A stretch of 64,000 bases of DNA from Desulfobacteraceae bacterium (GTDB taxonomy: Bacteria > Desulfobacterota > Desulfobacteria > Desulfobacterales > Desulfococcaceae). Positions 1 through 64,000 of the stretch are shown one piece after another. The position numbers and the translations under genes were made by a program. Within the stretch, counting starts at the first letter, position 1. Each line of letters starts with the position of its first letter. The stretch covers positions 1-64,000 of the forward strand of contig JAABRU010000010.1 of NCBI GenBank assembly GCA_011390755.1. The letters are read 5' to 3'. The notes under the pieces were generated by a model. That model searched no databases, had not been told where the DNA came from, and was given only the letters and a program-made list of their open reading frames with translations.

Positions 1-17
1 TCGGAAATAAGGTTTTC

Positions 18-84
18 ACCGCAAAGACGCAGGGGACGCAGGGAAAAAACCTTTGCATCTCTGCGTCCCCTGCGTCTTTGCGGT
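18..84. repeat. Perfect 24-bp inverted repeat (hairpin)
   Basis: Two perfectly complementary 24-bp arms (18-41 and 61-84) are separated by a 19-nt loop. The arms carry a short internal repetition of GCAGGGGACGCAG type. No gene lies in 1-187; the rest holds nothing recognisable except a fragment near 178-206 resembling the end of repeat family D. The hairpin lies beyond the 3' end of the minus-strand cbiR gene and could act as a terminator or be a mobile palindromic repeat. Confidence 0.8.
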
Positions 85-187
85 AAATTTTTCTGTCATT
101 TTTTTATTTCCGGCAAAGTCTGCTGTAACACGGTTTTGAAAACCGTGCGTGCCGCAGAATGCGGTTCACCCGTTTTTACCCATCAGT

Positions 188-988
188 TTAACTTTGACAG
201 AGCACTATTCGGTTTTCAAAAAAATCCAGAGAAGACAGCAGATGCGGATAGGAAAAGACTTCTATGGAAACAACACCCTGATATTCCCGGAGAATGGCAG
301 ATGCCGTGTCCGCATCCTTTTTTTTCAGGCAATCCAGCCCCAGATGATCTTTGTTTCCCCTTACCCCGTGCAGGTGAATCAGGGGAATGCGCCGCGCATA
401 TTTTTCCCATATTTTTTTTGCATCCAGTCCGTAAAGAAAGAGATGCCCCATATCCATACATACGGAAAGATCAAACTCCTGTATCAGAGGGTCTGCGTAT
501 TCAATGGGGTAATCCAGCGTTTCCACTGCCAGTAAAGGGCCGGGAATTCCCGCATCACGCAGCGCTGCCAGAGAAAGGGCACTTCTTTTCTGCCAGCGCA
601 GAAGAGAATCATCCGCAGTCCAATCCAGATGCAGGGCAAATGCGGACGGGGAAAGGGGGCGTGTTTTTTCGGCAAAGAGCCGGATGCTTTCCACTGCATT
701 TTCCCGTTTTTGCGAATCGGAATCTGCCAGGGACACATCGGTGGGAAGGTGGACATTATATGTGAGAGAATATTCTTCCCCTGCCTTTTGCAGACCGGAG
801 ATCAGTTCCGCTGCGGGCAGACTGCCGGGCCCGCGGCTTTCAAACATCAGGATTTCAATTTCATCCATGCAGGGGGCCAGCATCCGCACATTGGGCAGAT
901 AATTATCCGGATAAATGAAGGATGTGGTTCCGATGCGGAAGGGAAAGCAGTTTTTGAAGGATCGGGGAAGAGCGGGATATTTTTTCAT
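188..988 (-). CDS. cbiR: CbiR-like cobamide-remodelling phosphodiesterase (TIM barrel)
   Basis: Predicted cytoplasmic xylose-isomerase-like TIM-barrel protein. CbiR enzymes hydrolyse the phosphoester in the nucleotide loop of cobamides so that the lower ligand can be replaced. The N-terminal part FRIGTTSFIYPDNYLPNVR, the stretch DEIEILMFES, and metal-ligand-type segments (VHLPTD, ALHLDW, AVETLDYP, CMDMGHLFLYG, IHLHG) match my recollection of this family. The start is placed at the ATG whose product begins MKKYPALP; upstream in-frame ATGs exist (up to 1063) and no clear Shine-Dalgarno decides. The last codons lie in a fragment of repeat family D, so the C-terminus may be repeat-derived. A generic sugar-phosphate isomerase is the alternative. 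Confidence 0.75.
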   Translation of the reverse strand: MKKYPALPRSFKNCFPFRIGTTSFIYPDNYLPNVRMLAPCMDEIEILMFESRGPGSLPAAELISGLQKAGEEYSLTYNVHLPTDVSLADSDSQKRENAVESIRLFAEKTRPLSPSAFALHLDWTADDSLLRWQKRSALSLAALRDAGIPGPLLAVETLDYPIEYADPLIQEFDLSVCMDMGHLFLYGLDAKKIWEKYARRIPLIHLHGVRGNKDHLGLDCLKKKDADTASAILREYQGVVSIEVFSYPHLLSSLDFFENRIVLCQS

Positions 989-1051
989 GGAAGTACACAT
1001 GGTATCCGTTTTTGATGAATCGGCAGAAAGTCCGGAACTCCATTTCTGCCT

Positions 1052-1071
1052 CATTCCGGCCAAAGCCGGAA
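1052..1071. repeat. Short palindrome (ATTCCGGCC family)
   Basis: A 20-bp near-perfect palindrome, ATTCCGGCCAAAGCCGGAAT. The same motif recurs as a split inverted repeat near 28183-28249 between livH and livM. No function is assigned. Confidence 0.6.
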
Positions 1072-1127
1072 TTTTTAATTTTCAGCCGGTTTCCGGCATA
1101 CGGCTTTCGCCAGGCTGACGGATTTTC

Positions 1128-1266
1128 AGCAGATCGAAAAATTTTCCGAAGGAGTGCAGAAACTGTATTTTTGCATGAACCGTGAGCTGCTGCCGTGCAA
1201 AAATACAGTTTTTGCACTCCGGGGCAGTCATGAAAGCGCATCCGGGGAAAAGTTTCCGATTTGCTG
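1128..1266. repeat. Repeat family A, copy 1 (nested palindrome)
   Basis: Palindromic element. The inner arms are 1151-1175 and 1196-1220 (GGAGTGCAGAAACTG against its complement) and the outer arms are CAGCAGATCG-like. The arms are conserved and the loop differs between copies. Other copies: 16996-17138, 31281-31423 and four in 57717-58605. Probably a non-autonomous mobile palindrome. It fills the space upstream of cbiR. Confidence 0.85.
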
Positions 1267-1343
1267 ATGTTTGATTTTTACGGGTTTATTCCTTTTGATT
1301 CAGTGTGTTAGGCAATTCCCGAATATGAATGTACCGAATCTGA

Positions 1344-1470
1344 AGGAGTCACAGACGGAAAGACTTCGGCGGGCTCGGTCGGGTCGTCTGTGAGCGGACT
1401 GTCATCCGCCGGACACTGCCGGACTTTCAGTTCGGCACTCCTTTGGTATCATCTTTTCCGGAAATCACCT
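1344..1470. repeat. Repeat family B, copy 1
   Basis: Palindrome bounded by AGGAGTCACAGACGG and its imperfect complement ending ACTCCT, followed by an extended arm reading CTTTGGTATCATCTTTTCCG. Single arms recur near 8794, 16815, 27645 and 31831, and a second full copy is at 8515-8589. The arm forms the last codons of the minus-strand ORF at 1427-1624. Confidence 0.75.
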
Positions 1471-1624
1471 TATTTTCCGGATATTCCTGAAAAGGCGTTT
1501 TTTTCTTATCTGCCACCTGGCAGGCATTCCGCATTCAGGTGGAAATACCCATTTTGGGCAGAATATATGCCTGCAGCAGAAACCATACGCCCACAAATCC
1601 CAAGAGAATCAGCAGTTCTTTCAT
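1427..1624 (-). CDS. Candidate small membrane selenoprotein (in-frame UGA at 1535-1537)
   Basis: The ATG overlaps the mobB stop (TAATG) and follows a G-rich Shine-Dalgarno, so translation is probably coupled. The first 29 codons give a hydrophobic segment (LLILLGFVGVWFLLQAYILP) followed by KMGIST, then TGA. Translation continues in frame as MRNACQVADKKK and further to a second TGA at 1427-1429. If the first UGA is selenocysteine, the product is 65 residues with Sec at position 30 in a U-x4-C arrangement, just after a membrane helix. Downstream of that UGA a 5-bp stem with an AGGU tetraloop sits at SECIS distance. The last ~14 codons are repeat-derived. The alternative is a 29-residue peptide ending at the first TGA. 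Confidence 0.6.
1510..1523 (-). promoter_or_regulatory. Candidate bacterial SECIS hairpin
   Basis: On the minus strand CTGCC-AGGT-GGCAG forms a perfect 5-bp stem with a GGU-containing tetraloop. The loop begins 16 nt after the in-frame UGA (1535-1537), within the spacing known for bacterial SECIS elements such as E. coli fdhF. Function is inferred from structure and position only. Confidence 0.5.
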
Positions 1625-2130
1625 TATTCCCCCTTTGTAGTTAAAATGTAATTTTTCTCAATAAAATCAGAAATTTCATAAATATCTTCCAGGCCGAATA
1701 CCGGCATATCCGCGTCAATATCCGCATCTGTTACCAGCGCGGCAAAAGCGGAATACTGTTTCTCCCGGTACAGAGGGCTTTTTCCGCTGTCTTTGCGGAA
1801 AATTTCGATTTTGGGGCAGTCTGCATTTTTGTATCCTTCGCAGATAAGCAGATCCCTGTCCTGAAAATAAATTTTCAGTTTTTCCGGATCATCACCGTCT
1901 GTATCTTTCTGCATAAAAATCTGCCGGGAGGATGCCAGAATCACGGTATCGGCACCGGCCTGTTTATGCAGGGCACTGTCTTTTCCCTCCCGGTCACCTT
2001 CGACAGGATGATGCGTATGTTTGACAGTACCGATGCTGTACCCGCGTTTTTTCAGTTCCGATATCAGTTTTACCAGCAGAGTGGTTTTGCCGGAACCGGA
2101 TTTCCCCACAACAGCAATGATTTGCAGCAT
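1624..2130 (-). CDS. mobB: Molybdopterin-guanine dinucleotide biosynthesis protein B
   Basis: A 168-residue P-loop GTPase. The Walker A GKSGSGKT lies at residues 9-16, followed by TVKHTHHPVEGDREGKDS and a LLICEGYK motif, all typical of MobB. MobB assists MobA in attaching GMP to molybdopterin to make the MGD cofactor of formate dehydrogenases and related enzymes. The length is normal for the family and ATG is the only sensible start. It overlaps the downstream small ORF by one base, and lolC/E lies 121 nt upstream on the same strand. Confidence 0.9.
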   Translation of the reverse strand: MLQIIAVVGKSGSGKTTLLVKLISELKKRGYSIGTVKHTHHPVEGDREGKDSALHKQAGADTVILASSRQIFMQKDTDGDDPEKLKIYFQDRDLLICEGYKNADCPKIEIFRKDSGKSPLYREKQYSAFAALVTDADIDADMPVFGLEDIYEISDFIEKNYILTTKGE

Positions 2131-2251
2131 TCATTCACCTGTATACTGTTTTCAATGAAAGCAAAAGTAAGTTTTCGTGCCGGACTTGTCAAGGCAAAAG
2201 GAAGATGTATCCGCGTGAACCCGGAGCGGATTTCTGCATTTTCCGGCCTTT

Positions 2252-3469
2252 TTATCCGTAGCGGAGCGTATCCGCGGGATTCATGCGGGCCGCTTTTTGG
2301 GCCGGATACATGGTTGCCAGAAAGCAGATCAGCAGGGTCCCGGCCACAATCAGCAGCACATCCCCTGTCTGCAGACTTACGGGCAGATGGGGGAAAAGGT
2401 AGACTTTGGTGGACAGTTTGATAAATTTGTATTTTTTTAACAGAAAACAGACAAGGGCACCGCCCGTGACACCGAAAAATGTACCGCCTGCCCCGATAAG
2501 CATCCCCTTAAAAACAAAGATTCTGCGGATGCCCGCATCTGTGGCCCCCATTGCTTTTAATATGGCAATATCCCTTGTTTTTTCCATTACCATCATGATC
2601 AGGGAGCTGGCAATATTAAAGGCCGCCACAATGACAATCAGGGTCAGGATAATGAACATGACCACTTTCTGCAGCCGCAGCGCGGAAAAGATATTGCGGT
2701 TCATCTGCATCCAGTCCTGCGCCCAGTAGGGAAAACCCAGCACACTGACAATGGTTTTGGCAATCTCACCGGCTTTGTAAATATCGCTGACCCGCACTTC
2801 AATTCCGGAAAGCGCATCAGGACTGCCCAGTATTTTCCGGGCATCCTCCAAATGAATATAGGCCAGGGACTTGTCAAATTCATACAGACCGGACTGATAC
2901 ATGCCGACAACCCGGAATCTTCTCATGGCCGGTACAAGATTCATTGCACCGCTCCCCGGCAGGGTAAGGGAAATCAGATCCCCTTCCCGGGTTTGCAGCG
3001 AGACCGCCAGTTCTTTGCCCAGAATAATCCCCGGTACGGGAGAATCGGCATCCTGCCGCCCCAGTTTTTTCAAAGAGGCATCCGGCAGGGTCCGGATGAC
3101 CTTACCGGCACTTTCCGGATCAATCCCCCGCAGCACGGCCCCGGTAATATTGGCAGGGGAACGCAGCATGGCCTGGGCGTAAATATAGGGAGACATAGCC
3201 CGGACACCCGGAACATCCCGGATGCGTTTTTCCAGATTTTCATATCCTGTAAATGTGCCTCCGTGCCGGGAAACCAGCACATGGGCCGTTACGCCCAGCA
3301 TCCGTGTCCGGAGTTCGGATTCCGCTCCCGACATTACAGCGATAACGATAATCATCACCATGACCCCCAGGGAAACACCGATGGCAGAAAGAACTGTAAT
3401 CATGGAAATAAAAGTATGTTTCTGCCTGCTGCGAAGGTATCTGCGGCCGATAAAATATTCAAAAGACAT
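2252..3469 (-). CDS. LolC/LolE-type lipoprotein-releasing ABC permease
   Basis: Inner-membrane permease of the Lol system, which extracts outer-membrane lipoproteins from the inner membrane. The N-terminus YFIGRRYLRSRQKHTFIS runs into a transmembrane segment. It is followed by a MacB/PCD-like periplasmic domain (about residues 50-240) and three C-terminal helices with the conserved DIAILKAMGATDAGIRRIFV coupling segment. About 405 residues, normal length. The start MSFEYF is chosen because AGGAAAG immediately precedes it; another ATG lies 15 nt upstream. No LolD ATPase is adjacent in the window. LolC and LolE cannot be told apart here. Confidence 0.88.
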   Translation of the reverse strand: MSFEYFIGRRYLRSRQKHTFISMITVLSAIGVSLGVMVMIIVIAVMSGAESELRTRMLGVTAHVLVSRHGGTFTGYENLEKRIRDVPGVRAMSPYIYAQAMLRSPANITGAVLRGIDPESAGKVIRTLPDASLKKLGRQDADSPVPGIILGKELAVSLQTREGDLISLTLPGSGAMNLVPAMRRFRVVGMYQSGLYEFDKSLAYIHLEDARKILGSPDALSGIEVRVSDIYKAGEIAKTIVSVLGFPYWAQDWMQMNRNIFSALRLQKVVMFIILTLIVIVAAFNIASSLIMMVMEKTRDIAILKAMGATDAGIRRIFVFKGMLIGAGGTFFGVTGGALVCFLLKKYKFIKLSTKVYLFPHLPVSLQTGDVLLIVAGTLLICFLATMYPAQKAARMNPADTLRYG

Positions 3470-3488
3470 CTTTCCTGCTTTCATAAAA

Positions 3489-3710
3489 ATTAACCCAGGT
3501 TGCTACCTATAAACCTAACCTGTTGATTTTTCGTTCCGGTAACGTTTGAGTATCCTGCAACTGCCTGATTTTTGGTTGCTGCCCCGATATACCGATACTT
3601 AAAACATTTCGGGGTATCCGGCAGAGGAAAAATTCATGTACGCAGTACTTTCGGGAAATGCGGTAACCGGAAATCTTTTAAGTAATGGTATAGGCGGCAA
3701 CTTGGGTTAA
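3489..3710. repeat. TIR-bounded element (MITE-like), about 222 bp
   Basis: The 22-bp ends TTAACCCAGGTTGCTACCTA.. and ..TAGGCGGCAACTTGGGTTAA are inverted with about 20 of 22 matches. AAAAT flanks both sides and may be a target duplication, though the region is AT-rich. No coding capacity. The remainder of the 3485-4196 gap (3711-4196) shows nothing recognisable and presumably holds the promoter of the kinase gene. Confidence 0.6.
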
Positions 3711-4196
3711 AAATTATATTTTCTGAGAGTTTACAGCCCGGATTATTCATAAGTACGGACAAGTCCCCGAATTGCAATACTTCCGCTGAAAACTGGGATG
3801 CAAAACCAATTTTCAGCATTCTCCTTATTTCGGACAGTTATCAGAATTTATGAATCATGCAGAATAGAACAATTCCGATTCCGGGTAAAGCAGAAAATTT
3901 TTTCGGCAGAAATGCAGCAGAATATCATCATTTTTTTGTTTTTGAGTTGAAATTATTTCTTAAAGTATTTAAACTGAAAAATATTATGATTTGCAAACAA
4001 AGGCATTGTCCCGGGCGGACTGTCAAATATATTTCATTATATATTTTCAGCCCTGGCGGAAAAGGGCAGGATGCCGTTTTTACTTTACGGTGTAAAGAAA
4101 CTTTGCTGACAGTCCTCCGGGGATGCCAAAGGGCGCTACCCAAACAATTATCTGCAGGTATATATAATCACAGGCCATGAAGAGAGGATAATTCCC

Positions 4197-6530
4197 ATGA
4201 TAGCCAAATGTGAGAAATGCCGTACGGCTTTTAATATCAAGGATCAGTTGATAAAAGACAGCGGCACCAAATTCAGGTGCTCCAACTGCCATCATGTTTT
4301 CACGGTGTATCCGCCTTCGGCCCCGCCGGAACCGGAAATGCCTCGGGCAGCTATAAAAACAGAAATCAGAGAAGAACCTCCCAAAGAATCCCTCCCCCGG
4401 CTTTCTGAAAATGATACCATGACCATGGTGGATTTTTCCGAAGAGGTTTTTGAAAAAAGGGACGAAGCCCAAAGCCGCTATATTGAGGTGGGCAATATCG
4501 GCGAAGGCGGAATGGGAGAGGTAAAGCTGGCCAAAGACACCCAGCTGCTGCGCAAAGTGGCACTCAAAAGTCTGAAAAAAGATGCAACCTCGGCTGCCAC
4601 CCTGAGTTATTTTTTCCGGGAAGCCCAGATTACGGCCCAGCTGGATCATCCCAATATTGTCCCGCTGTACACAGTCAAAGAACCGGCCCCCAATGAACCC
4701 GCTGTGTCCTTTGTCATGAAATATATCAAAGGGCAGACCCTTACGGACATTATCACCAAAGCCCGGAACACATATAAAGAAAATCCCAAAGCGCAGCTGC
4801 CGGAGGAACTGAATCTGAATTCCCGGCTGGGATATTTTCTCAAGGCATGTGAAGGGGTGATTTACGCACACCGGAAAGAGGTGATTCACCGGGATCTGAA
4901 ACCTTCCAATATTATGGTCGGTGATTACGGAGAAGTTTATGTGATGGACTGGGGCATTGCCAAAATGATCAAAGAAATTCCGGAAACCCTTTACGGTATT
5001 CAGAAAGTGGCGGCCAAAAAAACGGATATGTATCTGGGCGGCACGGAAGTGGGCAGTGTGGTCGGCACACCCGGTTATATTTCTCCCGAACAGGTCAAAG
5101 GTCAGCCCGATGTGGGCGCGGCCAGTGACCAGTTTTCCCTGGGCGTGATTCTGTATGAGCTGGTCACACTGAAACCGGCACGTCCCGGAGATATGGCCAA
5201 AAAACTGGAATGGGCCAATGAGGGAACTCTTAACCGGATGGTTCATCTGCTGCCGGAGAAAAAAATTGCCCCGGAACTCAAAGCCATTATCAAAAAAGCG
5301 ACCGAACCGGATCCCAACCGGCGTTATCTGAGCACAGGCATACTGGCAGAAGATGTCCGCCGATTTCTCCGGGGGGATGAAGTGACCGTTATGCCGGACA
5401 ATCTGCCCCGGCGCATGTGGCGACTGATTAACAAGCACCGGCATATCACAGCCATTCTGGTGCTTTCTTTTCTGCTGGTTTCTTCCGCTGTCACCACATT
5501 CACCCTGATACGGGAAAAAAGTGCCATGAAAAAAGCCCGGATACGGGAAAAGAAACTGACACATCTGCTGACAAAGGTGGCCACCCAGGCCCATTACATA
5601 GACAGCCGTTTTATCCGGCTGGAGGGACTGCTGGTGAATCTGGCCAATAATGCCATGTATATGATCCAGTATTCCCAGGAGGGCGGTGAGCGTTTTTACT
5701 GGATTTCCGATTTCAAAGATCCGGACAAAGCCCCGCGGGATTATACCGAATCTTCTCTCTACCGGCGCAAAGTCAGTATTGATTATCCGGTGGTGAAGGC
5801 GGCTCCGGGAGTAAACCGGGAAGATGTGGTTCCCATGATGCAGCGGCTGGCCCCGCTCCGCCATCATTTCAAAAAAGTGCTGCTGGACAGCCGCAACAAT
5901 TACAGTCCCATTACAGACGAAGAGGCCCGGCGGCTGCTTACCATTCACGGCCTGCCCATCAGCTGGGCTTATCTCGGGCTGGAGGCCGGTGTCATGTATT
6001 CCTATCCCGGCAAAGCAACCTACGGCGATGATTATGATCCCAGAAAACGTCCCTGGTACAGTCTGGGGGCACGCAAAAGAGCCGTGTACTGGGGAAATCC
6101 CTATATTGACATTAACGGTCTCGGCATGGTGCTGCCCTGTGCCACATCCCTGTATGACAAAGAAGGCAATTTCTACGGAGTGGCCGGTATGGATGTGACT
6201 TACAGCAATATTATCCAGGACAGCCTGACCCGAAGCGGTTCTGTGGGAGTGGTGGAAAGTTTTCTTTTGGATGACCAGGCCCGCATTGTGGTCAGTTCCA
6301 GTCAGCTGGGACTGGCCATGGAGACCATCCCCACGGATTCCGCCTTACAGCTGGTGCAGTTTCCCGTAGCGGAAGTGGTGGCAAAAATCCGGCGGAAAGA
6401 ATCGGGCTTTGTGGAAGTAATACGGGATAATGAACTCCGGATCATTTTTTTCCATGAAATTCCCTCCCTGCACTGGTATTATCTGGAAGACGTGAAAAAA
6501 GCGGCCATTCTGGGAACGGCTGAGGAATAA
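4197..6530 (+). CDS. Membrane Ser/Thr protein kinase with zinc ribbon and Cache sensor
   Basis: 777 residues. The N-terminus (1-40) is an MJ0042-type zinc ribbon with CEKC and CSNC pairs. The kinase domain spans about 95-390: glycine loop GEGGMGEV, VALKSL lysine, HRDLKPSN (His231), a DWG variant of the DFG motif, and GTPGYISPEQ. One transmembrane helix is near 416-438, followed by an extracytoplasmic double-Cache-like region with the RPWYSLGA and VAGMDVTYS segments typical of ligand-sensing Cache domains. It probably phosphorylates cytoplasmic proteins in response to an external small molecule. A long antisense ORF overlaps it and is regarded as a shadow. Confidence 0.92.
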   Translation: MIAKCEKCRTAFNIKDQLIKDSGTKFRCSNCHHVFTVYPPSAPPEPEMPRAAIKTEIREEPPKESLPRLSENDTMTMVDFSEEVFEKRDEAQSRYIEVGNIGEGGMGEVKLAKDTQLLRKVALKSLKKDATSAATLSYFFREAQITAQLDHPNIVPLYTVKEPAPNEPAVSFVMKYIKGQTLTDIITKARNTYKENPKAQLPEELNLNSRLGYFLKACEGVIYAHRKEVIHRDLKPSNIMVGDYGEVYVMDWGIAKMIKEIPETLYGIQKVAAKKTDMYLGGTEVGSVVGTPGYISPEQVKGQPDVGAASDQFSLGVILYELVTLKPARPGDMAKKLEWANEGTLNRMVHLLPEKKIAPELKAIIKKATEPDPNRRYLSTGILAEDVRRFLRGDEVTVMPDNLPRRMWRLINKHRHITAILVLSFLLVSSAVTTFTLIREKSAMKKARIREKKLTHLLTKVATQAHYIDSRFIRLEGLLVNLANNAMYMIQYSQEGGERFYWISDFKDPDKAPRDYTESSLYRRKVSIDYPVVKAAPGVNREDVVPMMQRLAPLRHHFKKVLLDSRNNYSPITDEEARRLLTIHGLPISWAYLGLEAGVMYSYPGKATYGDDYDPRKRPWYSLGARKRAVYWGNPYIDINGLGMVLPCATSLYDKEGNFYGVAGMDVTYSNIIQDSLTRSGSVGVVESFLLDDQARIVVSSSQLGLAMETIPTDSALQLVQFPVAEVVAKIRRKESGFVEVIRDNELRIIFFHEIPSLHWYYLEDVKKAAILGTAEE

Positions 6531-6660
6531 GACGCTGTCTTATGAACATCCGTAAATTATATATAGTTTACTTTGCAAAAAGCGGAATACCTGCTGAATT
6601 ATACAAGCGAATCCGGCAAAGGCGGAGACAAAAGCAAGCGGATTCCCGGCCGGAAAAAGA

Positions 6661-7227
6661 TTGAAAAATATGCCGGAAAAGAAAATGGGAAGTAAAAAAG
6701 AACGGATATATTTTAATGCAGAGCAGTTGCGGGAAGTGGAAGAGGCCGTTTCCATGTCTGAGGAACTGGTTTCCGATGCCTACAAAATGTCGGCCTCGCA
6801 GTGGCTGCGTTCCCGCTATGATGTAAAAACCCTGGCGGATCTGCAGGAAAATGAAATTGCTTCGGGCCGCCTGGCCCAGGTAATCCGCTATGAAATAAAG
6901 CGGAAAGATATTTCTCTTGGCTCCGCTTCCAGTGATTTTTATAAAATATGCCTGCAGGATCATGCCATACTTGCCCGACTGCGGCAGAACCCGGAACTGA
7001 AACTTTTTCCTTTCAGTCTCTACATTGTCACCCATGAACTCATCCATATTGTGCGTTTCTGCAAATTCCTCCAGCATTTCGATGCCTCGCCCGAAGAAAA
7101 GAAAGCCGAAGAAATCCGTGTGGATGAAAAAAGCTGTGAGATTATGGAAAATGTGCGTCTGCCGGGAATCGGAGATGTGCTGCACTTCTTCCGCCAAACC
7201 CGGGAACCGGTGGATGAACTGCGTTAA
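6661..7227 (+). CDS. Conserved hypothetical protein with HExxH motif
   Basis: 188 residues, soluble, no signal peptide. It contains THELIHIVRF (HExxH) at about residue 125, followed by acidic residues (EEIRVDEKSCEIME) that could supply a third metal ligand, suggesting a zinc-dependent hydrolase or a degenerate one. The start is uncertain: TTG at 6661 has GGAAAAAGA upstream, and ATGs at 6670 and 6685 are possible. It lies 130 nt downstream of the kinase on the same strand and could be co-transcribed. Enzyme activity is inference. Confidence 0.75.
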   Translation: MKNMPEKKMGSKKERIYFNAEQLREVEEAVSMSEELVSDAYKMSASQWLRSRYDVKTLADLQENEIASGRLAQVIRYEIKRKDISLGSASSDFYKICLQDHAILARLRQNPELKLFPFSLYIVTHELIHIVRFCKFLQHFDASPEEKKAEEIRVDEKSCEIMENVRLPGIGDVLHFFRQTREPVDELR

Positions 7228-7464
7228 AATGCTGTGCGGAACCGGCAGAATACCGGCTCCGCAGGTTTGATAAAGCGGGAATATTATTCTCCGTTTCAAT
7301 ACTGCCGGGCCAAAGCCCTGAAAGAAAGGGGGCAGTTACACCCGGCACCGGAATAAACCGGACCGCTGAATTTCAGACTCCGTTTTCCCTATGCTGAAAT
7401 CTGCCGGTGATACGGAATCATTTCAGTCTGTCTCCGAAATTCGGAACTTTTCAGAAAGCGCAGT

Positions 7465-8229
7465 TTATGCCGGTGGGCAGTATACACTCACATCAGTATA
7501 TGCCCTGCCTGAACCTTTTGTCCACCTGCCGTTCCCCCTGAAAAGCTGTTCTCCGTTTTCATCCGCGCTTCCTTTTTCCCCGGGAGAACTGAGGATGGTT
7601 TCAAGTTCTTCATCCGTAATATACTGTGCATCATAGCTTTCACCTGCCAGTCCGAGGCGGAAAACAAAGGCCCTGAGATGATTTCGGGAACCTTTGCTCA
7701 GATTTTGAAAAACCATCTGTATATCTGCATTATCCGCCAGGGCAAGCCTTTCATCCAGATCATAAATATCAAGATCTTCAATCGTTGCGCCCACGTTCAG
7801 GGCATCTGCGAGAGAAATTTTTCCTTTTTCAAGCAGGCTGTTATATAAAATCTGAAGTTCCGCATCCGCAAAAAGACCTCTTTCTTCAAGAGCGGGGACC
7901 TCCAGACTGTATTTACGCATCAGATTTTCTACGGCATCCATATGACGCTGTTCACTCCGGGCGATATTCTCAAATATCCGATCATTCCACTCTTCATAAA
8001 GAGCAAGATAGACATCCCTTGCCAGTTTTTCTTCTTCAATCATATAATACATTCCTGCGATTTCTGCATCACTCAGTTCTTCATTGGGGAGTGTGCTGAT
8101 AAGATCTGCTCCCTGCGTGCAGTTTCCCTGACGGTTTCCGCGTCCCGGTCCCTGTGCCGAAACTGCTGCAGTGTTCAGAATAAACGCCATTGCCAATGTT
8201 GCAAAGAAAGCCGGTCTGATGTGTTTCAT
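7465..8229 (-). CDS. Secreted DUF2202 (ferritin-like) protein
   Basis: 254 residues. A signal peptide (MKHIRPAFF... ending VSAQG) leads to a helical domain typical of DUF2202. The motifs EEEKLARDVYLALYEEW and SEQRHMDAV contain the Glu/His residues of a ferritin-like diiron fold. The role is unknown; metal binding or oxidation in the periplasm is likely. Start chosen at ATG 8229 because GGGAGAGATT precedes it; the open frame extends far upstream without signals. The gene is monocistronic, and its upstream region contains repeat family B. Confidence 0.85.
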   Translation of the reverse strand: MKHIRPAFFATLAMAFILNTAAVSAQGPGRGNRQGNCTQGADLISTLPNEELSDAEIAGMYYMIEEEKLARDVYLALYEEWNDRIFENIARSEQRHMDAVENLMRKYSLEVPALEERGLFADAELQILYNSLLEKGKISLADALNVGATIEDLDIYDLDERLALADNADIQMVFQNLSKGSRNHLRAFVFRLGLAGESYDAQYITDEELETILSSPGEKGSADENGEQLFRGNGRWTKGSGRAYTDVSVYCPPA

Positions 8230-8514
8230 GATAATCTCTCCCTCGATTGAATGATAATTTTTTGTTTGCTGTGCATATAAATAAAAGGCCATTTCTTCTG
8301 ATTCTATACAAAAAACGTGCCAAATTATTAATATAATAATTACAGGTGTTTGTATTTCAGATTTGTCTGAAACATTCGACATTGGACGCTTTTGCTTCGA
8401 CAATACTGTCGCTGAATGTTTTTCAGCGCCCTTGTAAAATGTTCTTCCTCCGGCTGCCGAAACCGGAAGACAGTGGTTGAGCACTTAGGTGATTTACTGA
8501 AAAAAATGTAGCGA

Positions 8515-8589
8515 AGGAGTGCCAAACTGAAAGTCCGGCAGTGCCTGACAGACGGCAGTCCGGTTACAGACTTTCCGTTTATGACTCCT
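8515..8589. repeat. Repeat family B, copy 2
   Basis: Bounded by AGGAGTGCCAAACTGAAAG and ACTCCT; the interior resembles copy 1 at 1344-1442. The preceding 25 bp (TAGGTGATTTACTG...) correspond to the arm extension seen in copy 1. The 8230-8640 gap otherwise contains the DUF2202 promoter region and imperfect palindromes. Confidence 0.7.
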
Positions 8590-8647
8590 GCAGAAGCGCT
8601 GCATTCATATTTGGAAATCACCTTATCCTTTGCAATGGGAGGAATTA

Positions 8648-8856
8648 TGGAAAAGGTGACTTATAGATGTATGCAGGTGAATGAATACTTTCTCCGAATT
8701 CATATGTCTGAAAATACTGATTCAGAACATCTGTTTTCGGTATCAGTTCATCTGCATGGCACTATAGGTGATTTCCGGAAAAGATTTTACCAAAGGAGTG
8801 CCGAACTGAAAGTTACCGGAGCGGATTATCAAAAAAACAGATTGGCCCCGCAATAG
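8648..8856 (+). CDS. Small ORF of doubtful status, repeat-fused C-terminus
   Basis: 69 codons starting at an ATG with a strong GGAGGAATT Shine-Dalgarno. The first ~43 residues (MEKVTYRCMQVNEYFLR... to HLHGTIGDF) are unrecognised. From about 8768 the sequence is the family B arm, so the C-terminal residues are repeat-derived. It may be a real small protein truncated by repeat insertion, or chance. Confidence 0.3.
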
Positions 8857-8858
8857 TA

Positions 8859-8977
8859 ATGCCAATGAAGAGTCAGAAACTTCGGATGAAGTAAAAACAG
8901 GGTATTATAAAGTCAGATTTCCGGAACTGACTTCATAGGCTGCTGATTTTACAGCACCGGATTTAACCCTTCATTCG
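8859..8977. repeat. 119-bp direct repeat, copy 1
   Basis: Matches 16863-16981 with about 5 differences. Both copies lie downstream of a family B arm. One frame reads like protein (DEVKTGYYKVRFPELTS, then stop), so it may be the duplicated 3' end of a lost gene. Confidence 0.8.
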
Positions 8978-9122
8978 GATTCGTAATCCGATTTGGTTTT
9001 CCCGGCATAAAATTTGCTTACAATTTTTTCAGCCCTCCCTGCCCGAAAAAACTTGTATTCCGTCTGATTCAGATATAAATTTGTCATAAGGAAACTGAAG
9101 ACTTTTAGGAACAGGAATATAT

Positions 9123-9248
9123 CCCATATTTCACTTGTCTTTATAACACTTTGAAAATGAAACTGAATTTTTCAAAACTTTTTGCATGTCCAAAGAATCG
9201 GATTCAATAAATTCAGTTACTGTTTTTCAGAGAAAGAAGAGCATATGG
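9123..9248. repeat. Repeat family C (MITE-like), copy 1
   Basis: Core sequence shared with 12960-13082, 30369-30492 and 32777-32895, including CGGATTCAATAAATTCAG and a TTTTGCAT segment. The left end CCCATATTTCAC resembles the family terminal repeat CCCACATTTCGC; the right end is degenerate and abuts the pseudogene at 9245. Confidence 0.7.
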
Positions 9249-9455
9249 AAACAGGGGAACTGACCCCTGAAAAGGTCATGGAAATGGGGAAAATGCGGGC
9301 GGATCTGATTTTTGTCCGGTCTGCCTGCCGAAGAGGTTCTGCCCAGGTACAAACCCGAAGAGCGTCTGCGGGGACTCACAGAGGCAAAGATTGAGGCATA
9401 TCTTCTCAGATTAAAGAAAAAAACAGAAGAAGCCCTGAACCTGAATTCTTCATAA
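9245..9455 (+). pseudogene. Decayed gene remnant, frameshifted
   Basis: The frame begins METGELTPEKVMEMGKMRAD, then shifts near 9325; in another frame it continues PAEEVLPRYKPEERLRG, TEAKIEAYLLRLKKK and ends LNLNSS. KPEERL-type tails are common at the C-termini of Rpn/PD-(D/E)XK transposase-like proteins, so this is probably the 3' remnant of such a gene. The upstream part is missing, possibly removed by the family C element next to it. The 9456-9659 stretch holds nothing else recognisable. Confidence 0.6.
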
Positions 9456-9659
9456 ATTCACTTTTTGCTGTAAATTCAGGATATGCAAAAAAAACAGGTT
9501 TTAAAGCCGTTTTTCTGAATTCTTTTATTTATCAGCAACATATTTTGATTTTGGCGAGAAGTATGAATAATGCGGAATAAATCTGTTTCGGAGGTTTTCG
9601 GACAGGTTTTAAGAATAAGAACAGATCCTGAAGAATGTCTGATTTCAATTTTATCAGGA

Positions 9660-9732
9660 TGACCCCAACGGGGATCGAACCCGTGTTTCCGGCGTGAGAG
9701 GCCGGCGTCCTGGACCGCTAGACGATGGGGCC
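9660..9732 (-). tRNA. tRNA-Glu (anticodon CTC)
   Basis: On the minus strand the acceptor GGCCCCA pairs with TGGGGTC, followed by discriminator A. The anticodon stem CCGGC/GCCGG encloses loop CTCTCAC with anticodon CTC, and the T arm is CGGGTTCGATCCCCG. CCA is not encoded. No integrase or attachment-site duplication was seen next to it. Confidence 0.95.
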
Positions 9733-9978
9733 TTAGAATTTGTCTGCCATTGCCCTGTCTGACAGCACTGCAGATTTACATAAAGAACAACTGATATACA
9801 AATGTGATGATTTTGTCAAATATTATTTTCACAGGAGTTACGCATCTGAATTTTAACTGTTTGAATTTATTATACACCTTAAAAATTAACAGTCAATAAA
9901 AACAGCAGATTATATTTCAACCGCGTAACGCCTGTTTCATCTATTCGGAAACAGCAAATCCGCAACTCCGGAGGCCCT

Positions 9979-12939
9979 ATGTCATTTTCAGACCCCCGTT
10001 TTGTCAGTGAATATTACGGCAGATTCAAGGTTTTTCATGAGCTCATGTCTGTCAAAATAAGGGAAATCCTTCTGGTGTCCAGCCCTTATGATGCATTCAT
10101 CCTGGAAGAGGATGGCAGTCTGGCCTCCCGGATTATTAATGAATACAGTGGGCTGAATCTCAGCCTCCCGCCCCGTGTAACCCGCACTGCCTCGGCCTCG
10201 GAGGCTCTGGAAATTCTGCAGCAGAAAAAGTTCGGCATGGTCATTACCATGCCGAGACTGGAAGATATGGATGCGGATGCCATGGGCCGGAAAATCAAAA
10301 AAATCTGTCCGGGACTGCCGGTAATTATGCTGGCCCATACCATGCGCAGCCTCGGCCGCTTTCCGGAAGAAAAGGACTGGCAGGGGATTGATAAAATTTA
10401 TGTATGGACCGGGAATTCCGATCTGCTGCTGGCGCTGGTAAAAAATACGGAGGATGCCCTGAATGCGGAGCGGGATACAGAGTGTGCAGGGGTACGGGTT
10501 CTTCTGATGGTGGAGGATTCCCCTTCCTACCGCTCCTGTTTTCTGCCCCTGATTTATAAAGAAATTGTCAAACAGACCCAGAATGTACTGGAAAGCGGTC
10601 TGAATGAAGAACACCGCCTGCTGCTGATGCGGGCACGGCCCAAAATTCTCCAGGCAGAAAATTATGAGCAGGCCCGGGAACTGTATCAGAAATACCGGGG
10701 TTATCTGTTTGCCATTATTTCCGATGCCCGTTTTCCGCGGGATGGCAGGATGGATGATCGGGCCGGACAGGATTTTCTGGCCGGGGCCCGTCGGGAAATA
10801 CCGGATCTGCCCCTGCTCATGCTCAGCTCCGATGCAGGTAAACAGGCAAAGACCGAAGAAATTCCCGCGGTATTTCTGGATAAAAATTCTTCCAATCTTA
10901 TGGGCGAACTGCGGGATTTTTTTCTCAGTCATCTGGGATTCGGCGATTTTGTTTTCCGTATGCCGGACGGGCGGGAAATCGGGCGGGCCGGAAGCCTCCG
11001 GATTCTGGCCGAAAAATTGCCGCAGATTCCCGATGAATCCGTCCGCTTTCATGCAGACCGGAACCATTTTTCCAACTGGATTATGAGCCGTTCCGAAATT
11101 TCCCTGGCCTCCCGTTTCCGCAAAGTGAAAACTGCAGAATTTGGGGATATGGAAGAACTGCGGCAGTATATTGTTTCCAATATTCAGGCCCTGCGCACCT
11201 GGCAGCAGAAAGGTGTGGTCAGTCAGTTCCGCCCTGCCACCTTTGATCCGGCAGTGATGGATTTTGTCAAAATCGGAAAGGGTTCCCTGGGCGGAAAAGC
11301 CCGGAGTCTGGCCTTTATGTCGGTGCTTTTACAGGATTATCCCGAGCTGCATGAAAAATATCCGGGACTGAGGATACGGATTCCCAAAACCCTGGTCGTC
11401 AGCACCGAAGGCTTTGAGGAATTCGTGCAGCAGAACAATTTGGCCTACCTGGCAGAAAATTCCTTTCCGGATGAAGAGGTTACCCGTGCTTTTCTGCGCG
11501 CGGAAATGCCCGGAAATCTGGTGCGGGACCTCAGGGCTTTTCTCCGCCAGATACAGAATATCCCCCTGTCCGTGCGTTCTTCCAGCCGTCTGGAAGATGC
11601 CCATTTTCAGCCCTATGCCGGTCTGTACGAAACCTATATGCTCCCCAATAATCACAAAGAATTTTCCACGCGGCTGGACCGCCTCATACGGGCTGTCAAG
11701 CAGGTCTACGCGTCCACCTATTATGAAAACCCCAAAGCCTTTTCCCGCAATACCGACAACCGGCACCGGGAAGAATCCATGGCCGTGATTATCCAGCTTC
11801 TCATCGGCAGGGAATGGGGCGATTATTTTTATCCCTGCCTTTCCGGTGTGGCCCAGTCCCATAATTTTTATCCTTTTTCCCATATGAAACCCGAAGACGG
11901 TGTGGCCCATATCGCACTGGGCATGGGAAAGATTGTAGTGGAAGGAGGGCAGACCCTGCGTTTCTGCCCCAAATATCCCCATATCCTGCCCCAGTTTTCC
12001 CTGGTGGATGATATTCTGGAAAATGCCCAGCGGCATTTTTACGCACTGAAAATCCGCAACTATCCCGACAGACTTCCTTTTCAAAACTCCAACCTGGAAA
12101 AGCGGGAGGTTGACGATGCCCAGGAGGAACTGCCTGTAAAGATGCTGTCCGGAACCTATATTCCTGATGAGCACCGCATCCGGGATTCAGGCTATCTGAC
12201 AGGTCCCAAAGTGATCACCTGTGCGCAGATACTCAAATACAATATCATTCCTCTGCCCGAACTGCTTTCCGATTTGCTGGAACTGAGCCGCAGGGCCATG
12301 GGCTGCCCCGTGGAAATCGAGTTTTCCGTAAATCTGGGAGCGGACAGCAAAAGCCCGGGGGAATTTTATTTCCTCCAGATGCGCCCTATGGCAGGCGATC
12401 AGGAGCAGATGAATGTCCGTATCAGCGAAAGCGAAATGCAGCAGGCCCTCTGCCGTTCCTGCCAGGCTCTGGGGAACGGCATCAACCGGGAAATTGCGGA
12501 TATTGTCTATGTAAAACCCCGGGATTTCAAGGCGGCGGACAGTCTGAAAATCGCCGAAGAAATCGGTGAAATGAATGCAAAACTGGAAGCAGAAAAACGG
12601 GCATGGATGCTCATCGGGCCGGGCCGCTGGGGCAGCAGTGATCCCTGGCTGGGCATTCCGGTGCAGTGGCGGCATATTTCCGGCGTGCAGGCCATTATTG
12701 AACTGCGAAACAGCCAGCTCAAAGCCGATCCCTCCCAGGGGTCCCATTTTTTTCAGAATATTACTTCTTTAGACCTGTATTATCTCACGGTGACAGAAGA
12801 CGGGGCAGATTTTCTGGACTGGGAGCGGCTGCGGGCAATACCGGAAATCCGTGAAAGCCGGTACCTGCGTCATGTGCGGGCAGAAAAGCCCCTGCTTCTG
12901 AAAGCGGACGGACGGACAGCCCGCTGTGTGATTTTATAA
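9979..12939 (+). CDS. PEP/pyruvate-binding protein with receiver-like N-terminal domains
   Basis: 986 residues, cytoplasmic. Residues about 28-130 (IREILLVSSPYDAFIL... VITMPRLEDMDADAM) and 170-320 (VLLMVEDSPSYRSCF... LMLSSDAG) look like receiver folds. The first appears degenerate, the second has the acidic VEDSPS motif. From about 430 a PPDK/PEP-synthase ATP-grasp-like domain follows: GSLGGKARSLAFMSVLL, PLSVRSSSRLEDAHFQPYAG, and later EIEFSVN... FYFLQMRPM. The swivelling phosphohistidine and PEP-binding halves of true PEP synthase are absent, so it is probably a regulatory or transfer enzyme rather than PpsA. A GGAGG Shine-Dalgarno precedes the ATG. Monocistronic. The 9733-9978 stretch upstream holds only its AT-rich promoter region. 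Confidence 0.85.
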   Translation: MSFSDPRFVSEYYGRFKVFHELMSVKIREILLVSSPYDAFILEEDGSLASRIINEYSGLNLSLPPRVTRTASASEALEILQQKKFGMVITMPRLEDMDADAMGRKIKKICPGLPVIMLAHTMRSLGRFPEEKDWQGIDKIYVWTGNSDLLLALVKNTEDALNAERDTECAGVRVLLMVEDSPSYRSCFLPLIYKEIVKQTQNVLESGLNEEHRLLLMRARPKILQAENYEQARELYQKYRGYLFAIISDARFPRDGRMDDRAGQDFLAGARREIPDLPLLMLSSDAGKQAKTEEIPAVFLDKNSSNLMGELRDFFLSHLGFGDFVFRMPDGREIGRAGSLRILAEKLPQIPDESVRFHADRNHFSNWIMSRSEISLASRFRKVKTAEFGDMEELRQYIVSNIQALRTWQQKGVVSQFRPATFDPAVMDFVKIGKGSLGGKARSLAFMSVLLQDYPELHEKYPGLRIRIPKTLVVSTEGFEEFVQQNNLAYLAENSFPDEEVTRAFLRAEMPGNLVRDLRAFLRQIQNIPLSVRSSSRLEDAHFQPYAGLYETYMLPNNHKEFSTRLDRLIRAVKQVYASTYYENPKAFSRNTDNRHREESMAVIIQLLIGREWGDYFYPCLSGVAQSHNFYPFSHMKPEDGVAHIALGMGKIVVEGGQTLRFCPKYPHILPQFSLVDDILENAQRHFYALKIRNYPDRLPFQNSNLEKREVDDAQEELPVKMLSGTYIPDEHRIRDSGYLTGPKVITCAQILKYNIIPLPELLSDLLELSRRAMGCPVEIEFSVNLGADSKSPGEFYFLQMRPMAGDQEQMNVRISESEMQQALCRSCQALGNGINREIADIVYVKPRDFKAADSLKIAEEIGEMNAKLEAEKRAWMLIGPGRWGSSDPWLGIPVQWRHISGVQAIIELRNSQLKADPSQGSHFFQNITSLDLYYLTVTEDGADFLDWERLRAIPEIRESRYLRHVRAEKPLLLKADGRTARCVIL

Positions 12940-12959
12940 AGTAAATCCTTCCGATTCAG

Positions 12960-13082
12960 CCCGTATTTCGCTCTTTTCAATCCGACAATCTGAATTTATT
13001 GAATCCGATGTTTTGGGTATGCAAAAAGGTTTGAAAAATTCAGTTTAATTTTCAAAGTATTATAAAGACATGTGAAATGTGG
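12960..13082. repeat. Repeat family C, copy 2 (inverted orientation)
   Basis: 123 bp, with ends CCCGTATTTCGC and GTGAAATGTGG and the family core in reverse orientation (CTGAATTTATTGAATCCG). It sits between the PEP-binding gene and the siroheme protein gene and may lie in the latter's upstream region. Confidence 0.75.
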
Positions 13083-13262
13083 ATTCAGATTACTGATCCA
13101 CGTCAATTACAATTCACCGCAATCCTGTATTGCCTGGGGAAAACATGTATCCCACTTTTCCGCCGGTGCTCTGCGATAATTGAAACAGGGCACTGTCCGC
13201 CTGTCAAGTCTTTGATTCGGAAGCGGATTGTAAAATTTTCAACATACTGCGGGAGTTTTTTT

Positions 13263-14042
13263 ATGAAATGGACGGCAGAAGCAGAAAGGGCCATTAAAAA
13301 AGTGCCCTTTTTTGTCCGGAAACGGGTCAGGACAAGAGTGGAAAAAGAGGCCGGAGAAAAAGGAAAGACTGTTATCTCACTGGCAGATGTGAAAGAAACG
13401 CAGCAAAACTATCTCAGGGGGATGGAATCTGAAATAAAAGGATACAGACTGGAACGCTGTTTCGGGGCCTCCGGATGTCCCAACCGGGCCTGTGAAAGTG
13501 GGGAACTGTATGCAAAACTTGAAAATTTGCTGGAACAGGAAAAACTTCTGGATTTTCTCAAATCCCGGGTACAGGGCCCTTTAAAATTTCATCATGAATT
13601 TTCCCTGAGTATCTCAGACTGTCCCAATGCCTGTTCCCGACCGCAGATAAAAGATGTGGGCATTATCGGAGCAACGGTTCCGCTTGTGACAGAAAATGAG
13701 TGTTCCCAATGCGGTAACTGCGTAAATATCTGCCGGGAAAAAGCAGTACATTTATTTGAAAACACAGTGAAAGTGGACAATGTCCTTTGTATCTCATGCG
13801 GGCAGTGTGTCCGAAACTGCCCTTCGGAAACACTGACTGTTTTTCAGAAAGGATTCCGGGTTCTGCTGGGCGGCAGGCTGGGACGGCATCCCCGTCTTGC
13901 ATATGAACTGCCCGGCATTTACAGCGAAGAAGAGGTGCCGGCAATTGTGAAAAAGTGTATTTCTTATGTAAAAGAAAAAGGCACAGAAGGACAACGCTTT
14001 GCCGCCCTTTTTCAGAAAGCGGACTATAAGCGGTTTATATGA
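13263..14042 (+). CDS. Siroheme/[4Fe-4S] sulfite-reductase-like protein with ferredoxin domain
   Basis: 259 residues from the ATG preceded by GGGAG. Residues 1-45 resemble the PCP_red (protochlorophyllide reductase C-terminal-like) helical module. RCFGASGCPNRAC (Cys66, 72, 77) with ISDCPNACSRPQ forms the siroheme/[4Fe-4S] cysteine pattern of sulfite and nitrite reductases. A C-terminal 2x[4Fe-4S] ferredoxin follows (CSQCGNCVNIC and CISCGQCVRNC). It is much shorter than DsrA, DsrB or AsrC and stands alone. Related short proteins are known from sulfate reducers. Redox function is likely, the substrate unknown. Confidence 0.8.
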   Translation: MKWTAEAERAIKKVPFFVRKRVRTRVEKEAGEKGKTVISLADVKETQQNYLRGMESEIKGYRLERCFGASGCPNRACESGELYAKLENLLEQEKLLDFLKSRVQGPLKFHHEFSLSISDCPNACSRPQIKDVGIIGATVPLVTENECSQCGNCVNICREKAVHLFENTVKVDNVLCISCGQCVRNCPSETLTVFQKGFRVLLGGRLGRHPRLAYELPGIYSEEEVPAIVKKCISYVKEKGTEGQRFAALFQKADYKRFI

Positions 14043-14049
14043 AAGTCTT

Positions 14050-14227
14050 TCACCGCAGGTCGGGTCAGCGAAGCGTAACCCGACACAAATATATGATATT
14101 GTTGGATTACGCTTCGCTAACCCAACCTGCTTTCATGTTTCGTTGTGAGTCACCCGGGGAAAAGATAAAAGGCTATGAAAAAGAGGTTGGCTAACCCAAC
14201 CTGCTTTCATGTTTCGTTGTGAGTCAC
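14050..14227. repeat. Palindrome plus 37-bp direct repeat
   Basis: TCGGGTCAGCGAAGCGTAAC and GGATTACGCTTCGCTAACCC form an imperfect hairpin. The segment CTAACCCAACCTGCTTTCAT and its continuation to GAGTCAC occurs twice (about 14119-14155 and 14191-14227). It fills the convergent gap between the siroheme gene and dnaA and may function as a terminator. Confidence 0.7.
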
Positions 14228-14256
14228 TGCTCATGGCCGTTTATATGAAAGCATTA

Positions 14257-15621
14257 TCATTCCGTCTTTTCACTGCTTTCAATTTTTTCACATAAAAATT
14301 CCATCTGTTTTTTGACAGCCCGGTCGCTTTTTATGGCTTTTTCCATAACCGAAATGGAATGAATAATGGTTCCGTGGTAGCGGTTAAAACTTCTTCCGAT
14401 GGTCTGCAGGGGCTGATCCGTATATTTTCTGGCCAGATAAATGGCAATCTGCCGCGGGCGGACGATGTTCTTTTTCCGGGATTTGGATACCATTTCTTTT
14501 ACAGAAATCTGATAATGCTCGCTCACAACAGTCTTAATCAGATCAACCGTAATCATTCGGCTTTGCTTTGCAATATTGCGCACAATACTTTCAGCCAGCC
14601 GGATATCAACAGGGGCACCGATCAGCGAGGCCTTTGCAGAAACACTGATAAGACCGCTTTCCAGCTGCCTGACATTTTCCGACAGTTCACCGGCCAGGTA
14701 TTCTGCAACGGATTTCGGAATACAGCATCCCTTTTCTTCCATTTTTTTTCTGAGAATCCGGATACGGGTGCGGTAATCGGGCGGTTCAATGCCGGATATA
14801 ATACCGGCGGAAAGACGGGATCCGAGCTGTTCGTTGAGTTTGGGGATATCCGAGGGCAGATAGCAGCTGGTGAAAATAATTTTTTTGTTTGCATTCAAAA
14901 GATAGTCCAGGGCCAGGGCCAGCTCCACCTGTGTCCGATCCTTTCCGGTCAGAAAATGCACATCTTCCAGCAGAAGAACATCACAGTAGCGGCGGTATTT
15001 TTCCTTAAACTGCTCAATGGTATTGGTGCGGAAAGAATGAACCATTTCATTGGTAAAATCCTCTGCTGTGACATAAAAGACATTTTCATTGGGAAAATGA
15101 TCTATAATGTGATGCCCGATGGCTTGGGAAAGGTGGCTTTTCCCCATACCTGTCCGGGAAAGAAGATACAAGGAATTCTGATTTTTCCCCCGGCCCGATG
15201 CCAGCGAAAGGGATGCAGAATAGGCAAAATCATTACTTTTTCCCACAACAAAACGGTCAAAAGTAAATTCTTTCCGCAAAAGGCGGCCACTGGACTGATA
15301 TATATTCATCCGCGGCAGGGACATCTGGGGCGAAGGGAGCGATATTTCATTTTTCTTTTTCGGTTTTCGGCTTTTGGCGGATTTCTGCGTGATTTCAATC
15401 TGCAGTCTGCAGTTTTTTCCCCCGGCAGTCTGCAGTTCTTTTTCAATCAGATTTGCATAATTTTCCATTACCCGTTTTCGGAAAAAATGGTTGGGGCAGC
15501 CGATAACAAAAGAATTTTCTTTATGATGCAGAAATTCAATGGGGTCAATCCACATCCGAAAACAGTGCCCCGGCACACGTTCTTTTATCACATCTTTTAT
15601 ATTATTCCAGATATCAGTCAT
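14257..15621 (-). CDS. dnaA: Chromosomal replication initiator DnaA
   Basis: 454 residues. Domain I starts IWNNIKDVIKERVPG, a charged linker follows, and the AAA+ domain shows FTFDRFVVGKSNDFAYSASL, the Walker A-like SRTGMGKSHL, LLLEDVHFLTGK and SRLSAG. The C-terminal domain IV has RPRQIAIYLARKYTD and FNRYHGTIIHS, which bind DnaA boxes. Normal family length. dnaN is not adjacent, so this is not the classical dnaA-dnaN arrangement. It is followed upstream by an AT-rich gap that may be oriC. Confidence 0.97.
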   Translation of the reverse strand: MTDIWNNIKDVIKERVPGHCFRMWIDPIEFLHHKENSFVIGCPNHFFRKRVMENYANLIEKELQTAGGKNCRLQIEITQKSAKSRKPKKKNEISLPSPQMSLPRMNIYQSSGRLLRKEFTFDRFVVGKSNDFAYSASLSLASGRGKNQNSLYLLSRTGMGKSHLSQAIGHHIIDHFPNENVFYVTAEDFTNEMVHSFRTNTIEQFKEKYRRYCDVLLLEDVHFLTGKDRTQVELALALDYLLNANKKIIFTSCYLPSDIPKLNEQLGSRLSAGIISGIEPPDYRTRIRILRKKMEEKGCCIPKSVAEYLAGELSENVRQLESGLISVSAKASLIGAPVDIRLAESIVRNIAKQSRMITVDLIKTVVSEHYQISVKEMVSKSRKKNIVRPRQIAIYLARKYTDQPLQTIGRSFNRYHGTIIHSISVMEKAIKSDRAVKKQMEFLCEKIESSEKTE

Positions 15622-16307
15622 TTGTGCATTTTTCCCGGTTTACGGATTTTCAAAAAAAAACGGATTTCACTTCACAGGCGCGTTCCGGCTGATGCCGCGC
15701 AGGTATGAAAAAATATAATTTTCTGAAAATCTGTTCTTGTCAAATGGATTCTTCTGAATCCTTTTTCATTGAATTTTATACAGAATTTTGAAAATAATAT
15801 CCTTGCAGCAGGCATTTCTTCCGCAAAAAACAGATACAGCAGGATGAAAAAATATGCAGATGATGCAAAAAAGTTTCAAAAAAACTTTTCCCATAGGCCT
15901 GCATTGATTTTTCAATAAATAAATCTCAAAGCCTAAGTGTCTGTGGATATATTATGAATTCTGATATGGATGATCTACAGGGATTATAAGCGATTTTCGT
16001 AATTCATGATGGGCATATTTATATCATCCGGTCCATTCCGTCAAACCGGATATGTAGGGCTGGGTATATATTTCCACTTTAGGGATACAGGATTTTATCT
16101 ATCTGATTTTTATAATATATTTTGCACAAACAATAAACAACTGCCCCGAAATACACAGATTTCTGACCGCTTTTTTATTGTATAGATATTTTAGGCATAT
16201 CCGGCATTTTCCAAAACCGGATGATTATTGCAAACTTTGAAAAACAGATTCTTTCTTCTATTTTCGGCGATTTTCAGTTAAAAAATATATTCTCATTTTA
16301 ACCCTCC
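15622..16307. other. AT-rich region upstream of dnaA, possible oriC
   Basis: A 686-bp gap with no ORF, rich in A+T (for example 16081-16140). Two DnaA-box-like 9-mers were seen: ATATCCACA on the minus strand (15942-15950) and TTTTGCACA (16120-16128), which fits TTWTNCACA. Two boxes are few for an origin, so this may only be the dnaA promoter region. No longer repeats were noticed. Confidence 0.35.
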
Positions 16308-16523
16308 TTATTTCAGCAGAGAATCAATCCCCTTCTGATCCAGTTCATCCGTGGTTTTATTCTGATATTTTTCAATAAATGCATCAACAGCAATCTGCAG
16401 AATATCATCAGCAGACATCTCAAATTCGATGGACATTTTTTTAAACTCTTTTAACTGCCTTTTATTCAATGTAACTGAAATTCTTCCGGATTCCGGTGTG
16501 ACATGGAATTTGCTTCTGGGCAT
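16308..16523 (-). CDS. Small putative ribbon-helix-helix protein
   Basis: 71 residues beginning MPRSKFHVTPESGRISVTLN. The start is fixed by AGAGGATAAAC just upstream, and the longer open frame upstream has no such signal. SGRISVTLNKRQLKEFKKMS followed by MSADDILQIAVDAFIEKY has the strand-helix-helix pattern of an RHH DNA-binding domain. It lies upstream of the possible origin region. The fold is a guess from pattern; no partner toxin is visible. Confidence 0.6.
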   Translation of the reverse strand: MPRSKFHVTPESGRISVTLNKRQLKEFKKMSIEFEMSADDILQIAVDAFIEKYQNKTTDELDQKGIDSLLK

Positions 16524-16810
16524 GTTTATCCTCTCTGAATCTGTGGAAGGGCATGTTTTATCACAGGCGGAAAACAGCAGCGGGGCAAATTTCAGATTAA
16601 GGCGGCAGCATTGCCTGCCGGCCCCGGTATTTCCGGAAAAAATCTGATGTATCAGGGGATTCTGGCCGCTGCCCGGATAATTCACCAGGGACCGTACTGC
16701 ACGACCACATTGGTTTTTATAGTAAAAAAAACAGCCGTTTCCGATTTTTCGGCAGCGGTGTACTGCCGTGCGTGTCTGCGGTGTTATCCAATGCCATTGC
16801 GTTAAGAAAT

Positions 16811-16981
16811 TTCTGGAGTGCCGAACTGAAAGTTTGACAGAGTAATCTGCAGTATACTATTGATGCCAATGAAGAGTCAGAAGCTTCGGATGAAGTAAAA
16901 ACAGGGTATTATAAAATCAGACTTCCGGAACTGACTTCATAAGCGGCTGATTTTACAGCACCGGATTTAACCCTTCATTCG
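16811..16981. repeat. Family B arm plus 119-bp direct repeat, copy 2
   Basis: GGAGTGCCGAACTGAAAGT (about 16815-16833) is followed after ~30 bp by the second copy (16863-16981) of the 119-bp repeat at 8859-8977, about 96% identical by eye. Confidence 0.75.
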
Positions 16982-16995
16982 CATTATTGCAATTT

Positions 16996-17138
16996 CAGCA
17001 GATCGAAAAGTTTTCCCCGGATACGGTTTTAGGACTGTCCCGGAGTGCGGAAACTGTATTTCTGCACCGCCGCATCTCCCGGCTGACCCATGCAGAAATA
17101 CAGTTTCCGCGCTCCTCCGGAAATTTTTCGATCTACTG
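16996..17138. repeat. Repeat family A, copy 2
   Basis: Outer ends CAGCAGATCGAAAAG and TTTTTCGATCTACTG; inner arms GGAGTGCGGAAACTGTATTT and its near complement around a variable loop. No coding capacity. Confidence 0.8.
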
Positions 17139-17235
17139 AATTCAGATTTTTCCGGGCACGAAATTTGCTTCAGCTGCCAGGCGCAACTGTCCGGCGGACA
17201 GATGATAAGATTTTGTGTCTGTTTTTGGAAAAACC

Positions 17236-17456
17236 AAAACTGATGAACCCGTAAAAAATCAGATTTTTGAAAATCGCTGTTAATAAAATCAGGACATTAA
17301 TGTGTATCAAAACCTGATTTTCTGACTTTTTACGAGATCATCAAAACTGATGAATATGTAAAAAGTCCGAAATCCGGGTATTTCAGCAGTTTAACATGCT
17401 GATTTTACTAAGGCTGAATTCTGGAAAAATGATTTTTTACCGGTTCATCAAAATTG
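17236..17456. repeat. Repeat family E, two copies side by side
   Basis: Two ~113-bp elements share a junction. Each is bounded by AAAACTGATGAA...GTAAAAA and its complement ending TCATCAAAA. The second (17343-17456) is close to 42587-42699 downstream of the sigma-54 activator. The remainder of the 16524-17639 gap contains a family B half arm near 17478 and otherwise nothing recognisable. Confidence 0.75.
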
Positions 17457-17639
17457 GATTAGTATAATTTCAGTGCCCCAAACTTTCAGATCAGGAGTCC
17501 GCCACTTTTCCCTTCATGGCATTGGCGGTGTTATCAGGAGCGGATTATCAGAAAACGGATGGGGTCATGCAGCACTTTCCCGCTTCGGGAAATATAAATT
17601 TCCGCAGACAGGAGCACAAAAACACTGCGGATAATTTTT

Positions 17640-17834
17640 TTACTGGGGGCGTATAAATATATTTTCCGGTATTACAATTTCTTCCATTAGTTCCATCTGA
17701 TCCGTCAGCTCCCGCTCAATCGCGCAGAGTATGCTCAGGGCGCAGAATTTCCTGCACACCTTGTCTTCTGAACAGAAATCCCCGAAACATCCGGCATAAT
17801 CCTCAATGGTTATCTGATGTCCCTGCTGCGTCAT
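17640..17834 (-). CDS. Small Cys-rich hypothetical protein
   Basis: 64 residues with a cluster CFGDFCSEDKVCRKFCALSI that could bind a metal or form disulfides. It begins 2 nt after the stop of the inositol-phosphatase-like gene with an AAGGAG Shine-Dalgarno, so the two are probably co-translated. Function unknown. Confidence 0.7.
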   Translation of the reverse strand: MTQQGHQITIEDYAGCFGDFCSEDKVCRKFCALSILCAIERELTDQMELMEEIVIPENIFIRPQ

Positions 17835-17836
17835 TT

Positions 17837-18619
17837 TTACTCCTTATACTCCAGAATAGAAAGCATTTCCCTGTGAATATTTCCGTTTGTTGCCAGAATT
17901 TCTTTCCCCCCGGGATGAAAATATCCGGAAGAAAAATCTGTCACTTCCGCACCGGCTTCCCGGGCAATCAGCATCCCTGCTGCCGTGTCCCAGGGTTTGA
18001 GATTCTGTTCCCAGAACCCGTCAAAACGGCCTGCGGCAACAAAACAGAGATCAAGAGCTGCGGCTCCCAGTCTCCGGACCCCGCGGGCCGCCAGCAGGCA
18101 GTTTTGAAAACGCGTTATCAAAGGCCCGATCATTTCTTTGAGATTATAAGGAAAACCCGTTACCAGCATACTGTCTGCAACTTTCCGGGTATGGGAAACC
18201 CGGATGGTCCGGCCGTTTAATTCCGCCCCTTTGCCTTTTACCGCGCTGAAAAGCTCCCCGCTTACCGGATTCAGCACAACGCCCGCCCGTATTTCCTCCT
18301 GATAGGCAAAAGCGATGGAAACGGCAAACAGTCCCAGGCCGTGGGCAAAATTACTTGTGCCGTCCAAAGGATCAATAATCCAGCGGCAGGGAGAATCTGT
18401 GGCATCCTGTCCGCTTTCTTCCGCAAGAACCGAATGATCCGGGAAACGATCCCGGATACTGTCAATGATAACTTTTTCCGAGGCAAGGTCCGCCTCGGTA
18501 AGCAGATCAATTTCCCCTTTTTTGTCAATACGGGACAAATTTCCGAAATAATGCCGCAGTTCGGCCCCGCCTTTATAGGCCGCGGCAATACCGCTTCTCC
18601 TGATATATTCTGTATCCAT
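17837..18619 (-). CDS. Inositol monophosphatase family protein (SuhB-like)
   Basis: 260 residues, normal for the family. The Mg-binding motifs are present: AEESG, WIIDPLDGTSNFAHG (DPLDGTxN) and PWDTAAGMLIAREAGAEV. It hydrolyses inositol-1-phosphate or a related phosphate ester such as fructose-1,6-bisphosphate; the specificity cannot be read from sequence. First gene of a two-gene unit with the Cys-rich 64-residue ORF. Confidence 0.92.
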   Translation of the reverse strand: MDTEYIRRSGIAAAYKGGAELRHYFGNLSRIDKKGEIDLLTEADLASEKVIIDSIRDRFPDHSVLAEESGQDATDSPCRWIIDPLDGTSNFAHGLGLFAVSIAFAYQEEIRAGVVLNPVSGELFSAVKGKGAELNGRTIRVSHTRKVADSMLVTGFPYNLKEMIGPLITRFQNCLLAARGVRRLGAAALDLCFVAAGRFDGFWEQNLKPWDTAAGMLIAREAGAEVTDFSSGYFHPGGKEILATNGNIHREMLSILEYKE

Positions 18620-18708
18620 ATTCTTTACACTACATACTTTCTTTTACTTGTCAAGCAGGGAATCGGATAAGCGCGGGATTCCGCGGGCCGCGGGATATTC
18701 CCCCATCC

Positions 18709-20415
18709 CTATATTCCCGTCCCTTCCGCTGTCCCCGCATCGTATATCTGCATATCCGGATTTATCCGGAATTCCGTATCTTCAGGATTGCATATGTCCT
18801 GTATTTCTGCTTCCATGCGCGCAATAAGCGGCATAAGACTGTGCCGTTCTTTGGCAGAAACCGCAACACCGTCCAGCTTTTTCTCACAGACTTCCCGTTC
18901 TTCCGGAGGCAGCAGATCTTTTTTATTCAGTACCCGGATTACGCGGATGTCTTCCAGTTCCAGATCTGCCAGAATTCCTTCCACAGACTGAATCTGTTCC
19001 GGATGCCGGGGATTGCTGATATCCACCACATGGAGCAGCAAATCCGCGCTGCGGAGTTCTTCCAGCGTCGCGCGGAAGGCCACCATCAGGTCTTTGGGCA
19101 AATCCCGGATAAATCCCACTGTATCCGTAATGATAACCTCGGTCTCCCGCGGGAATCTCAGCCGTCTGCTGGAAGGGTCCAGGGTGGCAAACAGCCGGTC
19201 TTCCGCAAACACCCTGCTCCGGGTCAGGGTGTTGAGCAGTGTGGATTTTCCCGCATTGGTATAACCGATAATGGAAATGACCGGCAGTTCTTTTTTCGTG
19301 CGCAGGGCTTTCTGCTGCCTGCGCTGTTTTACCACTTTTTTCAGAGATTTTTCCAGACGGTTGATCCGATCCCGCACCCGGCGGCGGTTGATTTCCAGTT
19401 TGGTTTCTCCGGGCCCTCTTCCCCCGATGCCGCCTGTCAGACGGGACATGGCCGTATTTTTTGTCACCAGCCGGGGCAGCATATATTTCAGCTGGGCCAG
19501 CTCCACCTGCAGTTTTCCTTCCCTGGACTGCGCACGCTGGGCAAAAATATCCAGAATCAGCTGGGTGCGGTCAATGACTTTGATTTCCACCTGATCGGTT
19601 ATGGAACGGATCTGGGAGGGATTCAGTTCCTGGTCAAAAATCAGCAGACTGATGCCTTTTTGCAGTGCTGTCAGATTGAGTTCCTGCAGTTTGCCGCGCC
19701 CTGTCAGAAAACGGGAATCGGTTTTGTGCCGCTGCTGCAAAACAGAATCCGCCACATGAATCCCGCCCGAGATCGCCAGCTCTTTCAGCTCTGCCAGAGA
19801 ATCTGTGGCAGCACGGCGCGGCGCGGTTGTCACACTGACCAGGATCGCGCGTTCCTGTCCGGTTTTTCCCCGGTACAGAGAGCGGATCTGGGCCAGTTCA
19901 TCATCCAGGGCGCGGATGATATTGTGATATCCTATGTCCAGTTCACCCGGCCCCAGGGGATCGAATATCCGGCAGGGTTCTTCGGCACTGCCCCGCGGCA
20001 GAATATGCGCTGCATATACCCGGTGCAGACCGCCGTTGGGGGTCATGGTCATAACCGCCATCATATCCAGGCGCAGAAGGGAAAGATCCGTCAGATCATC
20101 CCGGCTCAGACTTTCCTCTTTCAGGTGGGTATGGATGCAGCGGAGTCCTTTCAGCCGCCCCGGCAGGGTCCGGTAGTCCGGGAGATCGGGAATCACAATC
20201 TGATGGGCATCCCCCGCAATCACGCAGATGACTTTGCCTGCCCGGTTGACCAGAATGCCGATCTGCCGCCCGCTTTCATAGGAAAGGCGCACTATATCCC
20301 GCGCCAGATCGGGTGTAATCAGGTATTCTTTGGGAATACGGCGACGGTAAAGATTTTCCAGCCGGCGCAGAAAATCGCTTTTCAGTCCGCTGGTATTTCC
20401 GCTCAGATTTTTCAT
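18709..20415 (-). CDS. hflX: Ribosome-associated GTPase HflX with N-terminal extension
   Basis: 568 residues, roughly 140 longer than typical HflX. The core has the HflX N-domain (LISGGIHVADSVLQQRHK-like region, FLTGRGKLQEL, FDQELNPSQ, DRTQLILDIFAQRA), the linker GGIGGRGPGETKLE and a G domain (GYTNAGKSTLLN, DTVGFIRDLP, NKKD). HflX splits or rescues ribosomes under stress. The first ~165 residues form an extra domain containing HTHLKEESLSRDD, which resembles a JAMM HxH..S..D motif. Its start overlaps the dnaB stop by 4 nt (ATGA). Confidence 0.93.
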   Translation of the reverse strand: MKNLSGNTSGLKSDFLRRLENLYRRRIPKEYLITPDLARDIVRLSYESGRQIGILVNRAGKVICVIAGDAHQIVIPDLPDYRTLPGRLKGLRCIHTHLKEESLSRDDLTDLSLLRLDMMAVMTMTPNGGLHRVYAAHILPRGSAEEPCRIFDPLGPGELDIGYHNIIRALDDELAQIRSLYRGKTGQERAILVSVTTAPRRAATDSLAELKELAISGGIHVADSVLQQRHKTDSRFLTGRGKLQELNLTALQKGISLLIFDQELNPSQIRSITDQVEIKVIDRTQLILDIFAQRAQSREGKLQVELAQLKYMLPRLVTKNTAMSRLTGGIGGRGPGETKLEINRRRVRDRINRLEKSLKKVVKQRRQQKALRTKKELPVISIIGYTNAGKSTLLNTLTRSRVFAEDRLFATLDPSSRRLRFPRETEVIITDTVGFIRDLPKDLMVAFRATLEELRSADLLLHVVDISNPRHPEQIQSVEGILADLELEDIRVIRVLNKKDLLPPEEREVCEKKLDGVAVSAKERHSLMPLIARMEAEIQDICNPEDTEFRINPDMQIYDAGTAEGTGI

Positions 20416-21812
20416 GCTTCCGCGTATTCTGTCATACTTTCGGGAGCAGGATTTTCAAAACGGGTGTACATGCCCAGATAAACCATATGCGCGATGCCGA
20501 TAGGGCCGTTGCGCTGTTTGCCCAGTATGACTTCCGCTTTGCCCCGGTTGGGATTGTTTTCGTCTTTATGATACACTTCATCCCGGTAAATAAAAGCCAC
20601 CACATCCGCATCCTGCTCAATACTGCCGGATTCCCGCAAATCTGACAGCATGGGGCGTTTGTCGGCCCGTTCCTCCAGTTTCCGGTTCAACTGGGAAAGG
20701 GCAACAACAGGCACATTCAGTTCTTTTGCCAGGGCCTTGAGGGAGCGGGACATTTCGGATATTTCCAGATCCCGCCGCTCTGCCGAAGCCCGTCCTTTCA
20801 TCAACTGCAGATAATCTATAATCACCAGCCCCAGGCCTTTTTCCATTTTCAGACGGCGGCATTTGGCCCGGATTTCAATTGCGGTAATATCCGGGGAATC
20901 ATCTATATAAATGGGGGATTCGCTCAGCACCCCCGCTGCTTCGGTCAGTGCATCCCAGTCTTCCCGGCTGAAGAAACCGCTGCGCAGGCGGGAAGAATCC
21001 ACCCGTGCCTCCGCGCAGAGCATACGCATGGAAAGCTGTTCCTTGGACATTTCCAGAGAAAAAATTCCCACGGGAATCTCGGCATCCACGGCCGCATTTC
21101 TGGCAATATTCAGGGCCAGAGCGGTTTTTCCCATGGAAGGCCGGGCAGCCAGAATAATCATATCCGAAGGCTGAAAACCGGAAGTCAGGCGGTCCAGCTG
21201 GGTAAAGCCTGTGGGAACCCCGGTGATCAGGGTTTTATTGCCCTGCCGCTCCTCCAGGGTGTCTATATTGCTTTCAATAATCTGACTGAGCCGGTAAAAT
21301 GAGGGATTGATTTTGTCTTCGGATATTTCAAATACCGCACTTTCGGCAAAATTGACCACCTCATCCACATCCCCCTGGTTTTCATAACAGCGTTTCGTGA
21401 TTTCATTGGCTTTTTCAATCAGGCGGCGCAGGCATGCCTTGTCACGGATAATCCTGGCATAATAGGCGGCATTCACTGCCAGGGGGGCCGAGTCCGTCAG
21501 CCAGGACAGATAGGTGACTCCCCGGTAACCGTTCCCGCCGATGGCGTCTATTTCCCCCTTTTCCGAAAGAATATTGGAGAGGGTGATGAGATCCACCGGT
21601 TCGTTTTTTGCAAAAAGTTCTGTAATCCCCGTAAATATTTTCTGATGGGAACGGGAATAAAAATCATTCGGCGCGAGTATTTCCAGTACTTCCAGCAGAG
21701 TTGTATTGTCCAGGATAATCGCGCTTAAAAGAGATTCTTCGGCCTCGGTATTCTGGGGCGGGATTTTGTAAAGTGCGGTATCCTGTTCCGTTCGGGAGGA
21801 CTTTGGAGACAT
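20412..21812 (-). CDS. dnaB: Replicative DNA helicase DnaB
   Basis: 466 residues. The N-terminal domain (PPQNTEAEESLLSAIILDN) is followed by a RecA-like helicase domain with GVPTGFTQLDRLTSGFQPSD, the Walker A ARPSMGKTALALNIARN, GIFSLEMSKEQL, VIIDYLQLM and LSDLRESGSIEQDADVVAFI. It unwinds DNA at the replication fork. The stop overlaps the hflX start. A perfect 12-bp hairpin lies just upstream. No intein is present. Confidence 0.97.
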   Translation of the reverse strand: MSPKSSRTEQDTALYKIPPQNTEAEESLLSAIILDNTTLLEVLEILAPNDFYSRSHQKIFTGITELFAKNEPVDLITLSNILSEKGEIDAIGGNGYRGVTYLSWLTDSAPLAVNAAYYARIIRDKACLRRLIEKANEITKRCYENQGDVDEVVNFAESAVFEISEDKINPSFYRLSQIIESNIDTLEERQGNKTLITGVPTGFTQLDRLTSGFQPSDMIILAARPSMGKTALALNIARNAAVDAEIPVGIFSLEMSKEQLSMRMLCAEARVDSSRLRSGFFSREDWDALTEAAGVLSESPIYIDDSPDITAIEIRAKCRRLKMEKGLGLVIIDYLQLMKGRASAERRDLEISEMSRSLKALAKELNVPVVALSQLNRKLEERADKRPMLSDLRESGSIEQDADVVAFIYRDEVYHKDENNPNRGKAEVILGKQRNGPIGIAHMVYLGMYTRFENPAPESMTEYAEA

Positions 21813-21827
21813 AGAGGTCCGATTCTT

Positions 21828-21862
21828 GAACCGGTTCCCGGAATAATGCAGGGAACCGGTTC
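21828..21862. terminator. Perfect 12-bp inverted repeat between rplI and dnaB
   Basis: GAACCGGTTCCC and GGGAACCGGTTC around an 11-nt loop. No T-run follows in the transcript direction, so it is more likely an attenuator or RNA-processing hairpin than a full terminator. Confidence 0.6.
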
Positions 21863-21869
21863 TGAAATG

Positions 21870-22325
21870 TTATTCTGATTTTTCTTCGGGCACGACTTCC
21901 ACAGTAATTTCCGGTTCCACATCCCGGTAAACGCGGATGGGCACTTTGTATGTTCCCAGTGTTTTAATGGGGTCGGAAAGCAGCACCATACGTTTTTCCA
22001 TTTCGACGCTTTGGGCTGCCAGGGCATCCACAATATCTCTGATATTTACCGAACCGTAAAGCCGGTCTTCGTCGCTTACCCGTGCGGGAATCGTAACACT
22101 GATGCCTTCCAGCCGTGCGGCCATTTCCTGGGCAAATGCTTTTTCTTTGGCGATCTGCAGCTCAAATTTGGTCTTATCCTGTTCCAGCATTTTCCGGTTG
22201 GCATCCGTAGCTTCCACAGCCTTTTTCTGGGGCAGCAGATAGTTCCGGGCATATCCTTTGGCCACATTGACTTCAGTGCCGATAATGCCCAGAGATTCTA
22301 TGGTTTCCGTTAATATTACTTTCAT
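21870..22325 (-). CDS. rplI: Ribosomal protein bL9
   Basis: 151 residues. The N-terminus MKVILTETIESLGIIGTEVNVAKGYARNYLLP is the conserved rRNA-binding domain. A long helix (NRKMLEQDKTKFELQIAKEKA) links to the C-terminal domain (RVSDEDRLYGSVNIRDIVDAL). Typical length. Downstream of the DUF2232 gene by 25 nt with a GGAGG-type Shine-Dalgarno. Confidence 0.97.
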   Translation of the reverse strand: MKVILTETIESLGIIGTEVNVAKGYARNYLLPQKKAVEATDANRKMLEQDKTKFELQIAKEKAFAQEMAARLEGISVTIPARVSDEDRLYGSVNIRDIVDALAAQSVEMEKRMVLLSDPIKTLGTYKVPIRVYRDVEPEITVEVVPEEKSE

Positions 22326-22350
22326 ATCAAAACCTCCGAACGGCAGACGC

Positions 22351-23310
22351 TTACTGCGGACTGCCGTTAGTTTCCAGTTTTCTGAAATTCACCCACATAT
22401 CGAAAAAACCGAGTCCGATCACCAGCAGCAGGGCCATTTGCCAGAGTGCAATCATGCTGTATAAAAATACCCGGAGAAAGGGAGAAAAATTCTTTTTCTC
22501 AAAGTAATAGGCCACAATGGCAATGCCGCCGAAAAAATAAACCGTCATGAGCACAATCAGGCCGTTGAAGGCGGTTGTCCGGAGAAAACTGTCCGGAACC
22601 ATTGCCATAAGGCCGCATGCAATAACGCCCCAGACCAGTGTGTCCGGAACCTTCCATAAAGTCAGGGGGCCGAAATCCGGACAGGGCATTCTGCGGATTT
22701 TCAGCATCCGTGCGGCCAGCAGAACAACCGCCCAGCAGAGAAAAAGCACTGCCGAAACTGTCATGCCCGGAAGAATCCGCAGGAAAAGCAGCCGGATGGT
22801 ATCCATGGACCGCGCTATCATATCCCTGGTTTCCTCCGGCATTCCCATTTCTTTATAAAGTTTCAGGCTCAGCCGCAGGTTTTCTGTCACATATTCCTCT
22901 GTTACCGTGCTGATGTTTTTTCCGGCCGAAGCACTGTAAAAATACAGACCCAGCAAAGCGGCTCCCAGCAGAATGCCGGCGGTTCTCAAAACCGTATGCT
23001 CAATGGAAAGTCCCATTTCAAAATGTTCACTCAGCAAAAAACCCATGAGCATCAGTCCGGAAAAATAGATCAGGTCAAAAGACAGTTTTCCGATTGCAAA
23101 GGCCATTATCATGAGGGAAACAGAGAAGATCACCCCTGCCTTATGTCTGCCCAGCTTACTTCGGTAAAAGAGAATCGGCAGCGGAATCAGAAGAGAAAAG
23201 AAGAAGCCGAGCAGGGGAATATATACGGACAGAAAAAAAATCAGACAGCTAAAGCCGATTCCTTTCAGAATATCTCCCTGTTCTTTATGCAGCACAGCCA
23301 GTTTCTCCAT
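22351..23310 (-). CDS. DUF2232 (YybS-like) integral membrane protein
   Basis: About 319 residues from MEKLAVLHKEQGD; the open frame extends upstream to 23472 without a plausible start signal. Eight or so hydrophobic segments. It resembles the DUF2232/YybS family, which frequently sits between rpsR and rplI, exactly as here. Function unknown. The C-terminal part (YYFEKKNFSPFLRVFLYS) is typical. The gap to rpsR (23311-23584) shows nothing else. Confidence 0.8.
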   Translation of the reverse strand: MEKLAVLHKEQGDILKGIGFSCLIFFLSVYIPLLGFFFSLLIPLPILFYRSKLGRHKAGVIFSVSLMIMAFAIGKLSFDLIYFSGLMLMGFLLSEHFEMGLSIEHTVLRTAGILLGAALLGLYFYSASAGKNISTVTEEYVTENLRLSLKLYKEMGMPEETRDMIARSMDTIRLLFLRILPGMTVSAVLFLCWAVVLLAARMLKIRRMPCPDFGPLTLWKVPDTLVWGVIACGLMAMVPDSFLRTTAFNGLIVLMTVYFFGGIAIVAYYFEKKNFSPFLRVFLYSMIALWQMALLLVIGLGFFDMWVNFRKLETNGSPQ

Positions 23311-23584
23311 ATCTGATAATCGTAACTCTGTTTTCCGGCAGGTGAAATTTGATGGTTTCCGTAAAAAAATCAGCTTCCTGAATTCCGGCCACAGTATATT
23401 GCTGCAAATACCGCACGGGCGCATTATCATGTGGCAGATTTTTTCCTGACCGGCTTTTTGCAGGTTTATCAAATTTATAATGTAAAATAAAGCAATCCTT
23501 ATTTTTCCGTCTGTCCGGATATGAATGCAGGCAGCTGTCTGCGGTGATCCGCTGCTGTCTTTCCGGAAAATTTTTTACGGAAAA

Positions 23585-23860
23585 TCACAGATCGTAAGTG
23601 CCCACAAAGGGCAGCAGTGCAATACTGCGGGCCCGTTTGATGGCCGTGGTCAGCTGCCGCTGATGTTTTGCACAGGTTCCGGAAATTCTTCTGGGAATGA
23701 TCTTCCCCCGTTCCGTGGTAAAATATTTCAGGGTTTTCGGATCTTTATAATCAATCACAATGTTGCTGTCCGCACAGAAACGGCAGACCTTGCGGCGGTG
23801 AAATATTCTTTTTTTCCTTCTTCCGCCCGCTGCATTTTTTCTCTGAGGTCTGAAAGCCAT
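23585..23860 (-). CDS. rpsR: Ribosomal protein bS18
   Basis: 91 residues with the conserved [20 protein letters not shown] and [22 protein letters not shown]. The N-terminal CRFCAD plus the later Cys suggests the zinc-binding (C+) form. It starts 1 nt after the rpsF stop, consistent with co-translation and S6:S18 heterodimer formation. No ssb gene intervenes. Confidence 0.97.
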
Positions 23861-23861
23861 A

Positions 23862-24401
23862 TTATTTTTCCTCCTCCCCGTTTATCTCACCGTCTTCTGC
23901 CGTATCGCTTTTATCGGTCTCATCCGCATCAGAAGTATCATTATCGCCGGTGTCATCGTTATTGCCGGTGTTATTGCCGGTGTCATCGCCGGTTTCCGTT
24001 TCCGTTTCCGCATCTTCATCTTTGCCGGATGCAGCAGGCGATCCGCTTTCTGCTTTTTCTCCGCTTCCGGGTTTTCCTGCGGCCAGCTCGGCAAGGATGG
24101 TTTCGGGATCTGCTTTTTCATCCAGTATAATGGTCATATATTTCAGGATTCGGTCATCAATCCGGAAAAATCTTTCCAGTTCCGATACAATTGCACCGTT
24201 GCCGCAGTAATCCAGACGGATATAGTGCCCCCGTTTTTTCTTTTTGATTTCATAGGCCATCTGGCGGACACCCCAGTCATCAAATTCCATCAGGGCACCT
24301 TCTTTTCGGGAAATGACTTCTTTCATTCTCTCAAAAAGCGGTTCCCGCAGATCATCCGCCAAATCCGGCTGGACAATCACCATCGTTTCGTATCTTCTCA
24401 T
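23862..24401 (-). CDS. rpsF: Ribosomal protein bS6 with long acidic tail
   Basis: 179 residues. Residues 1-~105 are a normal bS6 ([48 protein letters not shown]). The remaining ~70 are a low-complexity acidic tail of Asp, Glu, Thr, Gly and Asn built from repeated GDDTGNN-like units, encoded by short DNA repeats. E. coli bS6 also has a (glutamylated) acidic tail, but a much shorter one. bS6 binds bS18 in the 30S platform. A GGAGG Shine-Dalgarno precedes the ATG. Confidence 0.95.
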
Positions 24402-24417
24402 TATTCCTCCTTACGGA

Positions 24418-24456
24418 TATAAAGCCCCGGCCTTTCGGGCCTGCCGGAGCAAGGAT
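24418..24456 (-). promoter_or_regulatory. Candidate S6:S18 leader hairpin upstream of rpsF
   Basis: On the minus strand the RNA reads GCUCCGGCAGGCCCGAAAGG and CCGGGGC, folding as a GGCC/GGCC apical stem over a GCUCC/GGGGC lower stem with an asymmetric internal loop, just upstream of the rpsF ribosome-binding site. The S6:S18 autoregulatory leader known in many bacteria has a CCG in such a bulge. It could equally be a simple attenuator. Confidence 0.4.
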
Positions 24457-24882
24457 AATATACATGCGGCTTTCATTGATTTCGGAAGCTCTGCATGACC
24501 CAAAATTTGAGTTTGTAACATTCATTGGAAATTTATGTCAACTGAAAAAAAATATTTCAGGGAAGCAGTGTTTTTCAGTTCATCCGGACAGTAAGAAAAT
24601 AATCCGTTTTTTCATGCTGTCCGGTCTGAGGAATAAACCTAAATTGAGCGGTTTTTTTCAGATAAACCGGCTGAATGTCCGGTAAGCGGAACTTTGTCTG
24701 TTTTACGCTTTTCACCCGGCGGGTGAAGAACCGGAAACCGCCGGGCCCCTGATATTTCCGGCCGGAAATCATTTTCAGGTCTGAAAACCGCTCAGTTTGG
24801 GATAAAATCAGGTGGAATAAAATTTGGGCAGGTGTTTTGTTCTGACTGAAATACCTTATCTGCCTGATTATGCAGATGATTA

Positions 24883-25021
24883 GTGCTCTGTCAACGTTTA
24901 AATGACGGGTTAAACCACTCATGCAGGGGTGTATTGCATAGGCCCCGGTGCGCCGGGCGGGCGTATGCAATACGCCCCGGCAGATAATATCACCCGTCAT
25001 TATTAATGCTGACAAAGCATT
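24883..25021. repeat. Repeat family D, copy 1
   Basis: Ends GTGCTCTGTCAACGTTTAAA and GACAAAGCATT; an internal inverted repeat of GGGGTGTATTGCATA against TATGCAATACGCCCC. A second copy is at 43404-43558 and fragments are near 178-206 and 52577-52595. The rest of the gap 24402-25347 contains the rpsF leader and an unremarkable upstream region of livK. Confidence 0.8.
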
Positions 25022-25347
25022 CGTGAATCTGTGAATAATTCAGGGTAGAAAGGAATATTATTTTAATATCGGAATATTATCTCTCAGAATAGCATAAAAT
25101 ACGGGAACAGTCGTCTGTTCTGTTTCTGCAATACTGTCTTTTGACTTGACGGATAAACTGCTTCCCGTTAAAATTGCAGATATATGATATGCAGACTTTC
25201 AGATAATTCATTTCGGGAAGGCGGCAGGGAGGAAATAGTACCTGCAGCATATCTCCGAACCGCAGGGCGACCGGAATCATTATCCGGAAGTCTGCACTCT
25301 GGATGAATCCGGAAACACAATTACTGCTTTAATAAGGAGAAGAAAAA

Positions 25348-26478
25348 ATGAAAAGGAATTTCGGCAAATTCATGATGAATGCAATTGCGGCGGGTCTGAT
25401 GGTTTTTGCAATGTCCGGAAACGGAATGGCAGAAGATACCATTAAAATGGGAGTTGCCGGACCGCACAGCGGCGATCTGGCATCCTACGGTCTTCCCACG
25501 GTGAATGCAGCCAAACTGGTTGTCAAAGACATCAATGCCAAAGGCGGTGTGCTGGGCAAACAGGTGGAACTGGTCATCGAAGACGATGTCTGCAAACCGG
25601 AAGTATCCACCAACACGGCCACCAAACTGGCTTCCCAGAAGGTTCCGGTTGTGCTGGGACATATCTGCAGCGGTGCCACCAAGGCCGCCATGGGAATTTA
25701 CAAAGATTCCAAAATTATCGCCATGTCCCCTTCTGCCACCAACCCGGACCTGACCCTGAGCGGCGACTACCCCAATTTCTTCCGCACCATTGCCCACGAC
25801 CTTACACAGGGTGATTTGCAGGTGGAATTTGCAATGAAAACCCTCAAACTGACCAAATTTGCAGTTCTGCATGACAAGGGGGATTATGGAAAAGGAATTG
25901 CGGAGCATGTGAAAAACCTGCTGGAAAAAAATCCCGCAGCCGAAGTGCTGCTGTATGAAGGTGTGACACCGGGGGCTGTGGATTATTCCGCCATTGTGCA
26001 GAAGATCAAACGTTCCGGTGCGGAAGCGGTTATCTTCGGGGGGTATCATCCGGAAGCATCCAAAATTGTTACCCAGATGCGCAAAAAACGGATGGATACA
26101 GTATTTATTTCCGATGACGGTGTAAAAGATGATACCTTTATCAAAGTGGCGGGTGAATATGCAGAGGGCGTTTATGCCACCGGTCCGGCGGATGTTTCCG
26201 GAAACCCCATGGGTGCGGCCGCCACCAGGGCCCATCAGGATGAATTCGGCTCCGAGCCGGGCGCATTCTTCCACAATGCCTATTCCGCAGCACTGGCCCT
26301 GCTCAATGCCATTGAAAAAGCCGGTTCCACGGATTATGATGCGGTTGTGAACGCGCTGAGAACCCGGGATGTGGAAACCCCGGTCGGAAAAATCCGCTTT
26401 GATGAAAAAGGGGATGCCATCGGTGTGAAAATGTCCATGTATCAGGTCAGAGACGGAAAATATGAAGAACTGAAATAA
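25348..26478 (+). CDS. livK: Branched-chain amino acid ABC transporter, substrate-binding protein
   Basis: 376 residues. A signal peptide (MKRNFGKFMMNAIAAGLMVF... ending GMAED) is followed by a type I periplasmic binding fold: IKMGVAGPHSGDLASYGLPT, LVIEDDVCKPEVS, PVVLGHICSGATKAA and SPSATNPDLT. It captures Leu/Ile/Val-like ligands for the LivHMGF complex encoded downstream. AAGGAGAAG precedes the ATG. A stem-loop separates it from livH, which would allow higher expression of the binding protein. Confidence 0.93.
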   Translation: MKRNFGKFMMNAIAAGLMVFAMSGNGMAEDTIKMGVAGPHSGDLASYGLPTVNAAKLVVKDINAKGGVLGKQVELVIEDDVCKPEVSTNTATKLASQKVPVVLGHICSGATKAAMGIYKDSKIIAMSPSATNPDLTLSGDYPNFFRTIAHDLTQGDLQVEFAMKTLKLTKFAVLHDKGDYGKGIAEHVKNLLEKNPAAEVLLYEGVTPGAVDYSAIVQKIKRSGAEAVIFGGYHPEASKIVTQMRKKRMDTVFISDDGVKDDTFIKVAGEYAEGVYATGPADVSGNPMGAAATRAHQDEFGSEPGAFFHNAYSAALALLNAIEKAGSTDYDAVVNALRTRDVETPVGKIRFDEKGDAIGVKMSMYQVRDGKYEELK

Positions 26479-26498
26479 TGACCCGGCAATTCCGAATC

Positions 26499-26529
26499 AG
26501 GGGGACAGATTTTTATGCCTGTCCCCCCT
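26499..26529 (+). terminator. Stem-loop between livK and livH
   Basis: AGGGGGACAG and CTGTCCCCCCT pair around an ATTTTTATGC loop. No strong T-run follows, so partial termination or mRNA 3'-end protection of livK is more likely than full termination. Confidence 0.6.
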
Positions 26530-26600
26530 CTGTTGCAGGCCTCCCCGGAAAAACCACTGATTACCGGAATGAAAAACAGAAACAGCGGAGAATACATTAA

Positions 26601-27515
26601 ATGGATCTGGAATATTTTGCCGAACTTTTTCTCGGCGGTCTGACACGGGGCAGTATTTATGCTTTGATTGCGCTGGGTTATACCATGGTTTACGGAATTG
26701 TGGAGCTGATTAATTTTGCCCATGGTGAAATTTATATGATCGGCGCATTTACCGCCCTGATCGTGGCCAGTGTGCTGGGCATGGAATTCGGCTGGACGCA
26801 TCTGGGTGCCATTCTTCTGATATCCTCCCTGGCCGCCATGATTTATTCCTGCTCTTATGCCTGGACAATGGAAAAAATCGCGTATAAACCCCTCCGCAAA
26901 GCCCCCCGTCTCTCTGCCCTCATCTCTGCCATCGGCATGTCCCTTTTTCTGCAGAATTATGTTCTCCTGGCCCAGACCTCGGATTTCCTTCCTTTTCCAA
27001 GTCTGATACCCGACTGGGAATTCTGGGAACCCTATGCCCATGTTATCAGCGCGCCGGAAATTGCCATTCTGCTGGTGACGACCATCGTAATGATTCTGCT
27101 GACATTCCTGATTAAATTTACAAAAATCGGAAAAGCCATGCGGGCCACTGCCCAGGACAGCAGCATGGCCATGCTGGTGGGGGTAAATGTGGATCAGATT
27201 ATTTCCATGACTTTCATCATCGGCTCGGCCACTGCCGCCATCGGCGGGGTTCTCATTGCCTCCCATGTGGGGCAGATCAATTTTTATATCGGTTTTATTG
27301 CCGGTATCAAAGCATTTGTGGCCGCCGTACTCGGCGGTATCGGCAGTATTCCCGGTGCGGTTCTCGGCAGTCTGGTGCTGGGCTGGACCGAAAGTTTTTT
27401 TACCGGTTATATTTCCAGTGATTATGAGGATGTTTTTGCCTTTGTTTTTCTGGTCTGTATCCTGATTTTCCGGCCCGCGGGTATTCTGGGCCGTTCCGAA
27501 ACGCAGAAGGTCTGA
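26601..27515 (+). CDS. livH: Branched-chain amino acid ABC transporter permease LivH
   Basis: 304 residues, about eight transmembrane helices. Typical family motifs: LFLGGLTRGSIYALIALGYT-like start, VYGIVELINFAHGEIYMIGA, MRATAQDSSMAMLVGVNVD and FVAAVLGGIGSIPGAVLGS. Forms the membrane channel with LivM. An 800-bp repeat-filled gap separates it from livM although the genes belong to one transporter. Confidence 0.95.
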   Translation: MDLEYFAELFLGGLTRGSIYALIALGYTMVYGIVELINFAHGEIYMIGAFTALIVASVLGMEFGWTHLGAILLISSLAAMIYSCSYAWTMEKIAYKPLRKAPRLSALISAIGMSLFLQNYVLLAQTSDFLPFPSLIPDWEFWEPYAHVISAPEIAILLVTTIVMILLTFLIKFTKIGKAMRATAQDSSMAMLVGVNVDQIISMTFIIGSATAAIGGVLIASHVGQINFYIGFIAGIKAFVAAVLGGIGSIPGAVLGSLVLGWTESFFTGYISSDYEDVFAFVFLVCILIFRPAGILGRSETQKV

Positions 27516-27644
27516 AAATGTTCCCATCCGGGATGAAAAAAACGGACAGCTGCTCCAATCCGCTGATGAAACGGATTCCCCCACTTACGGAGACTCAATG
27601 GACTGTCAGATATATTTCTGCACACTCAGAAAAGCTGCGGAGGA

Positions 27645-27873
27645 GTGCCGGACTGAAAGTCCGGCAGACTTCCAAACTTTCAGTCCGGACTCCCCGGTCC
27701 GGACTTTTTCAAAGGGCAAAAAATTTATTTGACAGTCCACTCAATGCTGCTGCCTTAAGACTCCCCTCCCTTGAGGGAGGGGCAGGGGAGGGTGGAAACG
27801 GTTATTAATTACAGACTGTTATTTTACCCATCCCGCAGGGGAGGGGGATTTTTTTGTTAAGGCAACAGCATTG
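27645..27873. repeat. Family B palindrome and family G element
   Basis: A compact B-type palindrome (GGAGTGCCGGACTGAAAGT with its complement, about 27642-27700) is followed by a family G element, 27742-27873, with ends CAATGCTGCTGCCTTAA and TTAAGGCAACAGCATTG and CCTCCC/GGGAGG-rich interior. Other G copies: 31498-31620 and a half copy near 50776-50792. The remainder of the 27516-28317 gap holds an unrelated palindrome (28160-28250) and no gene. Confidence 0.75.
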
Positions 27874-28317
27874 GGGGGGAGGGTGAAAATATCATCTGAA
27901 TACAAATTCTTGTTTTTACCATCCCATCAGGGGAGGAGGGATTCTGTGCTTATGGTTTGACCCAATTAAACTGATAGAAATTTTATGGCGTTAAGCCGCA
28001 TTCCTGCTGAGATACCGGGTGAGATTTTGTATCTCTTTAATTGAGTCAGGCCATAAGTCAGCAGCATTTTCCCGGAGACGGGACAAATCCGGGGCATGTG
28101 CGGTACGCCCGGCAGGGGAAAATCAGCCGGTTTGACCCACTGCCGAAAAATGATGATTTCGCAAAAAAGTCAGAAATTCCCCCACTCCGGCCAAAACCGG
28201 AGTCAGGAACAGGCTGAAAATACCGGATTCCGGCTTTGGCCGGAATGAGGGAGTATGCAAAAACCGGTGTTTCAGGAGTGAATCAAAAAAATAAATAAGG
28301 AAATAAATAAAATAAAT

Positions 28318-29535
28318 ATGATCTCAGGTAATGAAATAAAAAAATCCCTTCTGGCCTCCCTCTGGTTTATGTTTCTGACCTTTCCCATTATGGTAATCCG
28401 GGTCAATACGGTTGAAGATATAATTGAGTGGAGATGGATAAATATGGCATATATCGGCATCGGTGTCTTTTTCCTCTCTTTTCTCTGGCGGTATCTGATC
28501 CGGAAAAAAGATATGGGACGCAAAAAAGCGGAAAGCAGTGAAATACAGGATGTCCCCGTTGTACAGCGACTGATGACGGAACGCCGTTTTTATCTTCCGG
28601 GCCTGATCCTGACCGGCATATTTATTGTTGTTTTTCCTTTTGTTTTTTCCATGTACCAGACCAATATCATGATCAATGCCCTCATGTATATCATGCTGGG
28701 GCTGGGGCTGAATATTGTGGTCGGTCTTGCCGGGCTGCTGGATCTGGGTTATGTGGCCTTCTACGCGGTCGGAGCCTATTCCTACGCACTGCTGAATCAT
28801 CATTTCGGGCTCGGTTTCTGGACACTGCTCCCTGTTGCCGGAATGCTGGCCGCTGTGTTCGGCATTATTCTGGGTTTTCCGGTGCTCCGCCTGCGGGGGG
28901 ATTATCTGGCCATTGTCACCCTCGGATTCGGAGAAATTATCCGACTGGTCCTGGAAAACTGGAATGAATTTTCCTTCGGCCCCAGCGGTATTGCCAATAT
29001 CCCCCGCCCCGGTTTCTTCGGTGCGGAAATGTCATTGCAGACCAATACCGTTTTTATCTATTTTGCAATGATCCTGATGACAGTGCTGACCATCTTTGTC
29101 GTCAACCGCCTTCAGGATTCCCGCATCGGCAGGGCATGGATTGCCCTGCGGGAAGATGAAATCGCCTGCCAGGCAATGGGAATAGACAAAACCAGAACCA
29201 AACTCACGGCCTTTGCCCTGGGGGCCACCTGGGCCGGATTTGCCGGGGCCGTATTTGCGGCCAAAACCACCTTTATCAATCCTGCCAGTTTTACCATCTG
29301 GGAATCCATCATCATCCTCTGCGTTGTCGTTCTCGGGGGGATGGGGTCTATTATCGGTGTTATTTTCGGTGCCCTGGTTCTGATTCTGCTTCCCGAATAT
29401 CTGCGGGCCTTTTCCGAGTACCGTATGCTGATTTTCGGTACACTGCTGGTCATCATGATGGTTTTCCGGCCCGGCGGCATTGTCAGCAATGTGCGAAAGA
29501 CCTATCAGTTTCAGGGGGCGGAGCCGGAAAAATGA
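28318..29535 (+). CDS. livM: Branched-chain amino acid ABC transporter permease LivM
   Basis: 405 residues. A ~95-residue N-terminal extension with two hydrophobic segments precedes the conserved core: MYIMLGLGLNIVVGLAGLLD, GYVAFYAVGAYSYALL, FPVLRLRGDYLAIVTLGFGE, GRAWIALREDEIACQAMGID and VVLGGMGSIIGVIFGA. Pairs with LivH. The upstream 40 bp are an A/T-rich AAATAA repeat with an AAGGA box. Confidence 0.95.
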   Translation: MISGNEIKKSLLASLWFMFLTFPIMVIRVNTVEDIIEWRWINMAYIGIGVFFLSFLWRYLIRKKDMGRKKAESSEIQDVPVVQRLMTERRFYLPGLILTGIFIVVFPFVFSMYQTNIMINALMYIMLGLGLNIVVGLAGLLDLGYVAFYAVGAYSYALLNHHFGLGFWTLLPVAGMLAAVFGIILGFPVLRLRGDYLAIVTLGFGEIIRLVLENWNEFSFGPSGIANIPRPGFFGAEMSLQTNTVFIYFAMILMTVLTIFVVNRLQDSRIGRAWIALREDEIACQAMGIDKTRTKLTAFALGATWAGFAGAVFAAKTTFINPASFTIWESIIILCVVVLGGMGSIIGVIFGALVLILLPEYLRAFSEYRMLIFGTLLVIMMVFRPGGIVSNVRKTYQFQGAEPEK

Positions 29536-29571
29536 AATGGAAGGAAATAAGGAAGCGGTATAAGGAAAAAT

Positions 29572-30366
29572 ATGAACAGTAAGTCGGAAATAATACTCAA
29601 TGTCAGGCAGCTCACAATGGATTTCGGGGGGGTCAGGGCCGTTAACCATGTGGATATGGACATCCGCCAGGGAGAAATTGTGGCCCTGATCGGCCCCAAC
29701 GGCGCAGGCAAGACCACCTTTTTCAACTGCATCACCGGTATCTATAATCCCACAAAGGGGGATGTGATAATCCGGCCTCCCGGAAAAAAAGAAAAACGGA
29801 TCAACGGTTACAAACCCAACCATGTCACCGGGCAGGGAATGGCCCGCACATTTCAGAATATCCGCCTTTTTCAGAATATGACGGTGCTGGAAAATGTCAT
29901 GATCGGCCGTCACTGCCGCCTGAAGGCCGGAATCGTCGGAGCCATTTTCCGGAATCCCAAAACCGCGGCAGAAGAAAAAAAAGTGGTGAAAGACAGTTAC
30001 GCTGTTCTGGAAAAAATCGGCCTTGGCGGATATGTCAATGAGCTGGCCAAAAATCTTCCCTACGGAGCCCAGCGGAGACTGGAAATTGCACGGGCCATGG
30101 CCACCGAACCTTTCCTTCTTCTGCTGGATGAACCGGCAGCCGGTATGAATCCCCAGGAAACCAAAGATCTGGATGACCTGATTGAACAGATACGGACAGT
30201 AGAAAAAATTTCCATCCTGCTCATAGAACATGATATGAAACTGGTCATGAGTCTGTCCGACCGGATTTTTGTGGTGGACTACGGCAAAAAAATTGCAGAA
30301 GGAAATCCCGAAGAAATCAAAAACAATCCGACTGTTATCAAAGCCTATCTGGGGGAAGAATTATAA
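29572..30366 (+). CDS. livG: Branched-chain amino acid ABC transporter ATPase LivG
   Basis: 264 residues. Walker A GPNGAGKTT, signature-like LPYGAQRRLEIARAMA (LivG uses YG(A/Q)QR), Walker B LLLLDEPAAGMNP, H-loop IEHDMKLVM. FGGVRAVNHVDMDI and GMARTFQNIRLF are hallmarks of LivG. 36 nt after livM. A family C element is inserted immediately after its stop. Confidence 0.96.
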   Translation: MNSKSEIILNVRQLTMDFGGVRAVNHVDMDIRQGEIVALIGPNGAGKTTFFNCITGIYNPTKGDVIIRPPGKKEKRINGYKPNHVTGQGMARTFQNIRLFQNMTVLENVMIGRHCRLKAGIVGAIFRNPKTAAEEKKVVKDSYAVLEKIGLGGYVNELAKNLPYGAQRRLEIARAMATEPFLLLLDEPAAGMNPQETKDLDDLIEQIRTVEKISILLIEHDMKLVMSLSDRIFVVDYGKKIAEGNPEEIKNNPTVIKAYLGEEL

Positions 30367-30368
30367 AG

Positions 30369-30492
30369 CCCACATTTCGCCTGGCTTTGTAACACTTTGG
30401 AAATTAAACTGAATTTTTCAAAATTTTTTGCATACCCAAAGAATCGGATTCAATAAATTCAGATTGTTGGATCGCAGAGAGCGAAATGTGGG
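30369..30492. repeat. Repeat family C, copy 3, with perfect TIRs and possible TSD
   Basis: The 12-bp ends CCCACATTTCGC and GCGAAATGTGGG are perfect inverted repeats, and ATAAAG occurs directly outside both ends (30363-30368 and 30493-30498), consistent with a target-site duplication. About 124 bp, no ORF. It sits between livG and livF, and the right-hand flank supplies part of the livF upstream region. Confidence 0.85.
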
Positions 30493-30506
30493 ATAAAGGA
30501 AGATTG

Positions 30507-31214
30507 ATGCTTGCAATCAGCAGTATTGAAACATATTACGGTAATATCCGGGCTCTCAGGGGTGTCAGCATTGATATTTCCGAAGGGGAAATCATTACCC
30601 TTATCGGTGCAAACGGCGCGGGAAAAAGCACAACCCTGATGTCGGTATCCGGTCTGGTTCCCCCCCGGAAAGGGGAAATTTTTTTCATGGGCAAAGCCAT
30701 CCATGGTCTCAGTCCCAATGAAATTGTCGCTCTGGGAATCTCCCAGGTTCCCGAGGGAAGGCGGATTTTCCCCTATCTGACAGTTTCCGAAAACCTGGAT
30801 ATGGGTGCTTTTCTCAGAAAAGACAAAGAGGAAATCCGCAAAGACATGAATTATCTTTACGAACTTTTCCCCATTCTCTCTGAAAGAAGAAACCAGGCCG
30901 GCGGAACCCTCAGCGGCGGGGAACAGCAGATGCTGGCCATTTCCAGGGCACTCATGGCCCGCCCCAAACTGCTGCTGCTGGATGAACCCTCTTTGGGACT
31001 GGCCCCGATCATTATCCGGCAGATTTTTGAAATCATCAAAAAAATCAATGCAGAAAACAATACCACCATTTTTCTGGTGGAACAAAACGCCAATCTTGCC
31101 CTGCAGGTGGCCCACCGGGGCTATGTGATGGAAAACGGAAAAATCACCCTCAGCGATACCGCCGCCAACCTGCTGGCAAATGAAGAAGTCAAAAAAGCAT
31201 ACCTGGGTATATGA
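30507..31214 (+). CDS. livF: Branched-chain amino acid ABC transporter ATPase LivF
   Basis: 235 residues from the ATG of MLAISSIETYYGN, preceded by AAGGAAG; an ATG 21 nt upstream overlaps the family C element end and is less likely. Walker A GANGAGKST, signature TLSGGEQQMLAISRALM, Walker B LLLLDEPSLGLAP. Motifs YYGNIRALRGVS and QVPEGRRIFPYLTV are typical of LivF. Heterodimer partner of LivG. Confidence 0.95.
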   Translation: MLAISSIETYYGNIRALRGVSIDISEGEIITLIGANGAGKSTTLMSVSGLVPPRKGEIFFMGKAIHGLSPNEIVALGISQVPEGRRIFPYLTVSENLDMGAFLRKDKEEIRKDMNYLYELFPILSERRNQAGGTLSGGEQQMLAISRALMARPKLLLLDEPSLGLAPIIIRQIFEIIKKINAENNTTIFLVEQNANLALQVAHRGYVMENGKITLSDTAANLLANEEVKKAYLGI

Positions 31215-31280
31215 AATACAGGAATGCGGCAATTTTCCCCCTTCCCCAGCCCCATCCGTCTGTAACCGACCAATCACTTT

Positions 31281-31423
31281 CAGCAAACCGAAGAGTTTCC
31301 GAAGCAGTGCAAAATTGTATTTTTTCATAAGGGAACCCCGCAAGTAGGGCCCTGCAAAAATACAATTTTTGCACTCCGGGACAGCCGCTCCCTCCATCCG
31401 GGGGAAAAGTTTCCGGGCTGCGG
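31281..31423. repeat. Repeat family A, copy 3
   Basis: Inner arms GCAGTGCAAAATTGTATTTT and AAATACAATTTTTGCACTCC around a variable loop; the outer end reads GGGGGAAAAGTTTCCGGGCTG. Located just after livF. Confidence 0.75.
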
Positions 31424-31497
31424 AAATAAATTACGCATCTGAAATTTTTCTGTCTGAAACAGTCAAAACCGCCCCCCGGACTCTAAGGGATAAGGGC

Positions 31498-31620
31498 AAT
31501 GCTGTTGACCTAATATCGGATGAGTGTCAAACTTACAGATTGACATGCTGAAATTATTTAGAAAAAGATGTACTAAACTGTAAGTTTGGCACTCCGGTTT
31601 TTCTTAAGGCAACAGCATTG
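31498..31620. repeat. Repeat family G, copy 2
   Basis: Ends CAATGCTGTTGACCTAA and TTAAGGCAACAGCATTG; inside is a palindrome of GAGTGTCAAACTTACAG type. The rest of the 31215-32131 gap contains a family B arm near 31831 and no gene. Confidence 0.7.
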
Positions 31621-32131
31621 GGGGATAAGAGAGGGGATACGGAATGTTTTTTCCCTCCCTTTAGCCTGAATTATTCACAAATCAGTTTTTTACAGTAAAT
31701 ACAGAAAGACACAAAAAACTGAGTTTTGCAGTCGTATTTTCGTATAAGCAAAATAATCAGCAGTTTATCTGCCAGAGACTAAAACGTGTGAATAATGCAG
31801 GTTAGGGTCAATGGCATAAAATAAAGACCAAAGGAGTCCCGGACTGAAAGTTTGGGACACTGAAATGACTGGGAAAATACGGCCAAAATTCCGTTTCTCT
31901 TCATTGTGGCACTCCGGACAAATTCTCTGTTTTTAAAATACAACATCGGCCTGATCATCATAACACTCTGAAATACAATTCTTTCTCATATCTGTTTCTG
32001 ATTTCTGTTATTGCGAAGTAGGCGATTTCTACCACTCAAATACCTCCGGCCTCCCATTGATTTTTTTCCCTGAACGTCAGATATTGCAGATAATTTCAAC
32101 ATAAATAATAATCAGAAAAAGGAGAAAACAA

Positions 32132-32761
32132 ATGCAAAAGAGAAAAATGAAATCATTGTTTGTCGGGATTGTACTGCTTTTCAGTATTACGGAAGTTCAT
32201 GCTTTATCCCTTTCACCTGTCAGCAGTCTTTCCGACTGGACTGCAGTGCCTGCGGGAAAATTCAATTTTTCCGGAAATACGGCAACTATCAGCACCACCG
32301 GCAAAGCCAGTATTCACAAAGAATATTCGGGCGGTACCGGTATTATCAGCACGGTAAATATTGAATCGGCAAGCGGAAATGCCAGTGCAGGTCTGGCAAT
32401 GGAGGCCGGTTCTGTGGGGGCATACAGGGTGCATGTTAATCTGGGACTCATGAAGCAGACAGAATCACATTATACCCTGTATTATCAGATTCAACTTCGT
32501 GATGCCGATGGAAACACAGTTAATGAATTGGCTTACGGTATGCAGACCAGAGAAATCAGCAATCCTGATATTGTCATCGGAATCGCCCGCGTTGATAATG
32601 AGATATGGATTTACGGAGATAACTTTTCTCTGACAAAATGGGATCCTCTGACGATTATGAATAACACAAATGGGAAATTCTGGCTTTGGGGCGGTACGGA
32701 TCAGATTTCAGGCAGCAGCATCAATGCCCGCTTTTCCGCCCCCTATATTATCAATCCGTAA
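32132..32761 (+). CDS. Secreted hypothetical protein, beta-rich
   Basis: 209 residues. AAAAAGGAGAAAAC precedes the ATG. The signal peptide is MKSLFVGIVLLFSITEVHA. The mature part is rich in Ser, Thr, Gly and alternating hydrophobics (for example ISTVNIESASGNASAGLAME and YTLYYQIQLRDADGNTVNEL), suggesting a beta-sandwich such as a lectin-like domain. No Cys in the mature part. I do not recognise the family. Flanked by repeats and probably monocistronic. Confidence 0.7.
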   Translation: MQKRKMKSLFVGIVLLFSITEVHALSLSPVSSLSDWTAVPAGKFNFSGNTATISTTGKASIHKEYSGGTGIISTVNIESASGNASAGLAMEAGSVGAYRVHVNLGLMKQTESHYTLYYQIQLRDADGNTVNELAYGMQTREISNPDIVIGIARVDNEIWIYGDNFSLTKWDPLTIMNNTNGKFWLWGGTDQISGSSINARFSAPYIINP

Positions 32762-32776
32762 ATAAAAAGAGACAGA

Positions 32777-32895
32777 CTGCATTTCGATTGTCTTTATAAC
32801 AATTTGAAATTATAATTGTTTTTAACAATCTTTGCATACCCGAAAAATCGGATTCAATAAATTCAGATTATCGGAGCACAAAGAGCGAAATGTGG
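32777..32895. repeat. Repeat family C, copy 4
   Basis: Core CGGATTCAATAAATTCAG is conserved; ends ACTGCATTTCGA and GCGAAATGTGG are slightly diverged. It lies 130 bp upstream of the peptide-export cluster. The remainder of 32762-33026 shows no promoter I can name. Confidence 0.75.
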
Positions 32896-33026
32896 AAAAC
32901 AGGCAAGGGCTGAGACGTTTTTCGGTATAAAGATTTCAGAAGTTTCCAAACCTTCGGAAATCTGTCCAAAACTATTTTTACTCAGATACTGAGTCTGATA
33001 AACAGATAAATAATTGGTGATTCAAA

Positions 33027-34664
33027 ATGATGAAATACCAACTTAACATCATGCTGATACTATTTTTTACGATTCTTCTTTCCTGCTCACCGGGGCCTGA
33101 ATTTTACTCTGAAGCACTTCGGAATAAACTTGTCCGCACCAAAAAAAACTGGCGGGAAGTATCAGCCGGTTCTGAAGTAAAAATAAGTCCGGCATCCCCC
33201 GCCATCCCGACAGACTGGTGGAAACAGTTCAATGATCCGCTTTTGGATCAGTTCATTGCTGAAGCCCTGCACAATAATACAGATCTGAAAGTCCGAATTA
33301 TGCGGGTACAGGAATCCGGCCTGGGACTGAAAGAAGAGAAGGCAGCCCGGTTACCCGGATTCAGAGGATCTGCGAGCAGCAGTTTTTTCCGACGACAGAG
33401 TGTTCAGGAATATTCCGATATTATTACAGGCGAAGAAGATGTGGAAAATATCAAAGAAAGAGAAATCACAAGTATCAGTGACAGTGAGTACTACAATACC
33501 GGTCTCAGCGTTAGCTGGGAACTGGATATTTGGGGAAGAAAGGAAAAAAAATATCTGGCAACAAAAGCAGCCTATGAAGAAAGCAAAGCGCAGTTCCGGG
33601 CCGAATGGCTTCGAATTATCTCGGATCTTGCAGGTGCATATTTTGAGATCCGCACAAAAGACAGAGAAAAACATATTCTGACGCAGATGTATGAAGCCAA
33701 TATGAAACGGACTGCCATTTATGACAATCAGTATACCGAGGGCCTGATTCCCCGGTGGAAGGTTATGCGCCAGGAAAGTGAAAGTAATGAAATGGAAAAA
33801 AAGCGCAGTGACCTGGAACAGAGCCGCAGGAAACTGGAGAATAAAATAGCGATTCTGCTGGGACGGGCACCGGGAGAACTGAAGATTCCGGATACAAAAA
33901 ACAGCAGACCGCCGGAAATAATTCAGGTTCCCCCGGGCCTGCCTTCAGAACTGCTGGCAAACCGCCCGGATATCATTGCTGCGGAATACCGGGTGGAAAA
34001 AGCATACCACCAGATAGGTGAGGCCCGGGCCGCCCGGCTGCCTTCCATTTCTCTGAGCGGACAGGCGGGTTTTGCCAGTGCGACTCTTTCCACCCTGCTT
34101 CAGCAATGGACCCTGGGGTTAACACCGCTAATCAATTTCCCTGTATTTGACGGGGGAGCATCAAAAATCCGGGTGGAAAGAAATAAAATTCAGGCGGATA
34201 TTGCAGAAAAAGAATACCGGCAGACTGTATTCCGCGCATTTGAGGAAGTGGAAAATACCCTGATGGAGCTTGCCTCCCGGCATCAGCAGAAAAATATCCT
34301 GGAAAAAAAGCGGGATATACTGAAAGTAATATATGCACAGACTGACGAAAAACTGCAAATGGGACTGATTACCCAGCAGGAACTTATGGACATTCAGCGG
34401 GAATTTCTGAACACTGAAAAAACGCTGTTGGAAACGGAACGCTCTCTTCTGGATAATACTGTGAAATTATGCAAAGCCCTGGGAGGAGGCTGGAGCCGAT
34501 CGGATATCCGGGATACAGATATGTCCGAGCCTCAGTATACGGAACAGACCGGGGAGAGCGGCAGACAGGATGAAAAGGCGGAAGAGCGGAAAACCGTATC
34601 ACTTTCCGATATATCCCCGAAAGTGCAGATCCGGAGAATGCGGGTACAGGAAATCAAAGGATAA
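33027..34664 (+). CDS. Outer-membrane efflux factor lipoprotein (TolC/OprM type)
   Basis: 545 residues. The signal peptide ends with lipobox LLSC (Cys20), so the protein is lipid-anchored. DWWKQFNDPLLDQFIAEAL, the paired coiled-coil repeats, LLANRPDIIAAEYRVEKAYHQIGEARAARLPSIS-like region and NFPVFDGG are characteristic of the outer-membrane factor family. A C-terminal ~50-residue charged extension follows (QYTEQTGESGRQDEKAEERK). It forms the trimeric exit duct for the HlyD/ABC export system encoded downstream. First gene of the cluster. Confidence 0.9.
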   Translation: MMKYQLNIMLILFFTILLSCSPGPEFYSEALRNKLVRTKKNWREVSAGSEVKISPASPAIPTDWWKQFNDPLLDQFIAEALHNNTDLKVRIMRVQESGLGLKEEKAARLPGFRGSASSSFFRRQSVQEYSDIITGEEDVENIKEREITSISDSEYYNTGLSVSWELDIWGRKEKKYLATKAAYEESKAQFRAEWLRIISDLAGAYFEIRTKDREKHILTQMYEANMKRTAIYDNQYTEGLIPRWKVMRQESESNEMEKKRSDLEQSRRKLENKIAILLGRAPGELKIPDTKNSRPPEIIQVPPGLPSELLANRPDIIAAEYRVEKAYHQIGEARAARLPSISLSGQAGFASATLSTLLQQWTLGLTPLINFPVFDGGASKIRVERNKIQADIAEKEYRQTVFRAFEEVENTLMELASRHQQKNILEKKRDILKVIYAQTDEKLQMGLITQQELMDIQREFLNTEKTLLETERSLLDNTVKLCKALGGGWSRSDIRDTDMSEPQYTEQTGESGRQDEKAEERKTVSLSDISPKVQIRRMRVQEIKG

Positions 34665-34705
34665 AAGGGGCAGGGCAGTCGCTGTTCTGAAATAAGGTGA
34701 ATTTT

Positions 34706-35836
34706 ATGACATGCAAAAGCAATAAAAAATCCCGAAACAATGATTCCCATAAGGAAAACATCGGACACGAGCAGGTTGTGTATACGGATAACCCTTCTTT
34801 GTTTCTTGAAATGTTCTGTTCTGTCCCTTCCGAAAATTTATGCCGGAAAAATCAGCCGAAAAGAAAAGGGAAATTTATCAGAATATTTTCCATCATCATG
34901 ATGATAAGTCTGGCCGGAGTTGTCATCGGTGCCGGAATCTGCAGAACTCCTGAATTCGGATTGGAAAAATTACCGATGGAAGGAGATATTCCCCCATCCG
35001 CTTTTCCTCTTTTCGCGGAAGACAAAGAGAAGATAATTATTTCCATTGCACAGACCGTAACAGCTCAGGGATGGGCGGAAAAACTGGAAGCAGGAGAATT
35101 TGAAAAAGCCGGAAAAATTCTGGCAAAACAGTTGGAATATATCCGCAGTCATCCGGAATACCGTTCAGTGTCGGCACTCTTTAACTGGGTTGCGGATATG
35201 GAAAAATATTTTTATAAACGCCCGTCCGATACTCCGCTGAAAATATTTTTTGATGAATACCGCATCGAAGAACTTTTAGAAATTTGGGAAAGACATAAAA
35301 ATGATTTCCGATCCCTTTTGAAAAAACTCGGAGCACAGGAATTTCCCGGATTTGTGCAGGATCGAATTTATCTGCTTTTGGAAAGACTCCGGAATGAACA
35401 GATTCTGTATGTAACGGATATAAAAATTTTCAAAAAAAATTTCAGAAAGATACTGGAAGATGGTGAACCGGAAAATTCGCTGATTCTGGTGGAAAACTTC
35501 CGGAGAAAATATCCCGGGGTAAAAGGGATGGATGAACTCAAAAAGGACACAGAAAATTATTTGAAAATAAGGGAAGCGGCGGATCAGTGCCAATGGAAAG
35601 AAGTATCTGATTTGATACAGACAACGGAATTCTCTACGGTTTTTTTTAATCCCTGCATTGAAAATATAAAAAAAAACAGCCGGACCATTCCTTCCGGAAA
35701 TCATATGCGGCCGGTCCGCCCCCTCCCTGTAACCAGAGAACCGGTCCGCATATCCGACCTGAAGATTGTCAAAGGTGAAAAAATTTCGTGTGCAGAACTG
35801 GCACTGGAAAAAGCATTTCAGGAGAAAGTCCGATGA
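34706..35836 (+). CDS. Single-pass membrane protein of unknown function in export cluster
   Basis: About 376 residues. A ~55-residue charged cytoplasmic segment leads to one membrane helix (IRIFSIIMMISLAGVVIGAG), then a ~300-residue helical, probably periplasmic domain with TPR-like stretches (AGKILAKQLEYIRSHPEYRS, SLILVENFRRKYPGVKGMDE). The frame extends to a GTG at 34697; the ATG at 34706 is preceded by AAGGTG. The stop overlaps the HlyD start (ATGA), so it is surely part of the operon. Unrecognised; could link the adaptor to substrate. Confidence 0.75.
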   Translation: MTCKSNKKSRNNDSHKENIGHEQVVYTDNPSLFLEMFCSVPSENLCRKNQPKRKGKFIRIFSIIMMISLAGVVIGAGICRTPEFGLEKLPMEGDIPPSAFPLFAEDKEKIIISIAQTVTAQGWAEKLEAGEFEKAGKILAKQLEYIRSHPEYRSVSALFNWVADMEKYFYKRPSDTPLKIFFDEYRIEELLEIWERHKNDFRSLLKKLGAQEFPGFVQDRIYLLLERLRNEQILYVTDIKIFKKNFRKILEDGEPENSLILVENFRRKYPGVKGMDELKKDTENYLKIREAADQCQWKEVSDLIQTTEFSTVFFNPCIENIKKNSRTIPSGNHMRPVRPLPVTREPVRISDLKIVKGEKISCAELALEKAFQEKVR

Positions 35837-37200
35837 AAACAGAAAAAAACAGTCATGATATGCTGGAAAATCACGAACCCGATGGCATTGATATCCTGCT
35901 CGGAAGAACATCGGCGGCAGCCGGAGCAGTGATTTATATTTTTCTGGCTCTTCTTTTATCTGTCTCTGTATGGTCTTTTATCGGCCGGGCCGATCTGATT
36001 ATCCGTGCAGGAGGTCAGGTGGAGCCCCGACTGGATATGCAGAATGTCTATGCATCGGTCGGCGGAGAGCTGATGGATATATATGTCATGGAAGGCAGTA
36101 TTCTGGCCAAAGGGGACCTCATTGCACGGATTCATTCAAAAGATGCGGTCAAAGCCGCAGGAGATGCGGAAAAAGCAAGAATCAACCTGGAAAAAGCCGA
36201 AGCTGATAAAAAAATGTTTCCGCAGAAAAAAATTCTGTATGAGATTGAACTGAAAAATATGGAGAAAAAAATTCAAAAAACAGAAAAAGACTATCTGCTT
36301 TTTGAAAAAGATCATGCCCGCAATCTTCCGGCCATACAGCAGCATAGACTGGGCAAGGCCCGCCTGAAAAAGGAACGGACAGAAAAAGAAAGATATCTGG
36401 CAAAAGAAATATATGAAAAGTACAAACGTCTTTCCGATCTGGAAAACGGCGGAGTTTCCCAAAAAGAAGTGCAGGAAAAAGAGGAACTGTATCTGAAAGC
36501 AGAAAATACATACCGGGAGACATGTATTGACCTGGATAATCTGGAATATGAATTCAGTCAGGAAGAAAACCAGTACAGCAAACGGGTCAGAGACAGCCGC
36601 ATGGAACTGGCGCAGTTGCATTTTCAGTATGATAACAGAAAAATACAGTTTGCAAATGAGGAAAAGCAGGTGGAAATCCAGTACAAAGCAGCACTGGCCG
36701 CGTGGGAATCCGCTTCTGTCATTACCTTTGACGATTTGGATGAAGATAATTTCCTGAAAGTCCGCGCGCCCGTTGCCGGTGAAGTAACGGCTCTTTCTGC
36801 CAAACAGCGGGGGGAAAAAATCAAAGCCGATGCCCCCCTCCTTGCCATTGCCCCTTTGGAGGCGGAAAAAATACTGAAAATCAGAATTCCGGATCAGGAT
36901 CGCGGTCTGCTCAGAACCGGTCAGCCGGTCAAACTCCGTTTTTCCGCCTTTCCCTATCAGCGCTACGGTTTTATCACCGGAATTCTGGAATATATATCCC
37001 CGGATGCCCTGGCTGATAATGAGGGAAAACAGTTTTATGAAGGCCGTATCGGATTGGATCGGGAATATGCAAAAGGAGACGGAAAGCAGCTCGCTATCCG
37101 TTACGGTATGACGGCCGTGGCCGAAATTTCTGTACAGAAACGGCGCATCATTGACTGGGTGACCGATCCTTTCCGGAAATTATCCAACAGGTATCTGTAA
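35833..37200 (+). CDS. HlyD-family membrane fusion protein
   Basis: 455 residues. N-terminal membrane anchor (VIYIFLALLLSVSVWSFIG), then the split lipoyl domain (IIRAGGQVEPRLDMQNVYAS, IYVMEGSILAKGDLIARI ... FLKVRAPVAGEVTALSAKQR) around a long coiled coil (about 120-290), then beta-barrel and C-terminal KGDGKQLAIRYGMTAVAEI. Type I secretion adaptors look like this. Start ATG overlaps the preceding stop, with AGGAGAAAG upstream. It links the C39-ABC exporter to the outer-membrane factor. Confidence 0.92.
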   Translation: MKTEKNSHDMLENHEPDGIDILLGRTSAAAGAVIYIFLALLLSVSVWSFIGRADLIIRAGGQVEPRLDMQNVYASVGGELMDIYVMEGSILAKGDLIARIHSKDAVKAAGDAEKARINLEKAEADKKMFPQKKILYEIELKNMEKKIQKTEKDYLLFEKDHARNLPAIQQHRLGKARLKKERTEKERYLAKEIYEKYKRLSDLENGGVSQKEVQEKEELYLKAENTYRETCIDLDNLEYEFSQEENQYSKRVRDSRMELAQLHFQYDNRKIQFANEEKQVEIQYKAALAAWESASVITFDDLDEDNFLKVRAPVAGEVTALSAKQRGEKIKADAPLLAIAPLEAEKILKIRIPDQDRGLLRTGQPVKLRFSAFPYQRYGFITGILEYISPDALADNEGKQFYEGRIGLDREYAKGDGKQLAIRYGMTAVAEISVQKRRIIDWVTDPFRKLSNRYL

Positions 37201-37447
37201 ATCCGAAGCGGATTTCAGACAGACTCTGCACTGCATCCATAAGGATATCAGAAACTCAAAAATGACACCTGTCTGACATTGATTCAGGCAAAATCAAATA
37301 AATTTAAATTGTTAAAGCGAATACTTTTGTTCAGTAAAAAATGGCGACTTTATATTTTATCAGCTTCAACTTATTGAAATTACAGATGCCAGGTTTCCAA
37401 AATGACATCAGGGTGTCGTTTTTGAGCAGAAAACAAAGGGGGAACAT

Positions 37448-38221
37448 ATGACAGCACTTATCCGGATTCAGGAAGAAATTTTTACAAATGAACAGTTTGT
37501 GAATTATTTGAAATTCAGCAATGAATTTCAGGCTCTGATGGAAGGTTTTATTGAAAAAAGAATTATTCTCCGGGAAGCAAAGGAAAAAGGCATATCCCTT
37601 ACAGAAACAGAAATCCAGCAGGCATCTGATGATTTCAGAAGATGTATGGGGCTGCACCGGGTCAGTGATACCCAGAAATGGCTGGATGAAAACGGGCTGA
37701 CCCTGAATGAATTTGAAGTGTTTATCAAAGAATTTCTGCTGTCCGGAAAAATGATGGCCACGATCATTAACAAAGAAAACATGGAAAATTATTTCCGGCA
37801 GCATGCCCCCGGATTTGATACAGTGGATATTTGCCGGATTGTCATTCGGGGAGAAAACAAAGCCAGAGAACTGATGCTGCTTCTGTGTGAAGAACCGGAA
37901 AAATTTGCGGCTTTTGCAAAAAAATATTCTCTGGATGAAGAAACACGGGACATCGGCGGATATGTGCGGGGGCTGTGCCGTGACATGATGAATGAAGATA
38001 TGGAAGCCCGGCTTTTTCATGCAGAAGAAGGGGAAATAATGGGACCTTTCCATATCAGCAATTCGGACATATATGAAATCATCCGTATTGCCGCGCGAAA
38101 ACCGGCCACTATGGAAGATGCCGCTGTCAGAGAAAAAGTGGCGGAAAGTCTCCGGAAGGAATGGGTGGAAAAGCACCGGGAAAACCTGATAATTGAAGGA
38201 GGTTCCTCTTGGAAAAACTGA
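37448..38221 (+). CDS. PpiC/parvulin-like peptide maturation protein
   Basis: 257 residues, no signal peptide. An N-terminal SurA-like helical part (about 1-115) precedes a parvulin-type domain (VDICRIVIRGENKARELM, EEPEKFAAFAKKYSLDEETRDIGGYVRG, MEARLFHAEEGEIMGPFHIS). Such proteins accompany C39-exporters of double-glycine peptides, where they are annotated as putative peptide-maturation system proteins. AGGGGGAACAT precedes the ATG. It overlaps the exporter start by 13 nt. Prolyl isomerase activity is not proven by the sequence. The 37201-37447 gap before it holds imperfect TGACACC/GGTGTCG repeats but no clear promoter. Confidence 0.8.
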   Translation: MTALIRIQEEIFTNEQFVNYLKFSNEFQALMEGFIEKRIILREAKEKGISLTETEIQQASDDFRRCMGLHRVSDTQKWLDENGLTLNEFEVFIKEFLLSGKMMATIINKENMENYFRQHAPGFDTVDICRIVIRGENKARELMLLLCEEPEKFAAFAKKYSLDEETRDIGGYVRGLCRDMMNEDMEARLFHAEEGEIMGPFHISNSDIYEIIRIAARKPATMEDAAVREKVAESLRKEWVEKHRENLIIEGGSSWKN

Positions 38222-41200
38222 TTTCTTTTCTCCGGCAGACAGAAATATTTTCCCGATTTTCTCCCGAAGAAATCCGGCATATTGCAGAAAACTGTGAAAG
38301 ACGGACATACGAACTGGGAGATACCGTCATACAGGCAGGAGATATTGCAAAAGGACTTTATCTTATACGTTCCGGTCGGATCCGATTGTTCAGGGAAACA
38401 GAAGGCAGGGAAAAAAGCAGCGGTATCTGTAAAAGCGGAGAGAGTTTTGCCGAACTCAGCCTGATCAAAGAGGAGCGCATTGAATATTCTGCCCGGGCTT
38501 CGGATGACAGTGAAATCCTCTGTTTTCCGGCCCGTCTTCTCCGCAGTATAATGGAAGGCAATAAAGACATCCGGGAGCATCTGACAAAATATACTGTCAT
38601 GAAGGTCTGCGGAAATATCCTGATTCCCCGTTTTCATCTTCATCCGGCTTTCAGTACGGATGAAATCACCGATATTGTGAGAAGTATCGGTATCCGGCGG
38701 GTTCCGGCCGATAGCAATCTGCTTATACAGGAAGATACAGAAAACCGGAATGTATATCTTGTGCGCAGCGGTCAGTTCCGCATTGTTTTCCGGGAAGGAG
38801 AAAAAGAATATCCGCTGCGGATGCCGGGTCCGGGGGAAATATTCGGGGAAAAGGCCGCTGTTACCGATGCTCCCCAGCCCGCAACTGTGAAGGCTGCGGA
38901 AGAGAGTCTCGTGCTGCTTATTCCCCGGCAGACAGTCCGCCTGATTTGTGAGCGGAATCCTTCGCTTGCAAAGGTGATGGAAAAACGCATTCAACTGCTG
39001 GATGCGGATATTGACCGCTGCCTTTCTTTGCTGCAAAAGAAAAGTCCGCTGTTCCGCTTCAATTCCGGCAATGAAAAAGGGAAACATATCCGGCGGTTTC
39101 CCCTTGTTCGGCAGGCGGAATCCGCAGACTGCGGTCCGGCCTGCCTGGCCATGGTCTGCAGACATTTTCAAATTCCGGTATCCACAGTGAAACTGGCAGA
39201 AATGAGCAAAGTGTCTGCGGAAGGTGCCAGTCTGGACAGTCTGAGCCGGACCGCTGAAAATCTGGGGCTGACAGCCCGTGCGCTCAAAAGCAATTATCAG
39301 AGTCTTATGGGAAGTGAACTCCCCCTGATTGCCCACTGGAAAGGCTATCACTATGTCGTGATCTGCGGTATCTCCGAATCTTATGTACGGATAGCCGATC
39401 CGGCCAAAGGATTTGAAAAAATCAGCCGCTCGGAGTTTGAACGGGGCTGGACAGGGTACTGCATTCAGTTTTCAGCTCCGGAGCAGTCCGGACAGTTTGC
39501 CGGGAAAAAGGCCGCCCGGCCCTCTCCCTGGCGGCGTTTTCTCCATTACCTTCTTCCCTATAAAAAACATCTGGGCGACATTCTTTTTGCAGCTTTCATC
39601 ATACAGATACTGGGACTGATTCCGCCGGTGATTATTCAGAATATTCTGGATCGGGTCATTGTCCACCAAAGTTTTGATCTGCTCAATATTATGATCTGCG
39701 GTCTGGCTGTTTCCATGTTTTTCAAACAGATTACCGGATTTGTCAGCAGTTATCTGATGAATTTCATGATCCGCAAACTGGATTTCCATATGATGTCAAA
39801 TTTTTACAGACATGTACTGTCTCTGCCCCTGGATTTTTTTGCCAAACGCAAAACCGGTGATATTATTGCCCGTTTCAATGAAAACAATACCATCCGCCGT
39901 TTTATGACCGAAGGCAGTATCAGCACCATTCTGAATACAATCATGGTGTTCAGTTATTTTATCATCATGTTCCTCTATAATGCCGAACTGACTCTTTTGC
40001 TGATGGCTTTTCTGCCCCCTATTATTTTGCTGACCCTCGCCGCAGTACCCAAGTACAAGGATTATGCCCGGAAAATCTTTTTCGCGGGGGCAGACGCGCA
40101 GTCACTTCTGGTGGAAACCCTGAGCAGTGCCGAGATTGTCAAAGGAATGGGAAACGAACGGTCCATGCGCATGAAATGGGAAAAAAAATATGCCGATACT
40201 TTGAATATCCGCTACCGTTCCACAATTTTTTCCGCTCTTATCGGAAGTCTGGGCGGCATTTTACAGGCAGCAACCCATCTGACCCTGCTGTGGGTGGGAA
40301 CGGGAATGGTCATGAAACAGGAACTGAGCATCGGTCAGCTCATGGCTTTCAATGCACTCATCGGCAGTGTGATGAGCCCCTTAATGGGACTTGTGGGAAT
40401 ATGGGATGAATTTCAGCAGACAATGGTTTCCATGGAAAGACTGGGAGACCTGCTGGAACTGGAACCGGAACAGAAAAACGGTGACACTTCCCGGATCGTA
40501 CTGCCGCAGCTGCGGGGGAACATCCGGTTTGAAAATGTCTTTTTCCGTTACGGGGAACAACCCTTCACCCTGAAAAATATCAATCTCACCATCCCGGCCG
40601 GTTCCACAGTCGCAGTGGTGGGGGCCAGCGGTTCCGGAAAAACCAGTCTGGCCCGCCTGCTCACGGGGTTTTACAAAGTCGGGGAAGGCAAAATTTTTGT
40701 GGATGATTATGAACTGAATCTGCTGGATATGACCTATTACCGTGCCCGAATCGGTTATGTGATGCAGGACAATGCCCTGTTTTCCGGAACGGTGTCTGAA
40801 AATATCGCCTTGGGAGATGCGGAAGCGGATATGCGGAAAGTACATGAAGTGGCCCGACTTGCGGATGCAGACGGATTTATCCGGAATCTGCCTGCCGCTT
40901 ATGAGCAGGTCGTGGGAGAACGCGGGATGGGGCTTTCCGGGGGGCAGATTCAGCGCATCTGTATTGCCCGCGCCCTGTATCATGATCCGGATCTCATCAT
41001 TCTGGATGAGGCCACCTCTTCCCTGGACAGTGAATCAGAGCAGCGTATCCGCAATAATATGAAAAAAATACTTAAAGGAAGAACGGCCCTGATTATCGCC
41101 CACCGCCTCAGCACAATAAAAGATGCGGATAAAATTGTGGTGCTGTATGAAGGCAGCATTGCGGAAGAAGGAAATCACGAAGAACTGCTCCGGCGGAAAG

Positions 41201-41253
41201 GGATGTATTATCATCTTGTGCATCAGCAGACTTTTACAGAACTGGCAGCCTGA
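38209..41253 (+). CDS. C39 peptidase-containing ABC exporter with two cNMP-binding-like domains
   Basis: 1014 residues starting at a TTG with GAAGGAGG six nt upstream. Two tandem cyclic-nucleotide-binding folds (about 8-130 and 145-280) contain RSGRIRLFRE and RSGQFRIVFRE beta-roll segments. A C39 peptidase follows (about 297-425) with DCGPAC (Cys308), His381 in GYHYVV and Asp397 in ADP, the complete triad. The transmembrane domain covers about 440-740. The ABC domain has Walker A GASGSGKTS, signature LSGGQIQR, Walker B LIILDEATSSLD and AHRLST. It should cleave a double-glycine leader and export the peptide. Confidence 0.93.
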   Translation: MEKLISFLRQTEIFSRFSPEEIRHIAENCERRTYELGDTVIQAGDIAKGLYLIRSGRIRLFRETEGREKSSGICKSGESFAELSLIKEERIEYSARASDDSEILCFPARLLRSIMEGNKDIREHLTKYTVMKVCGNILIPRFHLHPAFSTDEITDIVRSIGIRRVPADSNLLIQEDTENRNVYLVRSGQFRIVFREGEKEYPLRMPGPGEIFGEKAAVTDAPQPATVKAAEESLVLLIPRQTVRLICERNPSLAKVMEKRIQLLDADIDRCLSLLQKKSPLFRFNSGNEKGKHIRRFPLVRQAESADCGPACLAMVCRHFQIPVSTVKLAEMSKVSAEGASLDSLSRTAENLGLTARALKSNYQSLMGSELPLIAHWKGYHYVVICGISESYVRIADPAKGFEKISRSEFERGWTGYCIQFSAPEQSGQFAGKKAARPSPWRRFLHYLLPYKKHLGDILFAAFIIQILGLIPPVIIQNILDRVIVHQSFDLLNIMICGLAVSMFFKQITGFVSSYLMNFMIRKLDFHMMSNFYRHVLSLPLDFFAKRKTGDIIARFNENNTIRRFMTEGSISTILNTIMVFSYFIIMFLYNAELTLLLMAFLPPIILLTLAAVPKYKDYARKIFFAGADAQSLLVETLSSAEIVKGMGNERSMRMKWEKKYADTLNIRYRSTIFSALIGSLGGILQAATHLTLLWVGTGMVMKQELSIGQLMAFNALIGSVMSPLMGLVGIWDEFQQTMVSMERLGDLLELEPEQKNGDTSRIVLPQLRGNIRFENVFFRYGEQPFTLKNINLTIPAGSTVAVVGASGSGKTSLARLLTGFYKVGEGKIFVDDYELNLLDMTYYRARIGYVMQDNALFSGTVSENIALGDAEADMRKVHEVARLADADGFIRNLPAAYEQVVGERGMGLSGGQIQRICIARALYHDPDLIILDEATSSLDSESEQRIRNNMKKILKGRTALIIAHRLSTIKDADKIVVLYEGSIAEEGNHEELLRRKGMYYHLVHQQTFTELAA

Positions 41254-41258
41254 AAAAA

Positions 41259-42578
41259 ATGATACTGCAAAATCTCAGTGAACAGAATGCTCCTGTTTTT
41301 CCCACAGCCGGTTTTGCTTTTGTTCCTTCCTATGCACGCATTCTGGAAAAAACCGAAATTATCCGTTCCGGACTGCGCTGGTCTTCGGAACTGGATCAGG
41401 CGGGAATTCAGAAAATTCTCCGCAGAGTCAATGAACTGCGGGAGGATGTACTGCTTTTAACGGGAAGCGGACGGTTTGCAGATAATTTCCGTTTTGGAAA
41501 AAACAGTATTGTTCCGGACAGTCGCTCTGAAAGGGAAAAAGAGGACAGTGGAAAAAGCTATTATCAGCGAAAACAGGAATTACTGAACCGGAATTTTCTT
41601 TTTGAAGGAATTTTCGGGGAAAATCCGGCGCTGCTGGAATGTCTTGAAATTGCCGAAAAAGCTGCCCGTACGGATCTGCCGGTACTGATTGAAGGGGAAA
41701 GCGGAACCGGAAAGGAACTGATGGCAAAGGTCATCCATGCCAACAGCAGGCGATCCGAAGGCCCCTGTATTTCTGTCAACTGCGGTGCCATTGCGCCGCA
41801 GTTACTGGAATCCGAACTTTTCGGCCATGTCAAAGGTGCTTTTACCGGTTCGGTGAAAGACCGGAAAGGAAAATTTGAAAGTGCGGAAACAGGAACTGTC
41901 TTTCTGGATGAAATCGGTGAGTTGCCGCCCGAAAGCCAGGTCAAGCTCCTGCGGGTGCTGGAAAGCGGAGAAATACAGCGGGTGGGGTCGGATGAAGTGC
42001 TTACAGTCCGGCCCCGCATTGTGGCGGCCACCAACCGCTATCTTTATGAAATGATGCAGAAAGGACTTTTTCGGGAAGACCTGTATTACCGTCTGGGTGT
42101 CATCAGTGTCCGGATTCCCCCCCTGCGGAAAAGGCGGGATGAGCTCCCCCTGCTGATAGACTATTTCCGTGCAGAGGCAGCTGAAAGCATGAACCGGGAG
42201 CCGGTTCGCCTGTCCCCCCGTCTCCGTATTTTTCTGCTGGCTTATTCTTTCCGGGGAAATATCCGGGAACTTCGTAATATTATCTACCGCATCAGCTGTC
42301 TGGCCGATGATACCGCGGATATACATCATCTGCCGGAAATGATCCGCCCGTCTGCTGAAAAAACCGCAGAATATGTCACAAACAAAGAAAACTGTCTGGA
42401 AGATGTCAGGAAAAGTGCATCTGATGCGGCAGAAATGCAGTTTTTAGAAGAAAATCTGCGGGAGAGAAAGGGAAATGTCACCGCGCTTGCCCAAAAATTG
42501 GGAATGAACCGATCTTATGTGCAGACGTTGTTAAAAAAACATGGAATAAAGGCGGCAGCGTATAAAACAAAAAAATAG
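41259..42578 (+). CDS. Sigma-54-dependent transcriptional activator (AAA+)
   Basis: 439 residues. The ~115-residue N-terminal region matches no domain I recognise (not a receiver, GAF or PAS by eye). The AAA+ domain has GESGTGKELMAKVIH, ELFGHVKGAFTGS (the GAFTGA sigma-54 contact loop with a final Ser), GTVFLDEIGELP and ATNRYLYEMMQKGLFREDLYYRL. The C-terminal Fis-type HTH is LGMNRSYVQTLLKKHGI. It starts 5 nt after the exporter gene, so it belongs to the cluster, and the only good sigma-54 promoter nearby drives the precursor gene opposite it. Confidence 0.9.
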   Translation: MILQNLSEQNAPVFPTAGFAFVPSYARILEKTEIIRSGLRWSSELDQAGIQKILRRVNELREDVLLLTGSGRFADNFRFGKNSIVPDSRSEREKEDSGKSYYQRKQELLNRNFLFEGIFGENPALLECLEIAEKAARTDLPVLIEGESGTGKELMAKVIHANSRRSEGPCISVNCGAIAPQLLESELFGHVKGAFTGSVKDRKGKFESAETGTVFLDEIGELPPESQVKLLRVLESGEIQRVGSDEVLTVRPRIVAATNRYLYEMMQKGLFREDLYYRLGVISVRIPPLRKRRDELPLLIDYFRAEAAESMNREPVRLSPRLRIFLLAYSFRGNIRELRNIIYRISCLADDTADIHHLPEMIRPSAEKTAEYVTNKENCLEDVRKSASDAAEMQFLEENLRERKGNVTALAQKLGMNRSYVQTLLKKHGIKAAAYKTKK

Positions 42579-42586
42579 TCCGAATC

Positions 42587-42699
42587 AATTTTGATGAATA
42601 TGTAAAAAATCCGAAATCCGGGTTTTTCAGCAATTTAACATTCTGATTTTATTAAAGCTGAATTCCGGAAAAATGATTTTTTACCGGTTCATCAATTTT
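42587..42699. repeat. Repeat family E, copy 3
   Basis: Ends AATTTTGATGAATATGTAAA and TTTTTTACCGGTTCATCAA; closely similar to 17343-17456. It lies in the convergent gap between the activator and the precursor gene. Confidence 0.8.
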
Positions 42700-42720
42700 C
42701 TGCAATTCTGAAAACTGAGA

Positions 42721-42748
42721 GGGGACAGTTCACACCGTCCCCTTTTTT
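42721..42748 (+). terminator. Rho-independent terminator
   Basis: GGGGAC pairs with GTCCCC around a 10-nt loop and is followed by six T on the plus strand. It ends the export-cluster transcript before the oppositely oriented precursor gene. Confidence 0.75.
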
Positions 42749-42775
42749 CATGAAAGAATATGCCCTGATCCGGGA

Positions 42776-43075
42776 TTAGGGGCAGCCCACGGCGCAGAAA
42801 TCGCAAAGGTATGTTGAATCAATCGCTTTGTAAAAAACCCGGTATTGTCTTACCCTCCACACCTGCTTAAGACTATTTCCATCTAACTGCGTTCCGACAC
42901 AATACATCCCCCCATCAAAAGTCATCATGGGAATATCGCCGTTTACGACCTGATCCACCAGGGTGCCCTGAGTCGGATCAACCTGAGCGCAGCCTTCTCC
43001 ACCAACAATATTCACCAACGCTTTTCTGTCCAGTTCCTCATTGAGTTCCAGTTCTCTTACCATAAGATTTGCCAT
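42776..43075 (-). CDS. Cys-rich precursor peptide with double-glycine leader
   Basis: 99 residues from the ATG preceded by AAAGGAG. The leader MANLMVRELELNEELDRKAL continues to IVGG at 23-26, the classical ELxxEELxxxxGG pattern cut by C39 peptidases. The predicted mature part is 73 residues with five Cys (29, 59, 91, 94, 98), ending CDFCAVGCP. Longer frames upstream (to 43210) cross the promoter and are rejected. It is convergent with the export cluster, has its own sigma-54 promoter, and is the obvious substrate of the C39-ABC exporter. Whether it is a bacteriocin, signal or structural peptide cannot be read. Confidence 0.85.
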   Translation of the reverse strand: MANLMVRELELNEELDRKALVNIVGGEGCAQVDPTQGTLVDQVVNGDIPMMTFDGGMYCVGTQLDGNSLKQVWRVRQYRVFYKAIDSTYLCDFCAVGCP

Positions 43076-43131
43076 GATGTATTCTCCTTTCCGGTTTATT
43101 GATGATAAAAAGTTCATTTGCCATTGTATAA

Positions 43132-43147
43132 AGCAGTATCTGTGCCA
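43132..43147 (-). promoter_or_regulatory. Sigma-54 (-24/-12) promoter of the precursor gene
   Basis: On the minus strand TGGCACAGATACTGCT: GG and GC dinucleotides separated by exactly 10 nt, with TGGCAC matching the -24 consensus and one mismatch in the -12 TTGC. The start of transcription would fall near 43122, giving a ~47-nt leader with the AAAGGAG Shine-Dalgarno. The activator gene lies 0.5 kb away. Confidence 0.75.
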
Positions 43148-43403
43148 GATCTGCGAATAACAATGGAAAAGTATATAATATTCAGATATAATGAAGAATA
43201 AATAAATCATACAGCTTTCCTGAAATCCGAAATCATGCAGAAGTGTATGCTGCCGGACAACAGCAGAGAAAGAAAGTGTTGCTTTGTATCCGACAGTCCC
43301 AATAACGGCGGAGAGCAGATTTATAATGAATGCTTCGAAAAGATTTTAGCGAATGATAAATATTTTCGGATTTCCCATTTTCCGGAAACAGGGCATATTT
43401 ACT

Positions 43404-43558
43404 ACTGACCTGTCAACATTTGAATGACGGGTTAAACCGCAACTGTAAGGGCGTATTGCATACGCCCCTGACCCGCTCCGAACGGGCGTATGCAATACGC
43501 CCCTGCAGAACCGGAGAAGGGGCCGCTTACCCGTCAGTTTAACCTTGACAAAGCACTA
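43404..43558. repeat. Repeat family D, copy 2
   Basis: Ends CTGACCTGTCAACATTTGAA and CCTTGACAAAGCACT; the internal inverted repeat GGGCGTATTGCATACGCCC is near perfect. The rest of the 43076-43806 gap contains the precursor's promoter region and, toward 43807, no recognisable signal. Confidence 0.8.
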
Positions 43559-43806
43559 CTCCTGATACTGTTTCGGTTTGATGAACTTTGTTTTGCCGGG
43601 CTGCGGATTTCCGCTGATGCCGCCGCTGCCTTTTGGCAGGAAAATGCAGCAAATATTTGACTTATCCTTTATGTTAAGGGTATAGAGAGAGGGAGAGGAT
43701 CTATTTTTACTTTGCTTTTACCGGGTTTAAAAATCGGTTTCGGAAGTTTTCGGACAGGTTCTTATCCGGCGCAGACTGTACCAGACCGCTTTAATGAAAG
43801 GAGAGG

Positions 43807-45147
43807 ATGATGGACAAAAAACTGCTGATACCGGCAATTCTGATCACTGCCCTGACAGTCATGGTAATTTGCGTTGATATTATTGAAAATCCTTCCCCTC
43901 CTCTCTCTTCTGCACCGGCTCCTGAAAAGAAACTGCACGGCAGAACCGTTACCGTAATGAGCAATCATCCCCATGTACGGGCCGCGGATATTCTGGCAGA
44001 ATGGTTCCATGAGGAAAGCGGGGCTGTTGTCCGGAATATTGTTGTGGATTACGCGCAGATGCGTTCCTATGTGCTGGATGATTTTCATTCAGCGAATCCG
44101 CAGCTGGATATTATTATGCTCTGGTATGTGGATATGGGCGCGCTGGCAGAACAGGGGGTATTGGCCGATCTGACAGATTTTATTGAAGAAAACCGGGACA
44201 TCCTTCAGCCGGATGATTTTATCCCCAGTCTTTATGATCCTTTCAGTCTTTACAAAGGAAAACGGCTGGCCCTTCCCTATGACGGAGACACCCATGTGCT
44301 TTTTTACCGGAAATCCCTGCTGGAAAAACACGGTTTCCTGCCGCCGCAGACCTGGGAGGATTATACACAGATTATCCGGACAATTACAGAAAAGGAAAGA
44401 CAGAAGGGCATTTTCGGAACCGCGATTATGGCCCCGCCCGGAGCCATGGCGGCGGTTCCCTTTTTTATGAACCGTCTGACAGCCTTCGGCGGAAAGATGC
44501 TGGATGAAACGGGGCGGCCGTGCATCAACAGTGAGGAGGCGGTCGCTGCACTGAGTGCACTTGCAGAACATGCGGAATATGCCCTGCCCACCCCCCTGGA
44601 AACCGACTGGGAAGTGGCAAGGGATGCGTTTCTTTCGGGGAAAATCGCTTTGGCGGAACAGTGGACAGATATCGGCATTATGGCCGAAGACCCCGGACAG
44701 TCCCTTATCCGGGGGGACTGGGGCGTTGTACAGATACCCGGAGGAAGCGGGGAGAAAGGCCGTCATGCCCCCTCACTCAATGCGGGCTACAGCCTGGCCC
44801 TTTCCACAAAGGCATCGGATCCGGAAACGGCCCTGACCTATCTGCTTTTTGTTTCCCGGCCCGATATTACCCTGCGCCTGAATCTGATTAACGGCGGAAT
44901 TGATCCTGTGCGTATCTCTGTTTTGCAATCAGAAGAATATCAGAAATTTGCCCCGGAACTGAGTCGGGCTGCCCGGGCCGCCCTGGAAAGTGCGGGGGCC
45001 TGGCCCCGTGTTCCCCGTGCCCAGGAAATGCTGGACATACTGACCCGGAATATCCGCATTGCGCTGGAAGGGAACAAAAGCCCCCGTGAGGCCTTGGATG
45101 ACACACAGGAAAAATGGCTGACCATCACCGCTTCCGAATCATCATGA
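43807..45147 (+). CDS. Extracellular solute-binding protein (family 1), sensor-linked
   Basis: 446 residues. The N-terminus is a hydrophobic segment (LLIPAILITALTVMVICV) followed by a Pro/Ser linker, an uncleaved anchor or signal peptide without a lipobox. The family 1 (maltose/sugar-type) binding fold is seen in TVTVMSNHPHVRAADILAEW, DIIMLWYVDMGALAEQGVLADL, LALPYDGDTHVLFYRKSLLE and FLSGKIALAEQWTD. No permease genes follow; instead its stop overlaps the histidine-kinase start, so it may present ligand to that kinase rather than to a transporter. AGGAGAGG precedes the ATG. Confidence 0.85.
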   Translation: MMDKKLLIPAILITALTVMVICVDIIENPSPPLSSAPAPEKKLHGRTVTVMSNHPHVRAADILAEWFHEESGAVVRNIVVDYAQMRSYVLDDFHSANPQLDIIMLWYVDMGALAEQGVLADLTDFIEENRDILQPDDFIPSLYDPFSLYKGKRLALPYDGDTHVLFYRKSLLEKHGFLPPQTWEDYTQIIRTITEKERQKGIFGTAIMAPPGAMAAVPFFMNRLTAFGGKMLDETGRPCINSEEAVAALSALAEHAEYALPTPLETDWEVARDAFLSGKIALAEQWTDIGIMAEDPGQSLIRGDWGVVQIPGGSGEKGRHAPSLNAGYSLALSTKASDPETALTYLLFVSRPDITLRLNLINGGIDPVRISVLQSEEYQKFAPELSRAARAALESAGAWPRVPRAQEMLDILTRNIRIALEGNKSPREALDDTQEKWLTITASESS

Positions 45148-48100
45148 AATACAGATTCGGCAATTTTCTGCTCTGGCATAAAATTCTGCTTTTCCTGTCC
45201 GCGGCCATCAGTATTCTGACTCTGGGGATTGCTTTTGTGATCTGGAATACCCTGGATGAGGCCGAAAAAGTGATGGGACGGGAAAGCGACAGCATTCTTT
45301 CCCGCCAGACCGAAAATTTTATCGAAAAAATTGTCCTGGGCCAGGTAAACACCCTGGATGTGCAGCTGCAGCAGGTCATTTCCCTGGTCAGTTACGCTGC
45401 CTTTTATCTGGAAGAATACTATCTGCATTGTGAACCGGCTGAAAATTTCCCCGACAATCTTCTTCCTTCTCTTTTCCGGGGGACTGACACCTGCTCCATG
45501 CTTTGGTATGCATCGCTTTCCGGAGAAATGAAACTCTATCCCCCTGCCAATGATATATACAAAAAAATTCCGGATGATTTTCAGATTTTTTCGACTGCAT
45601 TTTTTCCCGATACAAAAGAATGGAAAAATGGAGAAATACGATGGTCCCGTGTGCATGTCAATCCCTTTTCCGAAACATACGATATGGTGATAGATGCGGT
45701 CAGTCCGGTATATTCCGGGGACATACTCCGGGGATACGCGGGGGCATGCATGTGTTTGAACCGGCTGATTAGCCAGTTCAATCATTTTCAGGCTATCCGA
45801 TCCAGTTATACTTTTCTCATGGATTCCCGGTTCCACCTCATCGGTGCTTCTCCCCATGCACGGGTGGAACTTTCCTCCCCGCATCTTTATAAACCCAGAG
45901 ATACGATTCTCCTGCGCCCCGCGGCAAATCCGGAACTGGATACAGTGCTGGAACGCATGGCCCTGGGCGAATCTTCCATCCGCCAGATCACACTGGGGGG
46001 ACAGGAAAAATACATTGTTTACCACAGTCTGCATATGATTAACTGGCGGTTTGCCCTGGTTGTGCCCGTGGAAATGGCAACCGCCGCGTCTGCGCAACTG
46101 GTCCGGGTGGTGGAAGACGGAACCCGTCAGGCCCTGGAACGGATGCTTTACTGGGCCGCTGTTCTGCTGCTGCTGACCCTGCTGACCGGATTTCTTCTGG
46201 CACGGCAGATTACAGCACCTGTCCGGGAACTGTCCGATGCCACACGGGATATTGCAAAAGGGAATTTTTCCGGCAGGGTAAAAGTCCGCGGCAGAGACGA
46301 AATGAGCATTCTCGGTCATGCTTTTAATGCCATGACCGACCGCATTGAAATCATGATAGCGGATCTGAACCGCATCAATGAAGAACTCAGCAGTAAAAAT
46401 CTGGAACTGGAGGAAAGTGAGGAACGCTACCGCCTTTTGGTGGAAACCATGAATGAGGGGCTGGGGGTGCTGGATGAAAAGAATGTGATGACCTATGTGA
46501 ATGAAAAAATCTGTATGATGCTCGGATACAGCAGGGAAGAAATTCTCGGTTCGCAGATTTCCCGTTTCTTTGATTCGCAGAACCGGCAGATACATGAAAA
46601 TGAAATGGGAAAAAGAAAAAAAGGGGAGAGTGCATCCTATGAAATTCAGTGGACGCGGAAAAACGGAGAAGCACTGCCCACAATTATTTCACCGGTTCCC
46701 ATTTTTGATGCCCGGGGAAATTTCAAAGGCAGTTTCGGTGTGATTACCGACATCCGGAAACTGAAACATACCGAAGAGGCCCTGCGCAAAAGCGAAGAAC
46801 GCTTCCGATCCCTTTCGGAAAATTCCCCGGATATCATCTTCACCCTGTCGCGGGATCGCCGTTTCACCTATCTGAATCCCGCTTTTGAACTGATACTGGG
46901 TTATCAGCGGAAAGATATGATGGGCAGATATTTCAGGGATATTGTCCGGGCCGATGATCGGGAACACTGCCGGCGGCAGCTTCTTCGCATTACCGGAAAA
47001 AAAGAAACTGTCCGGGATATGGACATCAGACTGCTGCACCGGGACCGCTCTCTGCGCGTTTTTCATCTGAGCGGTGCCCCCAATATCAATTCCGCGGGGG
47101 AAGTGGCAGGCATTGTAGGCATATGCAAGGATATAACAGAACACCGCCGCCTGGAAAAGCAGTTGCAGCAGGCCCTGAAAATGGAAGCCATCGGTACCCT
47201 GGCGGGCGGCATTGCCCATGACTTTAATAATCTGCTGACCGGAATTCTGGGCAATGCCTCCCTGATGCTGCTGGATACCGAAGAAACAGATTCCCATTAT
47301 CAGAAACTGAAATATATTGAAGAATATGCCCGCAGCGGCGCGGGACTGACCCGGCAGCTGCTGGGTTTTGCCCGGGGCGGAAAATATGAGATCCGTGTCA
47401 CGGATATCAATCAGCTGATTCGCAAAAGTGCGGAAATGTTCGGACGCACACGCAAACAGATACAGATACATTACGAACTGGGAAAAAATATTGCTTATGT
47501 GGAGGCGGACAGGGGGCAGCTGGAACAGGTGATGCTGAATATCTATGTCAATGCCTGTCATGCCATGCCCGAAGGGGGCGATATTTTTCTGCGCACGGAA
47601 AATATCATTCTGGATGAAACAGACCGTATAAAAAACCGGATGACACAAAACAGCGGGATGCTGCCGCCCGGTTCCTATGCCAGAATTTCTGTAACAGATA
47701 CCGGCATGGGGATGGATGCCGATGTCTGCAAACGGGTCTTTGAACCTTTTTTCACCACCAAAAAAATGGGACGCGGCACCGGTCTGGGGCTGGCTTCGGC
47801 TTACGGTATCATCAAAAATCACGGGGGACACATTCAGGTTTACAGTGAAAAAGGCAAAGGAAGCACTTTTGTTATTCTCCTGCCCTTTTCCCGCAAACAT
47901 CAGAAGGAAGAGGAAATCCGCAACTGCGCTCCGGCCCGCTCCGGCACCGAAACCCTGCTGCTGGTGGATGATGAGGAAATGATTATCGAGGTGGGGCAGC
48001 AGCTGCTGCGGGGGCTGGGATACCGGGTTTTCACCGCGGGAAAGGGGGCAGAGGCGGTTGAAATTTACAGTAAAAGACAGCATGAAATTTCCATGATCAT

Positions 48101-48311
48101 TCTGGATATGATTATGCCCGAAATGAGCGGGGAAAAGGTTTTCGGCCGTTTACAGGAAATCAACCCGGATGTGAAAGTGCTGCTTTCCAGCGGTTACAGT
48201 ATAGACGGAAAAGCGGCCAGGATTATGGAAAAAGGCTGCCGGGGCTTTATTCAGAAACCCTTCACCCTGAAACAGCTGTCGGAAAAAGTGCGGGAAGTTC
48301 TTGAATCCTGA
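45144..48311 (+). CDS. Hybrid sensor histidine kinase (Cache-HAMP-PAS-PAS-HK-REC)
   Basis: 1055 residues. TM1 (about 8-36), an extracytoplasmic Cache-like sensor, TM2 (about 340-360), HAMP (ITAPVRELSDATRDIAKGNF), two PAS domains (VETMNEGLGVLDEKN..., SLSENSPDIIFTLSRD...), HisKA with GGIAHDFNNLLTGI (His692), HATPase (GTGLGLASAYGIIKNHGG) and a C-terminal receiver with VDDEE and Asp988 in ILDMIMPEMSG. It starts by ATGA overlap with the binding-protein gene. No separate response regulator is adjacent; output may be via phosphotransfer. Confidence 0.95.
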   Translation: MKYRFGNFLLWHKILLFLSAAISILTLGIAFVIWNTLDEAEKVMGRESDSILSRQTENFIEKIVLGQVNTLDVQLQQVISLVSYAAFYLEEYYLHCEPAENFPDNLLPSLFRGTDTCSMLWYASLSGEMKLYPPANDIYKKIPDDFQIFSTAFFPDTKEWKNGEIRWSRVHVNPFSETYDMVIDAVSPVYSGDILRGYAGACMCLNRLISQFNHFQAIRSSYTFLMDSRFHLIGASPHARVELSSPHLYKPRDTILLRPAANPELDTVLERMALGESSIRQITLGGQEKYIVYHSLHMINWRFALVVPVEMATAASAQLVRVVEDGTRQALERMLYWAAVLLLLTLLTGFLLARQITAPVRELSDATRDIAKGNFSGRVKVRGRDEMSILGHAFNAMTDRIEIMIADLNRINEELSSKNLELEESEERYRLLVETMNEGLGVLDEKNVMTYVNEKICMMLGYSREEILGSQISRFFDSQNRQIHENEMGKRKKGESASYEIQWTRKNGEALPTIISPVPIFDARGNFKGSFGVITDIRKLKHTEEALRKSEERFRSLSENSPDIIFTLSRDRRFTYLNPAFELILGYQRKDMMGRYFRDIVRADDREHCRRQLLRITGKKETVRDMDIRLLHRDRSLRVFHLSGAPNINSAGEVAGIVGICKDITEHRRLEKQLQQALKMEAIGTLAGGIAHDFNNLLTGILGNASLMLLDTEETDSHYQKLKYIEEYARSGAGLTRQLLGFARGGKYEIRVTDINQLIRKSAEMFGRTRKQIQIHYELGKNIAYVEADRGQLEQVMLNIYVNACHAMPEGGDIFLRTENIILDETDRIKNRMTQNSGMLPPGSYARISVTDTGMGMDADVCKRVFEPFFTTKKMGRGTGLGLASAYGIIKNHGGHIQVYSEKGKGSTFVILLPFSRKHQKEEEIRNCAPARSGTETLLLVDDEEMIIEVGQQLLRGLGYRVFTAGKGAEAVEIYSKRQHEISMIILDMIMPEMSGEKVFGRLQEINPDVKVLLSSGYSIDGKAARIMEKGCRGFIQKPFTLKQLSEKVREVLES

Positions 48312-48587
48312 AATATCCGCATCTGTAAATTTTTCGTTTGTGTCCTGCGGTAATTGAAAAAAAACCTTACCGTCCGTTTCTTCATGCACTGATTCCGAAA
48401 CAGATTACAGAATTTTCAGAATCACCTGCAAAAGCACAGTGAATAAGGATTTTCAATCAGAGCAGGACACCACTGATTTTTCCGGAATGCGCTTTTTTGA
48501 CAGGGCAGAATTACCGGTTCTTCCGGGCAGACAGTCCGCGCCTGTCAGAAAAAACAGAAAACAGCAGATGGAAAACAGGAGCAAAAC

Positions 48588-49562
48588 ATGCCTTTTGTCA
48601 GAATGCCCGGTGTGGTGGGAAAAGTATATGTACCCGAAGAACAGCCGCTGGACAAAAAAAAGCACAACTGCAAAGACTGCTTTGCCTGCCAGCACTGCAG
48701 TGATGATCGCTGTAATCTGTGCAGGGGAAAAAAAGCCCTGTCAGAAAGAAAGGAAAAAATGAATAATATTAAAGACATTGTTCATGTCTGCATCAAATTT
48801 GATATGCTGGGGGAAAAACGCATGGAACAGTTTCTGCGGGAAGGAATCCGGCCCGAAATTGCCATTCATGGCGGGGTACTGGACAGTGTACCTCTTTCGG
48901 AATTCCGCCGGATCGCAGAATTATTCCGCTCCCGGGGGCTGGAAATAACCCTGCACGGCCCTTTTATTGATATGTCGCCCGGTTCGGAAGATACACTCAT
49001 CCGGGCAGCAAGCCGGCAGCGCTTTGAACAGCTGCTGAAACTGATTCCGGTATTTCAGCCCCGCAGTGTGGTCTGCCATGCCGGATATGATGAAAAACGC
49101 TACGGCTTTTTCCGGGAAACCTGGCTGGAAAACAGCCTGGCATTCTGGCAGTGGTTCGCAGGCCGTCTGCAGGATGCGGGAACCCGCCTCATGCTGGAAA
49201 ATGTATATGAACATTATCCGGAAAATATCCGCATTTTATTTGAAAATCTCCAAAAATACGGTGCGGGATTCTGCCTCGACATCGGTCACTGCAAGGTTTT
49301 CAGCCGCAGTTCTCTGAAAACCTGGCTGGAATCTCTGGGGACTTTCCTGGGGCAGCTGCATCTGCACGACAATGCGGGCCTGCAGGATGAGCATCTGGCC
49401 CCCGGCAAAGGCATTCTGGATTTCCCCTTTCTTTTCCAATGGCTGAAAGAACATAGGGACAGGCCCCCGTTTATCACCATGGAAACCCACAGGGAAGCGG
49501 ATCTGTACCCGGGCCTGACGTATCTGCAGAAAATATGGCCCTGGGAGCCTCTGTCCTTATGA
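48588..49562 (+). CDS. TIM-barrel (AP-endonuclease-2 family) protein with Cys-rich N-terminal fusion
   Basis: 324 residues. Residues 1-57 form a distinct module, MPFVRMPGVVGKVYVPEEQP then CKDCFACQHCSDDRCNLC, with six Cys in metal-binding spacing. From Met58 (48759, with AAGGAAAAA upstream) a xylose-isomerase-like TIM barrel follows (EIAIHGGV, ITLHGPFIDMSPG, VVCHAGYD, LMLENVYEHYP, FCLDIGHCKVFS, LHLHDNAG). The two parts are in one frame, but internal initiation at 48759 is possible. My recollection is that the Cys module occurs as a stand-alone ~50-residue protein in relatives. Its stop overlaps the next gene. Substrate unknown. The 48312-48587 gap holds nothing recognisable. Confidence 0.8.
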   Translation: MPFVRMPGVVGKVYVPEEQPLDKKKHNCKDCFACQHCSDDRCNLCRGKKALSERKEKMNNIKDIVHVCIKFDMLGEKRMEQFLREGIRPEIAIHGGVLDSVPLSEFRRIAELFRSRGLEITLHGPFIDMSPGSEDTLIRAASRQRFEQLLKLIPVFQPRSVVCHAGYDEKRYGFFRETWLENSLAFWQWFAGRLQDAGTRLMLENVYEHYPENIRILFENLQKYGAGFCLDIGHCKVFSRSSLKTWLESLGTFLGQLHLHDNAGLQDEHLAPGKGILDFPFLFQWLKEHRDRPPFITMETHREADLYPGLTYLQKIWPWEPLSL

Positions 49563-50683
49563 AAATTATTATTTTTGCCAATGGAAAAATCTGCCCGGGC
49601 ACTGATTTCCGGCAGTGGATCAGGCAGGAGGATATCATTATTGCCGCGGACGGCGGCGCGGAATACTGCCTGCAAAACAATATCCTGCCCCGGACTGTCA
49701 TGGGCGATTTTGACTCCCTTTCCCCAACCTCTTTGGAAAAACTCCGGCAGGCCGGGGCAAATATCCGTTCCTACCCGGAACGCAAAGATTACAGTGATCT
49801 GGAACTGGCACTCAATGAGGCTGTGAAAAACAGTGCAGAGGAAATCCTTGTATTCGGGGCCTTCGGGGGCAGATGGGATATGAGTCTGGCCAATGCCATG
49901 CTCATGGGCAGAGAGGGCATGAAAGAACGGCGCATCCGTTTCATTGACGGCAGGCAGGAAATGAGGCTCCTGTGCGGCGGGGACAGTCTGCACCTGAAAG
50001 GAAACAGAGGGGATACAGTTTCCCTGATTCCCCTGCATCCGGGAACAGCGGGGATCAGTCTGCAGGGTTTGGAATATCCCCTGGAAAAGGAAACACTGGC
50101 ATTCGGCAGCACAAGGGGCATCAGCAATGTGATGTGCGGGCCGGATGCACTGGTGAATCTGGAACAGGGTCTGCTGCTCTGCTGCCATCAGCGGAAAGCA
50201 GTTCCGGAATCCGGCCACAGGCATACATCCGCCGGAAAATCCGCAGCCCCTGAAATAAAAACAGAAAAAAGCCCCCGGGTCGGTGTGGGGGTGGCGGTCA
50301 TCAGAAAAGGGAAAATCCTGCTGGGAAAAAGAAAAGGCTCCCACGGGGCCGGTACATGGCAGTTTCCCGGCGGTCATTTGGAATTCGGTGAAAGTGTGGA
50401 GGCATGTGCTGTGCGGGAAGTATGGGAAGAAAGCGGTCTGCGCATTAAACATATCCGCAAAGCAGGTTATACGGATGATTTTTTTGAAACGGAGCAGAAA
50501 CACTATATCACGGTCTATGTTATTTCCGACCACCATGCAGGGGAAGCGGAAGTAAAAGAGCCGGACAAATGTGAAAAATGGGAATGGTTTTCACCCGATC
50601 ATCTCCCGGATCCGAAATTTCCGCCTTTCCATAATTTCCTGCGGCAGAATCCGGAATTCTGTAAAAATATTTTGCGGAAATAA
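49559..50683 (+). CDS. Thiamine pyrophosphokinase-Nudix hydrolase fusion
   Basis: 374 residues from the ATG overlapping the preceding stop. Residues 1-~205 resemble thiamine diphosphokinase (FANGKICPGTDF, IIAADGGAEYCL, VMGDFDSLS, YPERKDYSDLELAL, VFGAFGGRWDMSLANAML), which makes thiamine pyrophosphate from thiamine and ATP. After a ~25-residue linker (about 212-236) comes a complete Nudix domain: WQFPGGHLEFGE...VREVWEESGL, resembling the NUDT15/MutT type. The pair may make TPP and remove damaged or misphosphorylated nucleotides or thiamine derivatives; that link is inference. No THI riboswitch is visible upstream. Confidence 0.88.
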   Translation: MKIIIFANGKICPGTDFRQWIRQEDIIIAADGGAEYCLQNNILPRTVMGDFDSLSPTSLEKLRQAGANIRSYPERKDYSDLELALNEAVKNSAEEILVFGAFGGRWDMSLANAMLMGREGMKERRIRFIDGRQEMRLLCGGDSLHLKGNRGDTVSLIPLHPGTAGISLQGLEYPLEKETLAFGSTRGISNVMCGPDALVNLEQGLLLCCHQRKAVPESGHRHTSAGKSAAPEIKTEKSPRVGVGVAVIRKGKILLGKRKGSHGAGTWQFPGGHLEFGESVEACAVREVWEESGLRIKHIRKAGYTDDFFETEQKHYITVYVISDHHAGEAEVKEPDKCEKWEWFSPDHLPDPKFPPFHNFLRQNPEFCKNILRK

Positions 50684-50851
50684 TGTTCTGTCAGGACTGA
50701 AACAGCAGGTTCGCAGCTGAAAAATCCCTTCTTCCCCTCTCCCTGCCATCCTCTGTCGGAGGAGGGAAATTTTTGCTTAAGGCAACAGTATTGCCATGCC
50801 CCCTCAAGTGGTGAAAAATGAATAAGTTATGGATTCATCCTCTGATGTAGC

Positions 50852-51204
50852 ATACCTTTTGAGAAAATTGTTTCATGCTGATGATATTCGGTATTTTATT
50901 CAGAGAAACCCGGAGTGCGAAAGTTAAGCCGAGCGGTCTTTGGCCCACGCTCCTTCGGAGCGCGGGCGAAAAATAATTTTCGCACTCCTTTACCAAAGAC
51001 GATGTTACATTACAGGGTAATACTGTAATGTAAAATACCCTTTGAGAAAATTGTTTCATGCTGATTATATATTCGGTATTTTATTCAGAGAAACCCGGAG
51101 TGCGAAAGTTAAGCCGAGCGGTCTTTGGCCCCCCAGCGCTCCTTCGGAGCGTGGGCGAAAAATAATTTTCGCACTCCTTTCCCAAAGACAATGTTACATT
51201 ACAG
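50852..51204. repeat. Repeat family H, two tandem ~165-bp copies
   Basis: Copies at 50852-51015 and 51038-51204 both run from TTTGAGAAAATTGTTTCATG to ATGTTACATTACAG and contain a palindrome GGAGTGCGAAAGTTAAGCCG with its partner AATAATTTTCGCACTCC. Copies differ by a few bases. A family G half copy precedes them (50776-50792). The rest of the 50684-51907 gap is AT-rich, ending in the pilus promoter. Confidence 0.85.
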
Positions 51205-51745
51205 ATTCATCCATAGTTTATCCATAGTTTATTGGGCAGTGAATCATTTCAGATAATCTCCAAATTTTGGAGTTTTCCAAAAAACACAATTTATGATGGC
51301 AGACAGTATGCCAATATGCTTTATATTATTATAAAATACTTATATTTAAATAAATATTGAGCACAGGATTTACACAGACGGTTTTGGTGGGTCTGAAAAT
51401 GTCTGTGTTTATCCTGCAAAAAATGGTAAAGAATATTTATACAGATGTTCATGTGACAAAATTTGTCAGACATAAAACAAAGATTGTCAGTCTGGCATTT
51501 TTTTACAGAACTTTAAGTCTGTTTTGGTAGTTTAGATGCTAACAGTCAGATTTTATTGTTAATACAGCAAAACGGGTATTTGGTGAATATTCAATAAAAT
51601 CAGCAGGTTGAACTTTAAGTTGCCAAAGTGGAATTCATGACTCACAAGAATAATAAATTACCGGTTAATAATTATTTTGAAGCAGATAGTTTATGAGCTT
51701 CAGTGACAGAAATTCAGTAATTATGCAAAAGAGGAAAAGCGAATA

Positions 51746-51761
51746 TGGCATATGAATTGCA
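51746..51761 (+). promoter_or_regulatory. Sigma-54 (-24/-12)-like promoter of the pilus operon
   Basis: TGGCATATGAATTGCA matches TGGCAYRN4TTGCA with exactly 10 nt between GG and GC. The start of transcription would be near 51773, leaving a ~135-nt leader before the pilin ATG. A 33-codon ORF overlaps it and is considered doubtful. Confidence 0.6.
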
Positions 51762-51907
51762 TATGGAAAATACCGTTGATCAGTTTTTGTCCTGCAAAAG
51801 CAACTTTCCGGATGAACGGATTTTTCAGGGAAAAAGTTGCGGATGAAGGGACAGGAGTGTTGGAAAAAAATTTTATATTTTAAACAGAACGCAGGAGGAA
51901 TTGAACT

Positions 51908-52450
51908 ATGAGAACTATGACAAGAAAATTTTTTGCAATTGTGATCGGGCTGGCCCTGGTTTTCAGCGGGGGTTATGCGCTGGCAGACAGCACAAGTGGC
52001 ACTGCGGACTATTCCGTGACACTGATTTCCGGATGTACGGTTGACACATCGTCAACAGGCACAGATTTCGGAACTTATTTTATCGGAGATCCCGATCTTG
52101 TGAGCGCTGCCGCAGGTTCCGTTTCCATCACCTGCGCCAACGGCCTGAACTATTCATGGGGCGTGGACAAAGGCATCAACCCTCCCGGAACCCAGTGGCT
52201 CCGTATGCATGACGGTGTTGGCAACTATATTCAGTACAGACTGTTCCAGGGCGGTGTGGAACTTGGCGATATCGGAATGAACGCCATTGATGCCACATAT
52301 ACCGAGAGATGGGCCACCTATACCGACCGTGATGCCACAGGCACCGGAGCAGCCCAGACATACAATCTGAATGCCGATGTTGAGATTTCCGGAGGCACGG
52401 TCGCCGGTACTTATACAGACACTGTCACAGTGACGGTTGTATGGCCCTGA
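51908..52450 (+). CDS. Spore-coat-U domain pilin (major subunit, Csu-type)
   Basis: 180 residues. GCAGGAGG precedes the ATG. A signal peptide (KFFAIVIGLALVFSGGYALA) leads to an SCPU domain: YSVTLISGCTVDTSS..., SITCANGLNYSWGVDKG, and C-terminal TYTDTVTVTVVWP, the donor-strand-type ending. Two conserved Cys likely form a disulfide. Assembled on the cell surface by the chaperone and usher encoded downstream. A terminator follows, so this subunit is probably made in excess. Confidence 0.87.
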   Translation: MRTMTRKFFAIVIGLALVFSGGYALADSTSGTADYSVTLISGCTVDTSSTGTDFGTYFIGDPDLVSAAAGSVSITCANGLNYSWGVDKGINPPGTQWLRMHDGVGNYIQYRLFQGGVELGDIGMNAIDATYTERWATYTDRDATGTGAAQTYNLNADVEISGGTVAGTYTDTVTVTVVWP

Positions 52451-52597
52451 CAGTTATTGCCAAATCAATTTTTTTCTGATTGCCACTAATACTCTGTCAG
52501 TCTTGCATCTGTGAGTTGTAAAAACCGGATTTTTCCATAAAATCAGTTTTTTCTAATCACTTCAACTCATAAAATCAAAGTTGACAAAGCACTGAAA

Positions 52598-52630
52598 CCG
52601 TCCGGATATTGAACTCCGGACGGTTTTTTT
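52598..52630 (+). terminator. Rho-independent terminator after the major pilin
   Basis: CCGTCCGGA and TCCGGACGG pair around an 8-nt loop, followed by seven T. Placed between pilin and the next subunit gene, it would leave only read-through for the downstream genes. A fragment of family D (GTTGACAAAGCACTGA) lies just before it. Confidence 0.88.
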
Positions 52631-52646
52631 ATGGATAAACATCACG

Positions 52647-53576
52647 ATGCGGTATTTACAAATTTTTCTGTTCATTGTATTCTTTCTGTCCTGTGTTTCT
52701 CCCTGTTGCGGCTGTGATCTGCTCAATGCCACCGGAGGCAGTTTTGGCCAAAGTGACGGCGGTCTTGATATTGTAAATATGCAAATCGCGAATCTGCAAT
52801 TCCGTTGTGAAAAGCAGTTTCGTCTGGGACTGGACGGGGGACAAAACTATTCCGGGGTTCGTCGTTTAGGCGATGGAAAAGGCAATTATATTCCGTATTA
52901 TCTCTGGCAGGACAGCGGATCCAATTCAGAGTGGGGAAGCAACAAGGTTGATGCCATTACGCCCTATCCTGCGGACCCGTTTTCCGGCAAAGGCAGCGGC
53001 GCGTCAGAAACCTTTCCGGTATATGGCACTGCTCTTTCCGCAGGAGACTATCCGCCGGGGATTTATACCGATGTTGTCCGTGCGATCCTTTCCTATACTC
53101 CATTCGGATCAAGTGTTCCCTTGGAGACGGATCTGTATATTTCCCTGTCTATTGTGGGAAACTGCACAATGGACCTGCTTGGGCTGGGCGATTTCGGTGA
53201 ATGGCAGACGGGCTCCCCTGATTTGAAAGGAATCCCATTGGGAATGATAACGGTCAACTGCAATCCGCCGGGCATGGCGTATGCCATTGGAATGGGGGCA
53301 GGTCTGCACTTCCGGGGGGGGATGCGCAATATGATCAGCGGAGCTGAGTTCGTACCTTATATTCTCTGTGCGGACAGTGCGGGTTCTTCTCCCTGGGGAG
53401 ACAGCGGGCTGTCACGTTTTGAGCCGGGATATGCGGAATCCCATCCCGCACCTGCACAGACAGGGGTTTCAACAGGAAAAACCCAGACTTTTATGGTCTG
53501 GGGGGATGCCATGATTGGCACATCTCCTTCGGGAGTTTATAAGGATACGGTTTCTGTCACAATTGTCTGGCCCTGA
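52647..53576 (+). CDS. Two-domain spore-coat-U protein, probable tip adhesin or minor subunit
   Basis: 309 residues. Signal peptide YLQIFLFIVFFLSCVSPCCG. Two SCPU-like repeats: residues ~24-160 (FRCEKQFRLGLDGGQNYSG, YIPYYLWQD, YPPGIYTDVVRAILSY) and ~165-309 (NCTMDLLGLGDFGEW, TVNCNPPGMAYAIGMGAG, TSPSGVYKDTVSVTIVWP). Two-domain subunits of this family sit at the tip in archaic pili (CsuE). The first domain lacks the usual first Cys strand arrangement, which fits an adhesin domain. Confidence 0.8.
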   Translation: MRYLQIFLFIVFFLSCVSPCCGCDLLNATGGSFGQSDGGLDIVNMQIANLQFRCEKQFRLGLDGGQNYSGVRRLGDGKGNYIPYYLWQDSGSNSEWGSNKVDAITPYPADPFSGKGSGASETFPVYGTALSAGDYPPGIYTDVVRAILSYTPFGSSVPLETDLYISLSIVGNCTMDLLGLGDFGEWQTGSPDLKGIPLGMITVNCNPPGMAYAIGMGAGLHFRGGMRNMISGAEFVPYILCADSAGSSPWGDSGLSRFEPGYAESHPAPAQTGVSTGKTQTFMVWGDAMIGTSPSGVYKDTVSVTIVWP

Positions 53577-53601
53577 TACAGGCCAAAACAGAGGAGGTGC
53601 A

Positions 53602-54408
53602 ATGAACATATACAGAAATATCTGCCTGATTCTGATTTTCTTTTTTGCTTCACCTGCCTGGGGAAAGGCAACTCTGGGCATCTGGCCTGTGCGGATCAAT
53701 CTGACACCGGATCAGAAAATCGGTGAAGTGATTCTCAGAAACAGAGGGGAAAATGAAGTGAAAGTCCAGGTCTATGCCAAGACCTGGGACATGGATGAAA
53801 ATGGCAAATTCATTGAAACAGACACAGGGGATTTTGTTTTTTTTCCCCGTCTTCTGAGCATTTTGGGCGGAGAAGAGAAAAAGCTCCGTGTTGGTTACAA
53901 CGGCGATTTCCCTCCGGAAGAAAAACCCTACCGGCTTTATATACAGGAACTGCCGGAAATTCAGACGCAGAAAGAGAAAGAAACAAAGAAAATGGGGGCA
54001 GCATTCGATTTTCTTCTGAAACTGAGTGTGCCGGTTTTTGTCAGACCCTCCAATGCCCCTGAACCGCTTAAGGCCGAGATTCTGGAGGTTGAACCTGCGG
54101 AAAAAGAATTAAAAATAAAAATTCGCAATTCCGGAATCCGCAACTTTCTGATGAAAAAAATCGAAGTCCGGTGGGAAAATATAAAGGGCAGTGCGGTGAA
54201 TGAATTCAAAGAGGATTATGTCCAGCGCGTACTGCCCAACCGATCTGTTTTTCTGCGGCTTCCTTTTGATACCGGCCAATGCGGCAAAGCCGGAAAGCTT
54301 TTTCTCAAACTTTTTCTGGATGATTCAGACAAATCTCTGCGTCAAACGTTGGATTTGAATCCGGGCTGTACCCTGTCAGACGGCAGTGTCCCCATGATTG
54401 CAGAATAA
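53602..54408 (+). CDS. Archaic pilus periplasmic chaperone (CsuC/PapD-like)
   Basis: 268 residues from the ATG after GGAGGTGC. Signal peptide NICLILIFFFASPAWG. The PapD-like fold has LGIWPVRINLTPDQKIGEVILRNRG-type first strand, FVFFPRLLSILGGEEKKLRVGYNG and PYRLYIQELPE, typical of FGL/archaic chaperones. It donates a strand to pilin subunits in the periplasm. Starts 25 nt after the two-domain subunit. Confidence 0.88.
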   Translation: MNIYRNICLILIFFFASPAWGKATLGIWPVRINLTPDQKIGEVILRNRGENEVKVQVYAKTWDMDENGKFIETDTGDFVFFPRLLSILGGEEKKLRVGYNGDFPPEEKPYRLYIQELPEIQTQKEKETKKMGAAFDFLLKLSVPVFVRPSNAPEPLKAEILEVEPAEKELKIKIRNSGIRNFLMKKIEVRWENIKGSAVNEFKEDYVQRVLPNRSVFLRLPFDTGQCGKAGKLFLKLFLDDSDKSLRQTLDLNPGCTLSDGSVPMIAE

Positions 54409-54544
54409 AGCGGTTTCCAACGGCAGATTCTTTTCAGGAAATCACCTGATTTTTTCATAAGGTATACCGCTCATTAAAACATTTCGTTTATCCTGTTTCC
54501 GGAACTTCCGGACTCCGAAATCAACTTAATATAATTTAAATCAG

Positions 54545-54612
54545 CCGCGAATAACACGAATCTGCACAAATTGCACAAACCATAATTCGGGTAATTCGTG
54601 CAGTTCGTGGCT
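54545..54612. repeat. Imperfect palindrome between chaperone and usher genes
   Basis: GCCGCGAATAACACGAAT and ATTCGTGCAGTTCGTGGC form an imperfect hairpin. The rest of the 54409-54864 gap contains no other signal I can name, apart from AGGGACTCAGAAAAAGATAA, which resembles a stretch near 57459. Confidence 0.6.
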
Positions 54613-54864
54613 GTATCATTAGGGACTCAGAAAAAGATAATTCCCCCGGTTCGCCCCGTCAGCAGAGAATAAACAAAAGTCTGGCATGTCTCTGCCGGAC
54701 AGTTTCAGAGGGTTTGTTTTTTGCCGAGTACCTTAACTCTTCTGACTCTTCTGAATAATGGTATAATTTCTAAAAATGAATATCCCGCTTCACAGTTCAC
54801 AGGAACAGACCGGAAACTTATGCTGCTTCGGCGGGATATTCTTTCTGGAAATCGCTTAAACACA

Positions 54865-57240
54865 ATGGCGTATGTCCGTGCATTCCAAAATTCTTTCTCT
54901 TTTATAATAAAACTCACCCTTCCTGTCCTGCTCATAGTAAATCCTGCTGCGGCTGAAGATCGGCTGATTCTGAGTGTTATTGTCAACGGACAGGATATGG
55001 GGGAGGCATTCATTCATCTCAGGGAAGACGGAGATATGCTTGTTCCTTCTGATTTCTTTTCCCATCTGCACCTGAAGAAAGAACTGTTCACTTCCCTGAA
55101 TACATCCGATAAAATTTCCCTCAAAAGCCTTTCACATGCCATTTCCTTTGCACCTGATTATGACAATGCGGTTTTGACGATAAAAATTGATCCGCAATGG
55201 TATCAGTCCCAACTTATCCGCCCCCCGCCTGCAAAACCGCCGGTCAGGGATACAGTCATAAGACCTGAGCCTTTTTCAGGATTTTTAAATTACAGACTGG
55301 AAGGTCAGTATGATGAAAAACAGGGTTTCAATACCTTCAGTATGCCCTGGGAAATCGGTTTTAACCGGGAAAAATGGTTTGGACTCAGCAGTTTCAGATA
55401 CCGGTACAGGGATGGGAAAAACACGCAGACCCGTCTGATGAGCAGTCTGATTCGGGATGATCCCCCGCGGCTGAACCGGCTGACAATCGGGGATTTCACT
55501 CCGCCTGCTACAGTTTTTCTGAGCAGCGGGATTCTCTGCGGCATATCATGGGGAACCCGCTTTTCTCTGGATCGCAGTTTCAAACCCTATCCGGGACTGA
55601 ATGCGGAAACTGTTTTGGATACACCGGCACGGGCAGAACTTTACAGCAGCGGAAATCTGATCAGAGAATGGGAACTGCTTCCCGGGCCTGTTCGGTTTGA
55701 AGAACTCAATGCCTTTACCGGAGGAGATTCTGAACTGCTTCTGCGGGATGTTTTCGGAAAAGAAACAAGGATTGACCTTCCCCGGCTTTTCAGCGGTCGG
55801 GAACTGCTGCGCCGGGGCATTCATGAATACAGTTACAATCTGGGATTTCTGAGGGAGGATTTTGGAACAGAAAGCTGGGAATACGGTGAGTTATCCGGCA
55901 CAGCCTTTCACCGATACGGATTCACTGACCGTTTTTCCGCAGGCATGGGAGCCGCGTTTCACAATGATCTTTTCAATGCAGGTCCCATGTTCGGTTTCCG
56001 GCTGGGCAATGACCATCTGATCAGCAGTGAGGCAATGCTGAGTCATAAAAGAGGTGAGCCTGGTTATGCATTTTCAGGTCAGTACACATACCGAAAAGGC
56101 AGTTTTGCAGGAGTACTCTCTTTTCTGGGTCTCAGCAGGGATTTTCAGACTCCTCTGCGTTCGGATGAAACCGGGGAGGATTCTGTTCAATCCCCGCAGA
56201 CTCAGTGGAATCTGACAGCCAGTCAGTCATGGCAGAACCGGGGGGGACTGAGTTTTTCCTTTGTGAGCAATACATACCGGGATCAGGAACAGACCTCTCT
56301 GGTGACACTGAGTTATTCAAAAACGCTTTTCAGGCATTTTAATCTGTCTGTAAGCATGAAACAGGGAATTCAGGGCCCCGATGAGCAGGAATTTTTCATC
56401 AGTGTTCAGTACAGCCCCCCGGATAAGCGGTTTTATGACAATATAGCATACCGTTACAGGCAGAATGAAGAGGAAAACAGAAAACAGGAACTCTCTGTTC
56501 AGAAATTTGCAGGAATGGGAAAAGGTTTCGGATATTCTTTCACGGCATCACTGGAAGGCCAGGAAACAGGCACCGGGGGCAGGGCCGTTTACCGCCACGA
56601 AAAGGGAATCGCGGAAGTTTCGCTTCAGCAGATTTCCAAAAAAAACATGAGCGGGAACATAGGCTGGGCAGGCGGCATTGCCATGCTCGGGGGGGACATT
56701 TTTTGGGGACGGCCCATCACAGACAGTTTTGCAGTTGCACAGATGGAAGGACTTGACAATGTGCCTGTTTATTTCGGCAGCAGTCTTGCGGGAGAGACAG
56801 GCAGAAACGGCTCTCTGATGATACCTGAACTGATTTCCCACACTGAAAACCGCATATCCGTTCGTCCCCGTGATCTGCCTCTGGACTATGAACTGGGGGC
56901 AAAGGAGCGCATTGTTGAAATGGCTCAGCGCGGGGGCGTGAGGATAAACTTCAAAGCATTTCGCTTCACAGCAGTGGAAGGAAGTCTGTATGCAGTATCG
57001 TCTGAGGGTGTCCGCAAAGCACTGAGCGCGCTGCCCATTGTCTGCAAAGTCAGCGGAGAAATGAGAGAAAGTTTCACAGGTCAGGATGGATATTTTTATC
57101 TTGAGAATCTGCCCCCCGGAGAATATGTAATAAATGTCTTTACTGCGGAAGGTGTCTGCAATGCAAAAATTGCCGTGCCTGAAAATGGAGAAATTGTCAA
57201 TAACCTGGGGGATACAGTCTGTGAACCGGAAAAAAAATGA
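54865..57240 (+). CDS. Fimbrial outer-membrane usher (CsuD-like)
   Basis: 791 residues from the ATG that gives a plausible signal peptide (FIIKLTLPVLLIVNPAAAED); the frame is open up to 54721 but no better start appears. The usher N-domain is followed by a large beta-barrel (FRYRYRDGKNTQTRLMSSLI, FTPPATVFLSSGILCGISWG) and C-domains (DNVPVYFGSSLAGETGRNGS, DGYFYLENLPPGEYVI). It threads chaperone-subunit complexes through the outer membrane. Normal for the archaic usher family. Confidence 0.92.
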   Translation: MAYVRAFQNSFSFIIKLTLPVLLIVNPAAAEDRLILSVIVNGQDMGEAFIHLREDGDMLVPSDFFSHLHLKKELFTSLNTSDKISLKSLSHAISFAPDYDNAVLTIKIDPQWYQSQLIRPPPAKPPVRDTVIRPEPFSGFLNYRLEGQYDEKQGFNTFSMPWEIGFNREKWFGLSSFRYRYRDGKNTQTRLMSSLIRDDPPRLNRLTIGDFTPPATVFLSSGILCGISWGTRFSLDRSFKPYPGLNAETVLDTPARAELYSSGNLIREWELLPGPVRFEELNAFTGGDSELLLRDVFGKETRIDLPRLFSGRELLRRGIHEYSYNLGFLREDFGTESWEYGELSGTAFHRYGFTDRFSAGMGAAFHNDLFNAGPMFGFRLGNDHLISSEAMLSHKRGEPGYAFSGQYTYRKGSFAGVLSFLGLSRDFQTPLRSDETGEDSVQSPQTQWNLTASQSWQNRGGLSFSFVSNTYRDQEQTSLVTLSYSKTLFRHFNLSVSMKQGIQGPDEQEFFISVQYSPPDKRFYDNIAYRYRQNEEENRKQELSVQKFAGMGKGFGYSFTASLEGQETGTGGRAVYRHEKGIAEVSLQQISKKNMSGNIGWAGGIAMLGGDIFWGRPITDSFAVAQMEGLDNVPVYFGSSLAGETGRNGSLMIPELISHTENRISVRPRDLPLDYELGAKERIVEMAQRGGVRINFKAFRFTAVEGSLYAVSSEGVRKALSALPIVCKVSGEMRESFTGQDGYFYLENLPPGEYVINVFTAEGVCNAKIAVPENGEIVNNLGDTVCEPEKK

Positions 57241-57716
57241 GGCAAAACAGATAATTGTTTCTTTTTCAAACTTCATCCTGCAACAAGTCCTGGCAAGTAA
57301 GTATCTGAATTTATATCATTTCAATAAAAAATACCCAGAATGAACTGCCCGAAATCATTAACTTTCTCAGTATTGTTTTAAAATTGCGGGGATATGACCG
57401 CCGGATTTATCGGGAAGTTTTGAACGTATGTTTTTATTCCCGCAACCACTGATACTGAGGGATTCAGAAAAAAATATGTATCCCGCCCATCGCCCGGAAA
57501 TAAATTTCAGGAGGTTATGCCTTGTCCCCGCGGGATTTTTTATTTTTTCCGTATCCCTCAATTTTCAGGCCCTCCCAATATTTTATTCCAAAATTCTCTC
57601 CCTGCCTCATTTTTTCCAAAAAAAACTGGATAAAGATGTCACATTTTTTCACCTGAAGACGACTTTATCTGTACAGGGTTTACGCGGTCTGGATTTTATC
57701 CCGGAGCATCCAATCA

Positions 57717-58605
57717 GATTCCGCAGCCCGAAAAGTTTCCGGAGGAGTGCAAAAATTGTATTTTTGCACGGGGCAACAGGGGGATGCGGCGGTGCAAAAA
57801 TGCAATTTTTGCACTCCGGGACAGTCGTAAAACCGTACCCGGGGGGAAACTTTTCGATCTGCTGGGATTCTGCTGTGAAAAATATCTGGCAATACCTGAA
57901 AATTCTGCTTGACCTTTCTGAGAATTTACAGATAAAAAAGATATGCCATTCCCCTTTTACAGATTCCGCAGCCCGAAAAGTTCCCGGAGGAGTGCAAAAA
58001 TTATATTTTTGCACGGGGCAACAGGGGGATGCGGCAATGCAAAAATGCAATTTTTGCACTCCGGGACAGTCGTAAAACCGTACCCGGGGGGAAACTTTTC
58101 GATCTGCTGAGATTCTGCTGTGAAAAATATCTGGCAATGCCTGAAAATTCTGCCTGACCTTTCTGAGAATTTACAGATAAAAAAGATATGCACATTCCCC
58201 TTTTACAGATTCCGCAGCCCGAAAAGTTCCCGGAGGAGTGCAAAAATTATATTTTTGCATGGGCCAACGGAGAGCGGCGGCGGTGCAGAAATACAATTTC
58301 TGCACTCCGGGACAGCCGCAAAACCGTATCCGGGGAAAACTTTTCGATCTGCTGGGATTCTGCTGTGAAAAATATCTGGCAATACCTGAAAATTCTGCTT
58401 GACCTTTCTGAGAATTTACAGATAAAAATGATATGCCATTCCCCTTTTACAGATTCCGCAGCCCGAAAAGTTCCCGGAGGAGTGCAAAAATTATATTTTT
58501 GCATGGAGTGGACGGAAACTGCGACCGTGCAGAAATACAATTTCTGCACTCCGGGACAGCCGCAAAACCGTATCCGGGGAAAACTTTTCGATCTGCTGGG
58601 ATTCA
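57717..58605. repeat. Tandem array of ~245-bp units carrying four family A palindromes
   Basis: GATTCCGCAGCCCGAAAAG begins at 57717, 57962, 58208 and 58452, so units are 244-246 bp. Each unit has a family A palindrome plus a nearly identical linker (for example GAGAATTTACAGATAAAAA). Palindrome arms are conserved while loops differ among units. The array ends 18 bp before the CHAT gene start. It is not a CRISPR array. The 57241-57716 part of the gap shows no gene. Confidence 0.9.
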
Positions 58606-58622
58606 AACATAAGGAAACTGCC

Positions 58623-60947
58623 ATGACGTATGATTTTTCCGCATTAAAAATTCCGGAACTGACAGTGGATCAGAATGCACTGTTCGGTCCCCGCGCAAAT
58701 CCCCATTTTGTATCCGTGCTGCTGGATGAATTTGATAAAGAAAAAAGTCCTTTTTACAGCGGTCTGAAACCCTTTGAGGTTCCGGAGCAGGACAAAAAAG
58801 AGATTTACAAGGCGCTGGGGGATCATCTGCTTTCGGAATATGAAAAAAACAGACAAAATGATGAAAAAGACAGGCAAAGATGGAAACATTCGGAGCAGCG
58901 GGAAGTTGTGGAGACTGCCATCCGTTTTTATCTGCGGATTTCAGGAGAAAAAAAGTTTCCGGATCTGGAACTGCAGATGGGAAAGGCATATCTGCACCGC
59001 TCCCGCATCATCAAACCCAAAGGCTTTACCATTCCTGCCAAAAAAGAGGAAAGCCTGAAAAAAGCACGGAAATGTTTTCAGGACTCATCCTCTGCCCTTG
59101 CCGTACATTATGAAGCTGTCACAGGTCTGGAAATGGATCGCTGCGATCTGATTTCGGAAAATGAACTTTCGGAAAAAAAACTGACAGAACTTCTCCGCAA
59201 GGCTGCAAAAAATGATGTTTCCGGATATGAGGTACAGCAGAAAATCGAATATCTTCAAATCTGTGTGCGTCTGGAGGAACTGAATCGCGGAGAATTCGGG
59301 GCAAAATTGCAGGAAATATGCAAAAGACTTCCCGAAGATAAGGCAGAACTGGAAAAACTGAAGGTGATGCTGTACACGGGAATCGAAAAAATGAAAGGTA
59401 AAGATATTTCCTCTTGCCGCAATGATCTGCTGGAACGGCTGAAAAAAGCTCCCCTTTCCCATCCCCTGTGGGAAGATACCGTGCGTTTTCTGCGGCATCT
59501 GTACCGGATGCGGAAAAATGAATCCGTGGAAAGGATCAGTAGTTTCTGGCCGAAATTTGCCCTTGCACTCTGGGAATGTGCAGAAGATATTTCCCGGCAG
59601 ATTTCCTCTTTGCACCTGCGCTGGTACTGGTCCCGGCAGCGGGATTTGTATGACCTGGCATTTCTGGCAGCTTTGGAAAATAAGGATTTTCACAAAGCCG
59701 CGGAAATTGCCGATTCTGCCAAAAACCGCCCTGCCCTCACCTGGCAGGCTATGGAGAAGATGGGGGAATCCAAAGATAAAGCCGGAAAACAACTGAAAGA
59801 ATGTATTGAGCAGTATGCCATCGCCCTGTCCGGCGGTTATATTGATATGAAAAAGGGAAAAAATCCGTGCATGGCGCAGGAAACAGAAAAACCGGAAATT
59901 CCCCCAAAAACAGACGGAAACACCATTATTGTCCAGTTTTATCTGGTGCATCTCAAAGCAGATGAAAAAATGGATCATCCCAATGATAAAGAAAGGGGAT
60001 ATGCCCTGATCTGTAATGAAACCGGCTGGTCGTATAAAGAAAATAAAGAAAATTACAGATTTGATTTCAATACCATATGGCAATCCTACCTGAAATGGCA
60101 GAATGCGTATTTTGATCTGCGCGCAGGTTCCCGATGGGAATCTGCTCCGCTGCTCAAAGACCTCTGCAAAGAAATGGGAAAACAGTTCTCTTTTCTCTTT
60201 GACCTTGCGGAAGAAAACAGCAGTAAAAACCTGCTGATTATTCCCCATGATTTTCTGCATCGTGTTCCGGTGCATGGAGCTTTGCAGAGCAATCGTTTTT
60301 TGATGAACTGTTTTTCATGCACTTATATGACTGCACTTCATTGTTTCAAAACAGCAGATGAAACCATATCATTCTCTGCCAATCCACCTATTCTGATTCA
60401 GTATTTTGATGAATCAAAAGATAAGAATAAAATCGACAGAACCAGTTCTTTTATGAAAAAAGGAAAATTTGATACCGATAAAAGCATTCTTTCTGCCTGC
60501 ACTGATGATTTCTGTAAGGCATTTGAGCATGATACCTCTTTTTTTGCAATACGTTGTCATGGCGTTGCCGATACTGTAAATCCCTTTTCTTCCGGCTTGA
60601 TATTAAAAAACAGGCTGTCACTGCTGGAACTTTCCAAACAGCCTGATGAAAATTTTTCTCATAAACGGATAGTTATTGGGGCATGTGAAACGGATTTGAT
60701 TCCCCCGACAGATTCTCCCCTTGATGAACATATTTCAATTGCGTCCATACTTCTTGGCAAGGGAACAGCAGCGATCATCGGAACCATGTGGGAGGCTTTG
60801 GATGACCGGATTATTGATATGCTGCGGGATAAGAACCTGTTTGATTCATTTCAGAATATTTTAAAAAAGAAACTGAAAAATCAGGCTGATCCTGATTCCC
60901 GTTTACTGTATGATAACCTTTGTTTCAAATATTACGGCAGAAAGTAA
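58623..60947 (+). CDS. CHAT-domain protease (caspase-like) with helical N-terminus
   Basis: 774 residues from the ATG preceded by AAGGAAACTGCC; the open frame to 58188 is repeat sequence and rejected. Residues ~1-560 are mostly helical, with TPR-like stretches (EVVETAIRFYLRISGEKKFP, FHKAAEIADSAKNRPALTW). The C-terminal CHAT domain shows a LLIIPHDFLHRVPVHGAL segment, the catalytic FFAIRCHGVAD (His646) and IVIGACETD (Cys688), and the typical ILLGKGTAAIIGTMWEALDD. CHAT proteins are caspase-related proteases used in bacterial conflict and regulation. It is 12 nt upstream of a sigma-factor gene, which suggests proteolysis controls that sigma factor or its regulator. Confidence 0.88.
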   Translation: MTYDFSALKIPELTVDQNALFGPRANPHFVSVLLDEFDKEKSPFYSGLKPFEVPEQDKKEIYKALGDHLLSEYEKNRQNDEKDRQRWKHSEQREVVETAIRFYLRISGEKKFPDLELQMGKAYLHRSRIIKPKGFTIPAKKEESLKKARKCFQDSSSALAVHYEAVTGLEMDRCDLISENELSEKKLTELLRKAAKNDVSGYEVQQKIEYLQICVRLEELNRGEFGAKLQEICKRLPEDKAELEKLKVMLYTGIEKMKGKDISSCRNDLLERLKKAPLSHPLWEDTVRFLRHLYRMRKNESVERISSFWPKFALALWECAEDISRQISSLHLRWYWSRQRDLYDLAFLAALENKDFHKAAEIADSAKNRPALTWQAMEKMGESKDKAGKQLKECIEQYAIALSGGYIDMKKGKNPCMAQETEKPEIPPKTDGNTIIVQFYLVHLKADEKMDHPNDKERGYALICNETGWSYKENKENYRFDFNTIWQSYLKWQNAYFDLRAGSRWESAPLLKDLCKEMGKQFSFLFDLAEENSSKNLLIIPHDFLHRVPVHGALQSNRFLMNCFSCTYMTALHCFKTADETISFSANPPILIQYFDESKDKNKIDRTSSFMKKGKFDTDKSILSACTDDFCKAFEHDTSFFAIRCHGVADTVNPFSSGLILKNRLSLLELSKQPDENFSHKRIVIGACETDLIPPTDSPLDEHISIASILLGKGTAAIIGTMWEALDDRIIDMLRDKNLFDSFQNILKKKLKNQADPDSRLLYDNLCFKYYGRK

Positions 60948-60959
60948 AACAGGAACTCT

Positions 60960-61628
60960 ATGAAATCAAATATGATCCCCTGCATCAATTCTGACTGTTC
61001 AGGTGAATCTTCGCAGTGTGCAGACTGTCCCATCAATCAGAAAGGGCTGTGTGAAGTATTCAGGATTTTTGCCAAAAAATACCTGACTTTCAGTTCATCT
61101 GAAATTGACAGACAAATTGTTGAAAAAACTGTTGAAAGCATATTTAAACGACTTCCTTCTTTTCGGGGTCGTGAAGGATATATGGAAGGTGCTTTTTACC
61201 GTTTCTGTGAACAGGAATATTATAACAGGCGGGCAGATGTTCTGCGTTCAAAGAAAAAGAAATTGAATTTTGAGGATAAAATAATAATACGGGAAGCAAG
61301 TCTGGGGGAAGGGCAGGATATAGAAAATTCCGAATTTTCCCTTGCAGATATGGCAGATTATCCAAAATCAGACCGCAAATGGAACAGCAGATATTTCACA
61401 CAGAAAGAGGAAAATATTGCTGATGAAATTGAAGATATTCTTGAGCAGATGGCATTGGAAGAGGAACCCTGTGCAAAGGATATTCTGGTTTGGCTCGAAT
61501 ATGCCCGAAAGGGATATACGAAGAAAGAACAGGCAAAACTGAAAGGTGTATCCTATGATACTTTCCGGCAAACTCTGAGTCGTTGCTTCAGACGGTTAAA
61601 AAGTGAAATAATTGAACGGTTGACTTAG
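60960..61628 (+). CDS. ECF-like RNA polymerase sigma factor with N-terminal Cys cluster
   Basis: 222 residues. The first ~31 residues carry Cys8, 13, 20, 23 and 31 (CINSDC... CADCPINQKGLC), a possible zinc or Fe-S site not found in ordinary ECF factors. Region 2-like helices follow (FRGREGYMEGAFYRFCEQEY), and region 4-like HTH at the end (ARKGYTKKEQAKLKGVSYDTFRQTLSRCFRRLKSEI). AGGAACTCT precedes the ATG. It is surely co-transcribed with the CHAT gene. The role as a sigma factor is inferred from fold pattern. Confidence 0.75.
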   Translation: MKSNMIPCINSDCSGESSQCADCPINQKGLCEVFRIFAKKYLTFSSSEIDRQIVEKTVESIFKRLPSFRGREGYMEGAFYRFCEQEYYNRRADVLRSKKKKLNFEDKIIIREASLGEGQDIENSEFSLADMADYPKSDRKWNSRYFTQKEENIADEIEDILEQMALEEEPCAKDILVWLEYARKGYTKKEQAKLKGVSYDTFRQTLSRCFRRLKSEIIERLT

Positions 61629-61651
61629 ATATTCAGAGCTGTTTGAAAAGT

Positions 61652-61866
61652 CTTTAAAACCCTGAAAGGGTGAAATATTATAGCCCAGGGCAAAGCCCTG
61701 GGGGAACACAACCCGAAATGATTCAGCCCTGAAAGGGCGGATTAGATATTTGTTTTTTGAAATATAATGCGCCCTTTCAGGGCTTATCGTTATTATGTTG
61801 CATATTTTCCCAGGGCTTCACCCTGGGCTTTATCAATCCGCCCCTTCGGGGCTTTAAGGGTTTCTC
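61652..61866. repeat. Palindromic element inside the CHAT-sigma cluster
   Basis: Nested inverted repeats: ACCCTGAAAGGG and CCAGGGCAAAGCCCTGG on the left, CCCTTTCAGGGC, CCAGGGCTTCACCCTGG and GCCCCTTCGGGGC on the right, with ends TTTAAAACCCT and AGGGTTT. No ORF. It probably inserted between the sigma gene and the next gene. Confidence 0.8.
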
Positions 61867-61964
61867 AAATACTCTCACTAAATCATGATATTTGTTCATA
61901 TCCCTGATGAAAAATTTTTTAGGCAGTTCCATATTTTTAATCACAAATGCAGACAGGAAACTCA

Positions 61965-63209
61965 ATGACTGAAAATACATTATATCCCGGAAGACTTATC
62001 AATAATCTTACTGTCAAAGGGGAAAGGGAAGATGCGGAAGGATATATTTTACTATGGGATGATGAAAAAGGAGATACCCATCAATTTTCCATCAAAAAAG
62101 CAAACTGCGGTGGAAAAGGAAAATTGAAAAAAGATGATTTGCTGCCCGGCCCCGCGGTTGTTCTGGGTAAAATTGAAAATCGTGCTGATCATGCACCCCT
62201 GCCCTGTGAACAGGGTTCCGCAGTTGCTCTGGAAAAAAACGAAAATCTTTATGAAGTTGCGCTGAACAATTATCATGAAAATCTTCGGCATGAATTCTGT
62301 TCTCAACTTCCCGACATTCCCTGGAAAGAACTGCTGAAAACAGCATATTCCCCTGATCTGAAATCCAAAAGCAAAATCCGGAATATATCAGGAAACAAAT
62401 GGGAAGTGCGTCTGCCATCGGCAGTTATGCCGCTTACCGGAAGCCCATATCTCAACTGTATGAAGGGAAAACATTTCTTTTTTCCTGTTGATTTTATGCG
62501 GACACGGAGAGGCGTGTACAGACCCCAGGCAGATGATGTGCAATGGCCACTCAGATTTATTTGTGATTTTTCTATAAATCAACGTCTTGGTAAAATGACT
62601 AAAAAAGTAAAAATTCTTCTGCATGGCACAATTGATCCGCTTAAACTGCATTTCAATCTGTGGAAACATTTGGCAGAGGATAAACGGGTTGACAGTGAAC
62701 CGGGATCACGGCGGTACTGGAATCAGTGGAGCGGAGTTCCTGTACCTGAAGATATGGTGAAATGTTTTACAGATAAATGCGTTCCCTATATAAATGCAGA
62801 CTCAAAAAAAACACGTTGCGATGCGGCATGTGAGAAAGATAATTTTTCAAAAGTAAACAAAGAGTTGCTTAACTTTAACAATATATATCTCTCCAAAGCA
62901 GTCACATTTTTCAGAAACCATACGACCTTAGAAGGAGGAAGTAATTGTTTTAAAATTATTAAAGAAGGTAATGATCCGGATATGGTAAATTTTTATATCA
63001 ACTGTCAGGAAATCAGAAAAAAGGAAAATATGTTTGTTCGTCTGCATTTACGGGGGCATTCTTTCAACTGGCATGAAGCAGAACCATTGATACACCTTCA
63101 TATCCTTACTTTTTATTTGGGGCCGGATAAAAAAAAGAAACAATCGGAACGATATTCAAATAACAAAACGATATACGGAAAGATACTGAATATAAAGGAA
63201 GTGAAATAA
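61965..63209 (+). CDS. Unrecognised protein in CHAT-sigma cluster
   Basis: 414 residues from the ATG after ACAGGAAACTCA, nearly the same leader as the sigma gene (ACAGGAACTCT). Residues ~10-70 look like a small beta domain (EGYILLWDDEKGDTHQFSIK, LLPGPAVVLGKIENRAD), possibly OB-like. The rest has several Cys (CFTDKC, CDAACEKD) and a C-terminal HxH-rich stretch (LRGHSFNWHEAEPLIHLHIL). Acidic and basic residues are mixed and no signal peptide is seen. I do not recognise the family. A regulatory partner or protease substrate is possible by context only. Confidence 0.6.
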   Translation: MTENTLYPGRLINNLTVKGEREDAEGYILLWDDEKGDTHQFSIKKANCGGKGKLKKDDLLPGPAVVLGKIENRADHAPLPCEQGSAVALEKNENLYEVALNNYHENLRHEFCSQLPDIPWKELLKTAYSPDLKSKSKIRNISGNKWEVRLPSAVMPLTGSPYLNCMKGKHFFFPVDFMRTRRGVYRPQADDVQWPLRFICDFSINQRLGKMTKKVKILLHGTIDPLKLHFNLWKHLAEDKRVDSEPGSRRYWNQWSGVPVPEDMVKCFTDKCVPYINADSKKTRCDAACEKDNFSKVNKELLNFNNIYLSKAVTFFRNHTTLEGGSNCFKIIKEGNDPDMVNFYINCQEIRKKENMFVRLHLRGHSFNWHEAEPLIHLHILTFYLGPDKKKKQSERYSNNKTIYGKILNIKEVK

Positions 63210-63210
63210 A

Positions 63211-64000
63211 GTGACTACTTATTATAACAATGAGTTTATGTATAACGCAGGTACTGATCTGCTTTTGAATTTGGCAGACTGCATTCTGGAAAAACCGGAG
63301 ATGGAATCTGAAAAAGAAAGATTCTCCGGTTTCCTTTCCACATGGGAGATATCCGATCTGCTTAAAGAAGCAGAGGAAGGGCTTCCCATGCTGCTGAAAA
63401 ATGCGGAACAGGCACGGCATTTCTTTATTCAGAATCCTGTTCTTTCCGTAATCAGTGGTGATGAACAGTGGCATCAGGCAAACCGCGCCCTGAATGCCTT
63501 TGATCGTGTATTGTTTATATGGGTAGCTGCTTCCCATGTGCTGAAAACCGAATCAGCATCTTTTGTCAATTCTGCGGAAAAAGCATATCAGCAACTGACA
63601 GAATGGCTTGTCAGGGGCAATGATTTTTCTTTGCTCCGTCTTGTCCCAATGAACAAATGGCGGAATGAACGGGTGAAAAGAATTCCGGAAGAAAACCGTT
63701 TTCTGTATCCCTGGTACACCGGATTGTCGGAAATATCGGATGAAACGATTGATCTGATTTCAGAAAACTGGTCTCTGATTGTTTCGGACGGATATAACGC
63801 GCTTTCCTTTGTTCCGGAAGAAAACCGTGCCATTGTATGGGATTATCTCAACCGGGACAATGGACTGAAGTCCGCGCTGGATATGCAGAACCGCTTTGAA
63901 AAAGCAATTATCAAAGCACTGGATAAAAGCTGTGCGCTCCGGCTGCTTCATCTTTCTTCGATTCATACCGCAACACGCGTTGCACCCGAAAACTATTCTG
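63211..64000 (+). CDS. Unrecognised protein, 3' end outside the window
   Basis: An open frame runs from the GTG at 63211, one base after the preceding stop with GGAAG upstream, to the window edge (263 codons). An ATG at 63238 (MYNAGTDLLLNL) is an alternative start. The sequence is helical (for example WEISDLLKEAEEGLPMLL, NRALNAFDRVLFIWVAASHV) with no signal peptide and no motif I recognise. Spacing indicates translational coupling to the preceding gene, so the cluster has at least four genes. Confidence 0.65.
   Translation, partial: MTTYYNNEFMYNAGTDLLLNLADCILEKPEMESEKERFSGFLSTWEISDLLKEAEEGLPMLLKNAEQARHFFIQNPVLSVISGDEQWHQANRALNAFDRVLFIWVAASHVLKTESASFVNSAEKAYQQLTEWLVRGNDFSLLRLVPMNKWRNERVKRIPEENRFLYPWYTGLSEISDETIDLISENWSLIVSDGYNALSFVPEENRAIVWDYLNRDNGLKSALDMQNRFEKAIIKALDKSCALRLLHLSSIHTATRVAPENYS

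Follow-up and report, generated by a model that had tools for sequence, protein, structure and literature searches.

The four genes at the end of the analysed window (the whole 64,000-nucleotide stretch of DNA) almost certainly belong to a type III-E CRISPR (Craspase) operon that would work as in the published mechanism. The contig of the window (C294) extends to 71,264 bp, and the sequence past position 64000 contains the fifth gene of the operon, which encodes Cas7-11 (gRAMP), giving the order csx29 - CASP-sigma - csx31 - csx30 - cas7-11 with all five reading frames intact (Table 1). The locus adds one more case of an already known system, and the mechanism that we infer for it is the published one. 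A preliminary description of the window had placed a CHAT protease gene, a sigma factor gene 12 nt behind it and two further open reading frames at the positions confirmed here, and the likeness to type III-E systems that it pointed out was correct, the locus itself being type III-E. Its label 'without CRISPR' was wrong, since cas7-11 is the next gene and the genome has a matching CRISPR array and cas1 elsewhere; the window indeed shows no Cas effector gene at its end, only because it stops about 820 bp before cas7-11.

Table 1. Features of the type III-E locus and its upstream region (positions on contig C294; the window covers 1 to 64000).
Feature	Position	Strand	Product and evidence
Tandem repeats, 3.6 copies of a 245-bp unit	57715-58604, immediately upstream of csx29		TRF
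csx29 (TPR-CHAT protease)	58623-60947	+	774 aa; NF041237, phmmer to PDB, dyad alignment
CASP-sigma (RpoE-like)	60960-61628	+	222 aa; NF041236, TIGR02937, AF2 model
Gap between genes, two Acido-Lenti-1 RNA motifs in opposite orientation	61658-61853		Rfam RF01687
Acido-Lenti-1 motif	61658-61702	minus	RF01687, 49.6 bits
Acido-Lenti-1 motif	61809-61853	plus	RF01687, 40.9 bits
csx31	61965-63209 (alternative start 61947)	+	414 aa (or 420 aa); NF041235
csx30	63211-64000 in the window (263+ aa); whole gene 63211-64824	+	537 aa; NF041234, phmmer
cas7-11 (gRAMP)	64821-69974, outside the window	+	about 1717 aa; NF041225, PDB 7zol_B

When profile models were applied, all four window genes matched dedicated type III-E families. 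Csx29 scored 488.5 bits to NF041237 (cut-off 300) and 28.8 bits to Pfam CHAT (cut-off 24), Csx30 scored 216 bits to NF041234 (cut-off 125) and Cas7-11 scored 1638 bits to NCBIfam NF041225 over its full length (cut-off 700). Because all three proteins score above the curated thresholds of models built specifically for type III-E, a chance match is excluded. Comparison with PDB sequences by phmmer gave 4e-141 for Csx29 with 7zoq_A (TPR-CHAT of Desulfonema magnum) and 4e-12 for Csx30 with 8eey_E (Csx30), and Cas7-11 matched 7zol_B with E = 0 (1465 bits). PADLOC returned no match.

The catalytic dyad of Csx29 is conserved. His646 and Cys688 of Csx29, correctly named in the preliminary description, are invariant across 11 aligned Csx29 proteins and align with H615 and C658 of Desulfonema ishimotonii Csx29, the proven catalytic dyad (PMC10028731). 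In the uninterrupted frame of Cas7-11, H50 aligns with D. ishimotonii H43, which acts in crRNA processing (PMC9629832). D689 aligns with D654 of D. ishimotonii Cas7-11, an Asp for target-RNA cleavage. The position of D. ishimotonii D429, a second such Asp, is occupied by Ser461, so that the present Cas7-11 may differ at one of its sites for cutting target RNA; Ser or Asn is found there in most relatives, including D. magnum.

The AF2 model of CASP-sigma has helical domains at residues 31-105 and 144-221 and matches sigma factors over both sigma2 and sigma4 (Foldseek, VIA), pointing to an ECF (group IV) make-up with regions 2 and 4 only. In profile searches, the protein reached 75 bits to NF041236 (E = 7e-21) and 3.9e-7 to TIGR02937, and Pfam detected Sigma70_r2 in four of six orthologues and region 4 in one of the six. 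The ECF-like character proposed earlier is upheld for both regions by fold, and for region 2 by Pfam in most orthologues, but neither of the two Pfam models is reached when the window protein is searched by itself. Its N-terminal Cys cluster, also noticed before, is real, with C13, C20 and C23 invariant in the six orthologues. The third or the fourth protein had been suggested as the protease substrate or anti-sigma factor; the suggestion is half right, the fourth being Csx30, an anti-sigma factor already known to be cut by the protease, and the third being Csx31. Csx31 scored 132 bits to NF041235 (E = 2e-38); the matches of this family are confined to Cas7-11 genomes except for two weak ones, and the alignments contain invariant His/Cys residues. 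Its AF2 model was poor (mean pLDDT 51), with no Foldseek match below E 0.15, and the Pfam search gave nothing convincing. In Csx30, the profile match covers the N-terminal two thirds, and cleavage sites are not conserved among published Csx30 systems (PMC11106740). Several observations count against the main reading: CASP-sigma and Csx31 are under the curated cut-offs (100 and 150, respectively), the C-terminal third of Csx30 has no match to the Csx30 profile, and Cas7-11 has Ser461 in place of D429.

Among known systems, the D. magnum Craspase (PDB 7ZOL/7ZOQ; PMC9935389) has the same order of all five genes, with Cas7-11 about 44-50% and Csx29 39% identical to the proteins of the present locus, whereas its CRISPR repeat differs and its arrays lie just upstream of the operon on the same contig. 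The order csx29-sigma-csx31 is also found in two more genomes, so that the CHAT-sigma pair is conserved beyond the present genome. The DiCASP system of D. ishimotonii (PMC10028731), from a genome of the same family, shares the five gene families, the 3' end of the repeat and a cas1 followed by an array, but its order is sigma-csx31-csx30-csx29-cas7-11, its cas1 is within the locus and its Cas7-11 shows about 40% identity. Candidatus Scalindua brodae and Jettenia caeni (PMC9729208, PMC11106740) share gRAMP with TPR-CHAT and the target-RNA-triggered cleavage of Csx30, and the former also RpoE and Csx31; however, the hosts are planctomycetes, the sequences are more distant and the Csx30 cleavage sites are others. 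In the DegS-RseA-sigmaE system (cited in PMC10028731), a protease likewise destroys an anti-sigma factor to free an ECF sigma factor, although the trigger is envelope stress rather than a guide RNA and the protease and anti-sigma factor are unrelated. An alignment-based search of named genomes yielded 16 loci and a single-sequence search none, and a search of viral contigs also yielded none.

Using repeat-pattern searches of the genome, we found a regular array of 18 repeats with cas1 on another contig (C280). The array lies on the downstream side of cas1, which is also the arrangement in D. ishimotonii, and the 3' end of its repeat (GTTGGGAAAACCGGCCTTTTTTGATGTCACGGAAC) is identical to that of the D. 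ishimotonii repeat. Neither an array nor cas1 was present in the 1.3 kb between cas7-11 and the end of contig C294, and C280 and C294 could not be joined by end overlap. The spacers gave short chance-level matches only against 50,697 phage records. A second csx29-cas7-11 pair was found on contig C375, indicating two Craspases in the genome. That the array sits on another contig, and that the C375 Craspase could be its user, are further observations counting against the main reading. It is conceivable, if rather unlikely, that the array and cas1 on C280 serve mainly the C375 Craspase and that the array of the window operon was lost in assembly gaps. Such an arrangement would agree with the presence of two csx29-cas7-11 pairs and with the different repeat of D. 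magnum, which is the closest among the complete relatives that share the gene order, but a single array with this type of repeat was found in the assembly, and the similarity of the repeat 3' ends across the type III-E loci examined suggests that one array could serve both Craspases.

We consider it improbable that the locus, although truly type III-E, has lost its function, its own array being absent and one nuclease site changed. The lack of an array on the contig after cas7-11, Ser461 in place of D429 and a related GMC6 locus (G166), in which csx31 is truncated and cas7-11 contains a stop, would fit such a decay, but here the five frames are intact, the protease dyad is preserved together with H50 and D689, and relatives commonly have Ser or Asn where D. 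ishimotonii has D429. Moreover, the genome does contain a regular array with repeats of the matching type, and CRISPR arrays can generally act in trans. We give almost no credence to a CRISPR-independent CHAT-sigma signalling module whose protease senses something else, which the missing effector at the window end and a CRISPR-free CHAT-sigma neighbourhood on contig C282 of the same genome might have suggested, but which is refuted here by an uninterrupted cas7-11 following csx30 with a 4-nt overlap (its start overlaps the csx30 stop as ATGA) and by the type III-E family matches of all four genes.

For a working type III-E operon, the activation, cleavage and sigma-release steps are those expected from experiments on orthologues. 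Cas7-11 would process crRNAs and bind Csx29, and pairing of a foreign RNA with the crRNA on Cas7-11 would turn on the His646/Cys688 protease of Csx29. The protease would then cut the anti-sigma factor Csx30 in its C-terminal part, and the inhibition of sigma would be lifted, presumably allowing it to transcribe its target promoters, which in D. ishimotonii include that of cas1. Target-RNA-activated Csx30 cleavage has been demonstrated in three orthologues (PMC10028731, PMC9729208, PMC11106740).

In a Craspase operon of Candidatus Brocadiaceae, the C-terminal domain of Csx30 is joined to an anti-sigma domain of the ordinary zinc-finger kind (zf-HC2), and the sigma factor beside this fusion protein is a different, unrelated one, suggesting that the anti-sigma part is exchangeable. 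The CRISPR-free neighbourhood on C282 consists of an ECF sigma factor, a 230-aa protein, a zinc-finger putative anti-sigma factor and a 1503-aa TPR-CHAT protein. We lean slightly towards the view that Craspases combine a swappable anti-sigma part with a conserved C-terminal domain that serves as protease substrate and may also occur on further proteins of variant Desulfobacterales loci without csx30 and csx31, and that the RNA-guided protease is a general switch repeatedly wired to different sigma factors, some of them from CRISPR-free CHAT-sigma neighbourhoods such as that on C282. The HSG8 and ER2 proteins have Csx30-like tails that resemble one another (about 1e-11 to 1e-12); their relationship to Csx30 was not supported. 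Profile tests over all tails stayed near background except for certain pairs.

The locus represents a divergent Craspase with the C-terminal part of Csx30 outside the curated profile, and the two Craspases make cleavage specificity and cross-talk testable within one genome. The comparison also provides an evolutionary argument for a split of Csx30 into an N-terminal anti-sigma part, replaceable by a zinc finger, and a C-terminal part recognised and cut by the protease. This split bears on how a C-terminal cut can release sigma while it is the N-terminal part that holds it, a puzzle raised previously (PMC10028731); RpoE is still bound to Csx30-N after cleavage (PMC9729208). The tandem repeats upstream of csx29 were rejected as a CRISPR array and are dispersed palindromic repeats, the 23-bp palindrome of the 245-bp unit occurring about 130 times in the genome by pattern count.

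All four open reading frames reported in the preliminary description were found in the window at the positions given there (see table). Its interpretation of them as a CHAT protease-sigma module without CRISPR was an artefact of the window edge: the window covers only the first 64,000 bp of its contig (C294; 71,264 bp, from a draft genome of 6.9 Mb in 379 contigs), and when this is read further, the csx30 stop codon shares an ATGA overlap with the start codon of a fifth gene, which encodes Cas7-11/gRAMP, the effector of type III-E systems (1638 bits with NCBIfam NF041225, whose cut-off is 700; PDB 7zol_B, E = 0). The genes of the window belong to a type III-E (Craspase) operon, a further example of an already known system. 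Csx29 (NF041237, 488.5 bits against a cut-off of 300; PDB 7zoq_A, 4e-141) and Csx30 (NF041234, 216 bits against 125; PDB 8eey_E, 4e-12) were matched by their profiles. The scores of Csx31 (NF041235, E = 2e-38) and the sigma factor (NF041236, type III-E sigma factor, E = 7e-21) were just under the curated cut-offs, and both genes may therefore be overlooked by automatic annotation. No fold was assigned to Csx31, the predicted model being too poor.

Features of the type III-E operon and of related loci
Feature	Coordinates	Remarks
245-bp tandem repeats	57715-58604	directly upstream of csx29
csx29 (CHAT protein)	58623-60947	774 aa
sigma-like gene	60960-61628	222 aa; 12-nt gap to csx29
two Acido-Lenti-1 RNA motifs	61658-61853	between sigma gene and csx31; opposite orientation
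csx31	61965-63209	414 aa; alternative start at 61947 gives 420 aa
csx30	C294:63211-64,824	537 aa; window edge falls inside gene
cas7-11	C294:64,821-69,974	about 1717 aa; beyond window
two small ORFs	C294:70029-70512 (L009:12029-12512)	directly downstream of cas7-11
divergent csx29-cas7-11 pair, contig C375	L060:1-7015	contig begins within csx29
sigma and csx31 of HSG2	L066:671-5942	flanked by two Csx30 paralogues in one operon
Csx30-replacing chimera region	L114:8189-9996	Candidatus Brocadiaceae S40-1; next to different sigma
HSG8 Craspase locus	L075:7561-19504 (G074:C50)	
C282 neighbourhood	L104:7661-16162	ECF sigma, 230-aa protein, zinc-finger putative anti-sigma, 1503-aa TPR-CHAT protein

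The sigma protein by itself scored below the Pfam sigma models, and among six orthologues Sigma70_r2 was matched by four and region 4 by one. The six orthologues were used to build an AlphaFold2 model (mean pLDDT 67), in which residues 31-105 and 144-221 form helical domains. Foldseek and VIA both ranked sigma factors covering the two regions highest among its matches, including ECF sigmas in complex with anti-sigmas. These matches support the predicted sigma-factor assignment, short of proof because their scores were middling. The cysteine cluster noticed earlier is conserved, with C13, C20 and C23 invariant.

Strong Cas7-11 matches were present in 12 of the 389 genomes of the order. Eight of the 12 also had strong or partial Csx31 matches, and only two weak Csx31 matches were found in the other genomes. 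The order csx29-sigma-csx31 recurs in Desulfonema magnum, where csx30 and cas7-11 follow as in the present operon, and in S23.Bin075 and S24.Bin080, both of them metagenome-assembled genomes; the refuting condition named in the preliminary description, a CHAT-sigma pair that is not conserved elsewhere, therefore does not apply. Desulfonema ishimotonii (Di), HSG2 (Desulfobacterales) and GMC2 have the arrangement sigma-csx31-csx30-csx29-cas7-11 or a similar one. The sigma proteins of S23.Bin075 and S24.Bin080 (L088 and L089), which are placed in different families, are identical and their csx29-sigma-csx31 stretches near-identical, owing either to recent transfer or to a binning error. The HSG2 operon contains two Csx30 paralogues, so a single protease may have two substrates.

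The proposed catalytic residues of Csx29, His646 and Cys688, aligned with the Di catalytic pair H615/C658 (PMC10028731) and, for the cysteine, with Cys728 of the D. magnum TPR-CHAT protein (PMC9935389). In Cas7-11, H50 aligned with the crRNA-processing residue H43 of Di (PMC9629832), and D689 with Di D654 and, by our reckoning of the construct offset, with D. magnum Asp682, which is implicated in nuclease activity (PMC9935389). His646 and Cys688 were invariant in all 11 aligned Csx29 proteins. The position of Di D429, which we take to be a cleavage residue of Cas7-11, is occupied by Ser461 here and by Ser or Asn in most relatives.

By homology with biochemically tested type III-E orthologues (PMC10028731, PMC9729208, PMC11106740), Csx29 would be bound to crRNA-loaded Cas7-11, non-self target RNA would switch on the CHAT protease, and cleavage of Csx30 near its C-terminal end would lift the inhibition of the sigma factor, allowing transcription of target promoters, among which is cas1 in Di. 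Gene content, gene order and catalytic residues are observed at this locus, and each biochemical step is presumed from those orthologues. The Csx30 profile covers only the N-terminal two thirds of the present Csx30, in agreement with the published lack of conservation of the cleavage site (PMC11106740).

Of greater interest than the window genes themselves are the modular reading of this substrate and the occurrence of two Craspases in one genome. Some Cas7-11 loci are without csx30 and csx31. In that of Candidatus Brocadiaceae S40-1 (L114; JANLHY010000575.1), csx29 and cas7-11 are separated by genes for a member of the sigma-70 family (TIGR02937, 1e-12) and a protein of 324 aa, in that order, and a repeat array comes after cas7-11. 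At its N-terminus the 324-aa protein carries a zinc-finger domain of the anti-sigma type (Pfam zf-HC2, 2e-14), and its residues 138-318 matched only positions 376-559 of the 560 in the Csx30 profile (E = 1.5e-27; whole-protein score 96.7 bits, below the cut-off of 125), a region that includes the Di cleavage site. The chimera argues strongly that the anti-sigma portion of Csx30 can be separated from the portion recognised by the protease. A limited literature search found no published description of such a chimera, an absence that proves little. The tail of the present Csx30 showed weaker similarity to a 631-aa protein of a variant locus in GMC2 (E about 0.001; best null 0.9).

In HSG8 (Desulfococcaceae), a Craspase that lacks csx30 and csx31 and whose cas7-11 is divided between two ORFs has three genes beside it, for an ECF sigma, a protein of 213 aa and a zinc-finger protein. 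The window's genome has a trio of this kind on contig C282, next to a TPR-CHAT protein free of CRISPR, so the CRISPR-free CHAT-sigma arrangement does exist, elsewhere than at the window locus. The C282 putative anti-sigma has a DUF4384-like C-terminus; in the HSG8 zinc-finger protein the C-terminal tail differs and is shared with the ORF upstream of csx29 in another locus (L073).

No CRISPR array was found in the remaining 1.3 kb of C294 past cas7-11. Searching the genome for the 3' end that type III-E repeats have in common detected an 18-repeat array (repeat GTTGGGAAAACCGGCCTTTTTTGATGTCACGGAAC, spacers 32-35 nt) on contig C280, which has no sequence overlap with C294. A cas1 gene lies upstream on the same strand, the same arrangement as in Di, whose repeat (GTTGGAAAGCCGGTTTTCTTTGATGTCACGGAAC) has an identical 3' end. 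A further csx29-cas7-11 pair is located on contig C375, and the C280 array could be used by either Cas7-11 effector. The C375 Cas7-11 is 34-37% identical to that of C294. Contigs C32 (L010) and C10 (L013) of the same genome each carry one array of another repeat type with cas1.

Acido-Lenti-1 motifs also occur next to the C280 array and close to the locus in D. magnum. The 245-bp repeats contain a 23-bp palindrome with about 130 copies genome-wide, and the two small ORFs downstream of cas7-11 resemble, by eye only, RelBE/ParDE-type toxin-antitoxin genes.
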